From: Arthrobacter woluwensis
Lineage (GTDB): Bacteria; Actinomycetota; Actinomycetes; Actinomycetales; Micrococcaceae
Length of the DNA: 64,000 nt
Direction of reading: 5' to 3'
Assembly (NCBI RefSeq): GCF_030816155.1
Contig: NZ_JAUSXR010000001.1
Coordinates: 1,736,001 to 1,800,000 of the forward strand
The translations under genes were made by a program, and so were the position numbers. Below, one piece after another: positions 1 to 64,000 of the stretch (within the stretch, counting starts at the first letter, position 1; every line of letters begins with the position of its first letter). The notes below the pieces were generated by a model, which was given only the letters and a program-made list of their open reading frames with translations, had not been told where the DNA came from and made no database searches.

Positions 1-1485
1 TTCCTGGATCGCCTGCTTCATCGTGTACGAATGGAACGGCCGGTGGCCGACCTCTCCGTCGGGCTGCGCGAATGCTTCGCCGAACATCTCGAGCGTCTTG
101 TTCTTCGGCGTCGCCGTGAACGCGAAATAGCTGGCGTTCGGCAACAGCTTCTTGCTCTCGATGATCCGGTTGATCTGGTCCTCGACCGTGTCCTCGTCGG
201 TGGCGCTCGCACCGGACAGTGCATGCGACACTGCCGCGGACGTCTTGGACCCCTGGGATGAATGCGCCTCGTCGATCACGATGGCGAACGTGCGATCGCG
301 ATGATCCGCGCCGATGTCGTCCAGGATATAGGGGAACTTCTGCACCGTGGTGAGGATGATCTTCTTACCCGCAGTGATCGCGCGTCGCAGGTCGCCCGAT
401 CGGTCGGCGTGGACGACCGTAGAGCCGACCTGCAGGAACGACTTGATCGTCTGCGTCAGCTGATTGTCAAGGATGACCCGGTCGGTCACGACGATGATCG
501 AATCGAACGCAGTCCGGCCGCCGTGCGCAGCCTCGGTGAGCTGGTGCGTCAACCAGGCGATCGAGTTGGACTTCCCGCTGCCTGCAGAATGCTGGATCAA
601 ATAACGGCGGCCCGCGCCATTCGCTTCGACCTCGGCAAGCAGTCGGCGGACGACGTCGAGCTGGTGGAAACGAGGGAAGATCGCCTTCGACTTTTTCTTC
701 CCCGTTTTCTGATTCTTCTCGACGACGACCTGCGCGTAGTTCTCGATGATCCCCGCGAGGCTCTCCGGGGCGAGCACTCGCGTCCAGAGGTAGTCCGTCA
801 TAATCCCATCGGGGTTCGGCGGGTTGCCGGCACCGTCGTTGAAACCCTGGTCGAAAGGAAGGAACCACGAGGAAGACCCCTTGAGCTCGGTGCAGAACCT
901 CACTCTCTGGTCGTCAAGCGCGAAGTGAGCGATCGTCCGCCCGAACGCGAACAGCGGCTCGCGCGGATCCCGGTCGCGCTGGTACTGCTGCACCGCATCA
1001 TCGACCGTCTGTTTCGTGATGTTGTTCTTCAGCTCGAACGTAAACACAGGCAGACCGTTCACGAACGCGACGAGATCGACCGAGTCGCCGGTGTTGCTGA
1101 CACTGTGGTGCACCTGCCGAGTGATGACAAACCGGTTGGCGTTGAACAGCTCGACGGCCTTCGGGTTACCTGCTGCAGGCGTCGGGTAATACAGATCGAC
1201 GTGGTGTCCGAGATGGTCGACACCGTTACGGAGCACATGGACGACTCCGCGCTTCGTGATCTCACCTTGGACCCGGGCCAGGAACTTGTGGCGTGTGGGC
1301 GAATCATCTGCGAGTCCGAGCGAATCGATAAGCCCTGCCTGCGTGGTCTCGACGAAGGTAGCGAAGTTAACAAGGTCAAGGGCATACGAGGCGGCGTAGT
1401 CTCTCGGCGAACCTTCAGCCCAGCCTCCCCCGACCATCTGCTTGACGATGAGCGCCTCCAGGCTCTCCTCATTGAGATACTGCAT
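1..1485 (-). CDS. hsdR: Type I restriction enzyme R subunit HsdR (partial, cut by left edge)
   Basis: This is the N-terminal ~495 residues of a type I restriction endonuclease motor/nuclease subunit; the reading frame is open to base 1. Visible parts are a PD-(D/E)XK-type nuclease segment with PVFTFELKNN near residue 150, a Walker A motif (HSAGSGKSNS near 300), a DEAH-type box (VIDEAHSS near 405) and helicase motif III (FTATP near 457). These fit ATP-dependent DNA translocation and cleavage by an HsdR2M2S complex. The start is ATG at 1485, 2 nt after the hsdS stop; a GGAGGAG ribosome-binding site lies inside the end of hsdS, so the two are probably translationally coupled. It is the last visible gene of the hsdM-gmrSD-hsdS-hsdR operon. 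Confidence 0.93.
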   Translation of the reverse strand, partial: MQYLNEESLEALIVKQMVGGGWAEGSPRDYAASYALDLVNFATFVETTQAGLIDSLGLADDSPTRHKFLARVQGEITKRGVVHVLRNGVDHLGHHVDLYYPTPAAGNPKAVELFNANRFVITRQVHHSVSNTGDSVDLVAFVNGLPVFTFELKNNITKQTVDDAVQQYQRDRDPREPLFAFGRTIAHFALDDQRVRFCTELKGSSSWFLPFDQGFNDGAGNPPNPDGIMTDYLWTRVLAPESLAGIIENYAQVVVEKNQKTGKKKSKAIFPRFHQLDVVRRLLAEVEANGAGRRYLIQHSAGSGKSNSIAWLTHQLTEAAHGGRTAFDSIIVVTDRVILDNQLTQTIKSFLQVGSTVVHADRSGDLRRAITAGKKIILTTVQKFPYILDDIGADHRDRTFAIVIDEAHSSQGSKTSAAVSHALSGASATDEDTVEDQINRIIESKKLLPNASYFAFTATPKNKTLEMFGEAFAQPDGEVGHRPFHSYTMKQAIQE

Positions 1486-1487
1486 GC

Positions 1488-2831
1488 TCACTCCTCCAAA
1501 TTCTCGCTCAGTGCTTCCTCGAGTTCATCGTCGAGGCTCGTCCCAAGTTCGTCAAACATCTCGGGCAAATCCGGCAGATCCGCAGCAATAGCCCGAACAT
1601 CAACTTGCCCCGTTACCACATCGGCGACAAGGCGAGTGCGGAACTCCTGCAGTAGTACCAATTCCTGGTTTATCCTGGACACCGTTTCAGAGGTCATCTC
1701 TCGAACCTTACGGAGCTTTCCAAGGATCTCGTCCTGCAAAGACAATTCAGGCACACGTACAGGTATCGCGCCCACGTCACCTACGCGCAGGTGCCCTACG
1801 GTGCTACCGTTCATTGCGACGCTAATAAATTCCCTCGCTGGCGAATCATAGAGTGCGCGCACCAAGAACTCGGCACGTATCAATGCAGGATCCGGGCGGT
1901 ACATCATCATTCGTTGACCGAGGCACACGTCGACGCCGCCGGGGACTAGTGCCGCTTCTCCCGCCGGAGCTTCACGCGTAAAGAGAACGTCGCCGACCCC
2001 GGGAACACCGCGCTGCGTCCACTCACGAAAGTTCTCCTCGTTGGTAGGGTAACTTCCCTCCATGGAGAACTTCCCGTCCCTGACGCACGTGGTGCGGATG
2101 ACATGAAATCCTCCCTCCGCGACATATTCGGGGGTTCGGTTTTTACAATCGATGATGCGAATACATACGTCTTTCGCGCGAAGTATCGGCGCGTCCAGCG
2201 CAGAGAAAATTGAGCGAACGAGCACTGCTTGTTCCTCTTGTAGCAGCGCGATGATTCGGCGCTTCGCGGCGACGGCTTTGTCGATGCGGGAGTTCGCATG
2301 GCCGAGATACTTCACGATCGCGGCCTGCTCACTTGCCGTGGGAACGGGAAGCATCTGAGCGCCGAACATCTCGAAGCGAAAGTCTGTCGACCTCTCCCGC
2401 ACGCCCTTCGAGAGCGCGAGAATCCAAGAACTTCGAGCCATTTCGCGAACGACAGCAGCGTAGTAGTACGGGTTCGCATTTTGTCTTGGCACACAGACGC
2501 TATAGACAGGGGTACCTTTCCCGTCGCTATCTGAGACCCCAACGGCTCCGGCGAACGCGTCCATCGCGTGGATCACCAGGTCGCCCTTTCGGATGCCCTG
2601 GTATCCGATCTCTTTCAATGACTCTGTAAAACCCGTTGACCGCCGTCGACTCCTGAGCGTGACCATGCCATCCCGAAAGCACGTGACGACCCCGTCAGAC
2701 GCCATGGGCTCACGGTGAACGCGCACAAATAGGGATTTTCCCCGTTCAAGACCCCAATGGCGGGGCAACTTGGGTGCCCAGCCCACAGGCGTCTCGGTCA
2801 TGTCCGCGTACTCCGGCAACTGATGGAACAT
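1488..2831 (-). CDS. hsdS: Type I restriction-modification specificity subunit HsdS
   Basis: The 447-residue product has the usual S-subunit plan: two target recognition domains (about residues 15-165 and 210-365), each followed by a conserved helical spacer (PTASEQAAIVKYLGHA.. near 165 and ELSLQDEILGKLRKV.. near 365). It would set the DNA sequence recognised by the HsdM/HsdR complex. I chose ATG 2831 (MFHQLPEY) because it overlaps the upstream stop as TAATG and has a GGGAGG site about 9 nt upstream; the frame also runs further 5' without a good ribosome site. Base composition drops in the recognition domains (about 2000-2500), as is common for exchanged specificity modules. The specificity cannot be predicted from sequence. 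Confidence 0.93.
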   Translation of the reverse strand: MFHQLPEYADMTETPVGWAPKLPRHWGLERGKSLFVRVHREPMASDGVVTCFRDGMVTLRSRRRSTGFTESLKEIGYQGIRKGDLVIHAMDAFAGAVGVSDSDGKGTPVYSVCVPRQNANPYYYAAVVREMARSSWILALSKGVRERSTDFRFEMFGAQMLPVPTASEQAAIVKYLGHANSRIDKAVAAKRRIIALLQEEQAVLVRSIFSALDAPILRAKDVCIRIIDCKNRTPEYVAEGGFHVIRTTCVRDGKFSMEGSYPTNEENFREWTQRGVPGVGDVLFTREAPAGEAALVPGGVDVCLGQRMMMYRPDPALIRAEFLVRALYDSPAREFISVAMNGSTVGHLRVGDVGAIPVRVPELSLQDEILGKLRKVREMTSETVSRINQELVLLQEFRTRLVADVVTGQVDVRAIAADLPDLPEMFDELGTSLDDELEEALSENLEE

Positions 2832-4697
2832 TAGTTGTCCTCCCCAATCCCCGCAGCGCGAAGCAGGTCTGCAGGGTTCCACACATGGTTGGCGATGGCG
2901 CGGTACAACTCGCCACGCTCCGTAATCGACTCAGCGGTGAAGGCCTCGTACGGGCGGAAATCGAGTCCGCTGTCGGCCACGAAATGCAGGAAACCAGGAT
3001 TCTTCTCGTACGCCTGCGGATCGAGTGATGCGGCGAGCAGATTCTGAGAGTAGTAGCGCGGACGCTTCTGCTCATAGGTGTCGTCGCTGTAGCTGCCGTT
3101 GTGCTGCTTGGGGAGCAGCAGCAGGTCGCCGATGCGGTTGCGGTGGCGCGCGAAGTCGGACTCATGCGGGAACTCGTCCGCGAACCGGCTCGGGTGGTTT
3201 GCCCAGATGTGCTCGACCTCGTACCGCACGCCGTTGCTTCCGGTCAGCTCGACGTAATTCGATGCTTGTCCAGAGCGCGTCGTGACGTGGTCGGTGATGC
3301 GGGCGAGGATCCGATGCAGCTGTGCTCGGTTCTGCTGGTGCACGACGAGGTCGTCGTTCGTGTCGAACTTCTCCCCTTCGTTCGCCAGGTAGCGGTGGAG
3401 CTCCCGGGCGAGCTCCCCCACCCTGAGCCCGCGGATGCGGAACATGAGGGTCGTCATCGCATACTGCATCGTGGAGTAGTCGGTGGAGCGCGAGTTCCAG
3501 ATGCGCCAGGCGAGCAGGATGTCGATGAACCGGGCGACGATCTCCAGCTTCGCGTCGACGGTCGCGGCGTTGTCCTCGACGCGCAGCGGCGCGAGCAGCA
3601 TCTGATCCTGCAGGGTGAAGCGGTGATCTGCGTTGAACCGGATGAATCGCAGCGGGCTCGCGGCGTCATACGATGCCTCGGCCTGTGAGATGCGCTCGTA
3701 CTGGCGCGCGTAGAAGTCCAGATCGCGGGTCACGAAGTCGCTGAACGCGTCGGACGACACCAGCCCGATACGCTTGGCGTCGTTGCGCAGCCAGCGATGG
3801 AACTCAGTGCCGATCCGATCCCAGTCCTGGGGCTTGGCGTCCTTCTTCCGCTCACGGATCTTGGTGGCGTACTGGCTGCGCAGCCAAGTCTTCAAGAAGT
3901 CGGAGCTGAGTCCCTCGCCGAGGTCTTCGAGTCGGCGCATCCAGGACCGCCAGAGGTCGTTGGCCTTCGCGCGCGGTGTCCCGCCATCGATGTTCGCGAG
4001 CAGGTATCCCTTGAGCATGTCCGCCGGCGTGAGCTTGAGTCCGCGATCGTTCATCGTCTCGAAGATCGCGTACGCATCGTCGTCGTTGTAAGCGGTGATC
4101 TGCACGATCTGGACGCGGTCTTTCAGCCAGTCGATGAAGTAGGGCAATGCCTCGCCCTTGAGCTCGTCCGGGAAGAGCCCCTCGATCTCGGCATACCGCG
4201 CGACGAGCGTGCGCACCGACTCGACGGACTCGGCAGGTGCTTCGAACTCGCCGGTCTCGAAGAGCCCGTACATGCAGTCGGTGCGGTCGGGGACGTCAAG
4301 GTTGAACGACCTCTCGCCGTACGCCTCGGAGTAGATTAGCTCGTCGATCTTCACCTCTGGGGTTCCGAGCTCTGCCTGCAGACGTCGGAGGTAGGTGAGG
4401 AACAGGGTAAGGGTGGTGAGCCGCTGCTGTCCGTCGACGACGAACGGCTGGTTGCCCTTCTGGGAGACGATGATAGAGCCGAGGTAGTAACCCGGGGTAG
4501 CCACCGACGGTCGTCCGCTTGTGGTCCGGGCTGTACAGCTGCAGGAACTTCCCCGTGAGGTCGGTGATGAGGTCGGAGAGCTGCTTCGATTCCCACTTGT
4601 ACTCGCGCTGGTAATAGTCGATCGAGTACTTCTTGTCCTTCAGCACCTCTGCGATCGTCTTCGCGACTCCGTCGATGCTGTTCGCTCTTTCGCTCAT
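2831..4697 (-). pseudogene. GmrSD-like DUF262/DUF1524 protein, one-base frameshift
   Basis: Two overlapping frames together encode one ~620-residue protein. The N-terminal ~66 residues start at ATG 4697 (MSERANSIDGVAK), and the rest is in the next frame from about 4495. The junction lies in a CCCCGGG run (about 4491-4497 on the plus strand); removing one base restores GGYPGYYLGSI. The N-terminal DUF262 part carries the NTPase-linked motif VVDGQQRLTTLTL. The C-terminal DUF1524 part has a His-Me finger-like segment (YEVEHIWANHPSRF). GmrSD-type enzymes are type IV restriction systems that attack modified DNA. The gene sits between hsdM (4-nt overlap) and hsdS (1-nt overlap), so it was built into the operon. 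It is either a real inactivating indel or a homopolymer sequencing error. Confidence 0.85.
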
Positions 4698-6667
4698 GCG
4701 AGGTCCCCCGCGATCTCGGAGATCAGGTTGTCGGTCTCCGCCTCCAGTGCACGGATGTCTGCCTGGATCTCGGCCAGGGTGCGCATGGGGGCGGGCTTGT
4801 AGAAGTGACGCGTGAAGGAGATCTCGTAGCCGATCTTCGTCTTCGAGTCGTCTATCCAGGCGTCCGGCGCATACGGCCCGACTTCCCGGCGGAAGAACGC
4901 CTCGACGCCGTCAACGTAATCTCCGGCTGGCTCGGTCAGCGGCACCTGCTCGGTGTCGCGCAATTCCATGTCGGGCTCGTACTCAACCACTCGAGTGCGA
5001 CCGTCGATGACCGCTTCATACCGTCCGTGCAGTGGATCGGGCTTCGCCGAGTCTGGGAAGGCCTTCCGGATGACTGGCGGCGCAGTTTCGTCACGCACAC
5101 CGTCCTCCTTCAGCTGCTTGATTTCTTTCGCGGTGTACACGTGGTTCGGATCAGTTCCGGCGATTCGGAGTGGACGCTCGACGATGATCTTGCGGTAGCC
5201 GAAGTCGACTCCGTCGAAGACCTTCGAGTGATCGGTGTCCGCATACTCGTCAAACGCCGCGAAGGCCTCGAGCACCTTGTCGGCGTCGGAGGCGCTGACC
5301 TCCACGCCCTTCTCACCAAGGTTCTTGCGCAATGGTGTCGACCATCCCGTCGCATCGATGAGCTGCACTTTGCCGCGCCGGCGCTCCTCCTTGCGGTTCG
5401 AAAGCACCCACACGTAGGTGGCGATGCCAGTGTTGTAGAACATCTTCAGCGGAAGCGCGACAATGGCCTCGAGCCAGTCGTTCTCGATGATCCAGCGGCG
5501 GATGTTGCTCTCACCCTGGCCGGCGTCACCTGTGAACAGAGAAGAACCGTTGTGAACGGAGGCGATGCGTGACCCACGAGCCGTGTCGTGCTTCATCTTC
5601 GAGATGAGGTTCGCCAGGAACATCAGCTGACCATCACTGCTGCGGGTGACGAGCGAGTACTCGGGGTCACCAGCGTGCGTGACGACGAACCGCGGGTCGA
5701 TGATCTTTTTCGCCCCGCCGAGCCGGTCCCGGTCCGTCTTCCAGCTCTTGCCGTAGGGCGGGTTGGAGAGCATGAAGTCGAACTCCTGCCCTGCGAACGC
5801 GTCGTTCGAGAGGGTCGAGAACTCGGGCCCCCCGACGATGTTGTCGGCTTCGGCACCCTCGCCCTTCAAGATCAGATCGGCCTTCGCGATCGCGTAGGTC
5901 TCCGCGTTGATTTCCTGGCCGTAGAGGTGCGTGGAGATCTTCTTGCCAGATGGCTCCGTGAGCTGCTTCAGGGTCTCTTCGGCGACGGTGAGCATGCCGC
6001 CGGTGCCCATCGCGCCGTCGTAGAGGCGGTAGGTTCCCGAGGGGATTTCGTCGGCGATCGGCTCGAACATCAACCGGGTCATCAGGCGCACGGCATCGCG
6101 GGGCGTCCAGTGCTCGCCTGCCTCTTCGTTGTTGTCCTCGTTGAACTTGCGCACAAGCTCCTCGAAGACAGTGCCCATTCCGTGGTTGTCGATCCCGCGC
6201 GGGGACAGGTCGAGATCGGGGCTGAGGAACTTCTCGATCAGCGCGCCAAGAGCATCCGCCTTGGTCAGGCGCGGAAGCTGGTGGCGGAACTCGAAGTTGT
6301 CGATGATCTCCTGCACGTTCGGGGAGAAGCCGTCGAGGTAGGCCTCGAAGTTCTGCCGGAGTCGTGTCGAGTTCGCGGTGCTGCGAAGGTCCTTCAGCGT
6401 GAAGCCGGAATGGTTGTAGAAGTCCTGCTTCGCCGCTTGCCGGAGTGGTCCATCTTGATTGGCGATGCCCGCGGCATCGAGCGTCGCCTTCATCGCCTTG
6501 ACCGCGTCACGCGTGGGCTCAAGGACGCTGTCCAGGCGTCGCAGCACCGTGAACGGAAGGATCACGTCTCGGTACTTACCTCGCACGTAGAGGTCACGAA
6601 GCACGTCATCGGCGATGCCCCAGATCAGAGAGACGATGCGTGCGTGGTCAATGGCGTTATCAGGCAA
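4694..6667 (-). CDS. hsdM: Type I DNA methyltransferase subunit HsdM
   Basis: This 657-residue N6-adenine methyltransferase subunit has an N-terminal HsdM helical domain (MPDNAIDHARIVSLIWGIAD..), an AdoMet-binding motif I (DGAMGTGGM near residue 220) and the catalytic NPPY motif (LSNPPYGKSW near 305). It would methylate host DNA within HsdM2S and protect it from HsdR. A C-terminal helical tail (MRTLAEIQADIRALEAE) resembles the part that contacts HsdS. It is the first gene of the restriction operon and overlaps the next gene by ATGA. No clear Shine-Dalgarno-like site precedes ATG 6667. Confidence 0.95.
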   Translation of the reverse strand: MPDNAIDHARIVSLIWGIADDVLRDLYVRGKYRDVILPFTVLRRLDSVLEPTRDAVKAMKATLDAAGIANQDGPLRQAAKQDFYNHSGFTLKDLRSTANSTRLRQNFEAYLDGFSPNVQEIIDNFEFRHQLPRLTKADALGALIEKFLSPDLDLSPRGIDNHGMGTVFEELVRKFNEDNNEEAGEHWTPRDAVRLMTRLMFEPIADEIPSGTYRLYDGAMGTGGMLTVAEETLKQLTEPSGKKISTHLYGQEINAETYAIAKADLILKGEGAEADNIVGGPEFSTLSNDAFAGQEFDFMLSNPPYGKSWKTDRDRLGGAKKIIDPRFVVTHAGDPEYSLVTRSSDGQLMFLANLISKMKHDTARGSRIASVHNGSSLFTGDAGQGESNIRRWIIENDWLEAIVALPLKMFYNTGIATYVWVLSNRKEERRRGKVQLIDATGWSTPLRKNLGEKGVEVSASDADKVLEAFAAFDEYADTDHSKVFDGVDFGYRKIIVERPLRIAGTDPNHVYTAKEIKQLKEDGVRDETAPPVIRKAFPDSAKPDPLHGRYEAVIDGRTRVVEYEPDMELRDTEQVPLTEPAGDYVDGVEAFFRREVGPYAPDAWIDDSKTKIGYEISFTRHFYKPAPMRTLAEIQADIRALEAETDNLISEIAGDLA

Positions 6668-6890
6668 AGCACTTCCTTCAGGTCTTGCGAGAAGAGCAGT
6701 TTCAAGGCATGCATAGCTGTGCTGCGTTCAACCGCATGGACAGGATATCGCTCGCTTCTGGTTGCCGCTGACCGGCCCGGCATTGGTTCTTCGCGTCCAA
6801 GCCGAAGGTGCATCCAACGAGCACGTACAGTTGATCGGCTCCGTTCGAATCTCTTCTAGGTCATGACGGGAGACGGTCCCGCACCGCTCG

Positions 6891-7697
6891 TCAGCGCGCC
6901 CGCAGCTCCCAGAACGCGACGGCGGACGCCGCCGCCACATTGAGCGAGTCCACGCCGGGCCGCATGGGGATCTCCACCGCGACGTCGGCCGCCTCCAGCG
7001 CCTCGGGCGTGACGCCGGCGCCCTCGGTCCCGAGGATCAGGGCGAGCCGCTCCGGGCTGCGCGCCGCGAGAGCGTCGATGGTCAGGGACTCCGGCGTGAG
7101 CTCCATGGCCGCCACCGTGAAGCCCGCCGCCTGCAGCTCCCCGATCCCGTCGGGCCAGGAGTCCAGCCGGGCCCACGGCACCTGGAAGACCGTGCCCATG
7201 CTCACGCGGATCGACCGGCGGTACAGCGGGTCGGCGCAGCGCGGCGTCACCAGCACCGCATCGATGCCCAGGCCGGCGGCGCTGCGGAACATGGCCCCGA
7301 GGTTCGTGTGGTCCGTGATGTCCTCCAGCACGGCGACCCGCCGCGCGCCGTCGAGCACCTCCTGCAGCGCACGGGGCGCGGGCCGCTCCATGGCGGCCAG
7401 GGCGCCCCGGTGGAGGTGGAAGCCGGTGATCTCCTCCAGGACCGCGGACTCCCCCACGTACGCCGGGACGTCGGGGAACTGTTCCAGGACGTCGGCGAGG
7501 TCCTTGATCCACTTCTCCGTGAGGAAGAAGGAGCGGGGGCGGTGACCGGCGGCGATGGCCCGCCGCACCACGCGGGACGACTCCGCGATGTACAGGCCGC
7601 GCTCGGGTTCGGTCTTCAGGCGCAGCTGAACGTCGGTGAGGTTGCGGTAGTCGGCGATCCGGGGATCGGAGGCGTTCTCAAGGGCGATGAAGGGCAC
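6891..7697 (-). CDS. TrmH/SpoU-family RNA 2'-O-methyltransferase
   Basis: The 268-residue SPOUT-fold methyltransferase probably methylates a ribose 2'-OH in rRNA or tRNA; the exact nucleotide is unknown. It shows the three SpoU motifs in order: DHTNLGAMFRSAAGLG near residue 133, LILGTEGAGV near 220, and IPMRPGVDSLNVAAASAVA near 243. An N-terminal RNA-binding substrate domain precedes them. The start is GTG 7697. The gene begins 7 nt after the TSUP gene and is last in an ABC ATPase-TSUP-SpoU operon. The family assignment is firm, the substrate is not. Confidence 0.92.
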   Translation of the reverse strand: MPFIALENASDPRIADYRNLTDVQLRLKTEPERGLYIAESSRVVRRAIAAGHRPRSFFLTEKWIKDLADVLEQFPDVPAYVGESAVLEEITGFHLHRGALAAMERPAPRALQEVLDGARRVAVLEDITDHTNLGAMFRSAAGLGIDAVLVTPRCADPLYRRSIRVSMGTVFQVPWARLDSWPDGIGELQAAGFTVAAMELTPESLTIDALAARSPERLALILGTEGAGVTPEALEAADVAVEIPMRPGVDSLNVAAASAVAFWELRAR

Positions 7698-7704
7698 CCA
7701 AGGA

Positions 7705-8490
7705 TTATGCCAGCAGCTTGCCCAGCATCACGGCCAGTGCCAGGAGGCCCAGCACCACGATCACGGTGCGGAGCACCACGGGCTTGAGCTTCTGCCCGAT
7801 CTTCGCGCCCAGCAGGCCGCCGATCAGGGACGAGACGGCGATGAGGGCCACCACGGGCCAGCTGATCCGGTCGAAGGCGAACAGCAGATAGGACACCGCC
7901 GCGACGACGTTGACCGCGAGGACCAGGAAGTTCTTCATCGCGTTGGCCTGCTGCATGGTGCCGGCCATGAAAACACCGAGGATGCCCACCAGCAGCACGC
8001 CCTGAGCGGCCACGAAGTAGCCTCCGTAGACGCCCGCCAGGAACACCAGGATCAGGAGCAGGACACCGTGGTTCTTGTCCTTGAGGGCGTTGCCCGGCAC
8101 CTGCTCGCGGTTCCGGACCCAGCGCTGCAGCCGGGGCTGGAAGACCACCAGGAGGAGGGCGCACACGATCAGCACCGGGGCGACGTACTGGAACACCTCC
8201 TCCGGGAGGTGCAGCAGGAGATAGGCGCCGGTGACCCCGCCGAGCAGGGAGGCCGGCATGAGGGTGGCCAGCGACCGCCAGCGGCCCTGCAGCTGCTTGC
8301 GGTACCCGAGGGCGCCGGAGACGTTGCCCGCGATGAGGCCCATGGCGTTGCTGATGGATGCCGTCACGGGAGCCGTGCCCAGCGCGACCAACACGGGGAA
8401 CGTCACGAGCGTGCCCGAGCCCACCACCGTGTTGATGGTCCCGGCCCAGATGCCCGCGAGGAAGATCAGCGCGCCGTGCAGCCACTCCAT
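7705..8490 (-). CDS. TSUP-family (TauE/SafE) membrane transporter
   Basis: This 261-residue integral membrane protein of the TauE/SafE family has about eight hydrophobic segments. The hallmark N-terminal repeat GxxAGTINTVVGSGTL near residues 15-28 and its weaker second repeat (FLAGVYGGYFVAAQGVLL) are both present. Members export sulfite, sulfoacetate or related organic anions; the substrate here cannot be read from sequence. It lies 12 nt after the ABC ATPase and 7 nt before the SpoU methyltransferase, so the three are probably co-transcribed although functionally unrelated. Confidence 0.9.
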   Translation of the reverse strand: MEWLHGALIFLAGIWAGTINTVVGSGTLVTFPVLVALGTAPVTASISNAMGLIAGNVSGALGYRKQLQGRWRSLATLMPASLLGGVTGAYLLLHLPEEVFQYVAPVLIVCALLLVVFQPRLQRWVRNREQVPGNALKDKNHGVLLLILVFLAGVYGGYFVAAQGVLLVGILGVFMAGTMQQANAMKNFLVLAVNVVAAVSYLLFAFDRISWPVVALIAVSSLIGGLLGAKIGQKLKPVVLRTVIVVLGLLALAVMLGKLLA

Positions 8491-8502
8491 GACGGGCGGC
8501 TC

Positions 8503-9288
8503 CTAGGCGCGGGCGCGGGCGGTGTACCGTCCGGCGTCGTGCGTGACGGTCAGCGGCAGGCCGAAGGTGGTGCTGAGGTGATCCTCGGTCAGCACGTTGG
8601 CGATCGGGCCGGCGGTCACCACCTCGCCGTCACGCAGCAGCAGCGCGTGCGTGAACGACGGCGGGACCTCCTCCAGGTGATGCGTCACCAGGATGGTCAC
8701 CGGGGACATCGGGTCGGCGGCGAGTTTGGACAGCTCGGCGACGAGCTCCTCGCGGCCGCCGAGATCCAGGCCGGCGCCGGGCTCGTCGAGGAGGAGCAGT
8801 TCGGGGTCGGTCATGAGGGCACGCGCGATCTGGGTGCGCTTGCGTTCGCCTTCGCTCAGCGTGGCGAACTGCCGGTTGAGGAGGGGGCCCATCCCCCAGG
8901 CGTTCAGGAGGCGGAAGGCGCGGCGCTCATCGGCGCGTTCGTAGCCCTCACGCCAGCGGCCGGTCACGCCGTAAGCGGCGGTGACCACCACGTTCAGAAC
9001 GGTCTCGTCCTCCGGGATGTGGTTGGCCAGAGCGGCCGAGGAGAGCCCGATCCGGGGACGCAGTTCGAAGACGTCCACGCGGCCGAGGCGCTCGTCGAGG
9101 ATGTCCACGGTGCCGTCGCTCGGGTGCATCCGCGCACCCGCCAGCTGGAGCAGCGTGGTCTTGCCCGCGCCGTTCGGACCGAGCACCACCCACCGCTCGC
9201 CGTCGTTGACCTGCCAGGAAACATCGTTCAGAAGTGTTTTCCGGCCCCGGCGCACCGAGACATGGCTCAACTGGAGGACTTCACTCAT
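8503..9288 (-). CDS. Stand-alone ABC transporter ATP-binding protein
   Basis: This 261-residue ABC ATPase has Walker A (GPNGAGKTTLL), signature-like LSEGERKR, Walker B (LLLLDEPGAG) and the switch His (VTHHLEE). No permease or binding protein is adjacent, so its role is unknown; related single-domain proteins of this ModF-like shape occur across actinobacteria. I chose ATG 9288 (MSEVLQLSHVSV), although the frame is open to 9333. No Shine-Dalgarno-like site precedes it, and a TAGGGT hexamer ends 8 nt upstream of the ATG, so the transcript may be leaderless. It is divergent from serB. Confidence 0.88.
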   Translation of the reverse strand: MSEVLQLSHVSVRRGRKTLLNDVSWQVNDGERWVVLGPNGAGKTTLLQLAGARMHPSDGTVDILDERLGRVDVFELRPRIGLSSAALANHIPEDETVLNVVVTAAYGVTGRWREGYERADERRAFRLLNAWGMGPLLNRQFATLSEGERKRTQIARALMTDPELLLLDEPGAGLDLGGREELVAELSKLAADPMSPVTILVTHHLEEVPPSFTHALLLRDGEVVTAGPIANVLTEDHLSTTFGLPLTVTHDAGRYTARARA

Positions 9289-9296
9289 GACATAAA

Positions 9297-9346
9297 ACCC
9301 TAGGGTAAAAGTGGGTTCCATGGATAACCGCAACGCTGGCTACCAT
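9297..9346. promoter_or_regulatory. Divergent promoter region of ABC ATPase and serB
   Basis: The 64 bases between the two start codons hold a perfect 10-bp palindrome ACCCTAGGGT (9297-9306) flanked by A/T runs. A -10-like TACCAT at 9341-9346 has its last base six nucleotides before the serB ATG, the spacing of a leaderless start. A TAGGGT element faces the other way. This is inference from sequence only. Confidence 0.4.
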
Positions 9347-9352
9347 GGCTGA

Positions 9353-10273
9353 ATGCAGTCACACTTCTCCGCCCTCGCCTATGCCCCGGAACTCTCCGCC
9401 TCAGCCCTGCAGGAGGCGTCCGCCGTCCTCGCGCGGCACGGAGCGGTGGATGGCGAGTGGCGGCCCCTCGGCGCGGAGGGGTTTCAGGCGGCCGAGCTGA
9501 CCGTGGTGGCCCCGGCCGATGCGGACGCCGCCTCGGTGGTGCCGGAGCAGTGGCTCGTCTCGGCCCGTGAAGCGCTGGCCGAGGCCGGCCTGAGCATCGA
9601 CGTGGCCGTCGTGCCGTACGCGCTCCGCCAGGCCGAGCGGAAATTCCTCATCATGGACGTCGACTCGACCCTCATCCAGCAGGAGGTCATCGAGCTGATC
9701 GCGGCTCATGCCGGCAAGGAGGCCGAAGTGGCCGCGGTGACCGAAGCGGCCATGCGGGGCGAACTCGACTTCGCGGCGAGTCTCCACCAGCGCGTGGCCC
9801 AGCTGGCCGGGCTCCCCGAGTCCGTCTTCGACGAGGTCCGTCAGGCCGTCCGGCTCAGCGTGGGGGCGCAGCGTCTCGTGGACGCCTTCCATGCCGCCGG
9901 CCACCGGGTGGCCGTGGTCTCGGGCGGCTTCAACCAGATCCTGGAGCCCCTGGCCGAGGAGCTGGGTCTCGACTTCTGGCTGGCCAACGACCTGGAGGTC
10001 CAGGACGGCCTGCTGACCGGCCGTGTCGCCGGCGAGGTGGTGGACCGTGCCGCGAAGGCCAGCCGGCTCCGCGAATGGGCGCAGGCCTCCGGCGTGCCGC
10101 TCGAGGCCGCGATCGCGGTGGGCGACGGCGCGAACGACCTGGACATGCTCGCGACGGCGGGCCTCGGCGTCGCGTTCAACGCGAAGCCCGCGGTGCAGGC
10201 CGCCGCGGACGCCGCCATCAACGTGCCGAACCTGGACGCCGTGGCGGTCCTGGCGGGCGTTCCGCTGGCCTGA
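9353..10273 (+). CDS. serB: Phosphoserine phosphatase SerB
   Basis: This HAD-superfamily phosphatase performs the last step of serine synthesis, converting O-phospho-L-serine to L-serine. The 306 residues comprise a ~95-residue N-terminal regulatory part and the HAD core. The core has the DxDxT nucleophile motif MDVDSTL (Asp102, Asp104), motif II Ser/Gly (VAVVSGGFNQ near 185) and motif III/IV (AIAVGDGANDLDML). The start is ATG 9353, with no ribosome site but a -10-like TACCAT 6 nt upstream. A strong hairpin follows the gene, and the convergent neighbour is the SDR at 10352. Confidence 0.95.
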   Translation: MQSHFSALAYAPELSASALQEASAVLARHGAVDGEWRPLGAEGFQAAELTVVAPADADAASVVPEQWLVSAREALAEAGLSIDVAVVPYALRQAERKFLIMDVDSTLIQQEVIELIAAHAGKEAEVAAVTEAAMRGELDFAASLHQRVAQLAGLPESVFDEVRQAVRLSVGAQRLVDAFHAAGHRVAVVSGGFNQILEPLAEELGLDFWLANDLEVQDGLLTGRVAGEVVDRAAKASRLREWAQASGVPLEAAIAVGDGANDLDMLATAGLGVAFNAKPAVQAAADAAINVPNLDAVAVLAGVPLA

Positions 10274-10293
10274 CCCGGACTCCCGTCAGACGC

Positions 10294-10334
10294 ACGACGG
10301 CGGCCGCTCCCCTGAGGGGTGCGGCCGCCGTCGT
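10294..10334. terminator. Bidirectional hairpin terminator between serB and the SDR
   Basis: A perfect 14-bp stem (ACGACGGCGGCCGC and its complement) surrounds a 13-base loop. It lies between two convergent genes, so it can serve both. No T-run follows, as is usual in this GC range. Confidence 0.75.
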
Positions 10335-10351
10335 CGTATCCGGGGTGGGCG

Positions 10352-11095
10352 CTACTTCTGGAAGTGTCCCGCGCCGCCGGCGTACTCGGTGTGGCCCGTG
10401 GGAACGTCGGCCGTCGCCATGCGGGCGACCTCCACGCCGAACTCCTCCACCGTGAACAGCTTGCCGGCCTCGGCGCGGCGCTCGGCGATCGCACCGGGAC
10501 GGGCACGGTCCAACAGGGTGGCCGTGACGGTGCCCTCGATCATGTCACCGGAGATGACCACGAAGCTGATGCCCTTGGCCTCGAGCGCGGGGATGAACTC
10601 GCGCAGCGCGGTCTCGCCCGCACGCTTGCTGCGCGCGACCGGCTCGTACTCCGGCATGGTGGGCACGGTGTCGATGAAGTGGGCCTGGTGGCTCGTGACG
10701 AACACCACGCGGGAGCCGGCCGGCATGACGGCCGTGGCGGTCTCGAGCATCTTGACCTGAGCGTCACGGTTCAGGCGCAGCGCGTAGTCCTCACCGAGGC
10801 CCGTCTCCATGCCGCCGGAGGCGTTCAGCACGAGGACGTCCAGGCCGCCGAAGTTCTCCTGCGCGGCGGAGACCAGCGCCTGCGCGCCGTCCTCGGTGGT
10901 CAGATCGGCGGCGACGGCAACTGCGCGGCCACCGGCCTCGGTGATCTGCTGCACCACCTTGTTGGCGCGGGGCGCCTTCTGACGGTAGTTGACCACGACG
11001 GCCGCACCCTCGCCGGCGAGGATCTTGGCGACCTCGGCCCCGATGCCACGGGAAGAGCCCGTGACGATGGCGGTCTTGTTGTCCAGAGTTCCCAT
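10352..11095 (-). CDS. SDR-family reductase with Tyr-x6-Lys (FabL/FabI-like) active site
   Basis: The 247-residue Rossmann-fold protein has the classical SDR dinucleotide motif TGSSRGIG (12-19) and NAS/NAG-type segment LVLNASGG (88-95). The usual Tyr-x3-Lys is absent; instead Tyr150 and Lys157 form Tyr-x6-Lys (EYEPVARSK). That spacing is the hallmark of enoyl-ACP reductases FabI, InhA and FabL, and FabL also combines it with a TGxxxGIG loop. It follows fabG by 65 nt on the same strand, echoing the mycobacterial fabG1-inhA pair. I infer an enoyl-ACP reductase or related step of type II fatty acid synthesis; a plain SDR of unknown substrate is the alternative. Confidence 0.8.
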   Translation of the reverse strand: MGTLDNKTAIVTGSSRGIGAEVAKILAGEGAAVVVNYRQKAPRANKVVQQITEAGGRAVAVAADLTTEDGAQALVSAAQENFGGLDVLVLNASGGMETGLGEDYALRLNRDAQVKMLETATAVMPAGSRVVFVTSHQAHFIDTVPTMPEYEPVARSKRAGETALREFIPALEAKGISFVVISGDMIEGTVTATLLDRARPGAIAERRAEAGKLFTVEEFGVEVARMATADVPTGHTEYAGGAGHFQK

Positions 11096-11160
11096 AAGTG
11101 CTCCTTGGAATCAGGGAAGAAAATTCAGGGGGAATCGCGTGAAGCGGAAGACGTGAGGGG

Positions 11161-11928
<768 letters not shown>

Positions 11929-11934
11929 TCATCC

Positions 11935-11952
11935 ATCGAAACGTCTTTCGAT
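11935..11952. promoter_or_regulatory. Perfect palindrome upstream of fabG
   Basis: ATCGAAA-CGTC-TTTCGAT is a perfect 7+4+7 inverted repeat about 49 bp upstream of the fabG start, in the divergent region shared with the DUF3099 gene. A second ATTCGA direct repeat lies at about 11912-11925. It looks like a repressor site, but the regulator is unknown. Confidence 0.45.
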
Positions 11953-12035
11953 ACGGATTGCATCCTATCGGTCCGCTCGTTTTTGGGCTCATGGCACACG
12001 GTGCGAGAATGGATGTGAAGCATATTGGAGCGTGA

Positions 12036-12515
12036 GTGAGAACCGTGACGAACCAGCAAGGCGGAGGCCGGCACCCCCGGTCGGCCCAGAACGCCGAGGT
12101 CGTGAGCATCACCGACGCCGGTGCCGCGCATTCCGATGAGATCCGCTCCCGGATGATCAAGTACGCCGTCGCCATGGGCATCCGCATGGTCTGCCTCGGA
12201 CTCCTGTTCGTGCTGGACGGCTGGTTCAAGCTCATCGCCGTGGCCGGCGCCGTCTTCCTGCCGTGGTTCGCGGTGATCATCGCCAATGGCGGCGACAAGG
12301 CGGAAACCCCCAGCGACCACCTGATCGGCACACCGTTGCAGGCCGCCCTTCCGGCCGAAGCCACGGAACCGGGCGACGGCATTTCGGAGGACACCGCCTC
12401 GTCCCCGGGCGACGACGGGGACGCAGGCCTGATCATCCAGGGCGAGATCGTCGAGCAGTCTCCGTCGGCTGAACCGTCCGCACACCCCAAGCCACATCCG
12501 GGGGACGCCGCATGA
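12036..12515 (+). CDS. DUF3099 membrane protein
   Basis: The 159-residue protein belongs to the actinobacterial DUF3099 family. A short cytoplasmic N terminus with VVSITDAG near residue 22 precedes two hydrophobic segments (about 45-62 and 66-84), then an acidic, Pro-rich tail. The function is unknown. The GTG start at 12036 has GGAG 5 nt upstream; a second GTG at 12045 is possible. It overlaps the next gene by four bases (ATGA) and is the first gene of a three-gene group ending with SURF1. Confidence 0.85.
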   Translation: MRTVTNQQGGGRHPRSAQNAEVVSITDAGAAHSDEIRSRMIKYAVAMGIRMVCLGLLFVLDGWFKLIAVAGAVFLPWFAVIIANGGDKAETPSDHLIGTPLQAALPAEATEPGDGISEDTASSPGDDGDAGLIIQGEIVEQSPSAEPSAHPKPHPGDAA

Positions 12516-12802
12516 GCTTCTTCGACGCGCTGAGCCAGGCCGGCTCGGACCGGGGTACTCAGGCCGCCGCCGAGGCCATCTGCTCCCGCAAAGGCTGCCG
12601 AGCTCCCGCCGCGTGGCAGGTGCTCTGGAACAACCCGAAGATCCACACGCCGGAACGCCGGAAGATCTGGCTCGCCTGCCCGGAGCACCGCGACTGGCTG
12701 GAGGACTACCTCCGGCAGCGGTCCTTCTGGAAGGAGACCGTGCCGTTCGATCCCAGCCCCGAACCGACCGCGGAACCCGACACGCCAGGAGCACCGGCCT
12801 AG
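12512..12802 (+). CDS. Small conserved protein with Cys-x4-Cys...Cys-x2-His motif
   Basis: This 96-residue soluble protein shows CSRKGC near residue 25 and CPEH near 57, a plausible Zn- or other metal-binding site, plus a Trp-rich middle. I do not recognise a characterised family. It overlaps the DUF3099 gene by ATGA and directly precedes SURF1, so its translation is coupled to neighbours that lie in the membrane. A role near heme-copper oxidase assembly is only a guess from context. Confidence 0.7.
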   Translation: MSFFDALSQAGSDRGTQAAAEAICSRKGCRAPAAWQVLWNNPKIHTPERRKIWLACPEHRDWLEDYLRQRSFWKETVPFDPSPEPTAEPDTPGAPA

Positions 12803-13792
12803 ATGTACCGTTTCCTCTTCTCCCGCCGCTGGATGGGGTACTTCGTCCTGGCCATCGTCTTCGCGATCGCCTGTGTGCTCCTGGGCCGCTGGCAGATGGA
12901 CCGCCGGGCCGAGACCCAGGCCAACATCAACCGGATCGTCACCAACTACAACTCCGCTCCGGTCGCCTTCAGCGAGGCGAAGCCGCTGTTCGAGCACATG
13001 GACACCGCCCGCGAGTGGTCCCAGGTGAAGCTCCGCGGCAGCTACGTGCCGCAGGACCAGCTGATCGTGCGGAACCGGACCCTCAACGGGCAGCCCGGTT
13101 ATCAGGTGCTGGTGCCGTTCCGGGTGGATTCCGGCGACACCGTGATCGTGGACCGCGGCTTCCTTCCCATCGGGAACAAGGAGAACGGGCGGCCGGACTC
13201 GATTCCGGACGCGCCTCGCGGCGACGTGACCGTCGTGGTGCGGCTGCGGCCGTCGGAGCCGGCCCTGGACCGCGGCGCGCCGTCCGGGCAGATCGCCTCG
13301 ATCGACCTCAACCAGTACGCAGGACAGGTCAAGTACCCGCTGCTCACGGGCGCCTACGGCCGCATGGCCTCCGAGTCCCCCGCGCCCGCCGTGGCCCCGA
13401 TGCAGCTGCCGATGCCCGACACGGACGAAGGCACACACCTTTCGTACTCACTCCAGTGGTTCGCCTTCGGCGTGCTCATGATCCTCGGCTTCGGCTATGC
13501 GGCCCGTCAGCAGGCCAAGAACGACGCCCTGGATGCGGAGGACGCCGAGCTCGCGCGAGCCGCTGCGGCGGCCGGTGAGACGCCCGACGACGGCGGCCAG
13601 GGCACCGGCGAGGCCGGCGCGGAGTCCGCGGCAGGCGCCGCCGCGGTGCTGCCGTCGTCGCACACCGCGGCGAAGTACTGGCGTCAGAACCGCAAGAAGG
13701 CTGAGCGCAAGACCGCCGAGCGGCGTGCCGCCGGACGCCGCAGCGCCGAGGACGAGGAAGACGCGATCCTCGACGCGCAGGGCTTCAAGTAA
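12803..13792 (+). CDS. SURF1-family protein (cytochrome oxidase assembly)
   Basis: The 329-residue protein has the SURF1 plan: an N-terminal membrane helix (about 10-30) followed by the family signature LLGRWQMDRR, an extracytoplasmic beta-rich domain with VIVDRGFLP, and a second membrane helix (about 215-235, SYSLQWFAFGVLMILG). SURF1/Shy1 proteins help deliver heme a to cytochrome c oxidase subunit I. The ~95-residue Ala/Glu/Arg-rich C-terminal tail is longer than usual. The gene abuts the small Cys protein and ends at a strong terminator. Confidence 0.92.
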   Translation: MYRFLFSRRWMGYFVLAIVFAIACVLLGRWQMDRRAETQANINRIVTNYNSAPVAFSEAKPLFEHMDTAREWSQVKLRGSYVPQDQLIVRNRTLNGQPGYQVLVPFRVDSGDTVIVDRGFLPIGNKENGRPDSIPDAPRGDVTVVVRLRPSEPALDRGAPSGQIASIDLNQYAGQVKYPLLTGAYGRMASESPAPAVAPMQLPMPDTDEGTHLSYSLQWFAFGVLMILGFGYAARQQAKNDALDAEDAELARAAAAAGETPDDGGQGTGEAGAESAAGAAAVLPSSHTAAKYWRQNRKKAERKTAERRAAGRRSAEDEEDAILDAQGFK

Positions 13793-13816
13793 GCGGCGCT
13801 TCAGGCCCCATACAGA

Positions 13817-13884
13817 AAATCCCCGGCCTTCCGGACATTCCCCTGCGCTTCGGCGGAGGGGAAAGTCCGGAGGACCGGGGATTT
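13817..13884. terminator. Long hairpin between SURF1 and the ABC-F gene
   Basis: An imperfect inverted repeat with outer arms AAATCCCCGG/CCGGGGATTT and inner arms around TTCCGGAC/GTCCGGAG sits between two convergent genes. It probably terminates both transcripts. Confidence 0.75.
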
Positions 13885-13910
13885 CGTCATCAAGCAGCCT
13901 GCCCAGAAGC

Positions 13911-15512
<1,602 letters not shown>

Positions 15513-15745
15513 GAGAGTGCCTTCCGAAGGGTGCGTGGGAGTGGCCGATTCGGTGTCCACGACGGACACGACACACCAGGAGTGCGGGAGGGGCCTCATC
15601 GATTCTACCGGTTCCTGTCTCACGCCCTTCACGCCGGTCTGTCCGGCCTCCCCCGCACGCACTGTGGAATCCCACCACCCGTTCCCGATTCCCTTGGAGG
15701 ATGCCGACAAAAATGGCCCATTTCCGCGGTTCTAAGGTGGAGCGC

Positions 15746-16423
15746 ATGGCACAGCTGAAAGAGGAAACCGTGACCGAGCAGACGCCCCTCCCCGCAGGAG
15801 ACACCCGTTCCCCCGAGCGCTGGGGAGCCCGCGATCTGGCCCTCGTGGCCGTCTTCGCCGCCCTGGTCGCCGCATCCGCACTCGTCCCCGGCATCAGCAT
15901 CGGGGGCGTCGGCGTCCCGATCACCATCCAGACCCTGGCGGTGGTGCTCACGGGCCTGGTGCTCGGCGGTCCACGGGCGATCGCCGCCGTGGGTCTCTAC
16001 GTGGTGCTGGGCCTGGCAGGTCTGCCGATCTTCTCCCAGGGACGCGCGGGACTCGGCGTCCTCGCCGGCCCCTCGGCCGGTTACATCATCGCGTTCCCGC
16101 TCGTCGCGGGTCTGGTCGGCTTCCTGGCCACCCGCGTGCTGCGCAAGCGCCTCAAGCCCCGGACCCTGTGGTTCTTCCTGGCCGCGTTCGGAAGCAGCCT
16201 GCTCCTGACGCACACGCTCGGCCCTCTGGGCATCATGATCAACGGGCGCACGTCCCTGTCTGCCGCGTTCCTCGCGGATCTGGCCTTCTACCCGGGTGAC
16301 ATCCTGAAGAACCTGGTGGCAGCTCCCCTGGCCGTCGCCCTGCACCGGGCATTCCCCGACATCCTGCTGCGCCGTGCCGCCGCCCAGGGCTCCCCGGCCC
16401 CGGCGTCCGCCGAGCAGCGCTGA
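15746..16423 (+). CDS. bioY: Biotin transporter S-component BioY
   Basis: The 225-residue membrane protein of the BioY family has about six helices, with the family segments VPITIQTLAVVLTGLVLG and GYIIAFPLVAGLVG. It is the biotin-binding subunit of an energy-coupling factor transporter. I chose ATG 15746 (MAQLKEETV), which has GGTGGAG just upstream; a GTG at 15770 is also possible. It is followed within 17 nt by bioM and bioN, giving the complete BioMNY system. No BioQ- or BirA-type operator was recognised upstream. Confidence 0.93.
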   Translation: MAQLKEETVTEQTPLPAGDTRSPERWGARDLALVAVFAALVAASALVPGISIGGVGVPITIQTLAVVLTGLVLGGPRAIAAVGLYVVLGLAGLPIFSQGRAGLGVLAGPSAGYIIAFPLVAGLVGFLATRVLRKRLKPRTLWFFLAAFGSSLLLTHTLGPLGIMINGRTSLSAAFLADLAFYPGDILKNLVAAPLAVALHRAFPDILLRRAAAQGSPAPASAEQR

Positions 16424-16440
16424 GCGGAGGCTGCGGTTCC

Positions 16441-17148
16441 ATGAGCGCCATCGAATTGCGCGACGTCGTCGTCCGGATCGCAGCCGACGACGAGCGCCCC
16501 GCCCGCACCATCCTGGACGTGCCGCATCTGGACCTCGATGAGCGCCGCATCGGCGTGCTCGGCGCCAACGGCTCGGGCAAGTCCACGCTGCTCCGCCTGC
16601 TGAACGGCCTGCAGGAGACGAGTTCCGGGACGGTGACTGTCCACGGCAAGGACACCCGGCGGGAAGGCCGTGCGGTGCGCGCCGAGGTGGGCTTCGTGTT
16701 CACCGATCCCCTCAGCCAGTTGGTGATGCCCACCGGCCGCGAAGATCTGGAGCTCTCCCTGCGCCGCACGGTGCCCCGCAAGGACCGCCGCGCGCGGGCC
16801 GAGGAGATCCTCAGTCGCTTCGGCCTGCTCCCTCTCGCGGATCAGAGCGTCTACGAACTCTCCGGCGGCGAACGCCAGCTCATGGCACTGGCGAGCGTCC
16901 TCGCAGTGGAGCCCCGCGTCCTGGTCCTCGACGAGCCTTCGACTCTCCTGGACCTGCGAAACCGCGAACTCCTGCGCCGGACACTGACCGGACTGCCGCA
17001 GCAGATCGTGCTCGCCACCCACGATCTGGAACTGGTCCTGGACATGGAGCGGGTGCTGGTGGTGGAGAACGCGCGGGTGGTGTTCGACGGCGGCGCCGCG
17101 GACGCCGTCGCGCACTACCGCCGCCTCTGCCTGGCCGAGCGCTCATGA
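16441..17148 (+). CDS. bioM: Biotin ECF transporter ATPase BioM
   Basis: The 235-residue energy-coupling factor ATPase has Walker A GANGSGKSTLL, Q-loop region VFTDPLSQLV, signature ELSGGERQLM, Walker B VLVLDEPS and switch His ATHDLE. It powers BioY-mediated biotin uptake with BioN. The ATG at 16441 lies 17 nt after bioY, and the stop overlaps the bioN start as ATGA. Confidence 0.92.
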   Translation: MSAIELRDVVVRIAADDERPARTILDVPHLDLDERRIGVLGANGSGKSTLLRLLNGLQETSSGTVTVHGKDTRREGRAVRAEVGFVFTDPLSQLVMPTGREDLELSLRRTVPRKDRRARAEEILSRFGLLPLADQSVYELSGGERQLMALASVLAVEPRVLVLDEPSTLLDLRNRELLRRTLTGLPQQIVLATHDLELVLDMERVLVVENARVVFDGGAADAVAHYRRLCLAERS

Positions 17149-17786
17149 GCAGCGCGCGCTATCCCCTGGGCGATTACGTGCCCGGTGACTCGTGGCTGCA
17201 CCGCTCGCCCCTCGGACTGAAGTTCCTCGGTGTGGTGCTTCTGGGCCTGGGCACGTTCTGGCTCAAGTCCTGGGTGGCGTCGCTCGCCGTCCTGGCGGTC
17301 ATGGTGCTGCTGTTCGCGTCGGCACGGCTCGGGGGCCGGCGGCTGGTCCGCCTGCTGGCCGGGCCGGCCCCGCTGCTGCTGGCCGTTCTGGCGTTCCAGT
17401 GGTGGCAGCTGGGGCCCGCCCAGGCCGTGAGCATCGTGGCGAACGTGTACGCCTGTATCGTGGCCGCCTCGCTCCTCACCCTGACCACCCCCGTTCCCGC
17501 GCTGCTGGACGGCGTGGTGTCCGCAGCCCGGCCCTTGAAGCGCTGGGGCGTGGATCCGGAACGGCTCGCGCTGGTCATCGCGATCACGCTGCGCAGCATC
17601 CCGTACCTCATCGGCACCTTCTCGACGGTGCGGGACGCGGCACGCGCCCGGGGTCTGGAACGGAATCCGCGGGCACGCGCGATGCCCGTGCTCATCGCCT
17701 CCGTGGCGTACGCCCAGAGGACGGGCGACGCCCTCGCGGCCCGCGGACTGGCCGACTCCGAACCTTCGGACACACACCGTTCCTGA
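17145..17786 (+). CDS. bioN: Biotin ECF transporter transmembrane protein BioN
   Basis: The 213-residue CbiQ-family T-component has about five hydrophobic segments. The two Ala-Arg-Gly coupling motifs (DAARARGLERN near 165 and ALAARGLADS near 203) contact the ATPase. The four-base overlap with bioM indicates translational coupling. No hairpin was seen directly after it, so transcription might read towards lrp. Confidence 0.92.
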   Translation: MSSARYPLGDYVPGDSWLHRSPLGLKFLGVVLLGLGTFWLKSWVASLAVLAVMVLLFASARLGGRRLVRLLAGPAPLLLAVLAFQWWQLGPAQAVSIVANVYACIVAASLLTLTTPVPALLDGVVSAARPLKRWGVDPERLALVIAITLRSIPYLIGTFSTVRDAARARGLERNPRARAMPVLIASVAYAQRTGDALAARGLADSEPSDTHRS

Positions 17787-17836
17787 CCGTCAGCCATGAA
17801 TTCCATCGTCTGACGAACATTTTTCAACTGATTCCG

Positions 17837-17865
17837 TTGCCTAATCGACAGATTTGCCACAGAAT
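17837..17865 (+). promoter_or_regulatory. Putative leaderless promoter of the Lrp gene
   Basis: TTGCCT (17837-17842) and CAGAAT (17860-17865) are separated by 17 bp. The -10 ends six nucleotides before the ATG at 17872, so transcription would start at the initiation codon. The surrounding 80 bp are A/T-rich compared with the window. Confidence 0.45.
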
Positions 17866-17871
17866 CGGACT

Positions 17872-18339
17872 ATGAGCCGTGGAAAGAACGCCCTCCAGCT
17901 CGATGACACGTCGAAGCGATTGGTGGAACTCCTGCAGGAAGACGGGCGCCGGTCCTATGCGGATCTCGGCAAGGCCGTCGGCCTGAGCGAGGCCGCCGCG
18001 CGGCAGCGGGTGCAGAAACTCATGGACGCCGGGGTCATGCAGATCGTGGCCGTCACGGACCCCATGAGTCTGGGATTCCACCGGGTGACCATGATCGGGG
18101 TGAAGACCACGGGCGACACCCGCCGCGTGGCCGACACCCTGGCCCAGCTCCCGGCGGTCTCCTATCTGGTGCTCAGCGCAGGGTCGTTCGACATCCTCGC
18201 CGAACTGGTGTGCGAGGACGACTCAGACCTGATCGACCTGCTCAACAGCGAGATCAGGACCATCGACGGCGTGGCATCCACGGAGACGTTCGTCTATCTC
18301 GAACTCCGGAAACAGAAATACGGTTGGGGAACACGATGA
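17872..18339 (+). CDS. Lrp/AsnC-family transcriptional regulator
   Basis: The 155-residue regulator has an N-terminal winged helix-turn-helix (TSKRLVELLQEDGRRSYADL, recognition helix SEAAARQRVQKL) and a C-terminal RAM ligand domain (VSYLVLSAGSFDILAELV). It overlaps the aminotransferase start by ATGA, so it probably controls that operon in response to an amino acid or amine. I chose ATG 17872 (MSRGKNAL); an upstream ATG at 17854 lies inside the likely promoter. Confidence 0.92.
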   Translation: MSRGKNALQLDDTSKRLVELLQEDGRRSYADLGKAVGLSEAAARQRVQKLMDAGVMQIVAVTDPMSLGFHRVTMIGVKTTGDTRRVADTLAQLPAVSYLVLSAGSFDILAELVCEDDSDLIDLLNSEIRTIDGVASTETFVYLELRKQKYGWGTR

Positions 18340-19736
18340 GAACACCTTTCAGCCCTGAGGGCCCGCACGACACCGCAGCACTGCAGGAGAAGGCGGCCAA
18401 GCACCTCTGGCCCCACTTCACCTCCCGCAAGGTGCTCAATGACGGCATCCCGATCGTCACGCGCGGCGAAGGGCACCACATCTATGACGCCGACGGACGG
18501 AAGTACATCGACGGCCTCTCGGGCCTGTTCGTGGTCAACGCCGGTCACGGTCGTCAGCGGATCGTCGACGCCGCCGCGCGGCAGATGAAGCAACTGGACT
18601 TCATGCCCCTCTGGTCCTACGGCCACCCCGCGGCCATCGAACTGTCCGAACGGCTCGCCTCCTACGCGCCCGGCGAGATGAACAAGGTCTTCTACACCAC
18701 CGGCGGCGGCGAAGCCGTGGAGTCCGCGTTCAAGCTCGCCAAGCACTACTGGAAGCTGCGCGGCAAGCCCATGAAGCACAAGGTGATCTCCCGTGCGGTC
18801 GCCTACCACGGCACGCCGCAGGGCGCCCTGGCAATCACGGGCATCCCGGACATGAAGAAGTTCTACGAACCCCTCACCCCCGGCGGCCACCGCGTGCCGA
18901 ACACCAACTTCTACCGCGCCGGCGAGATGGGCGCCCCGACCGACGACATCGAGGCGTTCGGTCAGTGGGCGGCCAACCGGATCGAGGAGGCCATCCTCTT
19001 CGAAGGCCCGGACACCGTCGCCGCCGTGTTCCTCGAGCCCGTCCAGAACTCAGGTGGCTGCTTCCCGCCGCCGCCCGGCTACTTCCAGCGCGTCCGGGAG
19101 ATCTGCGATCAGTACGACGTGCTCCTGGTCAGCGACGAGGTCATCTGCGCCTACGGCCGGGTGGGCGACTTCTTCGCCTCCAAGGCCCTCGGCTACGAGC
19201 CGGACATCATCACCTCCGCCAAGGGCATCACCTCGGGGTACGTCCCGCTGGGCGCCATGATCGTGGCGGACAAGGTGTCCGAGCCATTCAACTCCGTGGA
19301 GAACACCTTCTATCACGGCTTCACCTTCGCCGGTCACCCGGCAGCCGCTGCCGCCGCGCTGGAGAACCTCGACATCTTCGAGGAGGAGGACCTCAACGGC
19401 CGCGTCCGGGAGAACTCCCCGCTCTTCCGCGCGGAACTCGAGAAGCTGCTGGACCTCGACATCGTGGGCGACGTCCGCGGCGAGGGCTACTTCTTCGGCA
19501 TCGAGCTGGTCAAAGACAAGGCCACCCGCGAGACGTTCAACGCGGAGGAGTCCGACCGTCTGCTGCGGGACTACCTCTCCCCCGCCCTCTGGGAGGCCGG
19601 ACTGTACTGCCGTGCCGACGACCGTGGCGACCCCGTCATCCAGCTCGCGCCGCCGCTGACCATCGGACCGGCCGAGTTCCGTGAGATCGAGGGCATCCTG
19701 CGCTCGGTGCTCAAGGACGCGTCGGCCAAGATCTGA
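18336..19736 (+). CDS. Class III PLP aminotransferase (omega-amino acid/polyamine type)
   Basis: The 466-residue fold-type I enzyme of the omega-aminotransferase family has the cofactor segment TTGGGEAVESAFKLA, the Asp motif LLVSDEVICAYGRVG and the Schiff-base lysine in DIITSAKGITSGYVPLG. Family members move an amino group from omega-amino acids, polyamines or beta-alanine to pyruvate or 2-oxoglutarate. The start is ATG 18336 (MRTPFSPEG), overlapping the Lrp stop by four bases. The exact substrate is unknown; a putrescine/GABA-type role is the usual assignment beside an Lrp regulator. Confidence 0.9.
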   Translation: MRTPFSPEGPHDTAALQEKAAKHLWPHFTSRKVLNDGIPIVTRGEGHHIYDADGRKYIDGLSGLFVVNAGHGRQRIVDAAARQMKQLDFMPLWSYGHPAAIELSERLASYAPGEMNKVFYTTGGGEAVESAFKLAKHYWKLRGKPMKHKVISRAVAYHGTPQGALAITGIPDMKKFYEPLTPGGHRVPNTNFYRAGEMGAPTDDIEAFGQWAANRIEEAILFEGPDTVAAVFLEPVQNSGGCFPPPPGYFQRVREICDQYDVLLVSDEVICAYGRVGDFFASKALGYEPDIITSAKGITSGYVPLGAMIVADKVSEPFNSVENTFYHGFTFAGHPAAAAAALENLDIFEEEDLNGRVRENSPLFRAELEKLLDLDIVGDVRGEGYFFGIELVKDKATRETFNAEESDRLLRDYLSPALWEAGLYCRADDRGDPVIQLAPPLTIGPAEFREIEGILRSVLKDASAKI

Positions 19737-19769
19737 CACGTCACGGCACTCGGTTCCGGGAACACCCTC

Positions 19770-19809
19770 GGGCCGTGGGCGCCGGCTGAAGAGCCGCCAC
19801 CCACGGCCC
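19770..19809. terminator. Hairpin terminator after the aminotransferase
   Basis: GGGCCGTGGG and CCCACGGCCC form a perfect 10-bp stem around a partly paired 20-base loop. It lies between convergent genes. Confidence 0.75.
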
Positions 19810-19831
19810 GTGGCGTGTCAGAAACCGCGCC

Positions 19832-21331
19832 TCAGACGGGAAGCCGCGGCACCCGGGGGTCGCCGTCGAGGATCCAGTCGCGCAGCAAGGCGCGGCTGAC
19901 CTTTCCCCGGGCGGTCAGCGGCACCTCCCGCAGTTCGTGAAACGCCTCGGGCAGCATGCGCGGATCCACGAGGTCGGCCAGTCCCATCCGGAGCTGGCCC
20001 TCGCCGAGACCACAGTGGCCGGTCCTCACCGCAGCGATGAGTCGCTCGCCGCGGAGCGGATCGTCGACGCCGGCGACCAGGGCGAATTCGACGCCGGGCA
20101 GCGTGCCGAGTGCCTTCTCGATCTCCTGAGGGTGGATCACAAGCCCCCCGGACTCGATCATGTCCGAAGCCCGGCCCAGGAAGTGCAGCTCCCCGTCGCG
20201 GAGGAACCCTTGATCGTGGACGGTCGCCCAGTCGCCGACGCGGACGAAATCCTTCTGGTCGCCCCACAGGTAGCCGTCCCCGACCATGCCACTGCGCACC
20301 GCGATCGACCCGGTCTCGCCGTCGGCCACGGGAACGCCGTGAGGGTCGAGGATCGCCACCTCGACGCCCGGGAACGGACGGCCCACGCTCGTGGAGGCCA
20401 GGAGGTGTCCCGTCAGCGGATCCTTCGGGGACAGGCACGAACCGCTCACGAAACTCAGCTCCTGGGCGCCGTAGTATTCGTGGATCCGCGCCGACGGCGC
20501 CCAGCGGCGGGCCGCTTCAAGGGTCCGCGGGTCCAGTTTGGCGCCGGCCACCACGATGCTGCGCAGCGAAGAGGCGTCGGAGCCACCCAGGATGCCGCGC
20601 TCGGCCAGCTCCCGCAGCATCGACGGAACGAGCACGAGCCGCGTCACGCCGTCGTGCTCCACGGCGTCATGCACGGCCTCCACGTCGAAGGACGGGAGGG
20701 TCCGGAATTCCGCGCCGGCGTGGAGGCATTCGGACAGCGCGTAGAGCCCGAGGCCCGAGGACAGCGGCCCCGGAGCCAGGGTGATCTCGTCCCGGGTGAG
20801 CCCGAAGAATTCCGTGGAGGAGACGAACGACGCCTGCCAGGAGGCCCGTGTCCTGACGATCGCCTTCGGCAGGCTCGCCGTGCCGGACGTCAGGGCGAGC
20901 AGGAAGGGAGTGCCCGCCGGGCCGTCCACCAGCTCCCCTCCCGGCAGGGCCGCATGATGCACGACGACGGTCTCCCGGCTCGACGTGCCCGGAACCGCGG
21001 CGCCGCTCCGGTCGGCGCGGGTGGCGAGGGCATCCGGCGCACCCCAGCGGCCGGCGACTTCCTCACGAATCCGAGCCGAGAGGTCATCCGGAAGCGCGGC
21101 GTCGAGCACCACGCACCGTCGAGAGCCGCTCACCCCTGCGACCCAGCGGAGGATGAACTCCAGGGAATTTGGCTCCTGGAGAAGCGTGTACCCGCCGTCG
21201 GGAACATCGGCCAGGAGCAGGGCTGCGCCTGAGCGCAGTTCCTCCCAGCTCAGGGCGTCATGGCCGATGCTCACGGCCCGCCGGTGCGGAGATGCCTGCG
21301 CCCAGGCGTCGAGGCGGGAGAGGAAGGGCAC
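19832..21331 (-). CDS. AMP-binding acyl-CoA/aryl-CoA ligase-like protein
   Basis: The 499-residue member of the adenylate-forming superfamily has a P-loop-like LLALTSGTASLPKAIVR near residue 150, HEYYGAQELSF near 290, GDWATVHDQGFL near 375 and a C-terminal lysine motif LTARGKVSR. It would activate a carboxylate as the acyl-AMP and probably load CoA or a carrier. The sequence is compact and lacks a carrier domain. No pathway gene is adjacent, so the substrate is unknown. Confidence 0.85.
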   Translation of the reverse strand: MPFLSRLDAWAQASPHRRAVSIGHDALSWEELRSGAALLLADVPDGGYTLLQEPNSLEFILRWVAGVSGSRRCVVLDAALPDDLSARIREEVAGRWGAPDALATRADRSGAAVPGTSSRETVVVHHAALPGGELVDGPAGTPFLLALTSGTASLPKAIVRTRASWQASFVSSTEFFGLTRDEITLAPGPLSSGLGLYALSECLHAGAEFRTLPSFDVEAVHDAVEHDGVTRLVLVPSMLRELAERGILGGSDASSLRSIVVAGAKLDPRTLEAARRWAPSARIHEYYGAQELSFVSGSCLSPKDPLTGHLLASTSVGRPFPGVEVAILDPHGVPVADGETGSIAVRSGMVGDGYLWGDQKDFVRVGDWATVHDQGFLRDGELHFLGRASDMIESGGLVIHPQEIEKALGTLPGVEFALVAGVDDPLRGERLIAAVRTGHCGLGEGQLRMGLADLVDPRMLPEAFHELREVPLTARGKVSRALLRDWILDGDPRVPRLPV

Positions 21332-21380
21332 GGAAGGATTTTACCGGGCTGCGGCTCCGTCCGCGCGCTACTCTGGGGGC

Positions 21381-22277
21381 ATGAGTTTCAACGAAGGCAG
21401 TCAGCTCGATTCCTCCCAGGTGGAGGACCGCCGCGGCATGAGCACCGGGGTGAAGGTGGGCGGCGGCATCGGTGGCGGTCTGCTGGTCCTGGTGCTGAGT
21501 CTGTTGGGCTTCAATCCCTCGCTCCTCGATGACCTCACAGGTGGCGCCGAGCAGCCGCCCGCCCAGAGCCAGTCCGCCGGCCAGAGCGGCGTCTCGCAGT
21601 GCCACACCGGCGCGCAGGCGAACCAGCAGCTGGCCTGCCGGATCACCGGCACGGTGAACAGCCTCAATGACTTCTGGCCCGACTATCTCCGGCAGTACGG
21701 GAAGCAGTACCCGCGCCCCAAGACGGTCCTCTTCACGCAGCGGACTCAGAGCGGCTGCGGCCCCGCGACCACCGAGGTGGGACCGTTCTACTGTCCTGCC
21801 GACCGGACCGCGTACTTCGACCCCGGGTTCTTCCAGGAACTCGTGACCCAGTTCGGATCCTCCGGTGGTCCCCTGGCGCAGGAGTACGTGGTCGCCCACG
21901 AGTTCGGACACCACGTCCAGAACATCCTGGGAACCATCGACTACGCCCAACGGGATCCGCAGGGTCCGCAGTCCGGCGGCGTCCGGGTGGAACTCCAGGC
22001 CGATTGCTTCGCCGGCATCTGGGCTCACTATGCCAGCACGCAGCCCTCGGCCTCGGGCGGTCAGCCTTTCCTCAAGCCCCTCACGCAGACCGACATCCGC
22101 GATGCGCTCTCCGCCGCGTCGTCCGTCGGCGATGACCGGATCCAGAAAGCCGCCACGGGCCGGGTCAGCCCCGAATCCTGGACGCACGGCTCGAGCGCAC
22201 AGCGCCAGAAGTGGTTCCTCGCGGGGTACCAGTCCGGCGAGCTGAACAAGTGCGACACCTTCTCCGGGCGGGTCTGA
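21381..22277 (+). CDS. Neutral zinc metallopeptidase (YpfJ/KPN_02809 family)
   Basis: The 298-residue protein has a short N-terminal cytoplasmic part, one membrane helix (about 27-46, Gly-rich), a low-complexity Gln/Ser linker and a zinc-peptidase domain. That domain holds the HEFGHH motif (VVAHEFGHHVQN near 176) and a downstream Glu ligand in VELQADCFAGIWAH. Several Cys residues suggest disulfides, fitting an extracytoplasmic location. ATG 21381 (MSFNEGSQLD) has a GGGGG ribosome site 1-5 nt upstream. The biological substrate is unknown. Confidence 0.9.
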   Translation: MSFNEGSQLDSSQVEDRRGMSTGVKVGGGIGGGLLVLVLSLLGFNPSLLDDLTGGAEQPPAQSQSAGQSGVSQCHTGAQANQQLACRITGTVNSLNDFWPDYLRQYGKQYPRPKTVLFTQRTQSGCGPATTEVGPFYCPADRTAYFDPGFFQELVTQFGSSGGPLAQEYVVAHEFGHHVQNILGTIDYAQRDPQGPQSGGVRVELQADCFAGIWAHYASTQPSASGGQPFLKPLTQTDIRDALSAASSVGDDRIQKAATGRVSPESWTHGSSAQRQKWFLAGYQSGELNKCDTFSGRV

Positions 22278-22290
22278 CAGAACGTGGGGG

Positions 22291-22307
22291 CCGCTGACCT
22301 TCAGCGG
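22291..22307 (+). terminator. Weak hairpin after the metallopeptidase
   Basis: CCGCTGA-CCT-TCAGCGG is a perfect 7-bp stem with a 3-base loop just after the stop codon, followed by TTCCCTT. It may be a terminator or only a short hairpin. Confidence 0.4.
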
Positions 22308-22472
22308 TTCCCTTCGGTGGCGCCCCTCGGCGGAGAGATGGGCAGCACTCCCCATGGACCACCTGTATCCCTGAATCTATAGTCAGTGGAGAAACCCGGA
22401 CATCGCTCCGGGACGGAGGATCGTCAGGGCACCAGGCCCCGGCCATCAGCAGGCGAGCACAGGGGGATGACG

Positions 22473-23831
22473 ATGAGCGGTGGCTTCTACGGAGCCGATG
22501 TCCAGGAGCTGAGGAAGCTGGCCACCAAGGTCCAGACCTCGGGGAAGGCACTGGAGTCACAGGCCCGCATGCTGTCCTCGGCGGTCAGCTCCGTGACCTG
22601 GCCAGGCCCGGACGGCAAGAGGTTCCGTCAGCTGTGGGACTCGGAGCACTCACAGGCCATGAACCGGGCGGCAGGCTTTCTCGCCACCGCGGCCAAATCC
22701 CTCCAGCTCAATGCCGACGAACAGGAACGCAGCAGCGCCGCGTCGGGAGGCACCGGTGGCGGCGCGCCCGGCGGGCCCTCCGGAGGCACTCAGGGCACGC
22801 CCTCGGTCAGCGACCTGACCGGGAAGTCCCCCGCCGAGATCCAGACGTGGTGGAAGGGCTTGAGCGAGACGCAGCAGCAGGACTTCATCCGTCAGCACCC
22901 CGTGGAAGCCGGAAACACGAACGGCATTCCCTTCGACGCCCGTGTCAAGGCCAACGAGATCAACGCTCAGAACCGGCTCGACTGGCTGAAGAACCACGAT
23001 CCTGAGCCCAAGATCAACCCATGGCTGACCATCGGAGGACAGCCCTACATCGATCAGGTCGCCAAGGACCATGAAGCCTGGGCGCTGCGCCAGAGCGGGC
23101 TCGACTACCTGCAATCGGTCGTCGACGGGAAGGTCCATCTGGCGGCCTACGACCCGGCCCACTCTTCGATCGTGGAGATGATCGGTGACTACGACGCGGA
23201 CACCAAACACGTGCTCACCTACGTTCCCGGCACCACCACCAACGAGTCGTCCTTCTACAACGGCGGCGTCCAGGACATGGCCAAGTACCTGGTTCAGACC
23301 GACTCCAGCAAGTCCACCGTTGCCTTCGTGTATAAGGGCACGGAGTTCCCCGACGGCGGCTTCGTCGAAGCCTTCCTGCAGGAGGCCAAGAGCGATGAGT
23401 TCGTCGCGAAGACCGCGCCCACACTGGCCGCCTTCCAGAACGCAGTGGACCTCGAAAAACCGAGTGGCGCGGAGACCGTGGGCATGGGGCACAGCTGGGG
23501 CCTGCGAAACGTCACCGGTTCGGAGATGAGTGGCGCACACTACGACAAGGTGATTGCACTCTCGGGCGCCGCCATGCCGCCTGGGTGGTCGAACGACCGG
23601 AATACCGAATACTCGAGCTACACCTACCCGGACGTTCTCCAGATCGCCGAACGCGCGGGTGTGGTCGGGGACAATTACCCCATGAAGGACCCCGCCTTCG
23701 ACCGCCACGTGTATTCATCCCCGGGAGGTACCACCGGTATGGACATCATCAACGATCACAGCCTCATCGCCACGACCGGCGCGGACAACCAGAGCGCGCT
23801 GCGTGACATCCAGAAGAAGATCTACGGATGA
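22473..23831 (+). CDS. WXG100-like N domain fused to DUF1023 alpha/beta hydrolase
   Basis: The ~452-residue protein begins with a ~90-residue helical WXG100/ESAT-6-like domain (VTWPGPDGKRFRQLW near residue 50). A Gly/Ser-rich linker and an alpha/beta-hydrolase of the DUF1023 type follow, with nucleophile elbow GMGHSWG and the segment IINDHSLIATTG near the C terminus. WXG100 fusions are typical type VII secretion substrates or cell-surface enzymes. I chose ATG 22473 because AGGGGG lies 6 nt upstream; the in-frame ATG at 22467 touches that site. It overlaps the lipoprotein gene by ATGA. No type VII secretion genes lie in the window. Confidence 0.82.
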   Translation: MSGGFYGADVQELRKLATKVQTSGKALESQARMLSSAVSSVTWPGPDGKRFRQLWDSEHSQAMNRAAGFLATAAKSLQLNADEQERSSAASGGTGGGAPGGPSGGTQGTPSVSDLTGKSPAEIQTWWKGLSETQQQDFIRQHPVEAGNTNGIPFDARVKANEINAQNRLDWLKNHDPEPKINPWLTIGGQPYIDQVAKDHEAWALRQSGLDYLQSVVDGKVHLAAYDPAHSSIVEMIGDYDADTKHVLTYVPGTTTNESSFYNGGVQDMAKYLVQTDSSKSTVAFVYKGTEFPDGGFVEAFLQEAKSDEFVAKTAPTLAAFQNAVDLEKPSGAETVGMGHSWGLRNVTGSEMSGAHYDKVIALSGAAMPPGWSNDRNTEYSSYTYPDVLQIAERAGVVGDNYPMKDPAFDRHVYSSPGGTTGMDIINDHSLIATTGADNQSALRDIQKKIYG

Positions 23832-24340
23832 CCCGGCACCACCCCGTGGCCCGAGCCCGGCTTCTCCTGCCGGGCATCACCCTTGCCCTCATTCTCACCG
23901 CCTGCGGAACACCTGGAGGAAATCCGACCATGGACAAGCCGACCCTCGAAGAAGCCAAGAAGACCGTGCTCACCCTCGAACGGACGGTCCTGGACTTCGT
24001 GCCCAGCGACTCTCAGGGGACGCGGTTCCTCAACGAGAAGTCCAGCCTCATGGCGTGTCAGGGCGAACAGAAGCTCTGGTCCGGAGCGGGCGAGGTCACA
24101 CTGATCGGCCAGCCTGACAAGGCGGCGATCCTGGCCAAGGTGAAGTCCGAGTTCGGCGGCAAGGATGGCTGGACGCTGACGGACAAGACCGATGAGGACG
24201 GGCAGTCCGCCGTGGACCTGCTCCACCGCGACGGGACCCATCTGATCGTTGGCTTCTCCTCGAACCCCGACCGGCTGCGGGTCGACGCCTTCAGCACCTG
24301 CTTCGACTTCCCGGAGTACAAGTACGGCGAGGAATACTGA
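23828..24340 (+). CDS. Small lipoprotein paired with the WXG100 hydrolase
   Basis: The 170-residue protein has a signal peptide with a lipobox LTACG (Cys near 27) and a mature ~140-residue domain I do not recognise. The ATG overlaps the hydrolase stop, so the two are translationally coupled. A membrane-anchored partner next to a possibly secreted enzyme could be a chaperone, an anchor or an immunity protein; this is inference from gene order. A strong terminator follows. Confidence 0.8.
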   Translation: MTRHHPVARARLLLPGITLALILTACGTPGGNPTMDKPTLEEAKKTVLTLERTVLDFVPSDSQGTRFLNEKSSLMACQGEQKLWSGAGEVTLIGQPDKAAILAKVKSEFGGKDGWTLTDKTDEDGQSAVDLLHRDGTHLIVGFSSNPDRLRVDAFSTCFDFPEYKYGEEY

Positions 24341-24362
24341 GCGTCGAGTGACCGCAAAACGA

Positions 24363-24395
24363 CGGCGGCCGTCCCGGAGTCCGGGACGGCCGCCG
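24363..24395. terminator. Bidirectional hairpin between lipoprotein gene and polA
   Basis: CGGCGGCCGTCCCGG and its complement form a perfect 15-bp stem with loop AGT. It separates two convergent genes. Confidence 0.85.
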
Positions 24396-24432
24396 CGGCG
24401 CTGTGTCGGTCGCCGGTGACAGTAGCGCTGTG

Positions 24433-27228
24433 TCAGTGGCCGGCGTCGTGCCAGCTGTGGCCTTCGCCCACCTGGACGTCGAGCGGCACGGTCAGTTCGG
24501 CCGCGTTGCCCATCTCCCGGATGACCAGCTTCTCGACCTGTTCGCGCTCACCTTCGGCCACTTCCAGGACGAGTTCGTCATGGACCTGGAGCAGCAGGCG
24601 GGACTTGAGCCCCTCTTCCTGAAGGGCGCGGGCGACGCCGAGCATGGCCCGCTTGATGATGTCCGCGGCGGAGCCCTGGATCGGTGAGTTGAGGGCCACG
24701 CGCTCCGCGATCTCCCGCAGGTGCCGGTCCGTGCTGGTCAGGTCCGGGAGGTACCGGCGCCGGCCCTCGATGGTGGCCGTGTAGCCGTCCTGACGGGCCT
24801 GCTCGACGACGCCCCGCAGGTAGTCACGCACGGCGCCGAAGCGGTCGAAGTAGTCCTTCATGAGGGTCCGTGCCTCATCCACCGAGATCTCCAGCTGCTT
24901 GGAGAGCCCGAAGCTCGTGAGCCCGTACGCGAGGCCGTAGGACATGGCCTTCACCTTGGACCGCATGGCGCTCGTGACATCCTCCGGAGCCACGCCGAAG
25001 ATGTGCGAGCCGACGTAGCGGTGCAGGTCCTCGCCGTCGCGGTACGCCTGAATGAGCCCGGCGTCCTCGGAGAGGTGCGCCATGATGCGCATCTCGATCT
25101 GCGAGTAGTCGGCGGCCAGAAGGCATTCGTACCCCTCGGAGACCTCGAAGAGATCACGGACCCGCCGGCCTTCCTCGCTGCGGACCGGGATGTTCTGCAG
25201 GTTCGGATTGTTGCTGGAGATACGTCCCGTGGCCGCGACGTTCTGGGCGTACGTGGTGTGGATGCGGCCGTCCTCCGCCACGGACTTGTACAGGGTCTCC
25301 ACCATCTGGCGCAGCTTGGAGGCCTCCCGGTGGGCCATGAGCTGCACCAGGAACTCGTGGCCGGTCTTCTCCAGCAGGTTCTTCAGGCTGGCGGCGTCGG
25401 TGGTGTAGCCGGACTTGATCTTCTTGGTCTTCGGCAGGGCCAGTTCTTCGAAGAGCACGGTCTGCAGCTGCTTGGGCGAGCCGAGGTTCACCTCGTGGCC
25501 GATCGCGGCGTAGGCGCCCTGCTGGGCGATCTCCACCTGGCGGGCCAGATCGTCGAGCTGATCCTGCATCTTCTCCCGGGAGACCGAGATGCCCGCGATC
25601 TCCATGTCGGCCAGCACGCGGGCCACGGGGAGCTCGAGCGTGAGGAGCAGCTGATCCGCCTGGCGCTCCACGAGCAGCGGGGCGAGGTGGTCGCTCAGAG
25701 CGCGCACCGCCGCGGCTTCCCGCACCAGCGCCTCGGCGCGGGCCTGCGCGGCGGTGCCGTCGACGTCGAGACCCAGATCGAGCTGCCCGGCGGGGACGGC
25801 AGGGGCCGACTCCAGGGTGACCTTGAGGTGGTGCTGCACCAGCTCCGCCAGCTCGTAGTTCCGGCGGTCGGGCTGGATCAGGTAACCGGAGATCGACGTG
25901 TCATCCACGACGCCTTCCAGCGTCAGGCCACGGGCATGCAGCGCCTTGAAGGCTTCCTTGTACTCGTGGATCGCCTTCTCCTGGCCGCTGTCCGCGAGCC
26001 ACGCGGCGAGCACACTCTCCGTGGCGGCGTCGAGCTCGGTCAGATCCAGGTACCGCGCCGATTCGCCGCGCAGAATCGCGACGGCGCTGGCCTCCTGGCC
26101 GATCCCACCGCTCACCGAGGCGACGGCCAGGGCGGCCGGGACGCCGCCCGTGTCGCCGGCCAGGAACGTGGTCAGAGACTCCGCGTCAGCCCCGATCTCG
26201 AAGGGCGGCAGTTCGACGCCCTCGTGCTGGACGCCCTCGGTGTCCTCGCCGTACAGCGCGAACAGGCGGGTGCGCAGCGTCCGGAACTCGAGCGCGTCGA
26301 AGAGCTCCTCCACCGCGTCCTGGTCGGGACGCGGTGCGGCCAGCTCGTCCAGGGCGACACCCAGATCCAGATCCGTCAGGAGCCGGTTGAGCCGGCGGTT
26401 GCGCTTGACGTCCTCGATGTGGGCGCGGAGCGAATCGCCGACCTTGCCACCGATGCTGTCCAGGTTCTCCAGGATGCCCGGAAGCCCGCCGTAGAGGTTG
26501 ATCCACTTCGCCGCGGTCTTGGGGCCGACCCCGGGAACGCCGGGGAGGTTGTCCGCCGTCTCCCCCACGAGCGCCGCCAGATCCGAATACTGCTCGGGGC
26601 CCACGAAGTACTTCTCCCGGACGGCGTCCGCGTCCATGCGGGGGATGTCCGAGACGCCCTTCTTCGGGTACAGGACGAAGACGTTGTCCGTGATCAGCTG
26701 GAAGGCGTCACGGTCACCGGAGACCAGGAGGACCTCCCAGCCCGCTTCCTCACCCTGCGCGGCGAGGGTCGCGAGGATGTCATCCGCCTCGTACCCGGGC
26801 ATGCGCAGGGTCTTGATGCCCCAGGCGCCCATGACCTGGTCGATCAGATCGATCTGACCGCGGAACTCCTCGGGGGTGGCGTTGCGTCCGCCCTTGTACC
26901 CGTCGTATTCCTTCTTGCGGAAGGTGGTGTCATCCGAGACGTCGAAGGCGACCGCCACGTGAGTGGGCTGCTGGTCCTTGATCAGGTTGATGAGCATGGA
27001 CGTGAAACCGTGCACCGCATTGGTGTGCTGGCCGGTCGACGTGGCGAAGTTGTCCGCGGGAAGGGCGAAGAACGCCCGGAAGGCCATGGAATGCCCGTCC
27101 AGCACGAGGAGCCGGTTCCGGGTCCCCTGGGAGGCCTGCTCCGCAGGTGCCGGAGCAGTGGACTCGGGGGCCTCGGACGGACCGGTGGACGTGGTTGCGG
27201 CTACCGCGCTCTGGGATGTTTCACTCAC
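24433..27228 (-). CDS. polA: DNA polymerase I
   Basis: This 931-residue repair and Okazaki-fragment polymerase has an N-terminal 5'-nuclease domain (about 40-330; LLVLDGHSMAFRAF, LVSGDRDAFQLI), a middle 3'-5' exonuclease-like domain that appears to lack the usual acidic residues, and a family A polymerase core. The core holds motif A (LLAADYSQIEMR), motif B (RSKVKAMSYGLAYGLT) and motif C (LQVHDELVLEV). The Thr/Ser/Ala-rich first ~35 residues are an extension. It starts at ATG 27228 in its own transcription unit. Confidence 0.97.
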   Translation of the reverse strand: MSETSQSAVAATTSTGPSEAPESTAPAPAEQASQGTRNRLLVLDGHSMAFRAFFALPADNFATSTGQHTNAVHGFTSMLINLIKDQQPTHVAVAFDVSDDTTFRKKEYDGYKGGRNATPEEFRGQIDLIDQVMGAWGIKTLRMPGYEADDILATLAAQGEEAGWEVLLVSGDRDAFQLITDNVFVLYPKKGVSDIPRMDADAVREKYFVGPEQYSDLAALVGETADNLPGVPGVGPKTAAKWINLYGGLPGILENLDSIGGKVGDSLRAHIEDVKRNRRLNRLLTDLDLGVALDELAAPRPDQDAVEELFDALEFRTLRTRLFALYGEDTEGVQHEGVELPPFEIGADAESLTTFLAGDTGGVPAALAVASVSGGIGQEASAVAILRGESARYLDLTELDAATESVLAAWLADSGQEKAIHEYKEAFKALHARGLTLEGVVDDTSISGYLIQPDRRNYELAELVQHHLKVTLESAPAVPAGQLDLGLDVDGTAAQARAEALVREAAAVRALSDHLAPLLVERQADQLLLTLELPVARVLADMEIAGISVSREKMQDQLDDLARQVEIAQQGAYAAIGHEVNLGSPKQLQTVLFEELALPKTKKIKSGYTTDAASLKNLLEKTGHEFLVQLMAHREASKLRQMVETLYKSVAEDGRIHTTYAQNVAATGRISSNNPNLQNIPVRSEEGRRVRDLFEVSEGYECLLAADYSQIEMRIMAHLSEDAGLIQAYRDGEDLHRYVGSHIFGVAPEDVTSAMRSKVKAMSYGLAYGLTSFGLSKQLEISVDEARTLMKDYFDRFGAVRDYLRGVVEQARQDGYTATIEGRRRYLPDLTSTDRHLREIAERVALNSPIQGSAADIIKRAMLGVARALQEEGLKSRLLLQVHDELVLEVAEGEREQVEKLVIREMGNAAELTVPLDVQVGEGHSWHDAGH

Positions 27229-27321
27229 CCTGCCAGCGTAGTGGCACGCCCGGACATTTTCACCCGGGCTGAGGTGAGGCCGGAGGTCAGGCCCGTGGCG
27301 AGACGCAAGGCACGCGGCGGC

Positions 27322-27864
27322 TCAGGTGGCGGGTTTGAGCGCGTACCGGACCTCGAGGACGTTTCCCACGGCGGCGCTCTCCAGCAGCTCGAGGTGCCGC
27401 AGGCCGCCGGTGAGCGGCAGGATGCGCTTCCCGGAACCCAGGATGACCGGCATGACCGTGAGGATGAGCTCGTCGAGATGCCCTGCCGCCGCGAACTGCG
27501 CCGCCAGCTCACCGCCGCCCATGACCCACACGTCCTTGTCTCCGGCGTCGCGCAGGAAATCCGGAACGAACTCTTCGACGTCCCCGCGGATGAGCGTGAC
27601 GTCCCCGCCCGGGTACACCGGCATCTCGTGGTGGGTGAACACCCAGACGGGCGTGCCGCTGTAAGGCCATTCGCCCTCGAAGTGATCGAGGATCCACTGG
27701 TAGGTGGTGCCGCCCATGACGAGGCATCCGACGCCGGCGTAGAACTCCTCGATCCGGCCTTCGGTCCCGGTCTCCTCGGCGTTCAGAAGCCAGTCGAGCG
27801 AGTCGGACTCCGTGGCGATGAAGCCGTCCAGGGACACTGCGGTGAAGTACTGGAATTTCCCCAT
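27322..27864 (-). CDS. Dihydrofolate reductase-like (RibD C-terminal domain) protein
   Basis: The 180-residue single-domain protein of the RibD_C/YwjB-YyaP type has the N-terminal strand YFTAVSLDGFIA, a middle LVMGGTTYQWIL and the glycine motif VWVMGGGELAAQF. Such proteins bind NADPH but usually reduce unknown substrates; true folate reductase activity is unlikely from sequence alone. It lies 93 nt upstream of polA on the same strand, and the pairing looks incidental. Confidence 0.88.
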   Translation of the reverse strand: MGKFQYFTAVSLDGFIATESDSLDWLLNAEETGTEGRIEEFYAGVGCLVMGGTTYQWILDHFEGEWPYSGTPVWVFTHHEMPVYPGGDVTLIRGDVEEFVPDFLRDAGDKDVWVMGGGELAAQFAAAGHLDELILTVMPVILGSGKRILPLTGGLRHLELLESAAVGNVLEVRYALKPAT

Positions 27865-27902
27865 ACCTCACCCTAGCCCGACGACGCCGGGCCCGTCGCG
27901 GG

Positions 27903-27950
27903 CGCCTGCCCGCTGAACTGCCTACTTGCTCACGTGCCTACTTACTGAAG
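27903..27950. repeat. 16-bp tandem repeat, 3 copies, across a stop codon
   Basis: Units at 27903-27918, 27919-27934 and 27935-27950 share the core TGCCTACTT or a close variant. The last unit contains the TAG stop of the small membrane protein gene, and the second unit re-copies the same AAGTAGGCA end on the minus strand. Confidence 0.7.
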
Positions 27951-28159
27951 TACGGGACGATCAGGTAGATCCCGAACAGGACCGCGACGCCGCAGGCGCA
28001 GAAGCACAGGTACGCCAGGGACCGCGCGAGGCGGGGCGATTTCTGCTCGGCGTCGGCCGCGATGGCGGTCAGGCGCACGCCCAGCGAGTACAGCACCACC
28101 AGGATGACGGCGGAGACGAGCGTGGCGCCCGCGACCTGCAGCAGTTCCAACCACTTCAT
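27938..28159 (-). CDS. Small two-helix membrane protein next to the phosphate transporter
   Basis: The 73-residue protein has two membrane segments (about 8-28 and 47-69) and a short charged loop. It overlaps the transporter stop codon by four bases, so it is translationally coupled to it. I recognise no named family; a small accessory subunit of the transporter is possible from the arrangement alone. Confidence 0.8.
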   Translation of the reverse strand: MKWLELLQVAGATLVSAVILVVLYSLGVRLTAIAADAEQKSPRLARSLAYLCFCACGVAVLFGIYLIVPYFSK

Positions 28160-29367
28160 TCCTGGACCTCGTTGTTCGTCGCCTTGGAGGCCTTGGAAGC
28201 CTTCTTCTTTTTCTGGAAGCGGACGGCCGTGCCGGCCTCTTCGACCTCCACCGCGTTCGCGTGGCTCACATGCGACTTGCGGGAGTAGACGAACATGGCA
28301 ACGATCGTGCCGATGCCGACCGCGATCGCGATGGCCGTGCCGACCGGGCCGGTGCCGACCAGCAGCGCGGTGAGGGCGCCGACGACGGCGGCCGCGGGAA
28401 GCGTGAAGAGCCAGCCGGTGGCGATCTTGCCCACCATGCCCCAGCGGACCGTGGTGCCCTTGCGGCCCAGACCGGAGCCGATCACCGAGCCGGACGCCAC
28501 CTGCGTGGTGGACAGCGCGAAGCCGAGGTGCGAGGACGCCAGGATGGCGGCGGCCGTGCTGGTCTCCGCGGAGAAGCCCTGGGCGGGCTTCACTTCGGTC
28601 AGGCCGGAGCCCATGGTCCGGATGATGCGCCAGCCGCCGGAGTACGTGCCGATGGCGATGGCGAGAGCACAGGCCGCGATGACCCAGAACTCCGGACCGG
28701 AACCGGCCGGCTGCGTGCCGCTCGCGATCAGGACGAGGGTGATGATGCCCATGGTCTTCTGCGCGTCGTTGGTGCCGTGCGCCAGGGCGACCAGGCTGGA
28801 CGTGAAGATCTGTCCGGTGCGGAAGCCGCCGCGCTTCTGGGTGAGCTTGTCACCGGTCTCGGGATCATGCCGCGAGGTCAGCGCATACGCCAGACGGGTG
28901 CAGATGTACGCGACGCCACCGGCGATGACCGGGGCGAAGACCGCCGGGAGGATGACCTTGAGCATCACCGTGTCGAAATTGACCGAGTACACGCCGATGC
29001 CGACCACGGCCGCGCCGATGAGGCCGCCGAACAGGGCGTGTGAGGAACTGGACGGCAGGCCCTTGAGCCAAGTGAACATGTTCCAGAGGATCGCGCCCAT
29101 CAGACCGGCGAAGATGATCTCCGGAGTGATGTGCACTCCATCCGAGCCTTCCCGGATGATCCCGCCGGAGACGGTCTTGGCGACCTCGGTGGAGAGGAAG
29201 GCTCCCACCAGGTTCAGCGCCGCGGCGAGGGCGACGGCCGTCTTGGGTTTGATGGCGCCGGTGGCGATGGGGGTCGCCATGGCGTTCGCGGTGTCGTGGA
29301 AACCATTTGTGAAATCGAAGAACAGAGCCAGCACAATAACCAGCGCTGCCATGAAGGTGACGTCCAC
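28156..29367 (-). CDS. PiT-family inorganic phosphate transporter
   Basis: The ~403-residue low-affinity phosphate/cation symporter has about ten membrane helices. The two inverted family signatures are present: FTNGFHDTANAMATPIATGA near the N terminus and LVALAHGTNDAQKTMGII in the second half. The C-terminal tail is Lys-rich. I favour GTG 29367; ATG 29352 is an alternative and the frame is open to 29418. A four-unit Pho-box-like repeat lies about 55 bp upstream, suggesting phosphate control by PhoP. Confidence 0.92.
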   Translation of the reverse strand: MDVTFMAALVIVLALFFDFTNGFHDTANAMATPIATGAIKPKTAVALAAALNLVGAFLSTEVAKTVSGGIIREGSDGVHITPEIIFAGLMGAILWNMFTWLKGLPSSSSHALFGGLIGAAVVGIGVYSVNFDTVMLKVILPAVFAPVIAGGVAYICTRLAYALTSRHDPETGDKLTQKRGGFRTGQIFTSSLVALAHGTNDAQKTMGIITLVLIASGTQPAGSGPEFWVIAACALAIAIGTYSGGWRIIRTMGSGLTEVKPAQGFSAETSTAAAILASSHLGFALSTTQVASGSVIGSGLGRKGTTVRWGMVGKIATGWLFTLPAAAVVGALTALLVGTGPVGTAIAIAVGIGTIVAMFVYSRKSHVSHANAVEVEEAGTAVRFQKKKKASKASKATNNEVQE

Positions 29368-29421
29368 CCGGGCCCAATCTGTATGTCGTGAGTCAGCCGC
29401 AGCGCGCAGGGACGCCACATC

Positions 29422-29465
29422 GCTATGTTAAGGGCAGTTGACGGAAGCATGAAAATCCGGTGAAC
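29422..29465 (-). promoter_or_regulatory. Pho-box-like 11-nt direct repeats upstream of the PiT gene
   Basis: On the minus strand four consecutive 11-nt units start at 29465, 29454, 29443 and 29432: GTTCACCGGAT, TTTCATGCTTC, CGTCAACTGCC and CTTAACATAGC. TCA occupies positions 3-5 in the first three. Actinobacterial PhoP binds 11-nt direct repeats of the form GTTCACC with four variable bases. The assignment is inferred from pattern and from the phosphate transporter downstream. Confidence 0.5.
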
Positions 29466-29476
29466 CACCGGCGCGC

Positions 29477-30235
29477 TCAGCCCGGGTGTTCCTCCGCGGC
29501 CGGCCGGCGGGACGGGTCCAGCGCTGCCGCGATCTGACGCTCCAGCGCCGAGAACGCGGTCTGCGGGACGGCGAGAAGACCGTCGAGTTCCTTGCGGACC
29601 CGGCGGTAGGCGGCCTGCCGCTCCGGCGCCGTGGATCCGGGGTCGACGGCGATATTGAGCAGCTGCCGTGCGCGGGACAGGCGTTCGCGCTCCTCCGGCG
29701 AGAACGCGGAGTCCTTGAGCCTGTGCGCGTTGCGCTCCGCGACGTCGAACGCATGACCGTAGGCGAGCACGGCGTCGCGGTAGGCGTCGAGGTCCTCGCG
29801 GCTCAGTTGCTCCTGCCCCACCGGCCGCAGGGAGTCCGCGCGGCGCTTGGCCTTGAGGTACTCCACGGTCAGCGGCTCCCGGACATCGCTCATGCCGGGG
29901 AAGTCGATCATCTTGGCCACGTCCAGCTCGTATTCGAGCCAGCGGGCATTGATGGCGTCGTGATCGGCCAGGAGGCGCGAGGCGTCCTGGACCGGCGACG
30001 GCGCGGCCTTCCCGTCCTCGTTCGCGGGCTCGGGCGCACCGGACTCCGCCGGCTGCGGTTCGCCGCCTCCGCTCGGCTCAGGAGGGAGGCCGGCCCTGAG
30101 CCGCTCCAGTTCCAGGCGGCGCCGATGACGGATTTCGCCCTCCTTGGAGAAACGGTGCCACCATCCGCCGGCGACTGCGCTGGGCGGGAAGATCAGCCAT
30201 CAGAAGGCGACGATGAAGTCGAGGAATGATTGCAC
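29477..30235 (-). pseudogene. Unidentified gene with N-terminal membrane segment, interrupted by in-frame TGA
   Basis: A continuous coding-like frame of 253 codons runs from GTG 30235 to the stop at 29477, broken by one TGA at codon 12 (plus-strand TCA at about 30200-30202). Before it reads MQSFLDFIVAF and after it WLIFPPSAVAGGWWHRF, which together would form one membrane helix. Then come a basic stretch, a Pro/Glu-rich linker and a ~150-residue helical charged domain (MIDFPGMSDVREP..). TGA is followed by TGG, so a Trp-to-stop change is a simple explanation. The only good start after the stop is GTG 29920, giving 147 residues without the membrane part. No family recognised. Confidence 0.65.
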
Positions 30236-30237
30236 CT

Positions 30238-30266
30238 CTCACACGCTACCGGAGCCGACGTATGCT
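30238..30266 (+). promoter_or_regulatory. Putative promoter of the Sua5/YciO gene
   Basis: CTCACA (30238-30243) and TATGCT (30261-30266) are 17 bp apart; the -10 ends seven bases before ATG 30274. A GGAG at 30251-30254 would instead suit ATG 30262, so leaderless and leadered starts are both possible. Confidence 0.4.
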
Positions 30267-30273
30267 CAGAAGC

Positions 30274-30894
30274 ATGGCCCGCTATTTCGACATTCACCCC
30301 CTGGACCCTCAGCCCCGCCTCGTGCAGCAGGTGGTGCAGATCATCCGCGACGGCGGCCTGGTGGCCTACCCGACCGACTCCTGCTACGCGCTCGGTGCCG
30401 CCCTCGGCAATCAGGAGGCGCTCAACCGCATCCGCCAGATCCGGCATCTGGATGACAAGCACCACTTCACCCTGGTCTGCAGCAGCTTCGCCCAGATGGG
30501 CCAGCTCGTGAACATCGGCAACGATGCCTTCCGCGACATCAAGGCGGTGACCCCGGGCAGCTACACGTTCATCCTCCCGGCCACCAAGGAGGTGCCGCGA
30601 CGCCTCCTGCAGCCCAAGAAGAAGACCGTGGGCGTGCGCATCCCGGACCATCGCGTGACGCAGGCGATTCTGGACGAGCTCGGCGAACCGCTCCTGTCCT
30701 CCACCCTGCTGCTGCCCGGTCAGGAGACCCCCATGGTCGAGGGCTGGGAGATCAAGGAAGAGCTGGACCACCAGGTGGATGCCGTGATCGACGCCGGTGA
30801 ATGTGGCGCGGAGCCCACCACGGTGATCGACTACTCGAGCGGCTATCCAGAGATCGCCCGCTACGGCATGGGCGATCCGTCCCGGTTCGAATAA
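30274..30894 (+). CDS. L-threonylcarbamoyladenylate synthase-family protein (Sua5/YciO/YrdC)
   Basis: The ~206-residue YrdC-fold protein has GGLVAYPTDSCYALGAAL near residue 25, a KxR-type segment (RIRQIRHLDDKHHFTLVC) and the PGSYTFILPATKEVP motif. The family makes the threonylcarbamoyl-AMP used for tRNA t6A37; the YciO branch, which this resembles by its N terminus ARYFDIHP, is less well defined. I chose ATG 30274; ATG 30262 adds four residues. It is divergent from the interrupted gene. Confidence 0.88.
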   Translation: MARYFDIHPLDPQPRLVQQVVQIIRDGGLVAYPTDSCYALGAALGNQEALNRIRQIRHLDDKHHFTLVCSSFAQMGQLVNIGNDAFRDIKAVTPGSYTFILPATKEVPRRLLQPKKKTVGVRIPDHRVTQAILDELGEPLLSSTLLLPGQETPMVEGWEIKEELDHQVDAVIDAGECGAEPTTVIDYSSGYPEIARYGMGDPSRFE

Positions 30895-31010
30895 CCGCGG
30901 CACGCGCCGGCGCTACCTTCATATACCTCGCCGCAAGACCGCGGGGCTTCTCATCCCCATCCTGGATCATATACAATCCTGGGCAACCGAACTGAGATCT
31001 CCATCACACG

Positions 31011-32009
31011 ATGGACGCCTCTGATCAACGGATGGGAATCATGATGCACGCTCCCGCACACGGCGCCGCCGGACAGCCTGTCAGCTTCCAGCGCAGCCAC
31101 GACTTCGAAGCCTTCCGGGAGAGTGTCTCCTCCTCCTTCGTCCCGTTGAAGGTGTCCGGCCCGGAGCACGGGGTGTTCTTCAGCAGCATCCGGTCGGCCT
31201 CCGCCCTGGACTTCCACCTGACCGAGCTCACGGCCGGCGGGCATCAGGTGGAGCGGACGCCCGAACTGATCCGGCAGGGCGGCGAGGACTACTACAAGGT
31301 CAGCCTCGTGCTGGCGGGGTCGAGCCTCCTGATCCAGGACTCGCGCGAGGTGTTCCTCCAGCCCGGCGATCTGGCGGTCTACGACACCTCCCGGCCGTAC
31401 TCCGTGATCTCCGAGGAGCAGACCCGCGTGCTCGTGGCCATGTTCCCGAAGTCCACCTTCGAGCTGCCCGAATCCCAGATCCACCAGATCTCCGCCGTCA
31501 ACCTCGCCGCTCCGGGCCAGCTCGGCAGCCTCGCCGCCGCGCTCCTGGCCAAAGTGTCCACGAGTCTCGACCAGCTCTCGGGCCCCTTCGGCGTGCGGAT
31601 CGCCAACTCCTGTCTGGACGTCCTCGCCACCGCGTTCGCCGGGTCGCTCGGCGCCCAGCGCCCCGTCGTGGACCCGCGGGAGAAACTGCTGGCCGACATC
31701 CACGCGTACATCGAGCGCAACCTCGCCTCACCGGACCTGACCCCGGGCTCCATCGCGGCGGCCCACTACATCTCCACGCGGCATCTGCACGGGCTCTTCC
31801 ACTCCCAGGGCGTGACGGTGTCCGCCTGGATCCGTCAGCAGCGCCTTGCCCGGTGCCAGCGCGAACTCTCCGATCCGTTCCTCGTGAACCGCTCGGTGGC
31901 CTCCATCGCGGCGTCGTGGGGCTTCCCGGACCCGGCTCACTTCAGCCGCACCTTCAAGTCGACGTTCGGCGAGAGCCCGCGCGACTTCCGGATGCGCTTC
32001 GCCGCCTGA
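31011..32009 (+). CDS. AraC-family activator (FeaR-like), probable regulator of the amine oxidase
   Basis: The 332-residue protein has an N-terminal AraC-binding-like ligand domain (about 30-200, FFSSIRSASALDFHLTEL, LVLAGSSLLIQDSREVFLQPGDLAVYDTSRPY) and a C-terminal double helix-turn-helix (about 225-330, AHYISTRHLHGLFHSQG and ASIAASWGFPDPAHFSRTFK). FeaR of E. coli, with the same layout, activates tyramine and phenethylamine oxidase genes; here the amine oxidase lies directly downstream. ATGs at 31011, 31032, 31041 and 31044 are in frame; the last has GGGA 7 nt upstream, so the true N terminus may be shorter. A TACAAT at 30973 is a possible -10. Confidence 0.9.
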   Translation: MDASDQRMGIMMHAPAHGAAGQPVSFQRSHDFEAFRESVSSSFVPLKVSGPEHGVFFSSIRSASALDFHLTELTAGGHQVERTPELIRQGGEDYYKVSLVLAGSSLLIQDSREVFLQPGDLAVYDTSRPYSVISEEQTRVLVAMFPKSTFELPESQIHQISAVNLAAPGQLGSLAAALLAKVSTSLDQLSGPFGVRIANSCLDVLATAFAGSLGAQRPVVDPREKLLADIHAYIERNLASPDLTPGSIAAAHYISTRHLHGLFHSQGVTVSAWIRQQRLARCQRELSDPFLVNRSVASIAASWGFPDPAHFSRTFKSTFGESPRDFRMRFAA

Positions 32010-32015
32010 CGCCGG

Positions 32016-32043
32016 ACGACGGCGGGCGCGCCGCCGCCGTCGT
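32016..32043 (+). terminator. Hairpin after the AraC-family gene
   Basis: ACGACGGCGG and CCGCCGTCGT form a perfect 10-bp stem just after the stop codon. Confidence 0.7.
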
Positions 32044-32060
32044 GCGCTGTGGTCTTTGCC

Positions 32061-32115
32061 GGGACTGCACAGTGCTGGGCGGGAAGGCACGGTGTTGGCC
32101 GGGAGAGCACAGGCC
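32061..32115 (+). promoter_or_regulatory. 20-bp direct repeats upstream of amine oxidase, candidate AraC-type operator
   Basis: Three units begin at 32061, 32081 and 32101, each with GGGA-N2-GCAC. Units 1 and 2 match at 15 of 20 positions, and unit 3 is partial. Direct repeats spaced by two helical turns are typical sites for AraC-family activators, and the activator gene is immediately upstream. A TTGACC follows at 32116. Confidence 0.55.
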
Positions 32116-32158
32116 TTGACCATGCCTGAAGCCTTCCCTCCCCTGCCGGCCCGATACG

Positions 32159-32174
32159 CCTAGCGTGGGAGGGA
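32159..32174 (+). promoter_or_regulatory. Probable -10 region of the amine oxidase promoter
   Basis: CCTAGCGTGGGAGGGA resembles CCTAACGTGAGGGAA at 34356-34370 in front of the aldehyde dehydrogenase; both contain a TANNNT hexamer (TAGCGT, TAACGT). The likeness suggests shared promoter architecture. Confidence 0.4.
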
Positions 32175-32220
32175 CAGTGGGCGCCGGCCGGACCGGCGCC
32201 CGGCATCGCGGAAGGACCAC

Positions 32221-34242
32221 ATGATGGCGCACGGGCACACGGACACCACTCTTCACACCCACGGGGAACGGACCACGGAGCCACGCGAGGTGGCGCATCC
32301 GCTGGACCCGCTCACGGCGGAGGAGATCGCGCGGACCCGGGCCGTGCTGGATGATGCCGGGCTGCTGGGAGCCACGGTCCGCGTTCCGCAGCTTCTGCCG
32401 CTGGCGCCCGAGGCCGAGTGGCTGGATCGCTGGCAGGTGGGCGCGCCCCTGGAACGCCGTGTCGAGATCGTCCTCCTGGATGTCGCCACGGGCGAGGCCA
32501 CGCGGGCCGTCGTCCTGCTCGGCGAACCGGAGACGGATGACGCCGGGGCCGTGGAGTCGGTCCGCACCATCGACACGGACACCGAAGGCCAGCCGCAGTA
32601 CCTCTTCGAGGAGTACGACCGCGTGGAACGGATCGTCAAGGACGACCCTGCCTGGCAGGCCGCCATGGAACGCCGCGGACTCGAAGACCGACGAGAGCTC
32701 GCGTTCTGCGCGCCCCTGGCCCCGGGACACTTCGGCCGCGAGGATGAGAGCGGCACGCGGGTCATCCGGTCCCTCACCTTCCTCCGCGACCACGAAGGCG
32801 ACAGCCCCTGGGCTCACCCCGTCGAGGGACTCGTGGTCCACATCGACCTCACCCGCGAGCGCGTCATCCGTGTGGACGACGAGGGGGACGTGCCCGTGCC
32901 TGAGGCCTCCGGCGACTACTCGCTCTCCGCCCGGGGTCCGGCCCGCGAGAGCCTCAAGCCGATCGAGATCACCCAGCCGGAGGGTCCGAGCTTCCAGGTG
33001 GACGGCTCGAAGGTCACGTGGGAGAACTGGTCCTTCCGGGTGGGGTTCAACGCCCGGGAGGGTCTGGTGCTCAATAGCTTGAGTTTCCGGGACGGTCAGC
33101 GGGAGCGCAGCGTCCTGCGCCGGGCCAGCGTCCCCGAGATGGTGGTGCCGTACGGTGACACGGCGATCGGGCGTTACTGGATCAGCTACTTCGACGCCGG
33201 CGAGTACCTCCTGGGGAAGAACGCCAACGCGCTCACCCTCGGCTGCGATTGTCTCGGCGTGATCCACTACTTCGATCAGTTCGTGGCGGACGACCACGGG
33301 CACCCCGTGAAGATCCCGCACGCCGTCTGCATGCACGAGGAGGACTACGGGATCCTCTGGAAGCACACGGACACCGAGGGCAACACGGAGGTCCGCCGCT
33401 CCCGCCGTCTGGTCATCTCCTACTTCTCCACCATCGGCAACTACGACTACGGCTTCTTCTGGTACCTGTACCTGGACGGGACGATCCAGCTGGAGGCGAA
33501 GGCCACCGGGATCGTGTTCGCGGGCGCGGGCCATCCCGGCGCCGAGAACCCGCACGCCCCCGAGGTGGCCCCGGGTGTCTTCGCCCCGGTGCATCAGCAC
33601 CTGTTCTGCGCCCGTCTGGAGACCGCCGTGGACACGCCGGAGAACTCGCTCTACGAAGTCGAGGTGCGAGGCGTCCCCACCGGTCCGTCCAACCCCTACG
33701 GGAACGCCTTCACCTGGGAGGAACGACTCCTGCCCACGGAGTCGGCCGCCCGCAGGAAGGCGGATTCCTCGGTCGGACGCGTCTGGGAGGTCCGGAGCGG
33801 CTTGGCCACGAACGCCGTGGGCCGTCCCACCGCGTACCGGCTCCACCCGCACACGGGGCCGGTCCTCATGGCTCAGCCGGAGGCGACCGTGTTCCAGCGG
33901 GCGACCTTCGCCACGGAGCACCTGTGGGCGACACCGCTCCGCAGCGACGAGCGGTTCCCGGCGGGTGACTTCCCGAACGCCCACCCGGGCGGTGCGGGTC
34001 TCCCGGCCTGGACGGCGGCCGACCGGCCCCTGGAGGACGAACGGCTGGTCCTGTGGCACGTCTTCGGTCCCACCCATGTTCCGCGCACCGAGGACTGGCC
34101 GATCATGCCCGTGGACTACTCGGGCTTCAGCCTCAAGCCGCACGGCTTCCTGGACCGGAACCCGGCCCTCGATCTCGCGGACGGCGCCAAGAGCGCCGGC
34201 GCCGGGTGCTGCGGCGGCGCGCAGGCCTGCACCTGCCACTGA
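32221..34242 (+). CDS. Copper-containing primary amine oxidase
   Basis: This 673-residue topaquinone enzyme oxidises primary amines (tyramine/phenethylamine type) to aldehyde, NH3 and H2O2. All catalytic residues are present: the TPQ precursor Tyr408 in TIGNYDYG, the base Asp325 in YFDAGEYL, and Cu ligands His458 and His460 (PVHQHLF) plus His619 (GPTHVPR). These align with Arthrobacter globiformis AGAO Tyr382, Asp298, His431, His433 and His592 with an offset of 26-27. No signal peptide is seen, so it is probably cytoplasmic. The C terminus ends in a Cys cluster (GAGCCGGAQACTCH). The product aldehyde would go to the adjacent dehydrogenase. Confidence 0.96.
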   Translation: MMAHGHTDTTLHTHGERTTEPREVAHPLDPLTAEEIARTRAVLDDAGLLGATVRVPQLLPLAPEAEWLDRWQVGAPLERRVEIVLLDVATGEATRAVVLLGEPETDDAGAVESVRTIDTDTEGQPQYLFEEYDRVERIVKDDPAWQAAMERRGLEDRRELAFCAPLAPGHFGREDESGTRVIRSLTFLRDHEGDSPWAHPVEGLVVHIDLTRERVIRVDDEGDVPVPEASGDYSLSARGPARESLKPIEITQPEGPSFQVDGSKVTWENWSFRVGFNAREGLVLNSLSFRDGQRERSVLRRASVPEMVVPYGDTAIGRYWISYFDAGEYLLGKNANALTLGCDCLGVIHYFDQFVADDHGHPVKIPHAVCMHEEDYGILWKHTDTEGNTEVRRSRRLVISYFSTIGNYDYGFFWYLYLDGTIQLEAKATGIVFAGAGHPGAENPHAPEVAPGVFAPVHQHLFCARLETAVDTPENSLYEVEVRGVPTGPSNPYGNAFTWEERLLPTESAARRKADSSVGRVWEVRSGLATNAVGRPTAYRLHPHTGPVLMAQPEATVFQRATFATEHLWATPLRSDERFPAGDFPNAHPGGAGLPAWTAADRPLEDERLVLWHVFGPTHVPRTEDWPIMPVDYSGFSLKPHGFLDRNPALDLADGAKSAGAGCCGGAQACTCH

Positions 34243-34256
34243 CCGTGGCGCGCGAG

Positions 34257-34280
34257 GACGGCGGAGGCCCGGCCGCCGTC
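34257..34280 (+). terminator. Hairpin after the amine oxidase gene
   Basis: GACGGCGG and CCGCCGTC pair across an 8-base loop a few bases after the stop. It may attenuate transcription before the dehydrogenase. Confidence 0.5.
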
Positions 34281-34355
34281 GTCGTCCGTCCGGTGATCAT
34301 GCGCTGCCGGACAAGCCGCGCACGCTGGGAGCCGATGACCGGCAGGTCGCCCGGT

Positions 34356-34370
34356 CCTAACGTGAGGGAA
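34356..34370 (+). promoter_or_regulatory. Probable -10 region of the aldehyde dehydrogenase promoter
   Basis: CCTAACGTGAGGGAA with TANNNT hexamer TAACGT lies 26 bp before the ATG and resembles the element at 32159-32174. Confidence 0.4.
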
Positions 34371-34395
34371 GCACCGTCCATCAGGAGGAGGAACC

Positions 34396-35793
34396 ATGGA
34401 ACAGTACGAGGAACTGCTGAACGCCGTCCAGGCCGGTGACGGCGGGCGGGAGATCCGCGACGTCGCCACCGGAGAGGTCATCGGTCGTGCGCCGGTGGAG
34501 GGCGTGGAGGACCTCGAGGCGGCGATCGCCCGCGCGACGGCGGCGCAGCCGGCCTGGGCCGCGCTCGGCCACGAGGAGCGGAGCCGGTTGCTCCACGCCG
34601 CCGCCGACGCGGTCGAAGCCCACGGCGAGGCCCTGGCCCGCCTCCTCTCCCGCGAACAGGGCAAGCCCCTGGACGGCCCGAACGCCCGCTTCGAGGTGGG
34701 CGCCTGCTCCGCCTGGCTGCGCGCTGCGGCGGACACCGTGCTCGAACCGCAGGTTCTGGTGGACGACGAGAGCGGACGGGCGGAGCTGCACTATCGCGCG
34801 CTCGGGCTCGTCGCGGCGATCGGACCGTGGAACTGGCCGCTCATGATCGCGGTCTGGCAGTTCGCCCCGGCGCTGCGCATGGGCAACGCGGTGATCGTCA
34901 AGCCGTCCGAGTACACGCCGCTGAGCGTCCTGGCGCTCGTGCACGTCGTGAACTCGGTGCTTCCCGCCGGGGTCCTGGAGGCCATCAGCGGCGACCGTGA
35001 AGTCAGTGCCGCCCTCGCGGAGCACCCCGCCATCAGCAAGGTCATGTTCACAGGTTCCACCAAGACCGGCAGCTCGATCATCCGCAGCTCGGCGGACACC
35101 ATCAAACGCCTCACCCTGGAGCTCGGCGGGAACGACGCCGGGATCGTCCTCGACGATGTCGATCCGGCCGCCATCGCGGAGGACCTCTTCTGGGGCGCGT
35201 TCATCAACACCGGCCAGACCTGTGCGGCCCTCAAGCGGCTCTACGTCCACTCCTCCGTCCACGACGCGGTGGTCCGCGAGCTGGCCGCCGTCGCCGCCCG
35301 CACGCCGATGGGTCCGGGGCTGGAAGAGGGCAATCTGCTCGGTCCGGTGCAGAACGAGGCGCAGTTCCGCATCGTCCAGCGGCTGGTGGACTCCGCGAAG
35401 GCCGCCGGGGCGACGCTCGCCACCGGCGGGACTCCCCTGGGCGGGACGTTCTTCCCCATCACGATCGTCACGGACATCGCCGACGACGCCGACCTGGTCC
35501 AGGAGGAACAGTTCGGTCCGGCGCTGCCCGTGATCCGCTTCGACGATGTGGAAGACGCCATCGCGATGGCGAACGCCGCGTCCGTGGGGCTCGGAGCGTC
35601 CGTGTGGTCTTCGGACCGCGACCGTGCTCTGGAGCTGGCGTCACGGCTCCAGGCCGGGACCGTCTGGGTCAACAGCCACGGCGGCCTGCACCCGATGGTG
35701 CCGTTCGGCGGCGTGAAGCAGTCCGGCTACGGCCTGGAGTTCGGCGTCGAGGGCCTCAAGGCGGTCGCAGCGAGTCAGGTCATCAGGAGCTGA
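34396..35793 (+). CDS. NAD(P)+-dependent aldehyde dehydrogenase
   Basis: The 465-residue ALDH-superfamily enzyme has oxyanion-hole Asn146 in GPWNWPLM, catalytic base Glu242 (LELGGND) and nucleophile Cys276 (NTGQTCAAL), plus the C-terminal FGGVKQSGYGLEFG. ATG 34396 has GGAGGAGG 4-6 nt upstream. Next to an amine oxidase it would oxidise the phenylacetaldehyde-type product to the acid, like FeaB. It has its own promoter-like element and a T-tailed terminator, so it may be a separate unit. Confidence 0.93.
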   Translation: MEQYEELLNAVQAGDGGREIRDVATGEVIGRAPVEGVEDLEAAIARATAAQPAWAALGHEERSRLLHAAADAVEAHGEALARLLSREQGKPLDGPNARFEVGACSAWLRAAADTVLEPQVLVDDESGRAELHYRALGLVAAIGPWNWPLMIAVWQFAPALRMGNAVIVKPSEYTPLSVLALVHVVNSVLPAGVLEAISGDREVSAALAEHPAISKVMFTGSTKTGSSIIRSSADTIKRLTLELGGNDAGIVLDDVDPAAIAEDLFWGAFINTGQTCAALKRLYVHSSVHDAVVRELAAVAARTPMGPGLEEGNLLGPVQNEAQFRIVQRLVDSAKAAGATLATGGTPLGGTFFPITIVTDIADDADLVQEEQFGPALPVIRFDDVEDAIAMANAASVGLGASVWSSDRDRALELASRLQAGTVWVNSHGGLHPMVPFGGVKQSGYGLEFGVEGLKAVAASQVIRS

Positions 35794-35828
35794 CACCCGA
35801 CGCCGGATCTATCCCGAGCATGCGAAAG

Positions 35829-35857
35829 CCCCCGGAAGATTCCTTCCGGGGGTTTTT
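35829..35857 (+). terminator. Rho-independent terminator after the aldehyde dehydrogenase
   Basis: CCCCCGGAA and TTCCGGGGG form a 9-bp perfect stem followed by TTTTT. This is the most classical terminator in the window. Confidence 0.9.
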
Positions 35858-35925
35858 CGCGTGCGGCTCGCGCCGCGGGGTCAGGCTGGGCCGGACACCC
35901 TCGGACGACGCCGGGCGGAGCCGGC

Positions 35926-36771
35926 TCACACGAAGTTGAGGTTCTCCGGGTGGACCGTCATGGACACCAGGCGGCCGTGGGCGCCGAACGTGAAGTGGGT
36001 GGGGACCTCGCCGGTCTCGTCAAGGCCGAAGAGCACGCCGTGTGAGCGGATGGCGGAGGCGTCCCGGTGGTCGGCGATGGTCACCGAGGCGCAAGGAATG
36101 ACCTTCTCCCGCCACGCGAAGACGTAGATGCCGGGCCGCACCTCCCAGACGGAGTTCTCGTCCGTGTCCGCCAGGCCCTTCTCCGGTCCGGCCAGGCACT
36201 GCCAGGTGTACCACTGCTCGGAGAGGTAGATGTGCTCGTAGGCATGCTCGGGGCTGTAGTCCCACACCACGCGACGGCCGATCAGGGACGACGTCGGGGC
36301 GGGCGCCGCGCCGCTCACCTCGGCGCCCGCGATCACCGCGGGGCCGAAGTCGTGCCGCACGCGGGTGGCACCGGCCGGGCGGTCCTCATCCAGGATGGTG
36401 CTGAGCACGCTCAGCGCGCGCCCGTCGCGCAGATCCAGCACCAGCGACACGGCCTGATCAGGACGGAAGCGGTGGTGGAACTGGACGAAGTAGAGCCCGT
36501 CGTCCACCAGGAAGGCCTCGTAGGCGTCCGTGCCCTGATGAGCCTCCAGGGAGTCGTCCGGGCCGGGCTGGTAGTCCCAGGTCACCTCGCTGTCGGTGAA
36601 CTCGTGGGTGACGCTCGTCCCGCGCTCATCGGTCACCACGACCACCTGGCCGGCCAGCCCGGCGTCATGCGGGGCCTTGTTGGCGTCGAACCCCGGGGCG
36701 AGACCGTCCAGGGGAAGCCAGGTCGAGGTGTCGGAGAGCGAGGTGCCCGGAATCGTGCCGTGTTCCGTCAT
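35926..36771 (-). CDS. moaF: MoaF-family protein of the monoamine regulon
   Basis: The 281-residue protein resembles MoaF, first described in the Klebsiella monoamine (moa/tyn) regulon. Two related lipocalin-like halves are visible: VTWDYQPGPDDSLEAHQGTDAYEAF in the first and VVWDYSPEHAYEHIYLSEQWY in the second. The biochemical role is not settled. Its position beside amine oxidase, FeaR-like activator and aldehyde dehydrogenase matches the Klebsiella context. It starts at ATG 36771, divergent from the SDR genes. Confidence 0.85.
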   Translation of the reverse strand: MTEHGTIPGTSLSDTSTWLPLDGLAPGFDANKAPHDAGLAGQVVVVTDERGTSVTHEFTDSEVTWDYQPGPDDSLEAHQGTDAYEAFLVDDGLYFVQFHHRFRPDQAVSLVLDLRDGRALSVLSTILDEDRPAGATRVRHDFGPAVIAGAEVSGAAPAPTSSLIGRRVVWDYSPEHAYEHIYLSEQWYTWQCLAGPEKGLADTDENSVWEVRPGIYVFAWREKVIPCASVTIADHRDASAIRSHGVLFGLDETGEVPTHFTFGAHGRLVSMTVHPENLNFV

Positions 36772-36885
36772 GATGCTCCTTGAAACTGCCGTGCTGAAAA
36801 CAGCGTGTCCACGCCCGGCGGGCTGCCGGGCCTGCTTTCAGTCTGCTCCCGTGGCCCGCGCATTCCCATGGGTGTCCGCGCCCTG

Positions 36886-36935
36886 CACTTGCCCAGGGGT
36901 GAAGAGCCTCGCGTCCACTTGCCCGGGCGGGCAAG
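36886..36935. promoter_or_regulatory. Palindrome and repeated half-site in the moaF/SDR divergent promoter
   Basis: CTTGCCC-GGGC-GGGCAAG at 36918-36935 is a perfect 7+4+7 inverted repeat. CACTTGCCC occurs both at 36886-36894 and 36916-36924, 30 bp apart. The 276-bp divergent region (36772-37047) otherwise shows no feature. A dimeric repressor site is likely; no candidate regulator is adjacent. Confidence 0.5.
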
Positions 36936-37047
36936 GCAGTAGCCGTTCCGCGCAGGCCCTGGCGCTCTCGTCGCGCACAGAGTTCAGGATGAGAGCCATG
37001 AACTCGACGACTTCGCCCTCCGCGGCCCGCTCCCCCGAGGCGCACCC

Positions 37048-37866
37048 GTGAACGCCGGGCTGAGCGGCCGGATCGCGGTGGTGACCGGCGCGGCGAGCGG
37101 CATCGGCCGCGCGGTGTGTGCCGCGCTCCTGGACGAGGGCTGCTCGGTGGCGGGGCTCGACCGCGACCAGGCCGCCCTGGACCGTGTTGCCCAGGAGTTC
37201 TCGGCGTCGCCGCTGTCACCGGACGGCTCGCGCCTCCCGGCGTCCGACGACGGCCCTCCCGCACCCAGGGCCGGCTTCGTGCCGCTGTGCCTGGATCTCT
37301 GCGATGAGACCGCGGTCCAGACGGCGTTCGCTTCCCTGGCCGGACGCTTCGGCTCAGTGGATCTCCTGGTCTCGTGTGCCGGGGTCTCCGGGCCGGTCGG
37401 CACACCCCTGGAGGACACGGACCTACGGGAGTGGCGGATGGTGCTCGACGTCAACCTGCTCGCCCCGTTCCTGGTGCTCAAGCACGCCCTGCCGCTGCTG
37501 CGCGAGGGGCGGCAGCCCGCCGTCGTGCTTCTGGCGAGTGACTCGGCCGTCGTCGCGGCGCCCGGCATGGCACCCTACTGCGCGTCCAAGGCCGGACTGG
37601 TCCAGCTGGGGCGAGCGGTCGCCGTCGAGTGGGCCGGGCACGGCATCCGGGTCAACTCCCTCTGTCCCTCCGTGGTGGACACCCCCATGAGCCGGACCGA
37701 TCTGGAGAAACCCGGCGGCTTCGCGGACGCCGCCTTCCCGGTGCAGAGCCCCGCGCAGGTGGCACAGCAGGTGCTGTTCCTCCTGTCTCCGCGGTCGGGG
37801 CCCGTCAACGGAACCACCCTGCTCAGCGACTTCGCGTACAGCGCCCGCAGCGCCTTCCCGGCCTGA
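37048..37866 (+). CDS. SDR-family oxidoreductase
   Basis: The 272-residue classical SDR has the cofactor loop TGAASGIG (near 13), NAG-like SCAGVSG, Ser in VVLLASDSA and catalytic Tyr-x3-Lys (PYCASKAG). A ~25-residue Pro/Ser-rich insertion (about 52-77) is unusual. The GTG start has GAGG about 7 nt upstream. It is first in an SDR-SDR-APC permease operon next to monoamine genes, so an amino-alcohol or related hydroxy substrate is plausible, though this rests on context only. Confidence 0.9.
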   Translation: MNAGLSGRIAVVTGAASGIGRAVCAALLDEGCSVAGLDRDQAALDRVAQEFSASPLSPDGSRLPASDDGPPAPRAGFVPLCLDLCDETAVQTAFASLAGRFGSVDLLVSCAGVSGPVGTPLEDTDLREWRMVLDVNLLAPFLVLKHALPLLREGRQPAVVLLASDSAVVAAPGMAPYCASKAGLVQLGRAVAVEWAGHGIRVNSLCPSVVDTPMSRTDLEKPGGFADAAFPVQSPAQVAQQVLFLLSPRSGPVNGTTLLSDFAYSARSAFPA

Positions 37867-37904
37867 CACGGCCTTCCCCACCTGACTTTGGAGGACACCT
37901 TGCT

Positions 37905-38744
37905 TTGGACGACATCATGACCACCGCTCCCGAGACGAACACAGCCTCTGAGACCCCGTCGCAGGTCGTCCTGATCACGGGCGGAGGCACCGGCATCGGC
38001 GCCGCGATCGCCCGCGCTTTCGCCGCGGCGGGTGCAACCGTGATCGTGGCGGGCCGCCGCGCGGAACCTTTGCAGGCGATCGCCGAGGACATCAACGGCA
38101 CGGCCCTCGTCCTGGACGCCTCCGACGCGGCATCCGCCCAGGAGGCCGTCGCCGAGATCGTCCGCCGACACGGACGGCTGGACGTCCTGGTCGCGAACGC
38201 GGGAGGCCACGGCTTCTCCTCCGCTCTCGACACCGACGACGCCGCCTGGGACGCCGCCCTGCGCGCCAATCTGAACACGGCCTTCGTCGCGGCCCGCGCC
38301 TGCCTCCCGGAGCTCATCCGCAGCTCGGGCCGGATCGTGGTAATGTCCTCCCTCGCCGGGCTCTTCGCCGGGCCGTCCGTGGTCGGCTACACGACGGGTA
38401 AGCACGCTCTGATCGGCCTGACCCGGAGCCTCGCCCGCGACTACGGCCCCCACGGCGTCCGCGTCAACGCGATCTGCCCCGGCTGGGTGCGGACCCCCAT
38501 GGCCGACGCCGAAATGGACGAATTCGCAGCGCAGGCCGGGATCGCCTCCCGGGAGGACGCCTACCGGACCGTGACCCGCAACGTCCCCCTCGGCCGTCCC
38601 GCGGAACCCGAGGAGATCGCCTCGATCGCGCTGTTCCTCGGGTCCCCTGCCTCCTCGTACATCACCGGCGCCGTGCTCGTGGCCGACGGCGGCGCTCACG
38701 TGGTGGACGTGCCCACGATCGCTTTCGCCGACGCCGGTCTCTGA
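37905..38744 (+). CDS. SDR-family oxidoreductase
   Basis: The 279-residue classical SDR has TGGGTGIG, NAGGHGF, VVMSSLAG, catalytic Tyr-x3-Lys (GYTTGKHAL) and an ending SPASSYITGAVLVADGG. I favour TTG 37905 because GGAGG (37890-37894) lies 10 nt upstream; the more obvious ATG 37917 is 22 nt from that site. It is second in the SDR-SDR-APC operon. Two adjacent SDRs of opposite stereochemical preference are known for ephedrine-type amino alcohols in Arthrobacter; a match here is speculative. Confidence 0.9.
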   Translation: MDDIMTTAPETNTASETPSQVVLITGGGTGIGAAIARAFAAAGATVIVAGRRAEPLQAIAEDINGTALVLDASDAASAQEAVAEIVRRHGRLDVLVANAGGHGFSSALDTDDAAWDAALRANLNTAFVAARACLPELIRSSGRIVVMSSLAGLFAGPSVVGYTTGKHALIGLTRSLARDYGPHGVRVNAICPGWVRTPMADAEMDEFAAQAGIASREDAYRTVTRNVPLGRPAEPEEIASIALFLGSPASSYITGAVLVADGGAHVVDVPTIAFADAGL

Positions 38745-38799
38745 CCAGCCGCCCCTCCCCCATCCCCTCGCATCCGCTTCACCGTCAAGGAGACACAGC

Positions 38800-40302
38800 G
38801 TGGAAAAACTCCCAGCTTCAGCGAGCCCGGCGTCACCCGGCTCGGCCTCCGGCCTCAAACGCGGCACGCTCGGCACCCCCGGCGTCGTGTTCCTGGTGCT
38901 CGCCGCCGTCGCTCCGCTCACCGGCACGGTGGTGGTGGCCTCCCTCGCGATCGCCCTCGGCAACGGCGGAGGCACGCCCTTCGCGTTCCTCGTGATCGCC
39001 GCTCTCTTCCTGATCTTCGCGGTCGGCTACGCCCAGATGTCCCGCGTGCTGGTCAACGCCGGAGGCTTCTACGCCTTCGTGCTCAAGGGCCTCGGCCGGA
39101 CCGGCGGTCTCGTGGCCGGACTCATCGCGACTCTCGGTTATAACTTCTTCGTGGTCGGCACCATCGGGACCAGCGGCTTCTTCATGCAGACCGTCATCGC
39201 CCAGCTGACCGGTCTCGACGTGCACTGGTACGTGTGGGGTCTGCTGTCCATCGTGGCGTCCTTCCTACTGGCCCGGCGAGGGATCGACATCAGCTCCGCG
39301 GTGCTCGGCATCGCCCTGGTGCTGGAGACCCTGGTGCTCGTGGTGTTCGACATCTCCGTCCTGGTCCGCACCGGCTTCAGCGTGGAGGCCTTCTCCCCGG
39401 ACGCCATCTTCTCCGGCTCGCTGCCCATCGGGCTTCTGCTCGCGGCGACGGCGTTCCTCGGATTCGAGGCGACCAGCCTCTTCGGCGAAGAGGCCAAGAA
39501 CCCCTCCCGCACGGTGCCCCGTGCCACGTACATCGCCGTGAGCATCATCGGCGTGGTCTTCGCCCTGACCAGCTGGGCCGTGGTGAGCGCCACGGGGGTC
39601 GCGCAGGCTCAGAGCGCCGCGCAGGAACACCTTGAATCCGGCGATCTGCTCTTCAGTCTGGCCGGGCAGTACCTCGGGGATCCGCTCGTGAAGGTCATGA
39701 TGGTCCTACTGCTCGTCAGCCTCTTCGCGGCGATGCTGGCTTTCCACAATTCGGCGGCCCGCTATCTCTACGCCCTGGGCCGCGCCCGGGTGTTCCCGTA
39801 CGCCCTGGCCCGCACCAACGCGGGAGGGTCGCCGGTGGTGGCGTGCGTCGTGCAGGCGGTGTTCGCCGTCGTCGTAGCGGGGGCGTTCGCCCTGGCCGGC
39901 CTCGACCCGATCACCTCGCTCGTGCCGAGCATGATCGGGTTCGGCACGCTGTGCATCATGGTGCTCCAGGTGCTCGCGGCCCTCGCGATCATCATCCACT
40001 TCCGGCGGCAGCGGGACCCGCGGACCGGCCGGACCTTCGTGGCGCCGCTCATCGCCATGCTGGGTCTGGGAACGATCGTGGTCCTGGCGATCATCAACTT
40101 CGACATCGTGGCCGGCTCGGACGCCCTGGCCGTGCGGCTCCTGCCGCTCCTGCTGGTGGTGGCCGTCGTCGGCGGGCTCATCCTCGGCCCGTACCTCCGG
40201 CGCAAGCGGCCTCAGGTGTACGCGGCGCTGGCGGAGGACATGGACAAGGCCGGTCTGGACGACGCGGAGGAGTCCGAGCCGCTCCCCTCACCGGCCACGT
40301 GA
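38800..40302 (+). CDS. APC-superfamily amino acid/amine permease
   Basis: The 500-residue permease has about 12 hydrophobic segments, with the TM1 motif VVFLVLAAVAPLTG and an APC-type loop GFEATSLFGEEAKNPSRTVPRA. GTG 38800 has AAGGAG 7 nt upstream. It is third gene of the SDR operon and probably imports the amine or amino alcohol handled by this cluster. A 20-bp hairpin follows. Confidence 0.92.
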   Translation: MEKLPASASPASPGSASGLKRGTLGTPGVVFLVLAAVAPLTGTVVVASLAIALGNGGGTPFAFLVIAALFLIFAVGYAQMSRVLVNAGGFYAFVLKGLGRTGGLVAGLIATLGYNFFVVGTIGTSGFFMQTVIAQLTGLDVHWYVWGLLSIVASFLLARRGIDISSAVLGIALVLETLVLVVFDISVLVRTGFSVEAFSPDAIFSGSLPIGLLLAATAFLGFEATSLFGEEAKNPSRTVPRATYIAVSIIGVVFALTSWAVVSATGVAQAQSAAQEHLESGDLLFSLAGQYLGDPLVKVMMVLLLVSLFAAMLAFHNSAARYLYALGRARVFPYALARTNAGGSPVVACVVQAVFAVVVAGAFALAGLDPITSLVPSMIGFGTLCIMVLQVLAALAIIIHFRRQRDPRTGRTFVAPLIAMLGLGTIVVLAIINFDIVAGSDALAVRLLPLLLVVAVVGGLILGPYLRRKRPQVYAALAEDMDKAGLDDAEESEPLPSPAT

Positions 40303-40321
40303 CCCCACCACCCCGCGAGAG

Positions 40322-40366
40322 AACAGCTGATGCCCGGATACACGCCGTATCCGGGCATCAGCTGTT
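40322..40366. terminator. Perfect 20-bp hairpin between APC permease and sugar isomerase
   Basis: Arms 40322-40341 (AACAGCTGATGCCCGGATAC) and 40347-40366 are exact complements with a 5-base loop, placed between convergent genes. CTTT follows on the plus strand. Confidence 0.88.
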
Positions 40367-40390
40367 CTTTCGCGAAGAACGGGAGGGTCG

Positions 40391-41395
40391 TCAGCTCTGG
40401 TTGCTGAAGGCGGCGTCGAAGGACTGGGAGCTGGGCTCGAAGTCGAAGCGCTTCAGGGCCGCCAGCGCCTCGGGCGCACCCTGCAGCCGGTCCATCCCGG
40501 CGTCCTCCCACTCGACCGAGATGGGACCGTCGTAGCCGATGGCCGTGAGCGCGCGGAACGAGTCCTCCCACGGCACGTCCCCGCGTCCGGCCGAGACGAA
40601 GTCCCAGCCGCGGTGCGGATCGCCCCAGGCCAGGTGGGAGGAGAGGATACCCGCGCGGCCGTTGCCCATCCGCATCCGGGTGTCCTTGCAGTCCACGTGG
40701 TAGATCCGGTCCGCGAAATCGGTGATGAAGGAGACCGGGTCGATGCCCTGCCACATCATGTGGGACGGATCCCAGTTGAGCCCGAACGCCTCGCGGTGCC
40801 CGATCGCCTCGAGCGTCCGCTGCGTGGACCAGTAGTCGTAGGCGATCTCGCTCGGGTGGACCTCATGGGCGAAGCGCACCCCGCACTCGTCGAAAACATC
40901 GAGGATGGGGTTCCAGCGGTCCGCGAAGTCCTGGTAGCCGGCGTCGATGACCTTGGCCGGGACCGGCGGGAACATCGCCACGTACTGCCAGATCTTGGAC
41001 CCCGTGAACCCGACCACGGTCTTCACGCCGAGCTTCCTCGCGAGCCGCGCGGTGTTCTTCAGCTCCTCCGCGGCGCGCTGCCGCACGCCCTCCGGGTCGC
41101 CGTCGCCCCACACCGCGCTGCCGACGATCGCCTGATGCCGGAAGTCGATCGGGTCATCGCACACGGCCTGGCCCTTGAGGTGGTTCGAGATGGCCCACAG
41201 CTTCAGGCCGTGCTTCTCGAGGATCCCGAGCCGCTCGGCGATGTACGCGTCATCGTCCCAGCGGGCCGCGTCGAGATGCTCACCGGAGACGGCGATCTCC
41301 AGTCCGTCGTAGCCCCAGCCGGCGGCCAGGCCGGCCACCTCGTCCAGGGTCAGGTCGGCCCACTGGCCGGTGAAGAGGGTGAAAGGTCGTGCCAT
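40391..41395 (-). CDS. Sugar phosphate isomerase/epimerase-type TIM barrel protein
   Basis: The 334-residue AP_endonuc_2/xylose isomerase-like TIM barrel has candidate metal ligands in GVRFAHEVHPSEIAYDY, GLNWDPSHMMWQGID, DCKDTRMRMG and ISVEWEDAGMD. Members isomerise, epimerise or eliminate on keto-sugars, including 3-keto-glycosides. It is last of four coupled minus-strand genes, 3 nt after a Gfo/Idh/MocA gene, and is probably under the ROK regulator. Confidence 0.88.
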   Translation of the reverse strand: MARPFTLFTGQWADLTLDEVAGLAAGWGYDGLEIAVSGEHLDAARWDDDAYIAERLGILEKHGLKLWAISNHLKGQAVCDDPIDFRHQAIVGSAVWGDGDPEGVRQRAAEELKNTARLARKLGVKTVVGFTGSKIWQYVAMFPPVPAKVIDAGYQDFADRWNPILDVFDECGVRFAHEVHPSEIAYDYWSTQRTLEAIGHREAFGLNWDPSHMMWQGIDPVSFITDFADRIYHVDCKDTRMRMGNGRAGILSSHLAWGDPHRGWDFVSAGRGDVPWEDSFRALTAIGYDGPISVEWEDAGMDRLQGAPEALAALKRFDFEPSSQSFDAAFSNQS

Positions 41396-41398
41396 GGC

Positions 41399-42565
41399 TC
41401 AGGCCTCCTGGGTGGCTGGGGATGCGGGATGAAGATCGACGACGGCGCCACGCGCCTCCGCGGACCGGGCGGCGGCGTCCAGCACAGACTGCACCTGGAG
41501 CCCGTCCGCGAACGACGGCGACGGTGTGCCGCCGTCCCGGATCGCGACGAGGAAATCGCGCACCTGGTGCGTGAAGGTGTGCTCCCAGCCGATCACGTGG
41601 CCCTGGGGCCACCACGCCGAGACGTACGGGTGTTCCGGCTCCGTGACGAGGATCGTCCGGAAGCCCTGTTCCTCCACCGGGTCGGCGCCGTCCAGGAACT
41701 GCAGTTCGTTGGGGCGTTCCAGATCGAACGCCAGGGCGCCCGCGCTGCCGTAGACCTCGATGCGCAGCGCGTTCTTCCGGCCGAACGCCATGCGGGAGGC
41801 TTCCACCGAGGCGACCGCGCCGCCGTCGAGCGCTAGGGTCAGCCAGGCCGCGTCGTCCACCGTGACGTCCTCCTCGCCATCCGGCCCGGGGCGCCGGGGC
41901 ACGAACGTCTCCAGGCGGGCCGAGACGCCGGTCACGTCGTGGCCGGTGAGGAACTGGACCTGGTCGATCGCGTGGCTGGCGATGTCGCCGAGCGCGCCGC
42001 TTCCGGCCGTTTCGCGGCGGAGCCGCCAGGACATGGGCGCCTGCTCGTCGGCGAGCCAGTCCTGAAGGTAGGAGGCCCGCACCTGGCGGATCTCCCCCAG
42101 GCGGCCGTCCCCGATCAGGCGCCGGGCGTAGGCGAGGGCCGGCACGCGACGGTAGTTGAAGCCGATCATCGACTTCACGCCGCGCTCGGCGGCACGCGCC
42201 GCGGCCTCGACCATGGCCTGCGACTCCTCGAGGGTGTTGGAGAGGGGCTTCTCGACCAGGACGTGTTTGCCGGCCTCCAGCGCGGCGATGGCGATCTCCG
42301 CGTGGGTCCAGCCGGGTGTGCAGATGTCCACGACGTCGATGTCCGGCCGCGCGATCACCTCGCGCCAGTCCGTGGCCGACTCCTGCCAGCCGAACCTCTC
42401 GGCGGCCTCGGCCACCTGGGCGCCGTCCCGGCCCACCAGGACCTTGCGCTCGAACGCGGGCACGTCGAAGAACGAGGCCACATTCCGCCAGGCCTGCGAA
42501 TGCGCCTTCCCCATGAAGGCGTAGCCGATGGCCGCGACCCCCAGCGGCCGGGTCTCCCCGCTCAT
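41399..42565 (-). CDS. Gfo/Idh/MocA-family oxidoreductase
   Basis: The 388-residue NAD(P)-dependent sugar dehydrogenase has an N-terminal Rossmann motif (GVAAIGYAFMGKAHS), the catalytic EKP motif (VLVEKPLSN) and a C-terminal alpha/beta domain with GALGDIASHAIDQVQFLTG. It overlaps the upstream paralogue by four bases. The substrate is unknown; a keto-sugar or cyclitol step is typical of such clusters. Confidence 0.9.
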   Translation of the reverse strand: MSGETRPLGVAAIGYAFMGKAHSQAWRNVASFFDVPAFERKVLVGRDGAQVAEAAERFGWQESATDWREVIARPDIDVVDICTPGWTHAEIAIAALEAGKHVLVEKPLSNTLEESQAMVEAAARAAERGVKSMIGFNYRRVPALAYARRLIGDGRLGEIRQVRASYLQDWLADEQAPMSWRLRRETAGSGALGDIASHAIDQVQFLTGHDVTGVSARLETFVPRRPGPDGEEDVTVDDAAWLTLALDGGAVASVEASRMAFGRKNALRIEVYGSAGALAFDLERPNELQFLDGADPVEEQGFRTILVTEPEHPYVSAWWPQGHVIGWEHTFTHQVRDFLVAIRDGGTPSPSFADGLQVQSVLDAAARSAEARGAVVDLHPASPATQEA

Positions 42566-43677
42566 GCCGTCCCCTCCAGGGTGGCCGCGAGCGGATCCCA
42601 GTCCTCGGGGAGGGGCTCGGACGGCTCCGCGGAGCTGTCCACCGTGAGGAATTCCCCGCGTTCCACGGAATCGGAGATGGCGATCATCGTGTCCAGCACG
42701 TGGAAGGCCAGCTCGCCCGTGGCCCGGTGCGGCACGCCGGCGCGGATCGAGCGGGCGAGGTCCAGCACGCCCATGCCACGTCCCTGTGCCGCCCCGCTCG
42801 CCGCGATGACGGACCAGTCGTCCTCGCCGGGGCGGATCAGCCGAAGCTCGCCATCGAAGTTGTTGGGGTCCGGGATCAGCAGCGTGGCCTCGGTTCCCGC
42901 GACTTCGACGTAGCCCGTCCGGACGTGAGGCGACTGGAAGCTGAAGACGCTGTGCGAGGAAGCACCGCCCTCGAACTCGATCTGGGCGCTGACGTGGGTC
43001 GGGACCTCGACGTCGAAGGTCTCACCGGCCAGTGGACCGGTCGCCACCGTGCGCCGCGTCAGTGCCGCCGAGCCCATCGCGGCGACCCTGCGGGCGCTGC
43101 CGAACGTCTGGACGAGGGCGGTCACGTAGTACGGACCCATGTCGAACAGTGGTCCGGCGCCCCGCTGGAAGAGGAACGCCGGGTTCGGGTGCCAGCGGTC
43201 CGGCCCGGGGTACTGCATGACGGTCTGTGCGGTGAGCGGCGTGCCGAGGTCGCCGCGTTCGATCACGCGGCGCGCCGTCTGGAGCCCGGCTCCTAAGAAC
43301 GTGTCCGGCGCGCAGCCGACCCGCACCCCCGCGGCGGCCGCCGCCTCCAGCACTTCCCGGCCGCTCTCCCGATCGAGGGCGAGCGGCTTCTCGCTCCACA
43401 CGTGCTTCCCCGCGCGGATCGCCTGCAACGCGACGTCGGCATGCACGGCCGGGATGGTGAGGTTGACGATGATCTCGACGTCCGGGTGCTCCAGCGCCAG
43501 CTCGGGCGTGCCGTGCTCCGCGATCCCGTATTCCTCGGCGCGGGCCTTGGCCGCCTCCGGGTAGAGATCCGTGATGGCGACGACCCGGACATCCGGGAAG
43601 ACGGTGAGGTTGTCCAGGTACTGCTTGCTGATGTTCCCGGCGCCGATGAGCGCGACGCCGACCGGGCCGCGGCTCAC
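42562..43677 (-). CDS. Gfo/Idh/MocA-family oxidoreductase
   Basis: The 371-residue second family member in this operon has Rossmann GVALIGAGNISKQYL, EKP motif VWSEKPLALD and the segment GAGPLFDMGPYYVTALVQ. It overlaps both neighbours by four bases, so the operon is translationally coupled. It is only distantly similar to the paralogue at 41399, suggesting sequential rather than redundant steps. Confidence 0.9.
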   Translation of the reverse strand: MSRGPVGVALIGAGNISKQYLDNLTVFPDVRVVAITDLYPEAAKARAEEYGIAEHGTPELALEHPDVEIIVNLTIPAVHADVALQAIRAGKHVWSEKPLALDRESGREVLEAAAAAGVRVGCAPDTFLGAGLQTARRVIERGDLGTPLTAQTVMQYPGPDRWHPNPAFLFQRGAGPLFDMGPYYVTALVQTFGSARRVAAMGSAALTRRTVATGPLAGETFDVEVPTHVSAQIEFEGGASSHSVFSFQSPHVRTGYVEVAGTEATLLIPDPNNFDGELRLIRPGEDDWSVIAASGAAQGRGMGVLDLARSIRAGVPHRATGELAFHVLDTMIAISDSVERGEFLTVDSSAEPSEPLPEDWDPLAATLEGTA

Positions 43678-44477
43678 GCGCCGGCCTCGGAGGGGGCGCC
43701 GCTGTCCGGACGGCCGGCGTCGAGATAGGCCAGGGAGGCGGCGAGGCCCTCGAAGATGTCTCCGGCGTAGTCATCGAACTCCACGACGCCCACTTCCAGA
43801 CCCGGGGCGGCGTCGATGACATCCCAGATGTTCACCTCGCCCTGACCGGCCGGGAGCTGCGAGGCGGTGATCCCGGCCATCTGCTCGGGGTCGAAGCCAT
43901 CGCCGGGCAGCACGGTGATGGGGCCGTCCTTGAGGTGCACGGCGACCACGCGGTCTCCGAGGCGGCGGAGGAACGCGGCGGGATTCTGACCGCCGGCGGC
44001 CACCCAATAGGCGTCCACTTCAAGGACGACCTCGGGGTCGAGGAGGCCCGCGAAGAACTCGAGGGCCGTGGTGCCCTCCAGGGTGGAACCGATCTCCCAG
44101 TAGTGGTTGTGATAGCCCACGCGGATGCCGTACTCGGCACCCTTCTTCGCTGCGGCGTTCAGGCGCTCGGCGATGTCCCGCACGCTCCCGGCGTCCTGCC
44201 ACTGCGCCGGTTCGACGAAGGGGTCGATGACGGTGCCGATGCCGAGTTCACGGGCCGCCGTGAAGATCTCGTCCTGGTCCGCGGACAGCAGCGAGGCGTG
44301 CCCGGTGGGCGCCGAGAGCCCGTTCTCCCGCAGGGCCGGACCGAGCTGATCGGCCAGCGCGGCGAAGCCGTACGGCTCCACCTGGGTGAACCCGAGCTCG
44401 GCGAGACGCCGGAGCGTCCCCGGAAGGTCCTGGCTGAGCGCGTCGCGGACGCTGTAGAGCTGCACGGAGTAGGACAT
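43674..44477 (-). CDS. Sugar phosphate isomerase/epimerase-type TIM barrel protein
   Basis: The 267-residue AP_endonuc_2-type barrel has GYHNHYWEIG, VVLEVDAYWVAAGG and VAVHLKDGPI motifs that supply the usual His/Glu/Asp ligands. ATG 44477 (MSYSVQLYSVRD) has AAGGGG about 9 nt upstream and matches the conserved N terminus; the frame is open to 44528. It is first gene of the minus-strand ROK operon, 85 bp downstream of the operator-like repeat at 44562. Confidence 0.9.
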   Translation of the reverse strand: MSYSVQLYSVRDALSQDLPGTLRRLAELGFTQVEPYGFAALADQLGPALRENGLSAPTGHASLLSADQDEIFTAARELGIGTVIDPFVEPAQWQDAGSVRDIAERLNAAAKKGAEYGIRVGYHNHYWEIGSTLEGTTALEFFAGLLDPEVVLEVDAYWVAAGGQNPAAFLRRLGDRVVAVHLKDGPITVLPGDGFDPEQMAGITASQLPAGQGEVNIWDVIDAAPGLEVGVVEFDDYAGDIFEGLAASLAYLDAGRPDSGAPSEAGA

Positions 44478-44561
44478 GAGTGGGGCACCCCTTCTGACTG
44501 CTGATGGACATCCTGTGACATGGGTCATCCTCGGCCCAGGCTACGCCCCACGCTAAGGGCC

Positions 44562-44587
44562 ACTTATGACGGAAGTCAAGCAAAAGT
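44562..44587. promoter_or_regulatory. ROK operator-like site A
   Basis: ACTTATGAC-N9-GCAAAAGT is an imperfect inverted repeat (ACTTATGA against ACTTTTGC). The same two half-sites with exactly the same 9-base spacer recur at 45966-45991. It lies between the divergent sugar isomerase operon and the ROK gene. Confidence 0.65.
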
Positions 44588-44645
44588 ATCCACGAACCCC
44601 CAGTAAAGTAACGAGGCCGGCGGCCTCCTGTGCTATGTCTTATGC

Positions 44646-45851
44646 ATGACCAGTAGTTCTCCCGCCGCACCCGGCGCCGCGGATCCCACCGCCCCGAGCG
44701 GTCCCGGCCAGCTCTTCCAGCTGCTCCGGGACGGCAAGGCCCGCACGCGCGCGGAGATCATGGACCTCACGGGACTCGCCCGGACCACCGTGGTCGCCCG
44801 CTTGGACGCCCTGCTCGGCGCGGGCCTGATCGAGGCCGCCGGCGAGGCCGCCTCCTCGGGAGGCAGGCCGCCGTCGCGCTTCGCCTTCCGCGCCTCCCGC
44901 CGGATCGTGCTGGCCGCGGACATCGGCGGCGCTCACGCGACGGTCGCCGTCGCGGACCTGGGCGGGACCATCCTGGCGCGCCATTCGGAGCCCCGGGACA
45001 TCGCCGACGGCCCGGAATCCGCCCTCGCCTGGATCGCCGCCACCGGGAGGGAACTTCTGGCAGGCCTCGGCCGGGACGAGCTGGAACTCGCCGGGATCGG
45101 CGTCGGCCTGCCGGGTCCCGTGGAGCACGAGACCGGGCGTCCCGTGAACCCGCCGATCATGCCCGGCTGGGACGGCTTCGACGTGCCCGAGCGCCTGGCG
45201 CAGGAGTGGCAGGTGCCGGTCCTGGTGGACAACGACGTCAACATCATGGCCCTCGGCGAACAGCACACGCACTGGAGCGAACACCGGGAGTTCCTCTTCG
45301 TGAAGCTGGCCACGGGCGTCGGTTCGGGCATCATCGCCGGAGGCCGGCTCCAGCGCGGCGCGGACGGCACGAGCGGCGACATCGGCCACGTCCGGGTGCC
45401 CGACGGCGAGGACGTCCCCTGCCGCTGCGGCAACACCGGGTGCCTGGAAGCGGTGGCGTCCGGACCGGCGCTGGCGGCGAAACTCCGACTCCAGGGCCTG
45501 GACGCCGACCGCGGATCCGACGTCGTCGCCCTCGCAGCCCGCGGCGAAGTGGCCGCCATCCACGCCCTGCGACAGGCGGGACGGGACCTCGGTGAAGTCC
45601 TCGCGTTCTGCGTCAACGTGCTGAACCCCTCTGTGATCGTGGTCGGCGGCACGCTCGCACAGGCCGGGGATCCCCTCATGGCCGGCGCACGGGAGGCCGT
45701 GTACCGGCGGTCTCAGCCACTCGCCACGCGGCACCTGAGGATCGAGCCCTCGCGCGCGGGAGCGGATGCCGGCATCCTGGGAGCGAGCCGCCTTGTGATC
45801 GAGCACCTCCTCTCCCCCGAGTCCATCGAGGCGGCGATCGCTCACGCCTGA
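44646..45851 (+). CDS. ROK-family transcriptional regulator
   Basis: The 401-residue protein has an N-terminal winged helix (LFQLLRDGKARTRAEIMDLTG) joined to a ROK sugar-kinase-like domain. The domain has ADIGGAHATVAVADLGG, the EIGH-type segment SGDIGHVRVPDG and the ROK zinc motif CRCGNTGCLEA. NagC/Mlc/XylR-type proteins repress sugar genes until a sugar binds. Sites A and B flank this gene on both sides, which points to it as the regulator of both adjacent operons. Confidence 0.93.
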   Translation: MTSSSPAAPGAADPTAPSGPGQLFQLLRDGKARTRAEIMDLTGLARTTVVARLDALLGAGLIEAAGEAASSGGRPPSRFAFRASRRIVLAADIGGAHATVAVADLGGTILARHSEPRDIADGPESALAWIAATGRELLAGLGRDELELAGIGVGLPGPVEHETGRPVNPPIMPGWDGFDVPERLAQEWQVPVLVDNDVNIMALGEQHTHWSEHREFLFVKLATGVGSGIIAGGRLQRGADGTSGDIGHVRVPDGEDVPCRCGNTGCLEAVASGPALAAKLRLQGLDADRGSDVVALAARGEVAAIHALRQAGRDLGEVLAFCVNVLNPSVIVVGGTLAQAGDPLMAGAREAVYRRSQPLATRHLRIEPSRAGADAGILGASRLVIEHLLSPESIEAAIAHA

Positions 45852-45861
45852 GCGCCGCAGG

Positions 45862-45931
45862 GATGTGTAAGCGCCGATGCGCCAACGGCGATGTGCAAAC
45901 GCTGACGCAAAACCCTTGACGCACCGGGCGG
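45862..45931. repeat. 14-bp degenerate tandem repeat after the ROK gene
   Basis: Five 14-bp units start at 45862, 45876, 45890, 45904 and 45918, each beginning GAYG. The first three fit GATGYGYMARCGSY. The array starts 10 bases after the ROK stop codon and ends inside the promoter region of the next gene. Confidence 0.6.
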
Positions 45932-45965
45932 CGCGTGAAAATCTGCTCTTGGCTTCTTGCGCGTT

Positions 45966-45991
45966 ACTTATGACTTTTATTGTGCAAAAGT
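45966..45991. promoter_or_regulatory. ROK operator-like site B
   Basis: ACTTATGAC-N9-GCAAAAGT matches both half-sites of site A exactly with a different spacer. It lies 53 bp before the GTG start of the oxidoreductase, downstream of a TTGACG element (45916), a position suited to repression. Confidence 0.65.
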
Positions 45992-46044
45992 CTTCTCAAA
46001 AGCCCCGAGAACCACCCCTCTCCACCACCCCGAAAGGAACCCCT

Positions 46045-47154
46045 GTGACTCAGGAATCCACCCGGCCGGACGCTGAGCAGCAGCTGAGGGTCGGCGTCGT
46101 CGGCATCGGCTGGGCCGGCCAGCAGCACCTGGAGGCGTACTCCCGGATCCCCGGCGTCCGCGTGGTGGCGCTGGCCGCCATGGAGGCCGAACCCCTGGCG
46201 AAGCTCCAGGCGGAGTACGACGTCCCCGCGACGTACGCCCGCTGGGAGGACATGCTCGACGCCGGCGGTCTCGACGCCATCAGCGTCGCCGTGCCCACCT
46301 TCCTGCACGCGCCCATCACGGTGGCGGCCCTGGAACGCGGCCTCCACGTGCTCAGCGAGAAGCCGCTGGCCAAGGACGCCGTCGAGGGCCAGGCCATGGT
46401 CGACGCCGCGCGGCGCGCCGGTCGCGTCCTGGACGTGGCGTTCAACCACCGCCGCCGGGGCGACATCGGCGCCCTGAAGACGGTCATCGACTCCGGCGAG
46501 ATCGGCCGGCCGTACTACGCCAAGGCGGCGTGGCTCCGCCGCAAGGGCATCCCGACCCTCGGCAGCTGGTTCACCAACCCGGCGCTGGCCGGCGGAGGAC
46601 CCCTCGTGGACATCGGGGTGCACGTCCTCGACTACTCGCTGCATCTGCTCGGCGAGCCGAAGGTGCTCTCCGTCAGCGCCACGACGCACTCCGAACTGGG
46701 ACACCGCGGTCTCGGCGGCAGCGGCAGCTACAAGGCGACCTCCACCGAACACCGCTTCGAAGTCGAGGACTTCTCCTCGGCGTTCCTCCGCCTGGAGGGC
46801 GGCGGCGCGCTCCTCATCGAGGCCGGCTGGGCCAGCTACCGCAACCCCGACGACGAGATCAACTTCCTGGTCTACGGCACCGACGGCGGCGCCGAGCTCC
46901 GGGTGGCCGGCGAACCGATGCCGGAAGCCGGGCACCTGACCGTCTACAAGGACACCGGCGAAGCGAGCGCCGACTACGCCCCGGTGATCGGCCCCAACGG
47001 GATGCACCAGCAGGTGGTGGAGGACTTCGTCTCCGCGGTCCGCTCCGGCCCCGAGGAATGGGCCCGGCACGACGGCTCGGTCGCCCTGGGCCGTGCCCGC
47101 ATCATCGACGCCGCGTACCGGTCCGCCCGCGAGAACCGGGAGGTTCAGCTCTGA
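46045..47154 (+). CDS. Gfo/Idh/MocA-family oxidoreductase
   Basis: The 369-residue third family member of the ROK module has Rossmann [19 protein letters not shown] motif [10 protein letters not shown] and [24 protein letters not shown] 46045 has AAAGGAA about 7 nt upstream; a longer frame to 45877 would cross operator site B. It overlaps the ThuA gene by one base. ThuB partners of ThuA belong to this family, which supports a trehalose/3-keto-disaccharide type role by analogy. Confidence 0.9.
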
Positions 47155-47912
47155 TGTCCCGTCCCCTGCGCATCCTGGTGTGGAACGAAGGCGTCCACGA
47201 ATCACTCAACGAACCGGGCCACATCGGCGAGATCTACCCCGACGGCATGCACGGCGCGATCGCCGACGGACTCCGGGAACTCCTGCCCGGCGCCGAAGTC
47301 TCCACGGCCACCCTGGCCTCCGCGCCGGACCACGGCCTGACCGAGGAGGTCCTCGCGGCCACCGACGTCCTCCTATGGTGGGGCCATATGGCGCACGGCG
47401 AGGTGGACGACGCCGTGGTGGAGCGCGTGCAGCGACACGTCCTGGGCGGCATGGGTCTGCTCGTGCTGCACTCGGGGCACTTCTCCAAGATCTTCATCAA
47501 GCTCCTGGGCACCAGCTGCTCCCTCGCGTGGCGCAACGACGGGGAGCGGGAACTGGTGTGGAATGTGAAGCCGTCCCATCCGATCTCCGAAGGCGTGGCG
47601 AACCCGATCATCATCCCGGAGCAGGAGATGTACGGCGAGCTGTTCGACATTCCGGATCCGGACGATCTGGTCTTCATCAGCTCCTTCGCCGGGGGCGAGG
47701 TGTTCCGTTCCGGTGTCACCTTCACCCGCGGCAAGGGCCGGATCTTCTACTTCAGCCCGGGCGATCAGGAGTATCCGGTGTACCACCACCCCGAGGTCCG
47801 CAAGGTACTGGCCAACGGCGTGCGGTGGGCGGCGCAGCCCGGTCTGGACCGGCGTGAGCCCGGCGTCCAGAACCTCCAGAGCGGCTGGTACGAGGCGCTC
47901 CCCGCGGTCTGA
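47154..47912 (+). CDS. ThuA-family protein
   Basis: The 252-residue ThuA-like protein (glutamine-amidotransferase-like fold) has [43 protein letters not shown] and a C-terminal [21 protein letters not shown]. ThuA/ThuB act in rhizobial trehalose and related disaccharide use through 3-keto sugars. ATG 47154 overlaps the upstream stop (TGATG) and has GGGAGG about 10 nt upstream. A terminator follows. Confidence 0.9.
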
Positions 47913-47943
47913 CCACGGCTGAACAGGACACAGCAGGACAACA

Positions 47944-47979
47944 CGAAGGGCCGGTCACCGAGAGGTGGCCGGCCCTTCG
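47944..47979. terminator. Hairpin between ThuA and GntP genes
   Basis: CGAAGGGCCGG and CCGGCCCTTCG form an 11-bp stem, extended by weaker pairs, between convergent genes. Confidence 0.8.
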
Positions 47980-48021
47980 CCGTCGTCGGCGCCGGGAGTA
48001 CCGGGACGATTCCGCCGGGGA

Positions 48022-48072
48022 GGCGCTGTGCTTGCAAAGGCGCTGCGCTCTTGAAGGCGCTGTGCCCTAAAG
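48022..48072. repeat. 17-bp tandem repeat, 3 copies, just after gntP
   Basis: Units at 48022, 48039 and 48056 all begin GGCGCTG; each of the second and third matches the first at about 12 of 17 positions. The array ends 11 bases from the gntP stop codon. Confidence 0.65.
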
Positions 48073-48083
48073 AGAGCGCTCCG

Positions 48084-49478
48084 TCAGGAGACGAGTACCC
48101 ACAGGAGGCTCGCCATGCCGAAGCCGACCACCGAGAGCACGGTCTCCAGCACGGTCCAGGTCTTCAGCGTGTCCTTGACGGACATGTTGAAGTACTTGGA
48201 GATGATCCAGAACCCGCCGTCGTTGACGTGGCTCGCGATGATGGAGCCGGACGAGATGGCCATGACCAGCAGGGCCAGCTGCGGCTGCGAGTACTGACCG
48301 GAGGTCAGCGCCGGGGCGAGGATGCCGCCCGTGGTCACGATCGCCACGGTCGCGGAGCCCTGGGCGATGCGCATGCCACAGGCGATCACGTAGGCCGAGA
48401 CGATGAGCGGCAGCCCGGCCTCGGACAGCGAGGTGGCGACGGCCTTGCCCACGCCGGTGGCGGCGAGCACCGCACCGAAGAATGCGCCAGATCCGACGAC
48501 CAGCAGGATCATGCCCACCGGACGCAGCGAGGAGGAGCTGAGTTCAGAGAGGTCCTTGGACGTCATGCCGTTGCGGATGCCCAGGAGCCACATGGCCAGC
48601 AGCACGGCGACCGTGAGCGCGATGGCGGGGTTGCCGAAGAAGATCAGCACGTCCCGGAAGCCTCCCGCCGGGAGGAACACGTTGCCGAAGGTCGCGCCCA
48701 GGATCAGGATCATGGGCAGGCCGATGGTCAGGGCGACGACGCCGATGTGCGGCTCGCGCCCCTTGGCCTCCTCGGCTTCCGGGACGATGCGGTCCTCGGG
48801 GACGTTCACCATGACGCGCTTGCCGATCCAGGTACCCCAGAGCATGCCGGAGACGAACCAGGCGGGGATGCCGCAGGCGAGGCCCATGATGATGATCCAG
48901 CCGAGTTCCACGTGGAAGAGGCCGGCCGCGGCCACGGGACCCGGGTGAGGAGGCAGGAACGCGTGGGTCACGGAGAGGCCCGCGAGGAGCGGCAGGGCGT
49001 ACAGGACCAGGGACTTGCCGCCGCGGACCGCGGCCACGTAGACGAGCGGCGCCAGGACGAAGATGCCGATGTCGAAGAACACGGGGATGCCGAGCACGAA
49101 GCCCGTGATGCCCATGGCGAGCGGGGTGCCCTTCTCGCCGAACACCTTCACGAGCCGGCCGAGCAGCACTTCCGCACCGCCGGAGCGTTCCAGGATGGCG
49201 CCCAGGACCGTGCCCAGGCCGATGATCAGGGTGATGTGACCGAGGATCCCGGCGAAGCCCTTTTCAATGAGGGCGTCGCTGCTCTTGATGGGTGAGCCCA
49301 CCAATTGCTCGACTGTCACGCCGCCCACGAGGGCCACGAGCACGCCCGTGCCGACGAGGGCGATGAAGGGTTCGACCTTCACCTTGATGATGAGGAAAAG
49401 CAGGAGGGCGATGCCCACGCCTGCCAGCAGGAGCAAGCCTGCTGTGTCGTGGCGCAGCCACGACAGGAATCCATCCAT
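48084..49478 (-). CDS. GntP-family gluconate/sugar-acid permease
   Basis: The 464-residue permease has about 12 hydrophobic segments and GntP hallmarks: PFIALVGTGVLVALVGG, ITGFVLGIPVFFDIGIFVLAPL, FLPPHPGPVAAAG and the C-terminal SHVNDGGFWIISKYFNMSVKDTLKTWT. The family imports gluconate, fructuronate, D-serine or related sugar acids. It is last in the minus-strand run aldolase-deacylase-dehydratase (131 nt gap), which supports a 2-amino or N-acylamino sugar acid as substrate. Confidence 0.93.
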   Translation of the reverse strand: MDGFLSWLRHDTAGLLLLAGVGIALLLFLIIKVKVEPFIALVGTGVLVALVGGVTVEQLVGSPIKSSDALIEKGFAGILGHITLIIGLGTVLGAILERSGGAEVLLGRLVKVFGEKGTPLAMGITGFVLGIPVFFDIGIFVLAPLVYVAAVRGGKSLVLYALPLLAGLSVTHAFLPPHPGPVAAAGLFHVELGWIIIMGLACGIPAWFVSGMLWGTWIGKRVMVNVPEDRIVPEAEEAKGREPHIGVVALTIGLPMILILGATFGNVFLPAGGFRDVLIFFGNPAIALTVAVLLAMWLLGIRNGMTSKDLSELSSSSLRPVGMILLVVGSGAFFGAVLAATGVGKAVATSLSEAGLPLIVSAYVIACGMRIAQGSATVAIVTTGGILAPALTSGQYSQPQLALLVMAISSGSIIASHVNDGGFWIISKYFNMSVKDTLKTWTVLETVLSVVGFGMASLLWVLVS

Positions 49479-49570
49479 GTTCTCTCCTTTGAGCTGTTCG
49501 CCTCCGGGGGCCGGGGCGCGGATGATTTAGTGGGGGGTCAGGGTGATGTCAGGGGGACGGAGTGTCAAAG

Positions 49571-49615
49571 CCCTGTGCCTCAGAGCCCGGTGCGTCAGAG
49601 CCCGGTGCCTCAGAG
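49571..49615. repeat. 15-bp tandem repeat, 3 copies, across the aldolase stop codon
   Basis: Units at 49571, 49586 and 49601 read CCCKGTGCSTCAGAG with one or two differences. On the minus strand each unit carries CTCTGA, so the aldolase stop TGA is re-copied twice in frame downstream. Confidence 0.75.
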
Positions 49616-50242
49616 TGCTTGGACGAAGGCCTTGGCGCGCGCGGTGATGTCGTCCCAGTCCCCGGCGTCGACGGCGGCAGGCGGCACCACGGAGGTGCCG
49701 CAGCAGACGGCCAGCGCACCGGCGTCGAGGTAGCCACGGGCGTTCCCGGCGTCCACGCCGCCGGACGGCAGGAGCTTGATCCCCGGGAACGGTCCTTGCA
49801 GGTCCTTCAGGTACTGCGGACCGAGCTGGCGGGCCGGGAAGATCTTCACGATCTCCGACCCGAGGTCCAGAGCCGCGGCGACCTCGGTGGGGGTCATGGC
49901 GCCCAGGCTGATGGGCACCCCGGCCTCCCGCGCGACCGCGGCCACGTCCGGACGCAGGCCCGGGGTGACGAGGAACTGAGCGCCGGCGTCGATGGCCTCG
50001 CGCGCCTGCGCCGCGGTCATCACGGTGCCCACGCCGACGACGGCGCCGTGGTCACCGGCGGTCTCGGCGGCACGGCGGAGGTGCCGGGTGACATCGGGGG
50101 TGGTGAAGGTGAGTTCCAGGGTGCGGATGCCGCCCTTGGCCAGGGCCTCCGCGAGGCGCGCGGCGTCCGGAATGGCCTTGGCACGGACCACGGCCAGGGT
50201 GCGGTCCTCCGCGAGAATCCGTTCGAGCTCCGAGTTGTTCAT
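49610..50242 (-). CDS. KDPG-type 2-keto-3-deoxy-phosphogluconate aldolase (Eda family)
   Basis: The 210-residue class I aldolase has the family motifs LAVVRAKAIPDAARLAEAL, ALxxGG-IRTLELTFTTP, GVGTVMTAAQAREAIDAGAQFLVTP and the Schiff-base lysine in EIVKIFPARQLGPQYLK, then LLPSGGVDAGN. It cleaves KDPG (or a close analogue) to pyruvate and glyceraldehyde 3-phosphate. It starts at ATG 50242, overlapping the deacylase stop by ATGA. Confidence 0.92.
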   Translation of the reverse strand: MNNSELERILAEDRTLAVVRAKAIPDAARLAEALAKGGIRTLELTFTTPDVTRHLRRAAETAGDHGAVVGVGTVMTAAQAREAIDAGAQFLVTPGLRPDVAAVAREAGVPISLGAMTPTEVAAALDLGSEIVKIFPARQLGPQYLKDLQGPFPGIKLLPSGGVDAGNARGYLDAGALAVCCGTSVVPPAAVDAGDWDDITARAKAFVQAL

Positions 50243-51915
50243 CGCTGTGCTGCTGTTCCTTCCGGGGTTCGGCGGAGCGCGCGGCCCGCGCGGGCTCCGG
50301 TGGGCCGGCCGTCGGCGATGGCCGCCGTGCCGTTGACGAAGACGTAGTGGATGCCCTCGGCGGCCTGACGCGGCTGCTCGAAGGTGGCGGTGTCCCGGAC
50401 GGTCTCCGGATCGAAGAGCACCAGATCCGCCGCGTAACCCTCGCAGACCAGACCCCGGCGGTCCAGCTTGAGGCGCGCCGCGGGCCGGCCGGTCAGATGG
50501 TGCACGGTCTCCTCGAGGCTGAGCAGCCCGAGCTCCCGGCAGTAGTGGCCGAGGTACCGGGGAAACGTGCCCCAGGCCCGGGGGTGCGGCTTGCCGCCCA
50601 CCAGGAGTCCGTCGCTGCCGCCGGTGTGAGTGCGGTGCACCATGATGGCGCGGACGTTCTCCTCGTGGCCGACGTGCTGGAGGATGCCCGTGCCGCAGCG
50701 GTCCTCGAGCAGGATCCCGGCGAAGACGTCGAACGGCTCGCGCCCTTCCTCCTGCGCGATCTGTTCGATGGTGCGGCCCACGTAGCCGGCCAGCGCCTGA
50801 TTCTGCACGCCGCTGATCTCCAGGGTGTCCCATTCGGCGACGACGCCGTGGCAGCCGTCGGATCCGTAGATCTCCACGTTCTCGCGGATCCTCGCGCGGG
50901 TCTCCGGATCGCGCAGCCGCTCCAGCGTCGCGTCCGTGCCGCCCGCGGAGGCCCAGCTCGGCAGGATCGCGGACAGCGTCGTGGCGCCGGGAAGGTACGG
51001 GTATGTGTCCAGGGTGATGTCCACGCCGTCGTCGAGCGCCTCATCGATCACGGCGAGGAGTTCGCCCGCCCTGCCCTTGTTCTCCGCGAAGTTCATGGTG
51101 GCGTGGGAGAGGTGCAGCGCACAGCCGGTGTCCCGGCTGAGGCCGATCATCTCGGCGTACGCGTCGAGCGCGCCCTTGCCGTACGAGCGGTGGTGCGGGG
51201 CGTAGAAACCCCCCAGCTCCCCCACCGTGCGGCACAGCGCGCCGAGTTCCTCGGTGGTCGCGTACATGCCCGGCGTGTAGGTCAGCCCGGAGGACATCCC
51301 GACGGCGCCCTCCTCCATCGCGGTCCGGACCACCTCACGCATGCGATCGACGTCGTCAGGGGTCGCCTCGCCCTCGTCGAAGCCCATGACGAGTGCCCGG
51401 ACGGTGCCCTGAGGCACGAGGTAGGCGGCATTCGTGGCGATCCGGCCGCCGTCGGCGTCCGGACGGTCCAGCCGGTCCAGGTACTCCCGCACGGACCGCC
51501 AGTCCCAGTCGAAGTCCTCGGGATTGTCGTTCCATCCGGCGATCTTCTGACGGACCCCGGCGAGCGTCGGGTTGTCCACCGGGGCGTAGGACAGGCCGTC
51601 CTGACCCAGGAGTTCCGTGGTGACACCCTGGCTGAGCTTGGCGTAGTGGTCCGGGGTGACCAGGAGCTGGAGGTCGGAATGGGCGTGCATGTCGATGAAC
51701 CCGGGGCTCAGGACCAGCCCGTCGCCCTCGATGATCTCGCAGCCGGGCTCCGCGTACTCCCGGAGCTCGCCGGGACCGGCGATGCGGGCGATCACCTCGC
51801 CTTGGACCAGCACGTCTGCGGCACGACGGGCATCGCCGGTGCCGTCCACGAGGGTGACGTTCGTGAAGAGGATCTGGGGAGCGTTGATCTGGGAAGCGCT
51901 GTTCTGGGAAGACAT
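50239..51915 (-). CDS. N-acyl-D-amino-acid deacylase (D-aminoacylase)
   Basis: The 558-residue amidohydrolase-superfamily enzyme has the metal motif GFIDMHAHSDLQLL, VTTELLGQDGLSYAP, a middle GLTYTPGMYATTEELGAL, LHLSHATMNF and a C-terminal HRTHTGGSDGLLVGGKPHPRAWGTF. It removes N-acyl groups from D-configured 2-amino acids. ATG 51915 has TAGGAG 6 nt upstream. The first residues form a 5-aa repeat (MSSQN SASQI NAPQI) that mirrors a 15-bp DNA repeat. Placed between a DSD1-like dehydratase and KDPG aldolase, its substrate may be N-acetyl-D-glucosaminate rather than a proteinogenic D-amino acid. Confidence 0.92.
   Translation of the reverse strand: MSSQNSASQINAPQILFTNVTLVDGTGDARRAADVLVQGEVIARIAGPGELREYAEPGCEIIEGDGLVLSPGFIDMHAHSDLQLLVTPDHYAKLSQGVTTELLGQDGLSYAPVDNPTLAGVRQKIAGWNDNPEDFDWDWRSVREYLDRLDRPDADGGRIATNAAYLVPQGTVRALVMGFDEGEATPDDVDRMREVVRTAMEEGAVGMSSGLTYTPGMYATTEELGALCRTVGELGGFYAPHHRSYGKGALDAYAEMIGLSRDTGCALHLSHATMNFAENKGRAGELLAVIDEALDDGVDITLDTYPYLPGATTLSAILPSWASAGGTDATLERLRDPETRARIRENVEIYGSDGCHGVVAEWDTLEISGVQNQALAGYVGRTIEQIAQEEGREPFDVFAGILLEDRCGTGILQHVGHEENVRAIMVHRTHTGGSDGLLVGGKPHPRAWGTFPRYLGHYCRELGLLSLEETVHHLTGRPAARLKLDRRGLVCEGYAADLVLFDPETVRDTATFEQPRQAAEGIHYVFVNGTAAIADGRPTGARAGRALRRTPEGTAAQR
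51871..51915. repeat. 15-bp tandem repeat, 3 copies, at the deacylase start
   Basis: Units at 51871, 51886 and 51901 fit GWTCTGGGRAGMSWT; the last contains the start codon on the minus strand. In frame it encodes a three-fold pentapeptide repeat at the N terminus. Confidence 0.7.
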
Positions 51916-51923
51916 CGTCGCTC

Positions 51924-53243
51924 CTAGAAGAAGGTCCGCACGGCGCCTACCACGGTGGGCGCGGCGGCGTCCCGCGTGGAATCGAGCACGGGGATCACGG
52001 TCCACTTGTCCAGGGCCGTGCACGGGTGGGAGAGGCCCAGGCGGATCACGTCTCCGGGCTTGACGTCCACGGTTTCGGGGAACCGCAGGAAGGCGTGCTG
52101 GTCGTTGACCGCCGTGATCTCGGCGTCGTCCAGGGGCACGCCGGGCTCGCCGAGGCCGGCGCTCAGGAACTGCGGGACGGGCAGGCCCTCGTCGAAGGGC
52201 AGGTCGCGCTTGCCGCCTTCGAGGATGGCGAGGCCCGGCTCGGGCTGGGAGACCACCCGCACCCAGGCGTGCATGGCGGACCGGAACGACTCCGGGCCGT
52301 CCGGATCCTGGCGGGAGAACGGCGAGATGCCGCGGTAGAAACCGTCATCGTGGACGATGTAGGCGCCGCTGCGGATCACGACGTCCACCCGAGGCGTGCC
52401 GTCTCCACCGCTCGTCCGGACCGGTCCGAGCACGTCCACGACGTCATCGAAGTAGGCGCTTCCGCCTGCGGTGACCAGCAGCTCGTCCGTGTCGTAGAGC
52501 CCCTCGGCGAGCAGCGCTTCGTGGAGCGCGACGACGTCGGCGAGGTAGCCGCGCACGGCGGCCAGGCCGGCGTCGTCGGCCGTGTGGGCGAGCGCGCCTT
52601 CGTAACCGCCCACGCCGACCAGCCGGAGCCGCGGGGATCCGTGGACCGCGCGGGCGATGGCCAGGGCTTCCCCGTGGCTGCGGGCTCCCGTGCGGCCGCC
52701 GTAGCCACCGCGTTCGACGATGACGTCCAGGGTTCGGTTCCCGCCGAGGCCGTCCCCGGCCAGTTCGCGGTCGAGCAGGGCGACAGTGTCCGGTGAGTCC
52801 ACCCACGAGACGATCCGGGCGCCGTCGGCGGCCTGCTCCGCGGCCCAGCGGATCGCCTGCGGGTCGGTGAGGCTGTTGGCGAGCATGAGGCGGGTGAACC
52901 CGAAGTGGCGGGCCACCCGGAGCTGCGCGGCGTTGGCGAGTGTGATGCCCCAGGCGCCGAGATCCATCTGCTGTGCCCACAGCTCGGGCGACATGGTGGT
53001 CTTCCCGTGCGGGGCGAGCAGAATGCCGCGCTCCTCGCACCATGCGGCGAGCAGCCGGGCGTTGAAGTCGAGGGCGTCGCGGTCGAGAGTGAGCAGCGGG
53101 GTCTGGAGACGGTCGAGTCCACGGCCCCCGAAGTCCGCGAGGCGGAGACCGTGCTGGGCCGCCGGCACGGCCTTGTGCCGGAAATCGAGGATCTCCTCCC
53201 CCAGGCTCCGGACCCGGGCCGGGTCGTACGTGGTCTCGCTCAC
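51924..53243 (-). CDS. DSD1-like PLP-dependent D-amino acid dehydratase/deaminase
   Basis: The 439-residue fold-type III PLP enzyme has an alanine-racemase-like N-terminal barrel with the cofactor lysine in APHGKTTMSPELWA (near 80). Its C-terminal D-serine dehydratase-like domain ends in the metal-site motif LSHPCTALDKW. Relatives eliminate water from D-serine, D-threonine or D-3-hydroxyaspartate, and D-glucosaminate dehydratase is thought to be of related type. It starts at ATG 53243, 8 nt before the deacylase, and leads the minus-strand operon from the palindrome-containing promoter. Confidence 0.9.
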   Translation of the reverse strand: MSETTYDPARVRSLGEEILDFRHKAVPAAQHGLRLADFGGRGLDRLQTPLLTLDRDALDFNARLLAAWCEERGILLAPHGKTTMSPELWAQQMDLGAWGITLANAAQLRVARHFGFTRLMLANSLTDPQAIRWAAEQAADGARIVSWVDSPDTVALLDRELAGDGLGGNRTLDVIVERGGYGGRTGARSHGEALAIARAVHGSPRLRLVGVGGYEGALAHTADDAGLAAVRGYLADVVALHEALLAEGLYDTDELLVTAGGSAYFDDVVDVLGPVRTSGGDGTPRVDVVIRSGAYIVHDDGFYRGISPFSRQDPDGPESFRSAMHAWVRVVSQPEPGLAILEGGKRDLPFDEGLPVPQFLSAGLGEPGVPLDDAEITAVNDQHAFLRFPETVDVKPGDVIRLGLSHPCTALDKWTVIPVLDSTRDAAAPTVVGAVRTFF

Positions 53244-53317
53244 TGGTGCACCTCGTCATCGTGGTCGCTCTTCCGGCTCTCACTGCGTGAGGAACCCGAA
53301 GGATCTGGCGTTGCGTA

Positions 53318-53339
53318 TTTTGCAATCGGTATTGCAAAA
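53318..53339. promoter_or_regulatory. Perfect palindrome in the divergent promoter, candidate IclR operator
   Basis: TTTTGCAAT-CGGT-ATTGCAAAA is a perfect 9+4+9 inverted repeat. It overlaps a -35-like TTGCAA (53332-53337) that lies 18 bp from TAGCAT (53356-53361) for the kinase-iclR transcript, and it lies 75 bp from the dehydratase start on the other side. The IclR regulator encoded in the operon is the obvious candidate binder. Confidence 0.65.
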
Positions 53340-53427
53340 CTTCTGACTTCATGTTTAGCATTGAGCCGGGGCCGCGTCAACGGATGCGGCCGGAATCGTG
53401 TGAGCAGACCGTCGCAAAGGAGCCGAG

Positions 53428-54423
53428 ATGCCACGAGCCATCTGCCTGGGAGAGACCATGGCGATGCTGACCCCGGGCGGCAATGGGAATCTGGAGACCG
53501 CGGACACCCTGCATCTCGGGGTGGGCGGAGCGGAGTCGAATGTCGCGCTGGGCCTCGCGGCGATGGGGCTGGACACGGCCTGGATCAGCCGGGTCGGCGA
53601 CGACGGTTTCGGACGGCGCATTCTGCGCGAACTCGAGCGGCACCGCGTGCGGACCGACGGCGTCCAGCTCGACCCCGAACGCCGCACGGGCCTCTATGTC
53701 AAGGTCCCCGGCGACGCCGCCACCGGCTCGGCGATGCTGTACTACCGCAGTGGCTCCGCGGCCTCAGCGATGGCCCCGGACCTGCTGGTGGATCCCGCCG
53801 TCGCGGCCCTGCTCGACGGCGCCGACCTCATCCACCTGAGCGGCATCACCGCCGCCCTCGGAGACTCGTGCCGCGACCTGCTCCTGGCTCTGCTCTCCCG
53901 GCCCCGCGACCGGCAGCTGATCAGCTTTGATGTCAACTGGCGGCCCGCCCTGTGGGAGGGCCGCGACCCGTCGGTGCTCCGCCGACTGGCCAATCTGGCG
54001 GACATCGTCCTCATGGGCAAGGACGAGGCTCTGCTCGCCTTCGGCACCCAGGATGAGCGCGAGCTCCGCGCCCTGCTGCCCGATCCGGCGGTGCTCGTCC
54101 TCAAGAATGAGGCGATCAGCGCCATCGCCCTGGGGCACGACGGCGAACGCTGGGAAGTCCCTGCGCTCCACGTCGAGGTGGTGGAGCCGGTGGGCGCCGG
54201 CGACTCCTTCGCCGCCGGCTACCTGAGCGGCGTGGTGTCCGGACTGGAGCAGCCGCTGAGCCTGCGCCGCGGACATGTCGCCGCCGCCTGCACCCTCACG
54301 GTCCACGGCGACCGGGGGCCGCTCCCGGACGACGAGGATCTCGATCGCATCCTGCGCTGCCCCGAGCGCGAGTGGGAGTCCATCACCGTGACGCACGGCC
54401 GCTTCCTGGTGGCGCAGTCATGA
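53428..54423 (+). CDS. PfkB-family sugar kinase, KDG kinase-like
   Basis: The 331-residue ribokinase-family enzyme has GGAESNVALGLAAMG near residue 32, YYRSGSAASAM near 110, FDVNWRPALW near 170 and the catalytic anion-hole motif EPVGAGDSFAAGYLSG near 255. The YYR-GSAAS and FDxNxRxxLW pattern is typical of 2-keto-3-deoxygluconate kinases. With the aldolase at 49610 it would give the KDG-KDPG-pyruvate route. It overlaps the IclR start by four bases. Confidence 0.9.
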   Translation: MPRAICLGETMAMLTPGGNGNLETADTLHLGVGGAESNVALGLAAMGLDTAWISRVGDDGFGRRILRELERHRVRTDGVQLDPERRTGLYVKVPGDAATGSAMLYYRSGSAASAMAPDLLVDPAVAALLDGADLIHLSGITAALGDSCRDLLLALLSRPRDRQLISFDVNWRPALWEGRDPSVLRRLANLADIVLMGKDEALLAFGTQDERELRALLPDPAVLVLKNEAISAIALGHDGERWEVPALHVEVVEPVGAGDSFAAGYLSGVVSGLEQPLSLRRGHVAAACTLTVHGDRGPLPDDEDLDRILRCPEREWESITVTHGRFLVAQS

Positions 54424-55166
54424 GCCAGAGTCTGCTGCGCGCCCTCGACCTGCTGTCCGCGCTGGCCGCCGGCCCCGCCACGCTGGACGAGCTGGCCTCC
54501 ACCGCCGAGGTCCACAAGACCACCGTGATGCGACTTCTGCACAGTCTCGAGGACCGGAGGTTCGTGGTCCGGGACGCCCAGCAGCGCTACCGCCTCGGCT
54601 CGAAGCTGTTCGAGCTCTCAAGCCTGGCGCTGGAGCAGCGGGACATCCGCAGTTCTGCCCACCCCTACCTGGCGCGGCTCAACGAGGCCACCGGGCACAC
54701 CGTGCACCTCGCCGCCCCGGAGGGCCGGGACATCGTGTACATCGACAAGCTGGAGTCCCGCCATCCAGTGCGCATGTACTCGCGGATCGGTCTCACCGCC
54801 GCGTTGCACGCCGCCGCAGTGTCCAAGGTGATCTTCGCGGATCTGCCCCTCGAGCAGCGGAAGACCCTGGCCGACAGCCTGGAGTACCCCCGCTACACGG
54901 ACAACACCATCACCGGCCCGGACGCTTTCCTGCGCGAGCTGGAGCAGGTGGCCGGCCAGGGCTGGGCGCTCGACGGCGAAGAGTTCGAGGAGTTCGTGCA
55001 CTGTGTCGCCGCGCCCATCCGGGATGCCGGCGGCCGGGTGGTCGCGGCCGTCTCCTGCTCGGTTCCCACCGTCATGCTCGACCGCGAAGGCCTCCTGGGT
55101 CTGCTGCCCGCGCTCCGGGAATGCACCGACGCCGTGTCGGCCGAGCTCGGGTACACGAAGCGGTGA
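54420..55166 (+). CDS. IclR-family transcriptional regulator
   Basis: The 248-residue regulator has an N-terminal winged helix (TLDELASTAEVHKTTVMRLLHSL) and a C-terminal GAF-like effector domain (GHTVHLAAPEGRDIVYIDKLES, MYSRIGLTAALHAAAVSKVI). KdgR of enterobacteria, which controls KDG metabolism, belongs to this family. ATG 54420 overlaps the kinase stop. It probably binds the palindrome at 53318. Confidence 0.93.
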   Translation: MSQSLLRALDLLSALAAGPATLDELASTAEVHKTTVMRLLHSLEDRRFVVRDAQQRYRLGSKLFELSSLALEQRDIRSSAHPYLARLNEATGHTVHLAAPEGRDIVYIDKLESRHPVRMYSRIGLTAALHAAAVSKVIFADLPLEQRKTLADSLEYPRYTDNTITGPDAFLRELEQVAGQGWALDGEEFEEFVHCVAAPIRDAGGRVVAAVSCSVPTVMLDREGLLGLLPALRECTDAVSAELGYTKR

Positions 55167-55243
55167 CGGCTCTGCGGCCGGGATGCCCGGCCTCCACCAG
55201 CACTTTCTTCCATCAGCACCACTGAGATCAGCAGCACTTAATT

Positions 55244-55290
55244 CAGCACCGAACCTGAACCAGCACCGAACCTGAACCAGCACCGAAAGG
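55244..55290 (+). repeat. 17-bp tandem repeat upstream of RidA, includes the ribosome site
   Basis: CAGCACCGAACCTGAAC occurs at 55244 and 55261, and a third partial copy at 55278 reads CAGCACCGAAAGG, supplying the AAAGG ribosome site. CAGCAC also occurs at 55198, 55214 and 55232, so the motif is repeated six times in about 86 bp. Confidence 0.7.
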
Positions 55291-55297
55291 AATCACC

Positions 55298-55702
55298 ATG
55301 AGCTCCAAGGAAATCGTCTTCACGGAGAACGCTCCGGCACCGGCCCACACCTTCTCCCAGGGGGTGAAGAAGGGCGGCCTGTTCCAGGTCTCCGGCCAGG
55401 GCCCCATGGATCCCGAGACCAACCAGTACATCGGCGACGGCGACGTCCGCGTCCAGACCCGTCGCACCCTGGAGAACGTCAAGGCCATCCTCGAGGCCGG
55501 CGGCTCCTCGGTGGAGGACGTCGTGATGTTCCGCGTCTACCTGACCACCCGCGACGACTTCTCCGCCATGAACGAGGTCTACGGCGAGTTCATCCAGGAG
55601 AACGTCCCGAGCGGCCAGCTTCCCAGCCGCACCACCGTGTTCGTGGACCTGCCGCACGAGGTCATGCTGGTCGAGATCGACGCCCTCGCCGTCACCGCCT
55701 GA
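55298..55702 (+). CDS. RidA/YjgF-family enamine/imine deaminase
   Basis: The 134-residue trimer-forming Rid-family protein has FSQGVKKGGLFQVSGQGP, the segment TRRTLENVKAILEAGGSS and the anion-binding Arg in LPSRTTVFVDLP. RidA hydrolyses reactive 2-aminoacrylate-type enamines released by PLP dehydratases. Its position by the DSD1-like dehydratase cluster fits that role. The start ATG 55298 follows AAAGG by 7 nt. Confidence 0.92.
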   Translation: MSSKEIVFTENAPAPAHTFSQGVKKGGLFQVSGQGPMDPETNQYIGDGDVRVQTRRTLENVKAILEAGGSSVEDVVMFRVYLTTRDDFSAMNEVYGEFIQENVPSGQLPSRTTVFVDLPHEVMLVEIDALAVTA

Positions 55703-55755
55703 ACCCGGCGAACGCCGTCTGGAGCCTGATCCCTCAGGCGAACTACCGGGCAGCA

Positions 55756-55791
55756 CGAAGGTCCGGAGCGGACAGCCGCTCCGGGCCTTCG
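55756..55791. terminator. Hairpin between RidA and AsnC-family genes
   Basis: Arms 55756-55771 (CGAAGGTCCGGAGCGG) and 55776-55791 pair with a single mismatch-like interruption. It lies between convergent genes. Confidence 0.8.
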
Positions 55792-55836
55792 GCATCCCCG
55801 ACACGCGTCAGCGCTGGATCGTTCAGCCGCGAGTCC

Positions 55837-56319
55837 TCAGCCCTCGACGGCGCGACGTTCCAGCAGCGCGCGTGTGCGGAACGGCATCGTCTCCTCGAGC
55901 GACACCGCCGTGCTCGACCGGACCACCCCCGGCACCGCGACCATCGCCTGCGTGACCCGGTTCAGATCCGAGGTGTCCCGCGCCACCACTTTGACCAGGA
56001 AGTCCGCGTCGCCGGTGGTCTTGTGGATCTCCACCACCTCAGGGATCTCCTGGACGCTCCGCACCGCCGTCGCGCTGTCCGCCTGAGCGATCGCGAGGGA
56101 GACGAACGCGACCAGACCGTAGCCGAGGGCGGACGGCGGCACCCGCTGGGTGAAGCCGAGCAGGAGCCCCTGACGGTTCATCCGCTGCAGGCGCGCGTGG
56201 ACCGTGTTGCGCGAAACGCCCACCAGTTGAGCGAGTCGCAGCACGGAAGCGCCGGGCTCCTCGTCCAGGGCGAGCAGGATGCGGGCGTCGAGCGCGTCCA
56301 GGCCATGAGGGTCATTCAT
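55837..56319 (-). CDS. Lrp/AsnC-family transcriptional regulator
   Basis: The 160-residue regulator has a winged helix (LDARILLALDEEPGASVLRLAQ, recognition helix SRNTVHARLQRM) and a RAM domain (EVVEIHKTTGDADFLVKVVA). ATG 56319 has GAGGAG about 11 nt upstream; the frame extends far upstream but as non-coding shadow. It is divergent from the YitT gene, which it may control. Confidence 0.92.
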   Translation of the reverse strand: MNDPHGLDALDARILLALDEEPGASVLRLAQLVGVSRNTVHARLQRMNRQGLLLGFTQRVPPSALGYGLVAFVSLAIAQADSATAVRSVQEIPEVVEIHKTTGDADFLVKVVARDTSDLNRVTQAMVAVPGVVRSSTAVSLEETMPFRTRALLERRAVEG

Positions 56320-56436
56320 CGGCGGATCACTCCTCTTCTTGTCAGAAATGCAGGTGTTTCGCATCTTCTCTTGACATACATCCCAGCAAAAGCAATCGAG
56401 CTTGCGCGGACATCCCAGTCTTCCGAGAATTCTCTC
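56320..56436. promoter_or_regulatory. AsnC/YitT divergent promoter region
   Basis: This is a 117-bp A/T-rich stretch with TTGACA at 56371-56376 facing the YitT gene and a loose TGC-N9-GCA dyad at about 56349-56363, the type of site AsnC-family proteins use. A clear -10 was not found. Confidence 0.35.
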
Positions 56437-57129
56437 ATGACCACCATGCAGGCCCGTCGTCAGCAGGACGTCCCCCCGACCCGTCCGGACTCCCCCGACG
56501 CTCCCTCCGACGCGCCCCCCTCCGTCACCCCGGAGAGCACCCGGCACGGGCTGGCCGAAGACCTGCTCGGGCTCATCACGGGTACCTTCATCGCCTCGCT
56601 CGGCCTGTACCTCCTGCACAGCAGTGGGACGGTGACCGGTGGGACGGCCGGGCTGTCGCTCCTGCTCAGCTATGCGGTCGGCGCCCCGTTCGGCGTGGTC
56701 TTCCTGATCGTCAACGCCCCGTTCTTCGCCCTCGCGGCCTGGAAGAAGGGCTGGAACTTCACCCTCCGCACCATCGTGTGCGCCCTCGCCGTCTCGGCGC
56801 TGACCTCCCTGCACCCCCTGGCCCTCGGCGAGATCCACTTGAACCCCGTCTACGGCGCACTGGCCGGCAATCTGCTCTCCGGCGTCGGGCTGCTCATCCT
56901 GTTCCGGCACAAGGCCAGCCTGGGTGGCTTCAACATCCTGGCGCTGCTCATCCAGGAACGCAGCGGCTGGCGTGCCGGCTACGTGCTCATGGTGGCCGAC
57001 ATCCTCGTGATCCTCGGCGCCCTCACCGTCGTCCCCTGGAACCTGGTGCTGCTCTCGGCGGCCGGGGCGATCGTCCTGAACATCATCCTGGCGTTCAACC
57101 ACCGCCCGGGTCGCTACACGGGGATCTGA
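56437..57129 (+). CDS. YitT-family membrane protein
   Basis: The 230-residue protein has an unstructured Pro/Asp/Ser-rich N terminus (~40 residues) and five to six membrane helices of the YitT type (FIASLGLYLLHSSGTVTGGTAGL, LNPVYGALAGNLLSGVGL, KASLGGFNILALLIQE). It lacks the C-terminal DUF2179 domain usual in Bacillus YitT. The function is unknown; some relatives export amino acids or respond to metabolites. It is convergent with the nickel transporter with only one base between the stops. Confidence 0.87.
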   Translation: MTTMQARRQQDVPPTRPDSPDAPSDAPPSVTPESTRHGLAEDLLGLITGTFIASLGLYLLHSSGTVTGGTAGLSLLLSYAVGAPFGVVFLIVNAPFFALAAWKKGWNFTLRTIVCALAVSALTSLHPLALGEIHLNPVYGALAGNLLSGVGLLILFRHKASLGGFNILALLIQERSGWRAGYVLMVADILVILGALTVVPWNLVLLSAAGAIVLNIILAFNHRPGRYTGI

Positions 57130-57130
57130 G

Positions 57131-58120
57131 TCACGCGGCCGTCGGCCGCACCCGGCGTGCCAGGGCCGCGACGGCCCAGACCACGAGGAAGGACGCGACC
57201 AGGAGAAGGCCTGCGTCGCCCAGATCGATCGAGGCCAGGAATCCGGTGATCGGGTCCTCCAGCCCCAGCAGCTCCCGGAAGAGCGCCCCGAGCGTGATGG
57301 TGGCGACGAACAGTGCCGAGACGGCGGACATCCCCGTCACCACCAGGTTGAAGCGGAGCCGCTGCAGGGGCTGGGCGAGCGCGTTCCGGTAGAGCGTCAT
57401 CATCGCGGCGCCGTTGGCCGTGTCGAAGAGGGTCATCGCGGCCGAGAACGCGAAAGGCATGGCCAGCAGCGCGACGGCGGGCACCCCGGCCAGCACGGCC
57501 GACGCGGAGGTCACCAGCAGGCCGACCGTGGTGGCGGTGTCGAAGCCGAGCCCGAACAGGAACCCCACCGCATACAGATGGCGCGGCGCCTGCACGGCCT
57601 TCAGCGGCGCGGCCACCAGGCGCGCCGCCAGGCCGCGCGGTTCGAGATCCTGCGTGCTGACCGGACGGCCCTCCCGCAGCAGCCGTGCCGTCCGGGCCGT
57701 GCCGAAGAACGCGCCCGAATTGAAGAGGCCGAGCGTCAGAAGGAAGAACCCGGACACGGCCGCCCCCGTGCAGGACAGCACCACGTTCGCGGTGCTGCCC
57801 TCGGCGAAGAGCTGCTGCATGGAGCCCACCCCCAGCACCACGAGCGCGCAGGCCAGCACCACCACGGTGCAATGCCCCAGGCTGAACGCCAGGCCGACGC
57901 CGGTGTGATACCTGCCCTGCGCGGCGAAGCGGCGGCTGGAATTGTCGATGGCCGCGATGTGGTCCCAGTCGTAGGAGTGCTTCACGCCGGCCAGGTACGC
58001 CACCGCGCACAGGCCCAGGGCGGCGCCGGACTGAGGCCCGGCGGCGGCGAGGAGGAACGCCCCGGCCAGGAGGTGCAGGACGAGGACCACGGCCGCGGCC
58101 CGGAGGGTCTTGTGTCGCAT
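57131..58120 (-). CDS. NiCoT-family nickel/cobalt transporter
   Basis: The 329-residue transporter has about eight membrane segments and the NiCoT signatures: HSYDWDHIAAIDN (the HX4DH metal motif near residue 47), SLGHCTVVVLA, LGFDTATTVGLL and LFDTANGAAMM. It is last after the urease genes on the same strand, 49 nt downstream of ureD, and supplies nickel for urease by context. Confidence 0.93.
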   Translation of the reverse strand: MRHKTLRAAAVVLVLHLLAGAFLLAAAGPQSGAALGLCAVAYLAGVKHSYDWDHIAAIDNSSRRFAAQGRYHTGVGLAFSLGHCTVVVLACALVVLGVGSMQQLFAEGSTANVVLSCTGAAVSGFFLLTLGLFNSGAFFGTARTARLLREGRPVSTQDLEPRGLAARLVAAPLKAVQAPRHLYAVGFLFGLGFDTATTVGLLVTSASAVLAGVPAVALLAMPFAFSAAMTLFDTANGAAMMTLYRNALAQPLQRLRFNLVVTGMSAVSALFVATITLGALFRELLGLEDPITGFLASIDLGDAGLLLVASFLVVWAVAALARRVRPTAA

Positions 58121-58136
58121 CTCGGTACTTCCTCGG

Positions 58137-58184
58137 GTCTGTATTTGCGGAGGTCAGTATGGGCGCAAGTCAGTATTTGCGCAG
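58137..58184. repeat. 16-bp tandem repeat, 3 copies, across the ureD stop codon
   Basis: Units at 58137, 58153 and 58169 read GTCTGTATTTGCGGAG, GTCAGTATGGGCGCAA and GTCAGTATTTGCGCAG. The last lies at the 3' end of ureD, and the second re-copies the TACTGA end on the minus strand. Confidence 0.72.
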
Positions 58185-59132
58185 GTCAACGGGCGACTGC
58201 CCGTGCCATTCCCTGCGCATCCAGTCCAGTGCCCGGTGGAGGACGGCTTCCGCGGACTGGGTACTGCCGGTGAGGGCTCGGAGGACGAAACCCGGCACGG
58301 CCAGGCGGGTGATCCCCAGCAGTGCGCCGGACGACGCCGGCGGCAGAAGGACTCCGAGCTCCTCGCGGAGCCGCTGCACGGCGTCGTCGTCGGCGCGGGG
58401 GTCGACCACGAGCAGCGTGGCGAGGTGCGAGTGTCCGCCGAGCATGAGACGGGCCGTGCCGCCCTGGTCCGGGCGCAGCAGGAGGTTGTCGGAGACCGCG
58501 AGCCGGTCCCCCACGTGGACGCGGGTACGCAGGGACACCTCGTCGAAGCGGAACGGGGTGCCGTCGGGCGCCCAGCCATGCGTGACGGTCTCCGCGAGGG
58601 CGAGCGACGCCGTCGGATGCATCCGCACCTCGGTGTCCTGGTGGTAGCTGGAGGCCTGGTAGGCGATCAGCGCGTCCGGGACGGATTCGAGTCGCGCACC
58701 GGCATCCAGGCGGAACTCCTGGCTCGACCGGACGGGACCCTGGGGCGTGCGGTAGACCTTCGTGGCCGATTGCGTGGTCAGCAGGAGCGAAGTGTCCGCG
58801 CCCAGCTCCGCGCCGAGCACGTACCGGTCCCCGCCCAGATAGCCGCCGCCCGGGTTGATGGCGGTGACCAGGACCTGCTCGGCCCGCTCGGTCTGCTCCG
58901 CGGTCCTCTGACCGGCGGCCCGGCCCTGATCCCCCGGGTAGAGCGGCCGGAGCATCCGGAGTGCGCCGGCGTGGAACTGTCCGGCCACCACGGAGCGGCC
59001 GTTCCGGGCCTCGAGCCGGAGGCGCAGCTCGCCCGTGGGCAGCTCGGCAGGAGAGCCCGTGGGCTCAGCCGGGCCGGCCCCGGGAGCCCCGTAGGACCCG
59101 ACAGCCCCGGGTGCCACAGTCGTCACGGTCAC
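58170..59132 (-). CDS. ureD: Urease accessory protein UreD
   Basis: The 320-residue UreD/UreH protein is the scaffold that, with UreF and UreG, delivers nickel to apo-urease. Recognisable parts are [17 protein letters not shown] near residue 115, [12 protein letters not shown] near 160 and the C-terminal [10 protein letters not shown]. The start is GTG 59132, overlapping the ureG stop as GTGA. A ~35-residue Pro/Gly/Ala N-terminal extension is present. Confidence 0.93.
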
Positions 59133-59743
59133 GCGAGGTCCGTCATGAGCACATCCCGGCGGATCCAGTTCAGCACGTAGTCCAGGCCTTCATCGGTCTT
59201 GAGGTTGGTGAAGCAGAACGGGCGGTCTCCGCGGAACGACCGCGAATCGCTCTCCATGACCGCCAGATCCGCGCCCACGTGCGGCGCCAGGTCGGTTTTG
59301 TTGATGACGAGCAGATCCGACTTGATCATGCCCTGCCCGGCCTTGCGCGGGATCTTCTCCCCCTGTGCCACGTCGATGACGTACACGGAGAAGTCCACGA
59401 GTTCCGGACTGAAGGTCGCCGAGAGGTTGTCGCCGCCCGACTCGACGAAGATCAGTTCCAGCCCCGGATGGCGTTCCTTGAGGTCCTCGATGGCCGCCGT
59501 GTTCATGGAGGTGTCCTCGCGGATGGCGGTGTGCGGGCAACCGCCGGTCTCCACGCCGACGATCCGGTCCTCCGGGAGCACGCCGTTGCGCGCCAGGATC
59601 TTGGCGTCCTCGATCGTGTAGATGTCGTTCGTGATGGCGGCCATAGAGAAGTCGTCGATGAGCGCACGGGTCACGCGCTCCACCAACTGGGTCTTCCCGG
59701 CGCCCACGGGGCCGCCGATTCCGATGATGACGGGATCGTTCAT
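59129..59743 (-). CDS. ureG: Urease accessory GTPase UreG
   Basis: The 204-residue SIMIBI-class GTPase that drives nickel insertion has the P-loop [15 protein letters not shown], the metal-binding Cys-Pro-His ([11 protein letters not shown]), the [15 protein letters not shown] switch region and NKTD. ATG 59743 ([11 protein letters not shown]) has GAGGAG 7 nt upstream, and the length equals the family norm. Confidence 0.96.
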
Positions 59744-59753
59744 GGTCTGCTCC

Positions 59754-60470
59754 TCAACTGGCGAACATGCGCGCACGCTGGTGCTCGTGCCGCATCTGAT
59801 GGATTTCAAGGGCGGGCGCCGCGGCGCCGAAGTGGCGCTCCTCGGCGGTTCTGGACCGTTCGACGGCGGCGGGCACCCTGGCGCGGACACCCGCCAGGAC
59901 ACGCTGCCCGGAGAGCTGGCCCAGCGGGATCGCCCGGACCGCGTTGTAGGCGAGGGAGGTCAGCGCCGCCGAAAGGTGCGCCTCCACCACGGTGTCCTCG
60001 TCGAAGCCGAGCCCGTGCGCCGCGAGGGCGAATGCCAGGACGAAGTGGCCCTGGCAGTCCCCCGCGGCCACCGCGTCGGCGTAGACGTCCACGGCCGGCG
60101 ACGGGAACGACTCCCGGGCGATCTCCAGCAGACGGCGGCCCATGCGCAGGCTCGCCTCCCGGAGCTGGCGCGGGATGAGCAGCGCGCCGAGTTCGGCGTC
60201 GAGCTCCCGAAGACCACCGAGGGCAGCTCCCCCGGGGTGGTCCCCCAGCTCTGCGGCGAGCCTGCAGGCCCGGCGGACCGCGATGGCGTCCGTGAACGTC
60301 AGCTGGGTGCTGAGGTACCCCTCCAGCCAGGCCAGCAGGGTGTGCTCATCCGTCACCTCGCCGCCGTCCAGGTACGGTTCCAGGCCGAAGGAATGGCTGA
60401 ACGCACCGGTCGGCAGAGCCGAGTCGGTGAGCTGGAGGAGCGCCGCGAGGCTGGGGGCCGAACGGCTCAT
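59754..60470 (-). CDS. ureF: Urease accessory protein UreF
   Basis: The 238-residue all-helical UreF has [21 protein letters not shown] near the N terminus, [22 protein letters not shown] and the C-terminal [15 protein letters not shown]. It acts as the GTPase-gating partner of UreG. ATG 60470 overlaps the ureE stop (TGATG); a longer frame to 60581 lies inside ureE and is not needed. Confidence 0.94.
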
Positions 60471-60943
60471 CAGTGGGTGTGCTCCGCGTGGCGGAACGGC
60501 ACGGCCATGACCCGCTCCTGACGGCTGAACGGCACCTGGTGGTGGTTCAGGAAGTCCTCCACGGTGTGGTCGTACTGGCACACCATGACCTCGGCAGCAT
60601 AGTCCGAGTCCAGTCCGAAGAACTGCGCCTGCAGATGGCGGTTGCCGAGCGAATGGGCCGTGAACAGCGCCTCCCCGATGCTCCGCGGCGCGATCACCAG
60701 CACGTCGCTGGCCTCGACAGCGACGACGACGGCGTTCCCGTCCTCCGCGAACAGCACGTCGCCGTCGCGCAGATCGGGTGAGCCGGCCGGCAGCCGGATG
60801 CCAAGCTCGCGGCCGTGGTCACTGGTCACGCGCTGAATCCGCTTGGCCAGGTCCGCCACGGGAAGGGTGACCTTCTCGCGGTGGCCGGCCGAGAAGGGGT
60901 GGTCCTCGTCATGGATGTTGCCGAGGATGCTGGTCACGATCAT
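60470..60943 (-). CDS. ureE: Urease nickel metallochaperone UreE
   Basis: The 157-residue UreE has an N-terminal peptide-binding domain (DLAKRIQRVTSDHGRELGIRLP) and a metal-binding domain with GNRHLQAQF and VCQYDHTVEDFL. The tail is short (FRHAEHTH) with only three His, unlike His-rich tails that store nickel. It sits between ureBC and ureF. Confidence 0.94.
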   Translation of the reverse strand: MIVTSILGNIHDEDHPFSAGHREKVTLPVADLAKRIQRVTSDHGRELGIRLPAGSPDLRDGDVLFAEDGNAVVVAVEASDVLVIAPRSIGEALFTAHSLGNRHLQAQFFGLDSDYAAEVMVCQYDHTVEDFLNHHQVPFSRQERVMAVPFRHAEHTH

Positions 60944-60980
60944 GGTCGACTCTTTCTCCGGGTCCGGTCCGGAACAGCTA

Positions 60981-63131
60981 TCAGAACAGGAAGTACCGCT
61001 GGCCCAGAGGCACGGTGTCCACGGGATCGCAGGTCACGGCCTCACCGTCCACTCGCACTTCATAGGTCTGCGGGTCGACCTCCAGCCGCGGGGTCTCCCC
61101 GTTGAACGGCAGGTCCTGTTTCCGCAGCGTGCGGATGCCGTGGACCGGCCGGATGACCTTCTTCAGCCCCAGCGAGGCGGCCACGCCCGCGTCCACGGCC
61201 GCCTGCGAAAGGAAGGTGATCGAGGAGGCTTGCACACTGCCCCCGTACGCGCCGAAGGCCATGCGGAGGGTCTGGGGCTGCGGCGTGGGGATCGAAGCGT
61301 TCGGGTCGCCCATCACGGAGTTGGCGATCGTGCCGCCCTTGAGGACCAGGTCCGGCTTGACCCCGAAGAACGCCGGATCCCAGAGGACCAGATCGGCGAA
61401 CTTGCCCACTTCGACGCTGCCCACCGAGTCCGCGATCCCCTGCGCGATGGCGGGATTGATCGTGTACTTGGCGACGTACCGCTTGATGCGGAAGTTGTCC
61501 GAGTCCGTGCCGGCATCCGGCTCCGTCGTGCTGCCGTCGGCGTTCAGGTGGCCGCGCTGGGCCTTCATCTTGTCGGCCAGCTGCCACGTGCGGGTCACCA
61601 CTTCCCCCACGCGGCCCATGGCCTGCGAGTCGCTCGACATGATCGAGAACACGCCGAGATCATGCAGCACGTCCTCCGCCGCAATGGTCTCGGGCCGGAT
61701 GCGGGAATCGGCGAACGCCACGTCCTCGGGGATGGCCGGGCTCAGGTGGTGACACACCATGAGCATGTCCAGGTGTTCCTCGGCCGTGTTGCGGGTGAAG
61801 GGGATGGTCGGGTTGGTCGAGGCCGGCAGGACGTTGGGCTGTGCCGCGATCGCGATGATGTCCGGCGCGTGTCCGCCGCCTGCGCCCTCGGTGTGGAAGG
61901 TGTGGATCACCCGGTCCCCGATGGCCGCCACGGTGTCCTCCAGGAAGCCGCACTCGTTCAGGGTGTCCGTGTGGATGGCGACCTGCACGTCGTATTGGTC
62001 CGCGACCTGCAGCGCCCTGTCGATCGAGGAGTGCGTGGCGCCCCAGTCCTCGTGGATCTTGAGCCCGATGGCGCCCGCGCGGATCTGCTCCGCGAGAGGT
62101 TCGGTGCTGCTGGCGTGCCCCTTGCCGAGCAGGCCGATGTTCATCGGGAACGCCTCGGCGGCCTGGAGCATGCGCGCGATGTGCCAGGCGCCGGGGGTGA
62201 CCGTGGTGGCCTTGGTGCCCTCGGCCGGTCCCGTGCCGCCGCCGATCATCGTGGTCACGCCGGAGGCCAGAGCGGTGGGGATCTGGTCCGGGGAGATGAA
62301 GTGGATATGGGTGTCGATGCCACCCGCGGTGAGGATCTTGCGCTCCCCCGCGATGATCTCGGTGGAGGACCCGACCACGATGTCCACGCCGTCCTGGATG
62401 AGCGGGTTCCCGGCCTTGCCGATCGCCTGGATGTGGCCGTCGCGCAGCGCGACGTCGGCTTTGTAGATCCCGCTGTGATCCACGATGAGCGCGTTGGTGA
62501 TGACCGTGTCCGGCACGTCGCCGCCGTCGCGGGTCACCTGGCCGTTCTGGCCCATGCCGTCGCGCAGCACCTTGCCACCCCCGAACACCACTTCCTCGCC
62601 GTAGACCGTCAGGTCCCGCTCCACCTCGGCGAACAGCCCGGTGTCGCCGAGCCGGACGCGGTCACCGGTGGTGGGCCCGTAGAGCTGCGCGTACTGCGTG
62701 CGCGGGATGGTGAGATTCGGCAAGGCACCCTCTTCACTCGCGACCGACGACGACGCCGCCGCCCCCGCGCCGTCGCTCCCGACCGCGTCATCCAGCGGGC
62801 CCTCGGTCAGTCCGCGGAGGCCGTACACCTCGCGCGCTCCGGCGAGCGGGACGAGCCGCACCGTCTTGGTGTCGCCCGGCTCGAAGCGCACCGCCGTGCC
62901 AGCCGGGATGTCGAGCCGGAGACCGTGCGCGGCCTGGCGGTCGAAGTCGAGGCCTCGGTTGGTCTCGGCGAAGTGGAAATGGGATCCGACCTGGACCGGC
63001 CGGTCGCCCGTGTTGGTGACCGCGATCTCGGTGACCGGGCGGCCCGGGTTGAGCGTGATGTCGCCGTCCGCTACCAGGGTCTCGCCGGGCGTGAAGGACG
63101 GGGAGGACGGGGTGCTGTTCTCGATGCTCAT
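60981..63131 (-). CDS. ureBC: Urease beta-alpha fusion (UreB-UreC)
   Basis: One 716-residue protein joins urease beta (residues ~12-113, [18 protein letters not shown].. to [16 protein letters not shown]) to alpha (from ~140, [20 protein letters not shown]) through a ~25-residue Ser/Ala/Gly/Glu linker. All nickel-site residues are kept: His275, His277, carbamylated Lys358, His387, His413 and Asp501, plus flap Cys460/His461. Each is exactly 141 more than Klebsiella numbering (134, 136, 217, 246, 272, 360, 319/320). No internal start with a ribosome site was noticed at the linker. It starts at ATG 63131, 8 nt after ureA, and hydrolyses urea to ammonia and carbamate. Confidence 0.95.
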
Positions 63132-63139
63132 GGCTCGGC

Positions 63140-63442
<303 letters not shown>

Positions 63443-63604
63443 GGGGAGGCTCCTGCGATCACGAGAGACGGCTCTGGGGCTCCGGCACTCACGGGGTGGG
63501 GGGGAATTTGATCGTACGACCACACGCGGCGGATCTGTTTCATGGGGCAACAGAACCGTGGCGTGTCGCTGTTTGTTACCTACAGGCTCACGGCCGTCGC
63601 TGCC

Positions 63605-64000
63605 TCACCGCGGATCGGCGGGCAGGACGTGCGCGCCGCTGCGGTCCGTCGCGAGAGCGAGCGAGGACACATAGCGGATCTCGCCCTCGGGCCCATCGAC
63701 GGCGGAGCGGATCATGTCCGGGCGTTCGAATTCCAGCCCCGTGACGTGGCACAGCAGCGTCTCCCCGGAAGGGTTGCCGTGCTCATCGAACATCGGCAGA
63801 TCGACGCCGTCGTCGGCACGGCGCAGGTAATACTTGCCCCGGGTCAGGATGGCCATGAGCGGAGTGGCGATGAACGCGACTAGCACGGCGACCACGGGCG
63901 AGAACGGCTGGATCGCGGGACCGAAAGCCCCGAAGAAGACCGCGATGGAGAGGCCCGCCGAGAGGATCATCGAGACGAAGCCCACCGGGTTGATCGCGTA
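63605..64000 (-). CDS. C-terminal part of a probable NCS1-family permease (partial, cut by right edge)
   Basis: The frame is open to base 64000 and ends at 63605, giving the last ~131 residues of a larger protein. Two to three hydrophobic segments end in FIATPLMAILTRGKYYLRRADDG, a pattern seen at the end of purine/cytosine/allantoin-type NCS1 permeases; a ~60-residue soluble tail follows. Placed upstream of urease on the same strand, uptake of urea, allantoin or hydantoin-like nitrogen sources is plausible. A different multi-helix symporter cannot be excluded from this fragment. Confidence 0.6.
   Translation of the reverse strand, partial: YAINPVGFVSMILSAGLSIAVFFGAFGPAIQPFSPVVAVLVAFIATPLMAILTRGKYYLRRADDGVDLPMFDEHGNPSGETLLCHVTGLEFERPDMIRSAVDGPEGEIRYVSSLALATDRSGAHVLPADPR

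Follow-up and report, generated by a model that had tools for sequence, protein, structure and literature searches.

The window analysed here is a stretch of 64,000 nucleotides from Arthrobacter woluwensis, in which seven genes form an island of two divergent arms, with four genes on the minus strand and three on the plus strand (Table 1). Profile searches of the window proteins confirmed all seven genes, with the positions, strands and families that a preliminary description of this DNA had assigned to them. The gene ends overlap by 4 bases at two junctions (aldolase start with deacylase stop, and kinase stop with IclR start), which suggests operon organisation. In an NCBIfam search, four of the proteins (deacylase, dehydratase, kinase and IclR) had no model over its curated cut-off, so their names are at the family level only. 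Neither GH20 nor TonB receptor genes were found among the neighbouring genes examined around the island.

Table 1. Genes and intergenic site of the island, with positions in the window.
Feature	Position	Strand	Profile matches and sites
GntP-family permease, 464 aa	48084..49478	-	PF02447 406 bits, 1.9e-121; TIGR00791 366 bits (cut-off 292.75)
KDPG/KHG aldolase, Eda type, 210 aa	49610..50242	-	PF01081 160 bits; TIGR01182 eda 194 bits (cut-off 156)
D-aminoacylase-fold amidohydrolase, putative N-deacylase, 558 aa	50239..51915	-	PF07969 140 bits
D-serine-dehydratase-like fold-III PLP enzyme, 439 aa, GTG start	51924..53243	-	PF14031 D-ser_dehydrat 62.5 bits, 6e-17
Operator-like composite of three half-sites, between the divergent arms	53310..53336	strandless	GTTGCGTATTTTGCAAT (53310-53326) overlapping TGCAATCGGTATTGCA (53321-53336)
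PfkB-family putative 2-keto-3-deoxygluconate kinase, 331 aa	53428..54423	+	PF00294 155 bits; best solved relative 1v19
IclR-family regulator, 248 aa	54420..55166	+	PF01614 and PF09339
RidA-family protein, 134 aa	55298..55702	+	TIGR00004 109.5 bits (cut-off 106.25)

Synteny was scored for 80 named deacylase relatives, counting genes within the fetched locus; some of these loci end at contig ends. The dehydratase adjoined the deacylase in all 80 loci, and matches were found to RidA in 77, IclR in 75, the kinase in 71, the aldolase in 59 and GntP in 57. The full set of seven genes lay within the fetched locus in 39 of the 80, and the grouping made in the preliminary description, which had proposed conserved co-occurrence as a check, was thus upheld. 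The loci came from Arthrobacter, Rhodococcus, Nocardia, Tsukamurella, Kribbella and Streptomyces, and one came from Sporosarcina, without GntP. Among the genomes listed, a close deacylase was present in 26 of the 27 that appear to belong to one Streptomyces-like family. An all-against-all comparison of open reading frames with a composition filter revealed no family beyond the island genes common to more than 16 of 100 loci.

The kinase and dehydratase genes diverge from an interval that contains a conserved motif. Of the 78 intervals compared among relatives, 76 contained the 17-mer RTTGCRNNNNNYGCAAY, against 4 copies in 1,568,255 bases outside, and a stricter form, RTTGCRNANNNYGCAAY, had a single site in this genome. 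The IclR protein, whose best NCBIfam models were KdgR and BhcR (both below cut-off), would control both arms by binding the composite site. DasR-like sites with fewer than two mismatches to the consensus were not found in 14 Streptomyces or Streptomyces-like loci.

The best solved relative of the kinase was the Thermus 2-keto-3-deoxygluconate (KDG) kinase 1v19 (152.8 bits). Its PfkB domain and what we take to be the substrate residues of PfkB KDG kinases place it in that class, with one variable residue and no NCBIfam equivalog over its cut-off: G34, Y90, R107, R172 and D259 were kept in all 67 aligned relatives, and Y106, presumably a KDG-contact position, in only 52. The aldolase is of the Eda type, scoring over the TIGR01182 cut-off, and E43, T73, P94, K133 and S160, which include the presumed catalytic Glu and Lys, were identical in 58/58 aligned relatives. 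Against solved structures it reached 110–149 bits with KDPG aldolases and 69 bits with KDPGal aldolase; the Eda type fits gluco stereochemistry. A second aldolase was not found, the island gene being the single PF01081 match genome-wide. The KDG-kinase and KDPG-aldolase end put forward in the preliminary description is therefore backed both by conserved residues and by the only such aldolase found in the genome. Together, the two enzymes point to a product of the 2-keto-3-deoxygluconate type, which is not expected from ordinary D-amino acids.

The solved structure nearest to the dehydratase by sequence was the D-serine deaminase 3gwq. Its PF14031 domain, together with K81 (77/77 aligned relatives), H406 (76/77) and C408 (77/77), which we assume to be the PLP lysine and the His-x-Cys pair, identifies it as a fold-III PLP enzyme of the D-serine-dehydratase-like type. 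Some of its relatives elsewhere adjoin amino-acid ABC transporters and RidA. The RidA protein of the island keeps R111, as did all 77 aligned relatives.

From the gene families, synteny, conserved catalytic residues and conserved motif, we infer the reactions and substrates as follows. On balance, we favour the reading that the island is a self-contained route by which an N-acylated 2-amino-2-deoxy-aldonic acid is broken down, with N-acetyl-D-glucosaminate (GlcNAc1A) as the most likely candidate. GntP would import the N-acylated amino sugar acid and the amidohydrolase would take off the acyl group, after which the PLP enzyme would yield KDG by eliminating the D-configured amine at C2 as ammonia together with the hydroxyl at C3. 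The PfkB kinase would convert KDG to KDPG and the aldolase would cleave KDPG to pyruvate and glyceraldehyde 3-phosphate, while RidA may handle the enamine or imine released.

A matching pathway, ong, has been described in Pseudoalteromonas (Jiang 2022, PMC9537276). There, GlcNAc1A is deacetylated by a D-aminoacylase-like enzyme (OngB), a D-amino-acid-deaminase-like enzyme (OngC) yields KDG, and KdgK follows; the RidA protein OngD is essential, and its role is given as unknown. The order of reactions to KDG-6-P was shown experimentally and agrees with the order in the preliminary description, whereas the aldolase step is a hypothesis of that paper. Like the clusters of Pseudoalteromonas prydzensis, Vibrio and Klebsiella in which ong was studied by experiment, the island brings together a D-aminoacylase-type deacylase, a D-amino-acid-deaminase-like enzyme, a KDG kinase and RidA, and it shares an aldolase gene with the clusters of Vibrio, Klebsiella and Serratia (PMC9537276). 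The dehydratase, with its PF14031 domain, also keeps the PLP lysine and His-x-Cys pair of OngC and 3gwq.

The two systems differ in several respects. The ong clusters have an SSS symporter and a MurR/RpiR regulator, in contrast to GntP and IclR here, and the Eda-type aldolase is a further difference. For the LPMO that the ong definition places in the genome, as well as the GH20 and TonB receptor genes of ong, no counterpart was found, with no PF03067 match in this genome (assembly 95.4% complete) and neither of the other two among the neighbours. The island proteins were 27–34% identical to ong proteins. Against Pseudoalteromonas sp. CF6-2, the identities were 31.8% (dehydratase), 29.8% (RidA), 28.9% (deacylase) and 27.4% (kinase), one of the four exceeding 30%; against Klebsiella, they were 34.4% (deacylase), 33.7% (dehydratase), 32.7% (RidA) and 29.4% (aldolase), with no kinase match. 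These values refer to strains other than the reference ACAM 620, to which the cluster rule of the ong paper (at least four genes more than 30% identical) applies (PMC9537276). In trees, the deacylase clade was distinct from that of OngB, and the dehydratase formed a clade apart from 3gwq and OngC, with split support of 98/97.

The deacylase shares its fold with D-aminoacylases and with PpOngB, its best Foldseek matches being 1m7j, 9g5m, 3gip and 9kb1, and the TM-scores to PpOngB (9kb1, 9kb3; PMC12017989) were 0.88–0.89 by target length. H77, H79, D106, H241, H271, D435 and R446 were kept in all 80 aligned relatives, and the deacylase has counterparts of the catalytic Asp, four His, Tyr194, Tyr285 and Arg379 of PpOngB. 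However, Asp replaces the metal-binding Cys (OngB C97) in 80/80 relatives, with both His and the catalytic Asp kept, which departs from the Cys/His/His metal site of subtype V amidohydrolases. Among the PpOngB contact residues with a reliable alignment (thus excluding Q298), E226, S290 and S292 are Tyr, Gly and Thr in all 80 relatives, and K254 is Thr in 74 and Val in 6. In PpOngB, S292T lowers kcat/Km to 1.3% (PMC12017989, Table 1). The region matching PpOngB 280–368 is about 47 residues longer in the alignment. Neither the contact residues nor the clade fit membership in the OngB family, which was rejected. AfDam (1m7j) and BbDam (3gip) have the fold and the catalytic His/Asp set in common with the deacylase, and AfDam, the one of the two that the alignment covered, also matches it in having Gly at the S290 position and Thr at the S292 position. 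In contrast, the AfDam metal-ligand Cys is Asp here and its carboxylate-binding Lys is Thr or Val. At the AfDam pocket positions, F191 is Thr in 74/80 relatives (T212 here), M254 is Asn in 80/80 (N275 here) and M346 is Val in 80/80, still hydrophobic.

Several of these results favour the GlcNAc1A reading, among them the constant pairing of dehydratase and deacylase, the conserved motif between the arms, the enzyme-class combination shared with ong, and the replacement of the AfDam pocket residues. Against it count the variable kinase Y106, the lack of a kinase match in 9 and of an aldolase match in 21 of the 80 loci (some clipped at contig ends), the absence of the OngB contact residues with the separate clades of both enzymes, and the distribution of LPMO, which was not found here and turned up in only 14 of 49 searched island-bearing genomes. 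None was found in the 12 Micrococcaceae carriers searched. Among 296 genomes of the class, LPMO occurred in 30 of 35 deacylase carriers (match at E <= 1e-170) and in 55 of 261 others, but 26 of the 35 carriers belong to the one Streptomyces-like family; outside it, the counts were 4/9 and 54/260 (Fisher p 0.10). On these counts, there is no clear link between LPMO and the deacylase.

Among the alternatives, a chance neighbourhood of unrelated genes has a negligible probability: no supporting point was found, and synteny refutes it, the gene order being kept across many genera and the intergenic motif conserved. It is also quite improbable that the deacylase and dehydratase degrade N-acyl-D-amino acids or free beta-hydroxy D-amino acids (D-serine, D-threonine), with the kinase and aldolase serving another sugar acid that shares GntP and IclR. 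The family names are in keeping with such a use, as are the activity of OngC on D-serine and D-threonine (PMC9537276), the dehydratase relatives beside amino-acid ABC transporters and RidA, and 7/80 loci with deacylase, dehydratase, RidA and GntP that lack kinase and aldolase matches. Yet the kinase is matched in 71/80 loci, divergent from the dehydratase across the conserved motif, hydrophobic AfDam pocket residues are partly exchanged for polar ones, and a separate KDPG sugar-acid route is not evident because the genome search gave no KDPG aldolase besides that of the island. Plain use of D-amino acids was rejected on the conservation of the KDG kinase and KDPG aldolase.

A closer competitor, unlikely but of real weight, is that the same chemistry acts on another N-acyl amino sugar acid, with a non-acetyl acyl group or as the C3 epimer, and that GlcNAc1A deacetylation is not the role of the deacylase. 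The missing OngB contacts, the longer region between PpOngB 280 and 368 and the failure to find LPMO in 35/49 carriers agree with this, and KDG would still be the product, since the configuration at C3 is lost on elimination. GlcNAc1A is nevertheless the compound for which the matching pathway was shown (PMC9537276), and the acetyl-contact positions stay small and aliphatic (Ile/Leu at L116, Leu/Ile at L370).

The pathway of the preliminary description is the best reading, yet it is a rediscovery of a published one. Its gene calls, reaction order and kinase/aldolase end stood, while its novelty and precise substrate did not: a D-aminoacylase relative acting as an amino-sugar-acid deacetylase has been in print since 2022, with a structure in PMC12017989, and the exact substrate is not supported by a deacylase from another clade that lacks a metal ligand as well as the OngB contact residues. 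The island would operate along the lines of the ong pathway, with two key enzymes from other family branches. It reads as an actinobacterial variant of that pathway, probably assembled independently, with some N-acyl sugar acid as the predicted substrate. The ong survey reports the complete oxidative chitin route from Gammaproteobacteria and a single Betaproteobacterium alone (PMC9537276), and, judged by titles and abstract openings, our literature search found no actinobacterial GlcNAc1A pathway. More tentatively, and with somewhat less than an even chance, Actinobacteria may have assembled the route independently of marine ong, the Asp-type metalloenzyme may found a second family of amino-sugar-acid de-N-acetylases with an evolutionary origin of its own, and the island may be the missing route of Streptomyces and other soil actinobacteria for LPMO-oxidised chitin ends, their own or their neighbours'.

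The invariant Asp at the metal-binding Cys position poses a question on the catalytic mechanism of the D-aminoacylase fold that can be tested directly. If the GlcNAc1A reading is true, island genes annotated with names like D-aminoacylase and alanine racemase (an example is Tsukamurella) would carry the wrong label, and if the island does the work of ong, the oxidative chitin route would also be widespread in soil actinobacteria.

All seven genes of the island were found where the preliminary description had placed them. Transcription of the minus-strand arm runs from the dehydratase through the deacylase and the aldolase to GntP. The island is flanked on one side by genes for a xylose-isomerase-like TIM barrel, ROK, Gfo/Idh/MocA and ThuA proteins, and on the opposite side by YitT, NicO and urease-type genes; no tie between the examined flanking genes and the island was seen. 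On the urease side, a match to the 5' ureB antisense sRNA family (108.7 bits, cut-off 40) lies antisense to a 716-aa ORF that reads like a candidate fusion of the urease beta and alpha subunits, and this match may merely reflect urease coding conservation.

Features of the island and its urease side (window coordinates)
Feature	Position	Strand	Remark
GntP permease		minus	
Eda-type aldolase		minus	
D-aminoacylase-fold amidohydrolase (deacylase)		minus	
PF14031 D-serine-dehydratase-like enzyme		minus	
Operator-like motif GTTGCGTATTTTGCAATCGGTATTGCA	53310-53336		between the two arms
PfkB kinase		plus	
IclR regulator		plus	
RidA protein		plus	
716-aa ORF	60981-63131	minus	
Rfam RF02514 match	62273-62567	plus	

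A deacylase query against genome contigs confirmed at least 548 relatives, and loci of up to 10 kb on either side were retained for the best 80. Among these best 80, matches above set score thresholds, counted at any place in the locus (a few loci being truncated by contig ends), were found for the dehydratase in 80, RidA in 77, IclR in 75, the kinase in 71, the aldolase in 59 and GntP in 57, a few IclR and GntP matches being remote or weak (e.g., IclR in L120, GntP in L061 and L118). The dehydratase gene was directly upstream of the deacylase gene in all 80, and the co-occurrence of all seven genes, which the preliminary description had proposed as a check, was borne out in 39. No non-island gene family was common to more than 16 of the 100 fetched loci. 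The aldolase match was absent from 9 of the 12 Streptomyces-titled loci, in six of which GntP was located on the opposite side of the island. Seven loci (L065, L101, L105, L114, L118, L119, L131) had the deacylase, dehydratase, RidA and GntP, with kinase and aldolase matches absent. The Firmicute Sporosarcina beigongshangi carried six of the seven genes (59–84% identity to the window proteins, no GntP match), which suggests a probable transfer from actinobacteria. In a class-wide sample, 94 of 296 genomes had a deacylase match (E <= 1e-60, distant paralogues counted). The family to which the window belongs was represented there by two further genomes, and neither had a match. Two loci (L045, L047) encode deacylases ~50% identical to the window's, with kinase and RidA matches nearby and no dehydratase match.

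Of the 78 loci that could be used, with L097 and L120 left out, 76 (all except L116 and L118) had a 17-mer of the intergenic motif, RTTGCRNNNNNYGCAAY, in the corresponding interval, and 75 had a second, spaced half-site pair. Because the motif was derived from the same loci, the informative control is how often the 17-mer occurs elsewhere in them: four copies in the remaining 1,568,255 bases. The stricter pattern RTTGCRNANNNYGCAAY occurred at one place only in this genome, where its reversed control had no match. Across 20 genomes searched, it matched somewhere in all 20, not always at the island, compared with 9 for the reversed control; the island site of L132 does not fit the stricter pattern. 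We infer that IclR binds the motif; in L065 and L119 the motif is present without an IclR match.

The chemistry proposed for the island is already in print, and the finding is a variant of a known pathway, not a new pathway. In Jiang et al. 2022 (PMC9537276), knock-outs and assays showed that OngB, a D-aminoacylase relative, deacetylates N-acetyl-D-glucosaminate (GlcNAc1A), that OngC, a relative of D-amino-acid deaminases, converts glucosaminate to 2-keto-3-deoxygluconate (KDG) and ammonia, and that KdgK forms KDG-6-P. OngD, a RidA protein, was essential, its role not being assigned by the authors, and the aldolase step was their hypothesis, the clusters of Vibrio, Klebsiella and Serratia containing a gene for such an enzyme. 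As described there, complete pathways were reported only from Gammaproteobacteria and one Betaproteobacterium, under a survey rule of at least four genes above 30% identity (PMC9537276). Against the CF6-2 cluster, just one of four window proteins exceeded 30%. Among other sources, an Aeromonas chitin study sought OngB and OngC and obtained only distant or no significant matches (PMC11653859), a 2026 paper on chitin-degrading Antarctic Arthrobacter names the oxidative route in its introduction (PMC13106269), and a haloarchaeal study predicted another glucosaminate route (PMC12343721).

For comparison we used ong-type clusters of Pseudoalteromonas (L136, L137, L138), Vibrio (L139) and Klebsiella (L140); the L137 OngB scored 823 bits against PpOngB (9kb1), whose structure was solved by Wang et al. 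2025 (PMC12017989). In a 48-row deacylase tree, with long-branch warnings for L052, one Deinococcus row and one Comamonadaceae row, OngB proteins fell among Cys-type D-aminoacylases, and the island deacylases lay across a split (support 98/94) with Asp-sharing haloarchaeal, Cetobacterium and Rhodovastum enzymes. The Asp-type D-aminoacylases of Cetobacterium (L142:5529-9599) and Rhodovastum (L144:2545-6593) adjoin dpaL and a YgeY selenium-linked hydrolase; they form another group on the Asp side of the tree. Eight OngB residues (H68, H70, Y194, H222, H252, Y285, D368, R379) were retained in all 80 island relatives, whereas C97, E226, S290 and S292 were replaced by D, Y, G and T in all 80, K254 by T in 74 and V in 6, and the S291 position held A in 41, S in 29 and C in 10. 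Compared with the D-aminoacylase AfDam, F191 was T in 74 of 80, and M254 and M346 were N and V in all 80; at these positions, which set hydrophobicity, two of three are polar in island deacylases. The AlphaFold model (pLDDT 85.1; below 50 at residues 435-447, including the catalytic Asp and Arg446) matched 1m7j, 9g5m, 3gip and 9kb1 nearly equally, so the fold does not decide the substrate.

In a 38-row dehydratase tree, OngC proteins grouped with D-serine deaminase 3gwq, and island dehydratases lay across a 98/97 split. Nonomuraea gerenzanensis (L153:7001-10004) has a further deacylase, dehydratase and RidA trio (39/37/43% identity to the window), its dehydratase being on the island's side of the split, outside the island clade. 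The second PF14031 gene of the A. woluwensis genome (G000:C1:3043736-3044029) scored 73.6 bits, compared with the island's 65.6, and matched the island dehydratase over a 111-residue stretch only (32%). Among residues whose roles we presume, kinase G34, Y90, R107, R172 and D259 were retained in 67 of 67 relatives (Y106 in 52), and aldolase E43, T73, P94, K133 and S160 in 58 of 58. The genome yielded no PF01081 match other than the island aldolase.

Unlike the island with its Eda-type enzyme, the Klebsiella ong-type cluster has a KDPGal-type aldolase (PRK09140, 299 bits, cut-off 207) together with a gene annotated as 2-dehydro-3-deoxygalactonokinase (L140:15514-16972); the compound that this cluster naturally degrades might therefore have the galacto and not the gluco configuration. 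The deacylase of the cluster (L140:11989-13428) was separated by zero branch length from PDB 9g5m, an entry titled D-acylase from Klebsiella pneumoniae. As 9g5m also has every tabulated OngB contact residue, it may be a GlcNAc1A-type deacetylase.

Regarding chitin, searches of this genome turned up no LPMO and a single GH18 match (49 bits). LPMO was present in 14 of 49 searched island-carrying genomes, the Sporosarcina genome included, and in none of the 12 carriers of Micrococcaceae genera (L053-L063, L067). In f25, a Streptomyces-like family, the island deacylase and LPMO are both common, a pattern confounded by ancestry. The dehydratase product is likely a 2-keto-3-deoxy sugar acid. GlcNAc1A is the best single guess for the island's substrate, a candidate to which we give about an even chance; since no LPMO was detected in 35 of the 49 carriers searched, many carriers must scavenge GlcNAc1A if it is the substrate.
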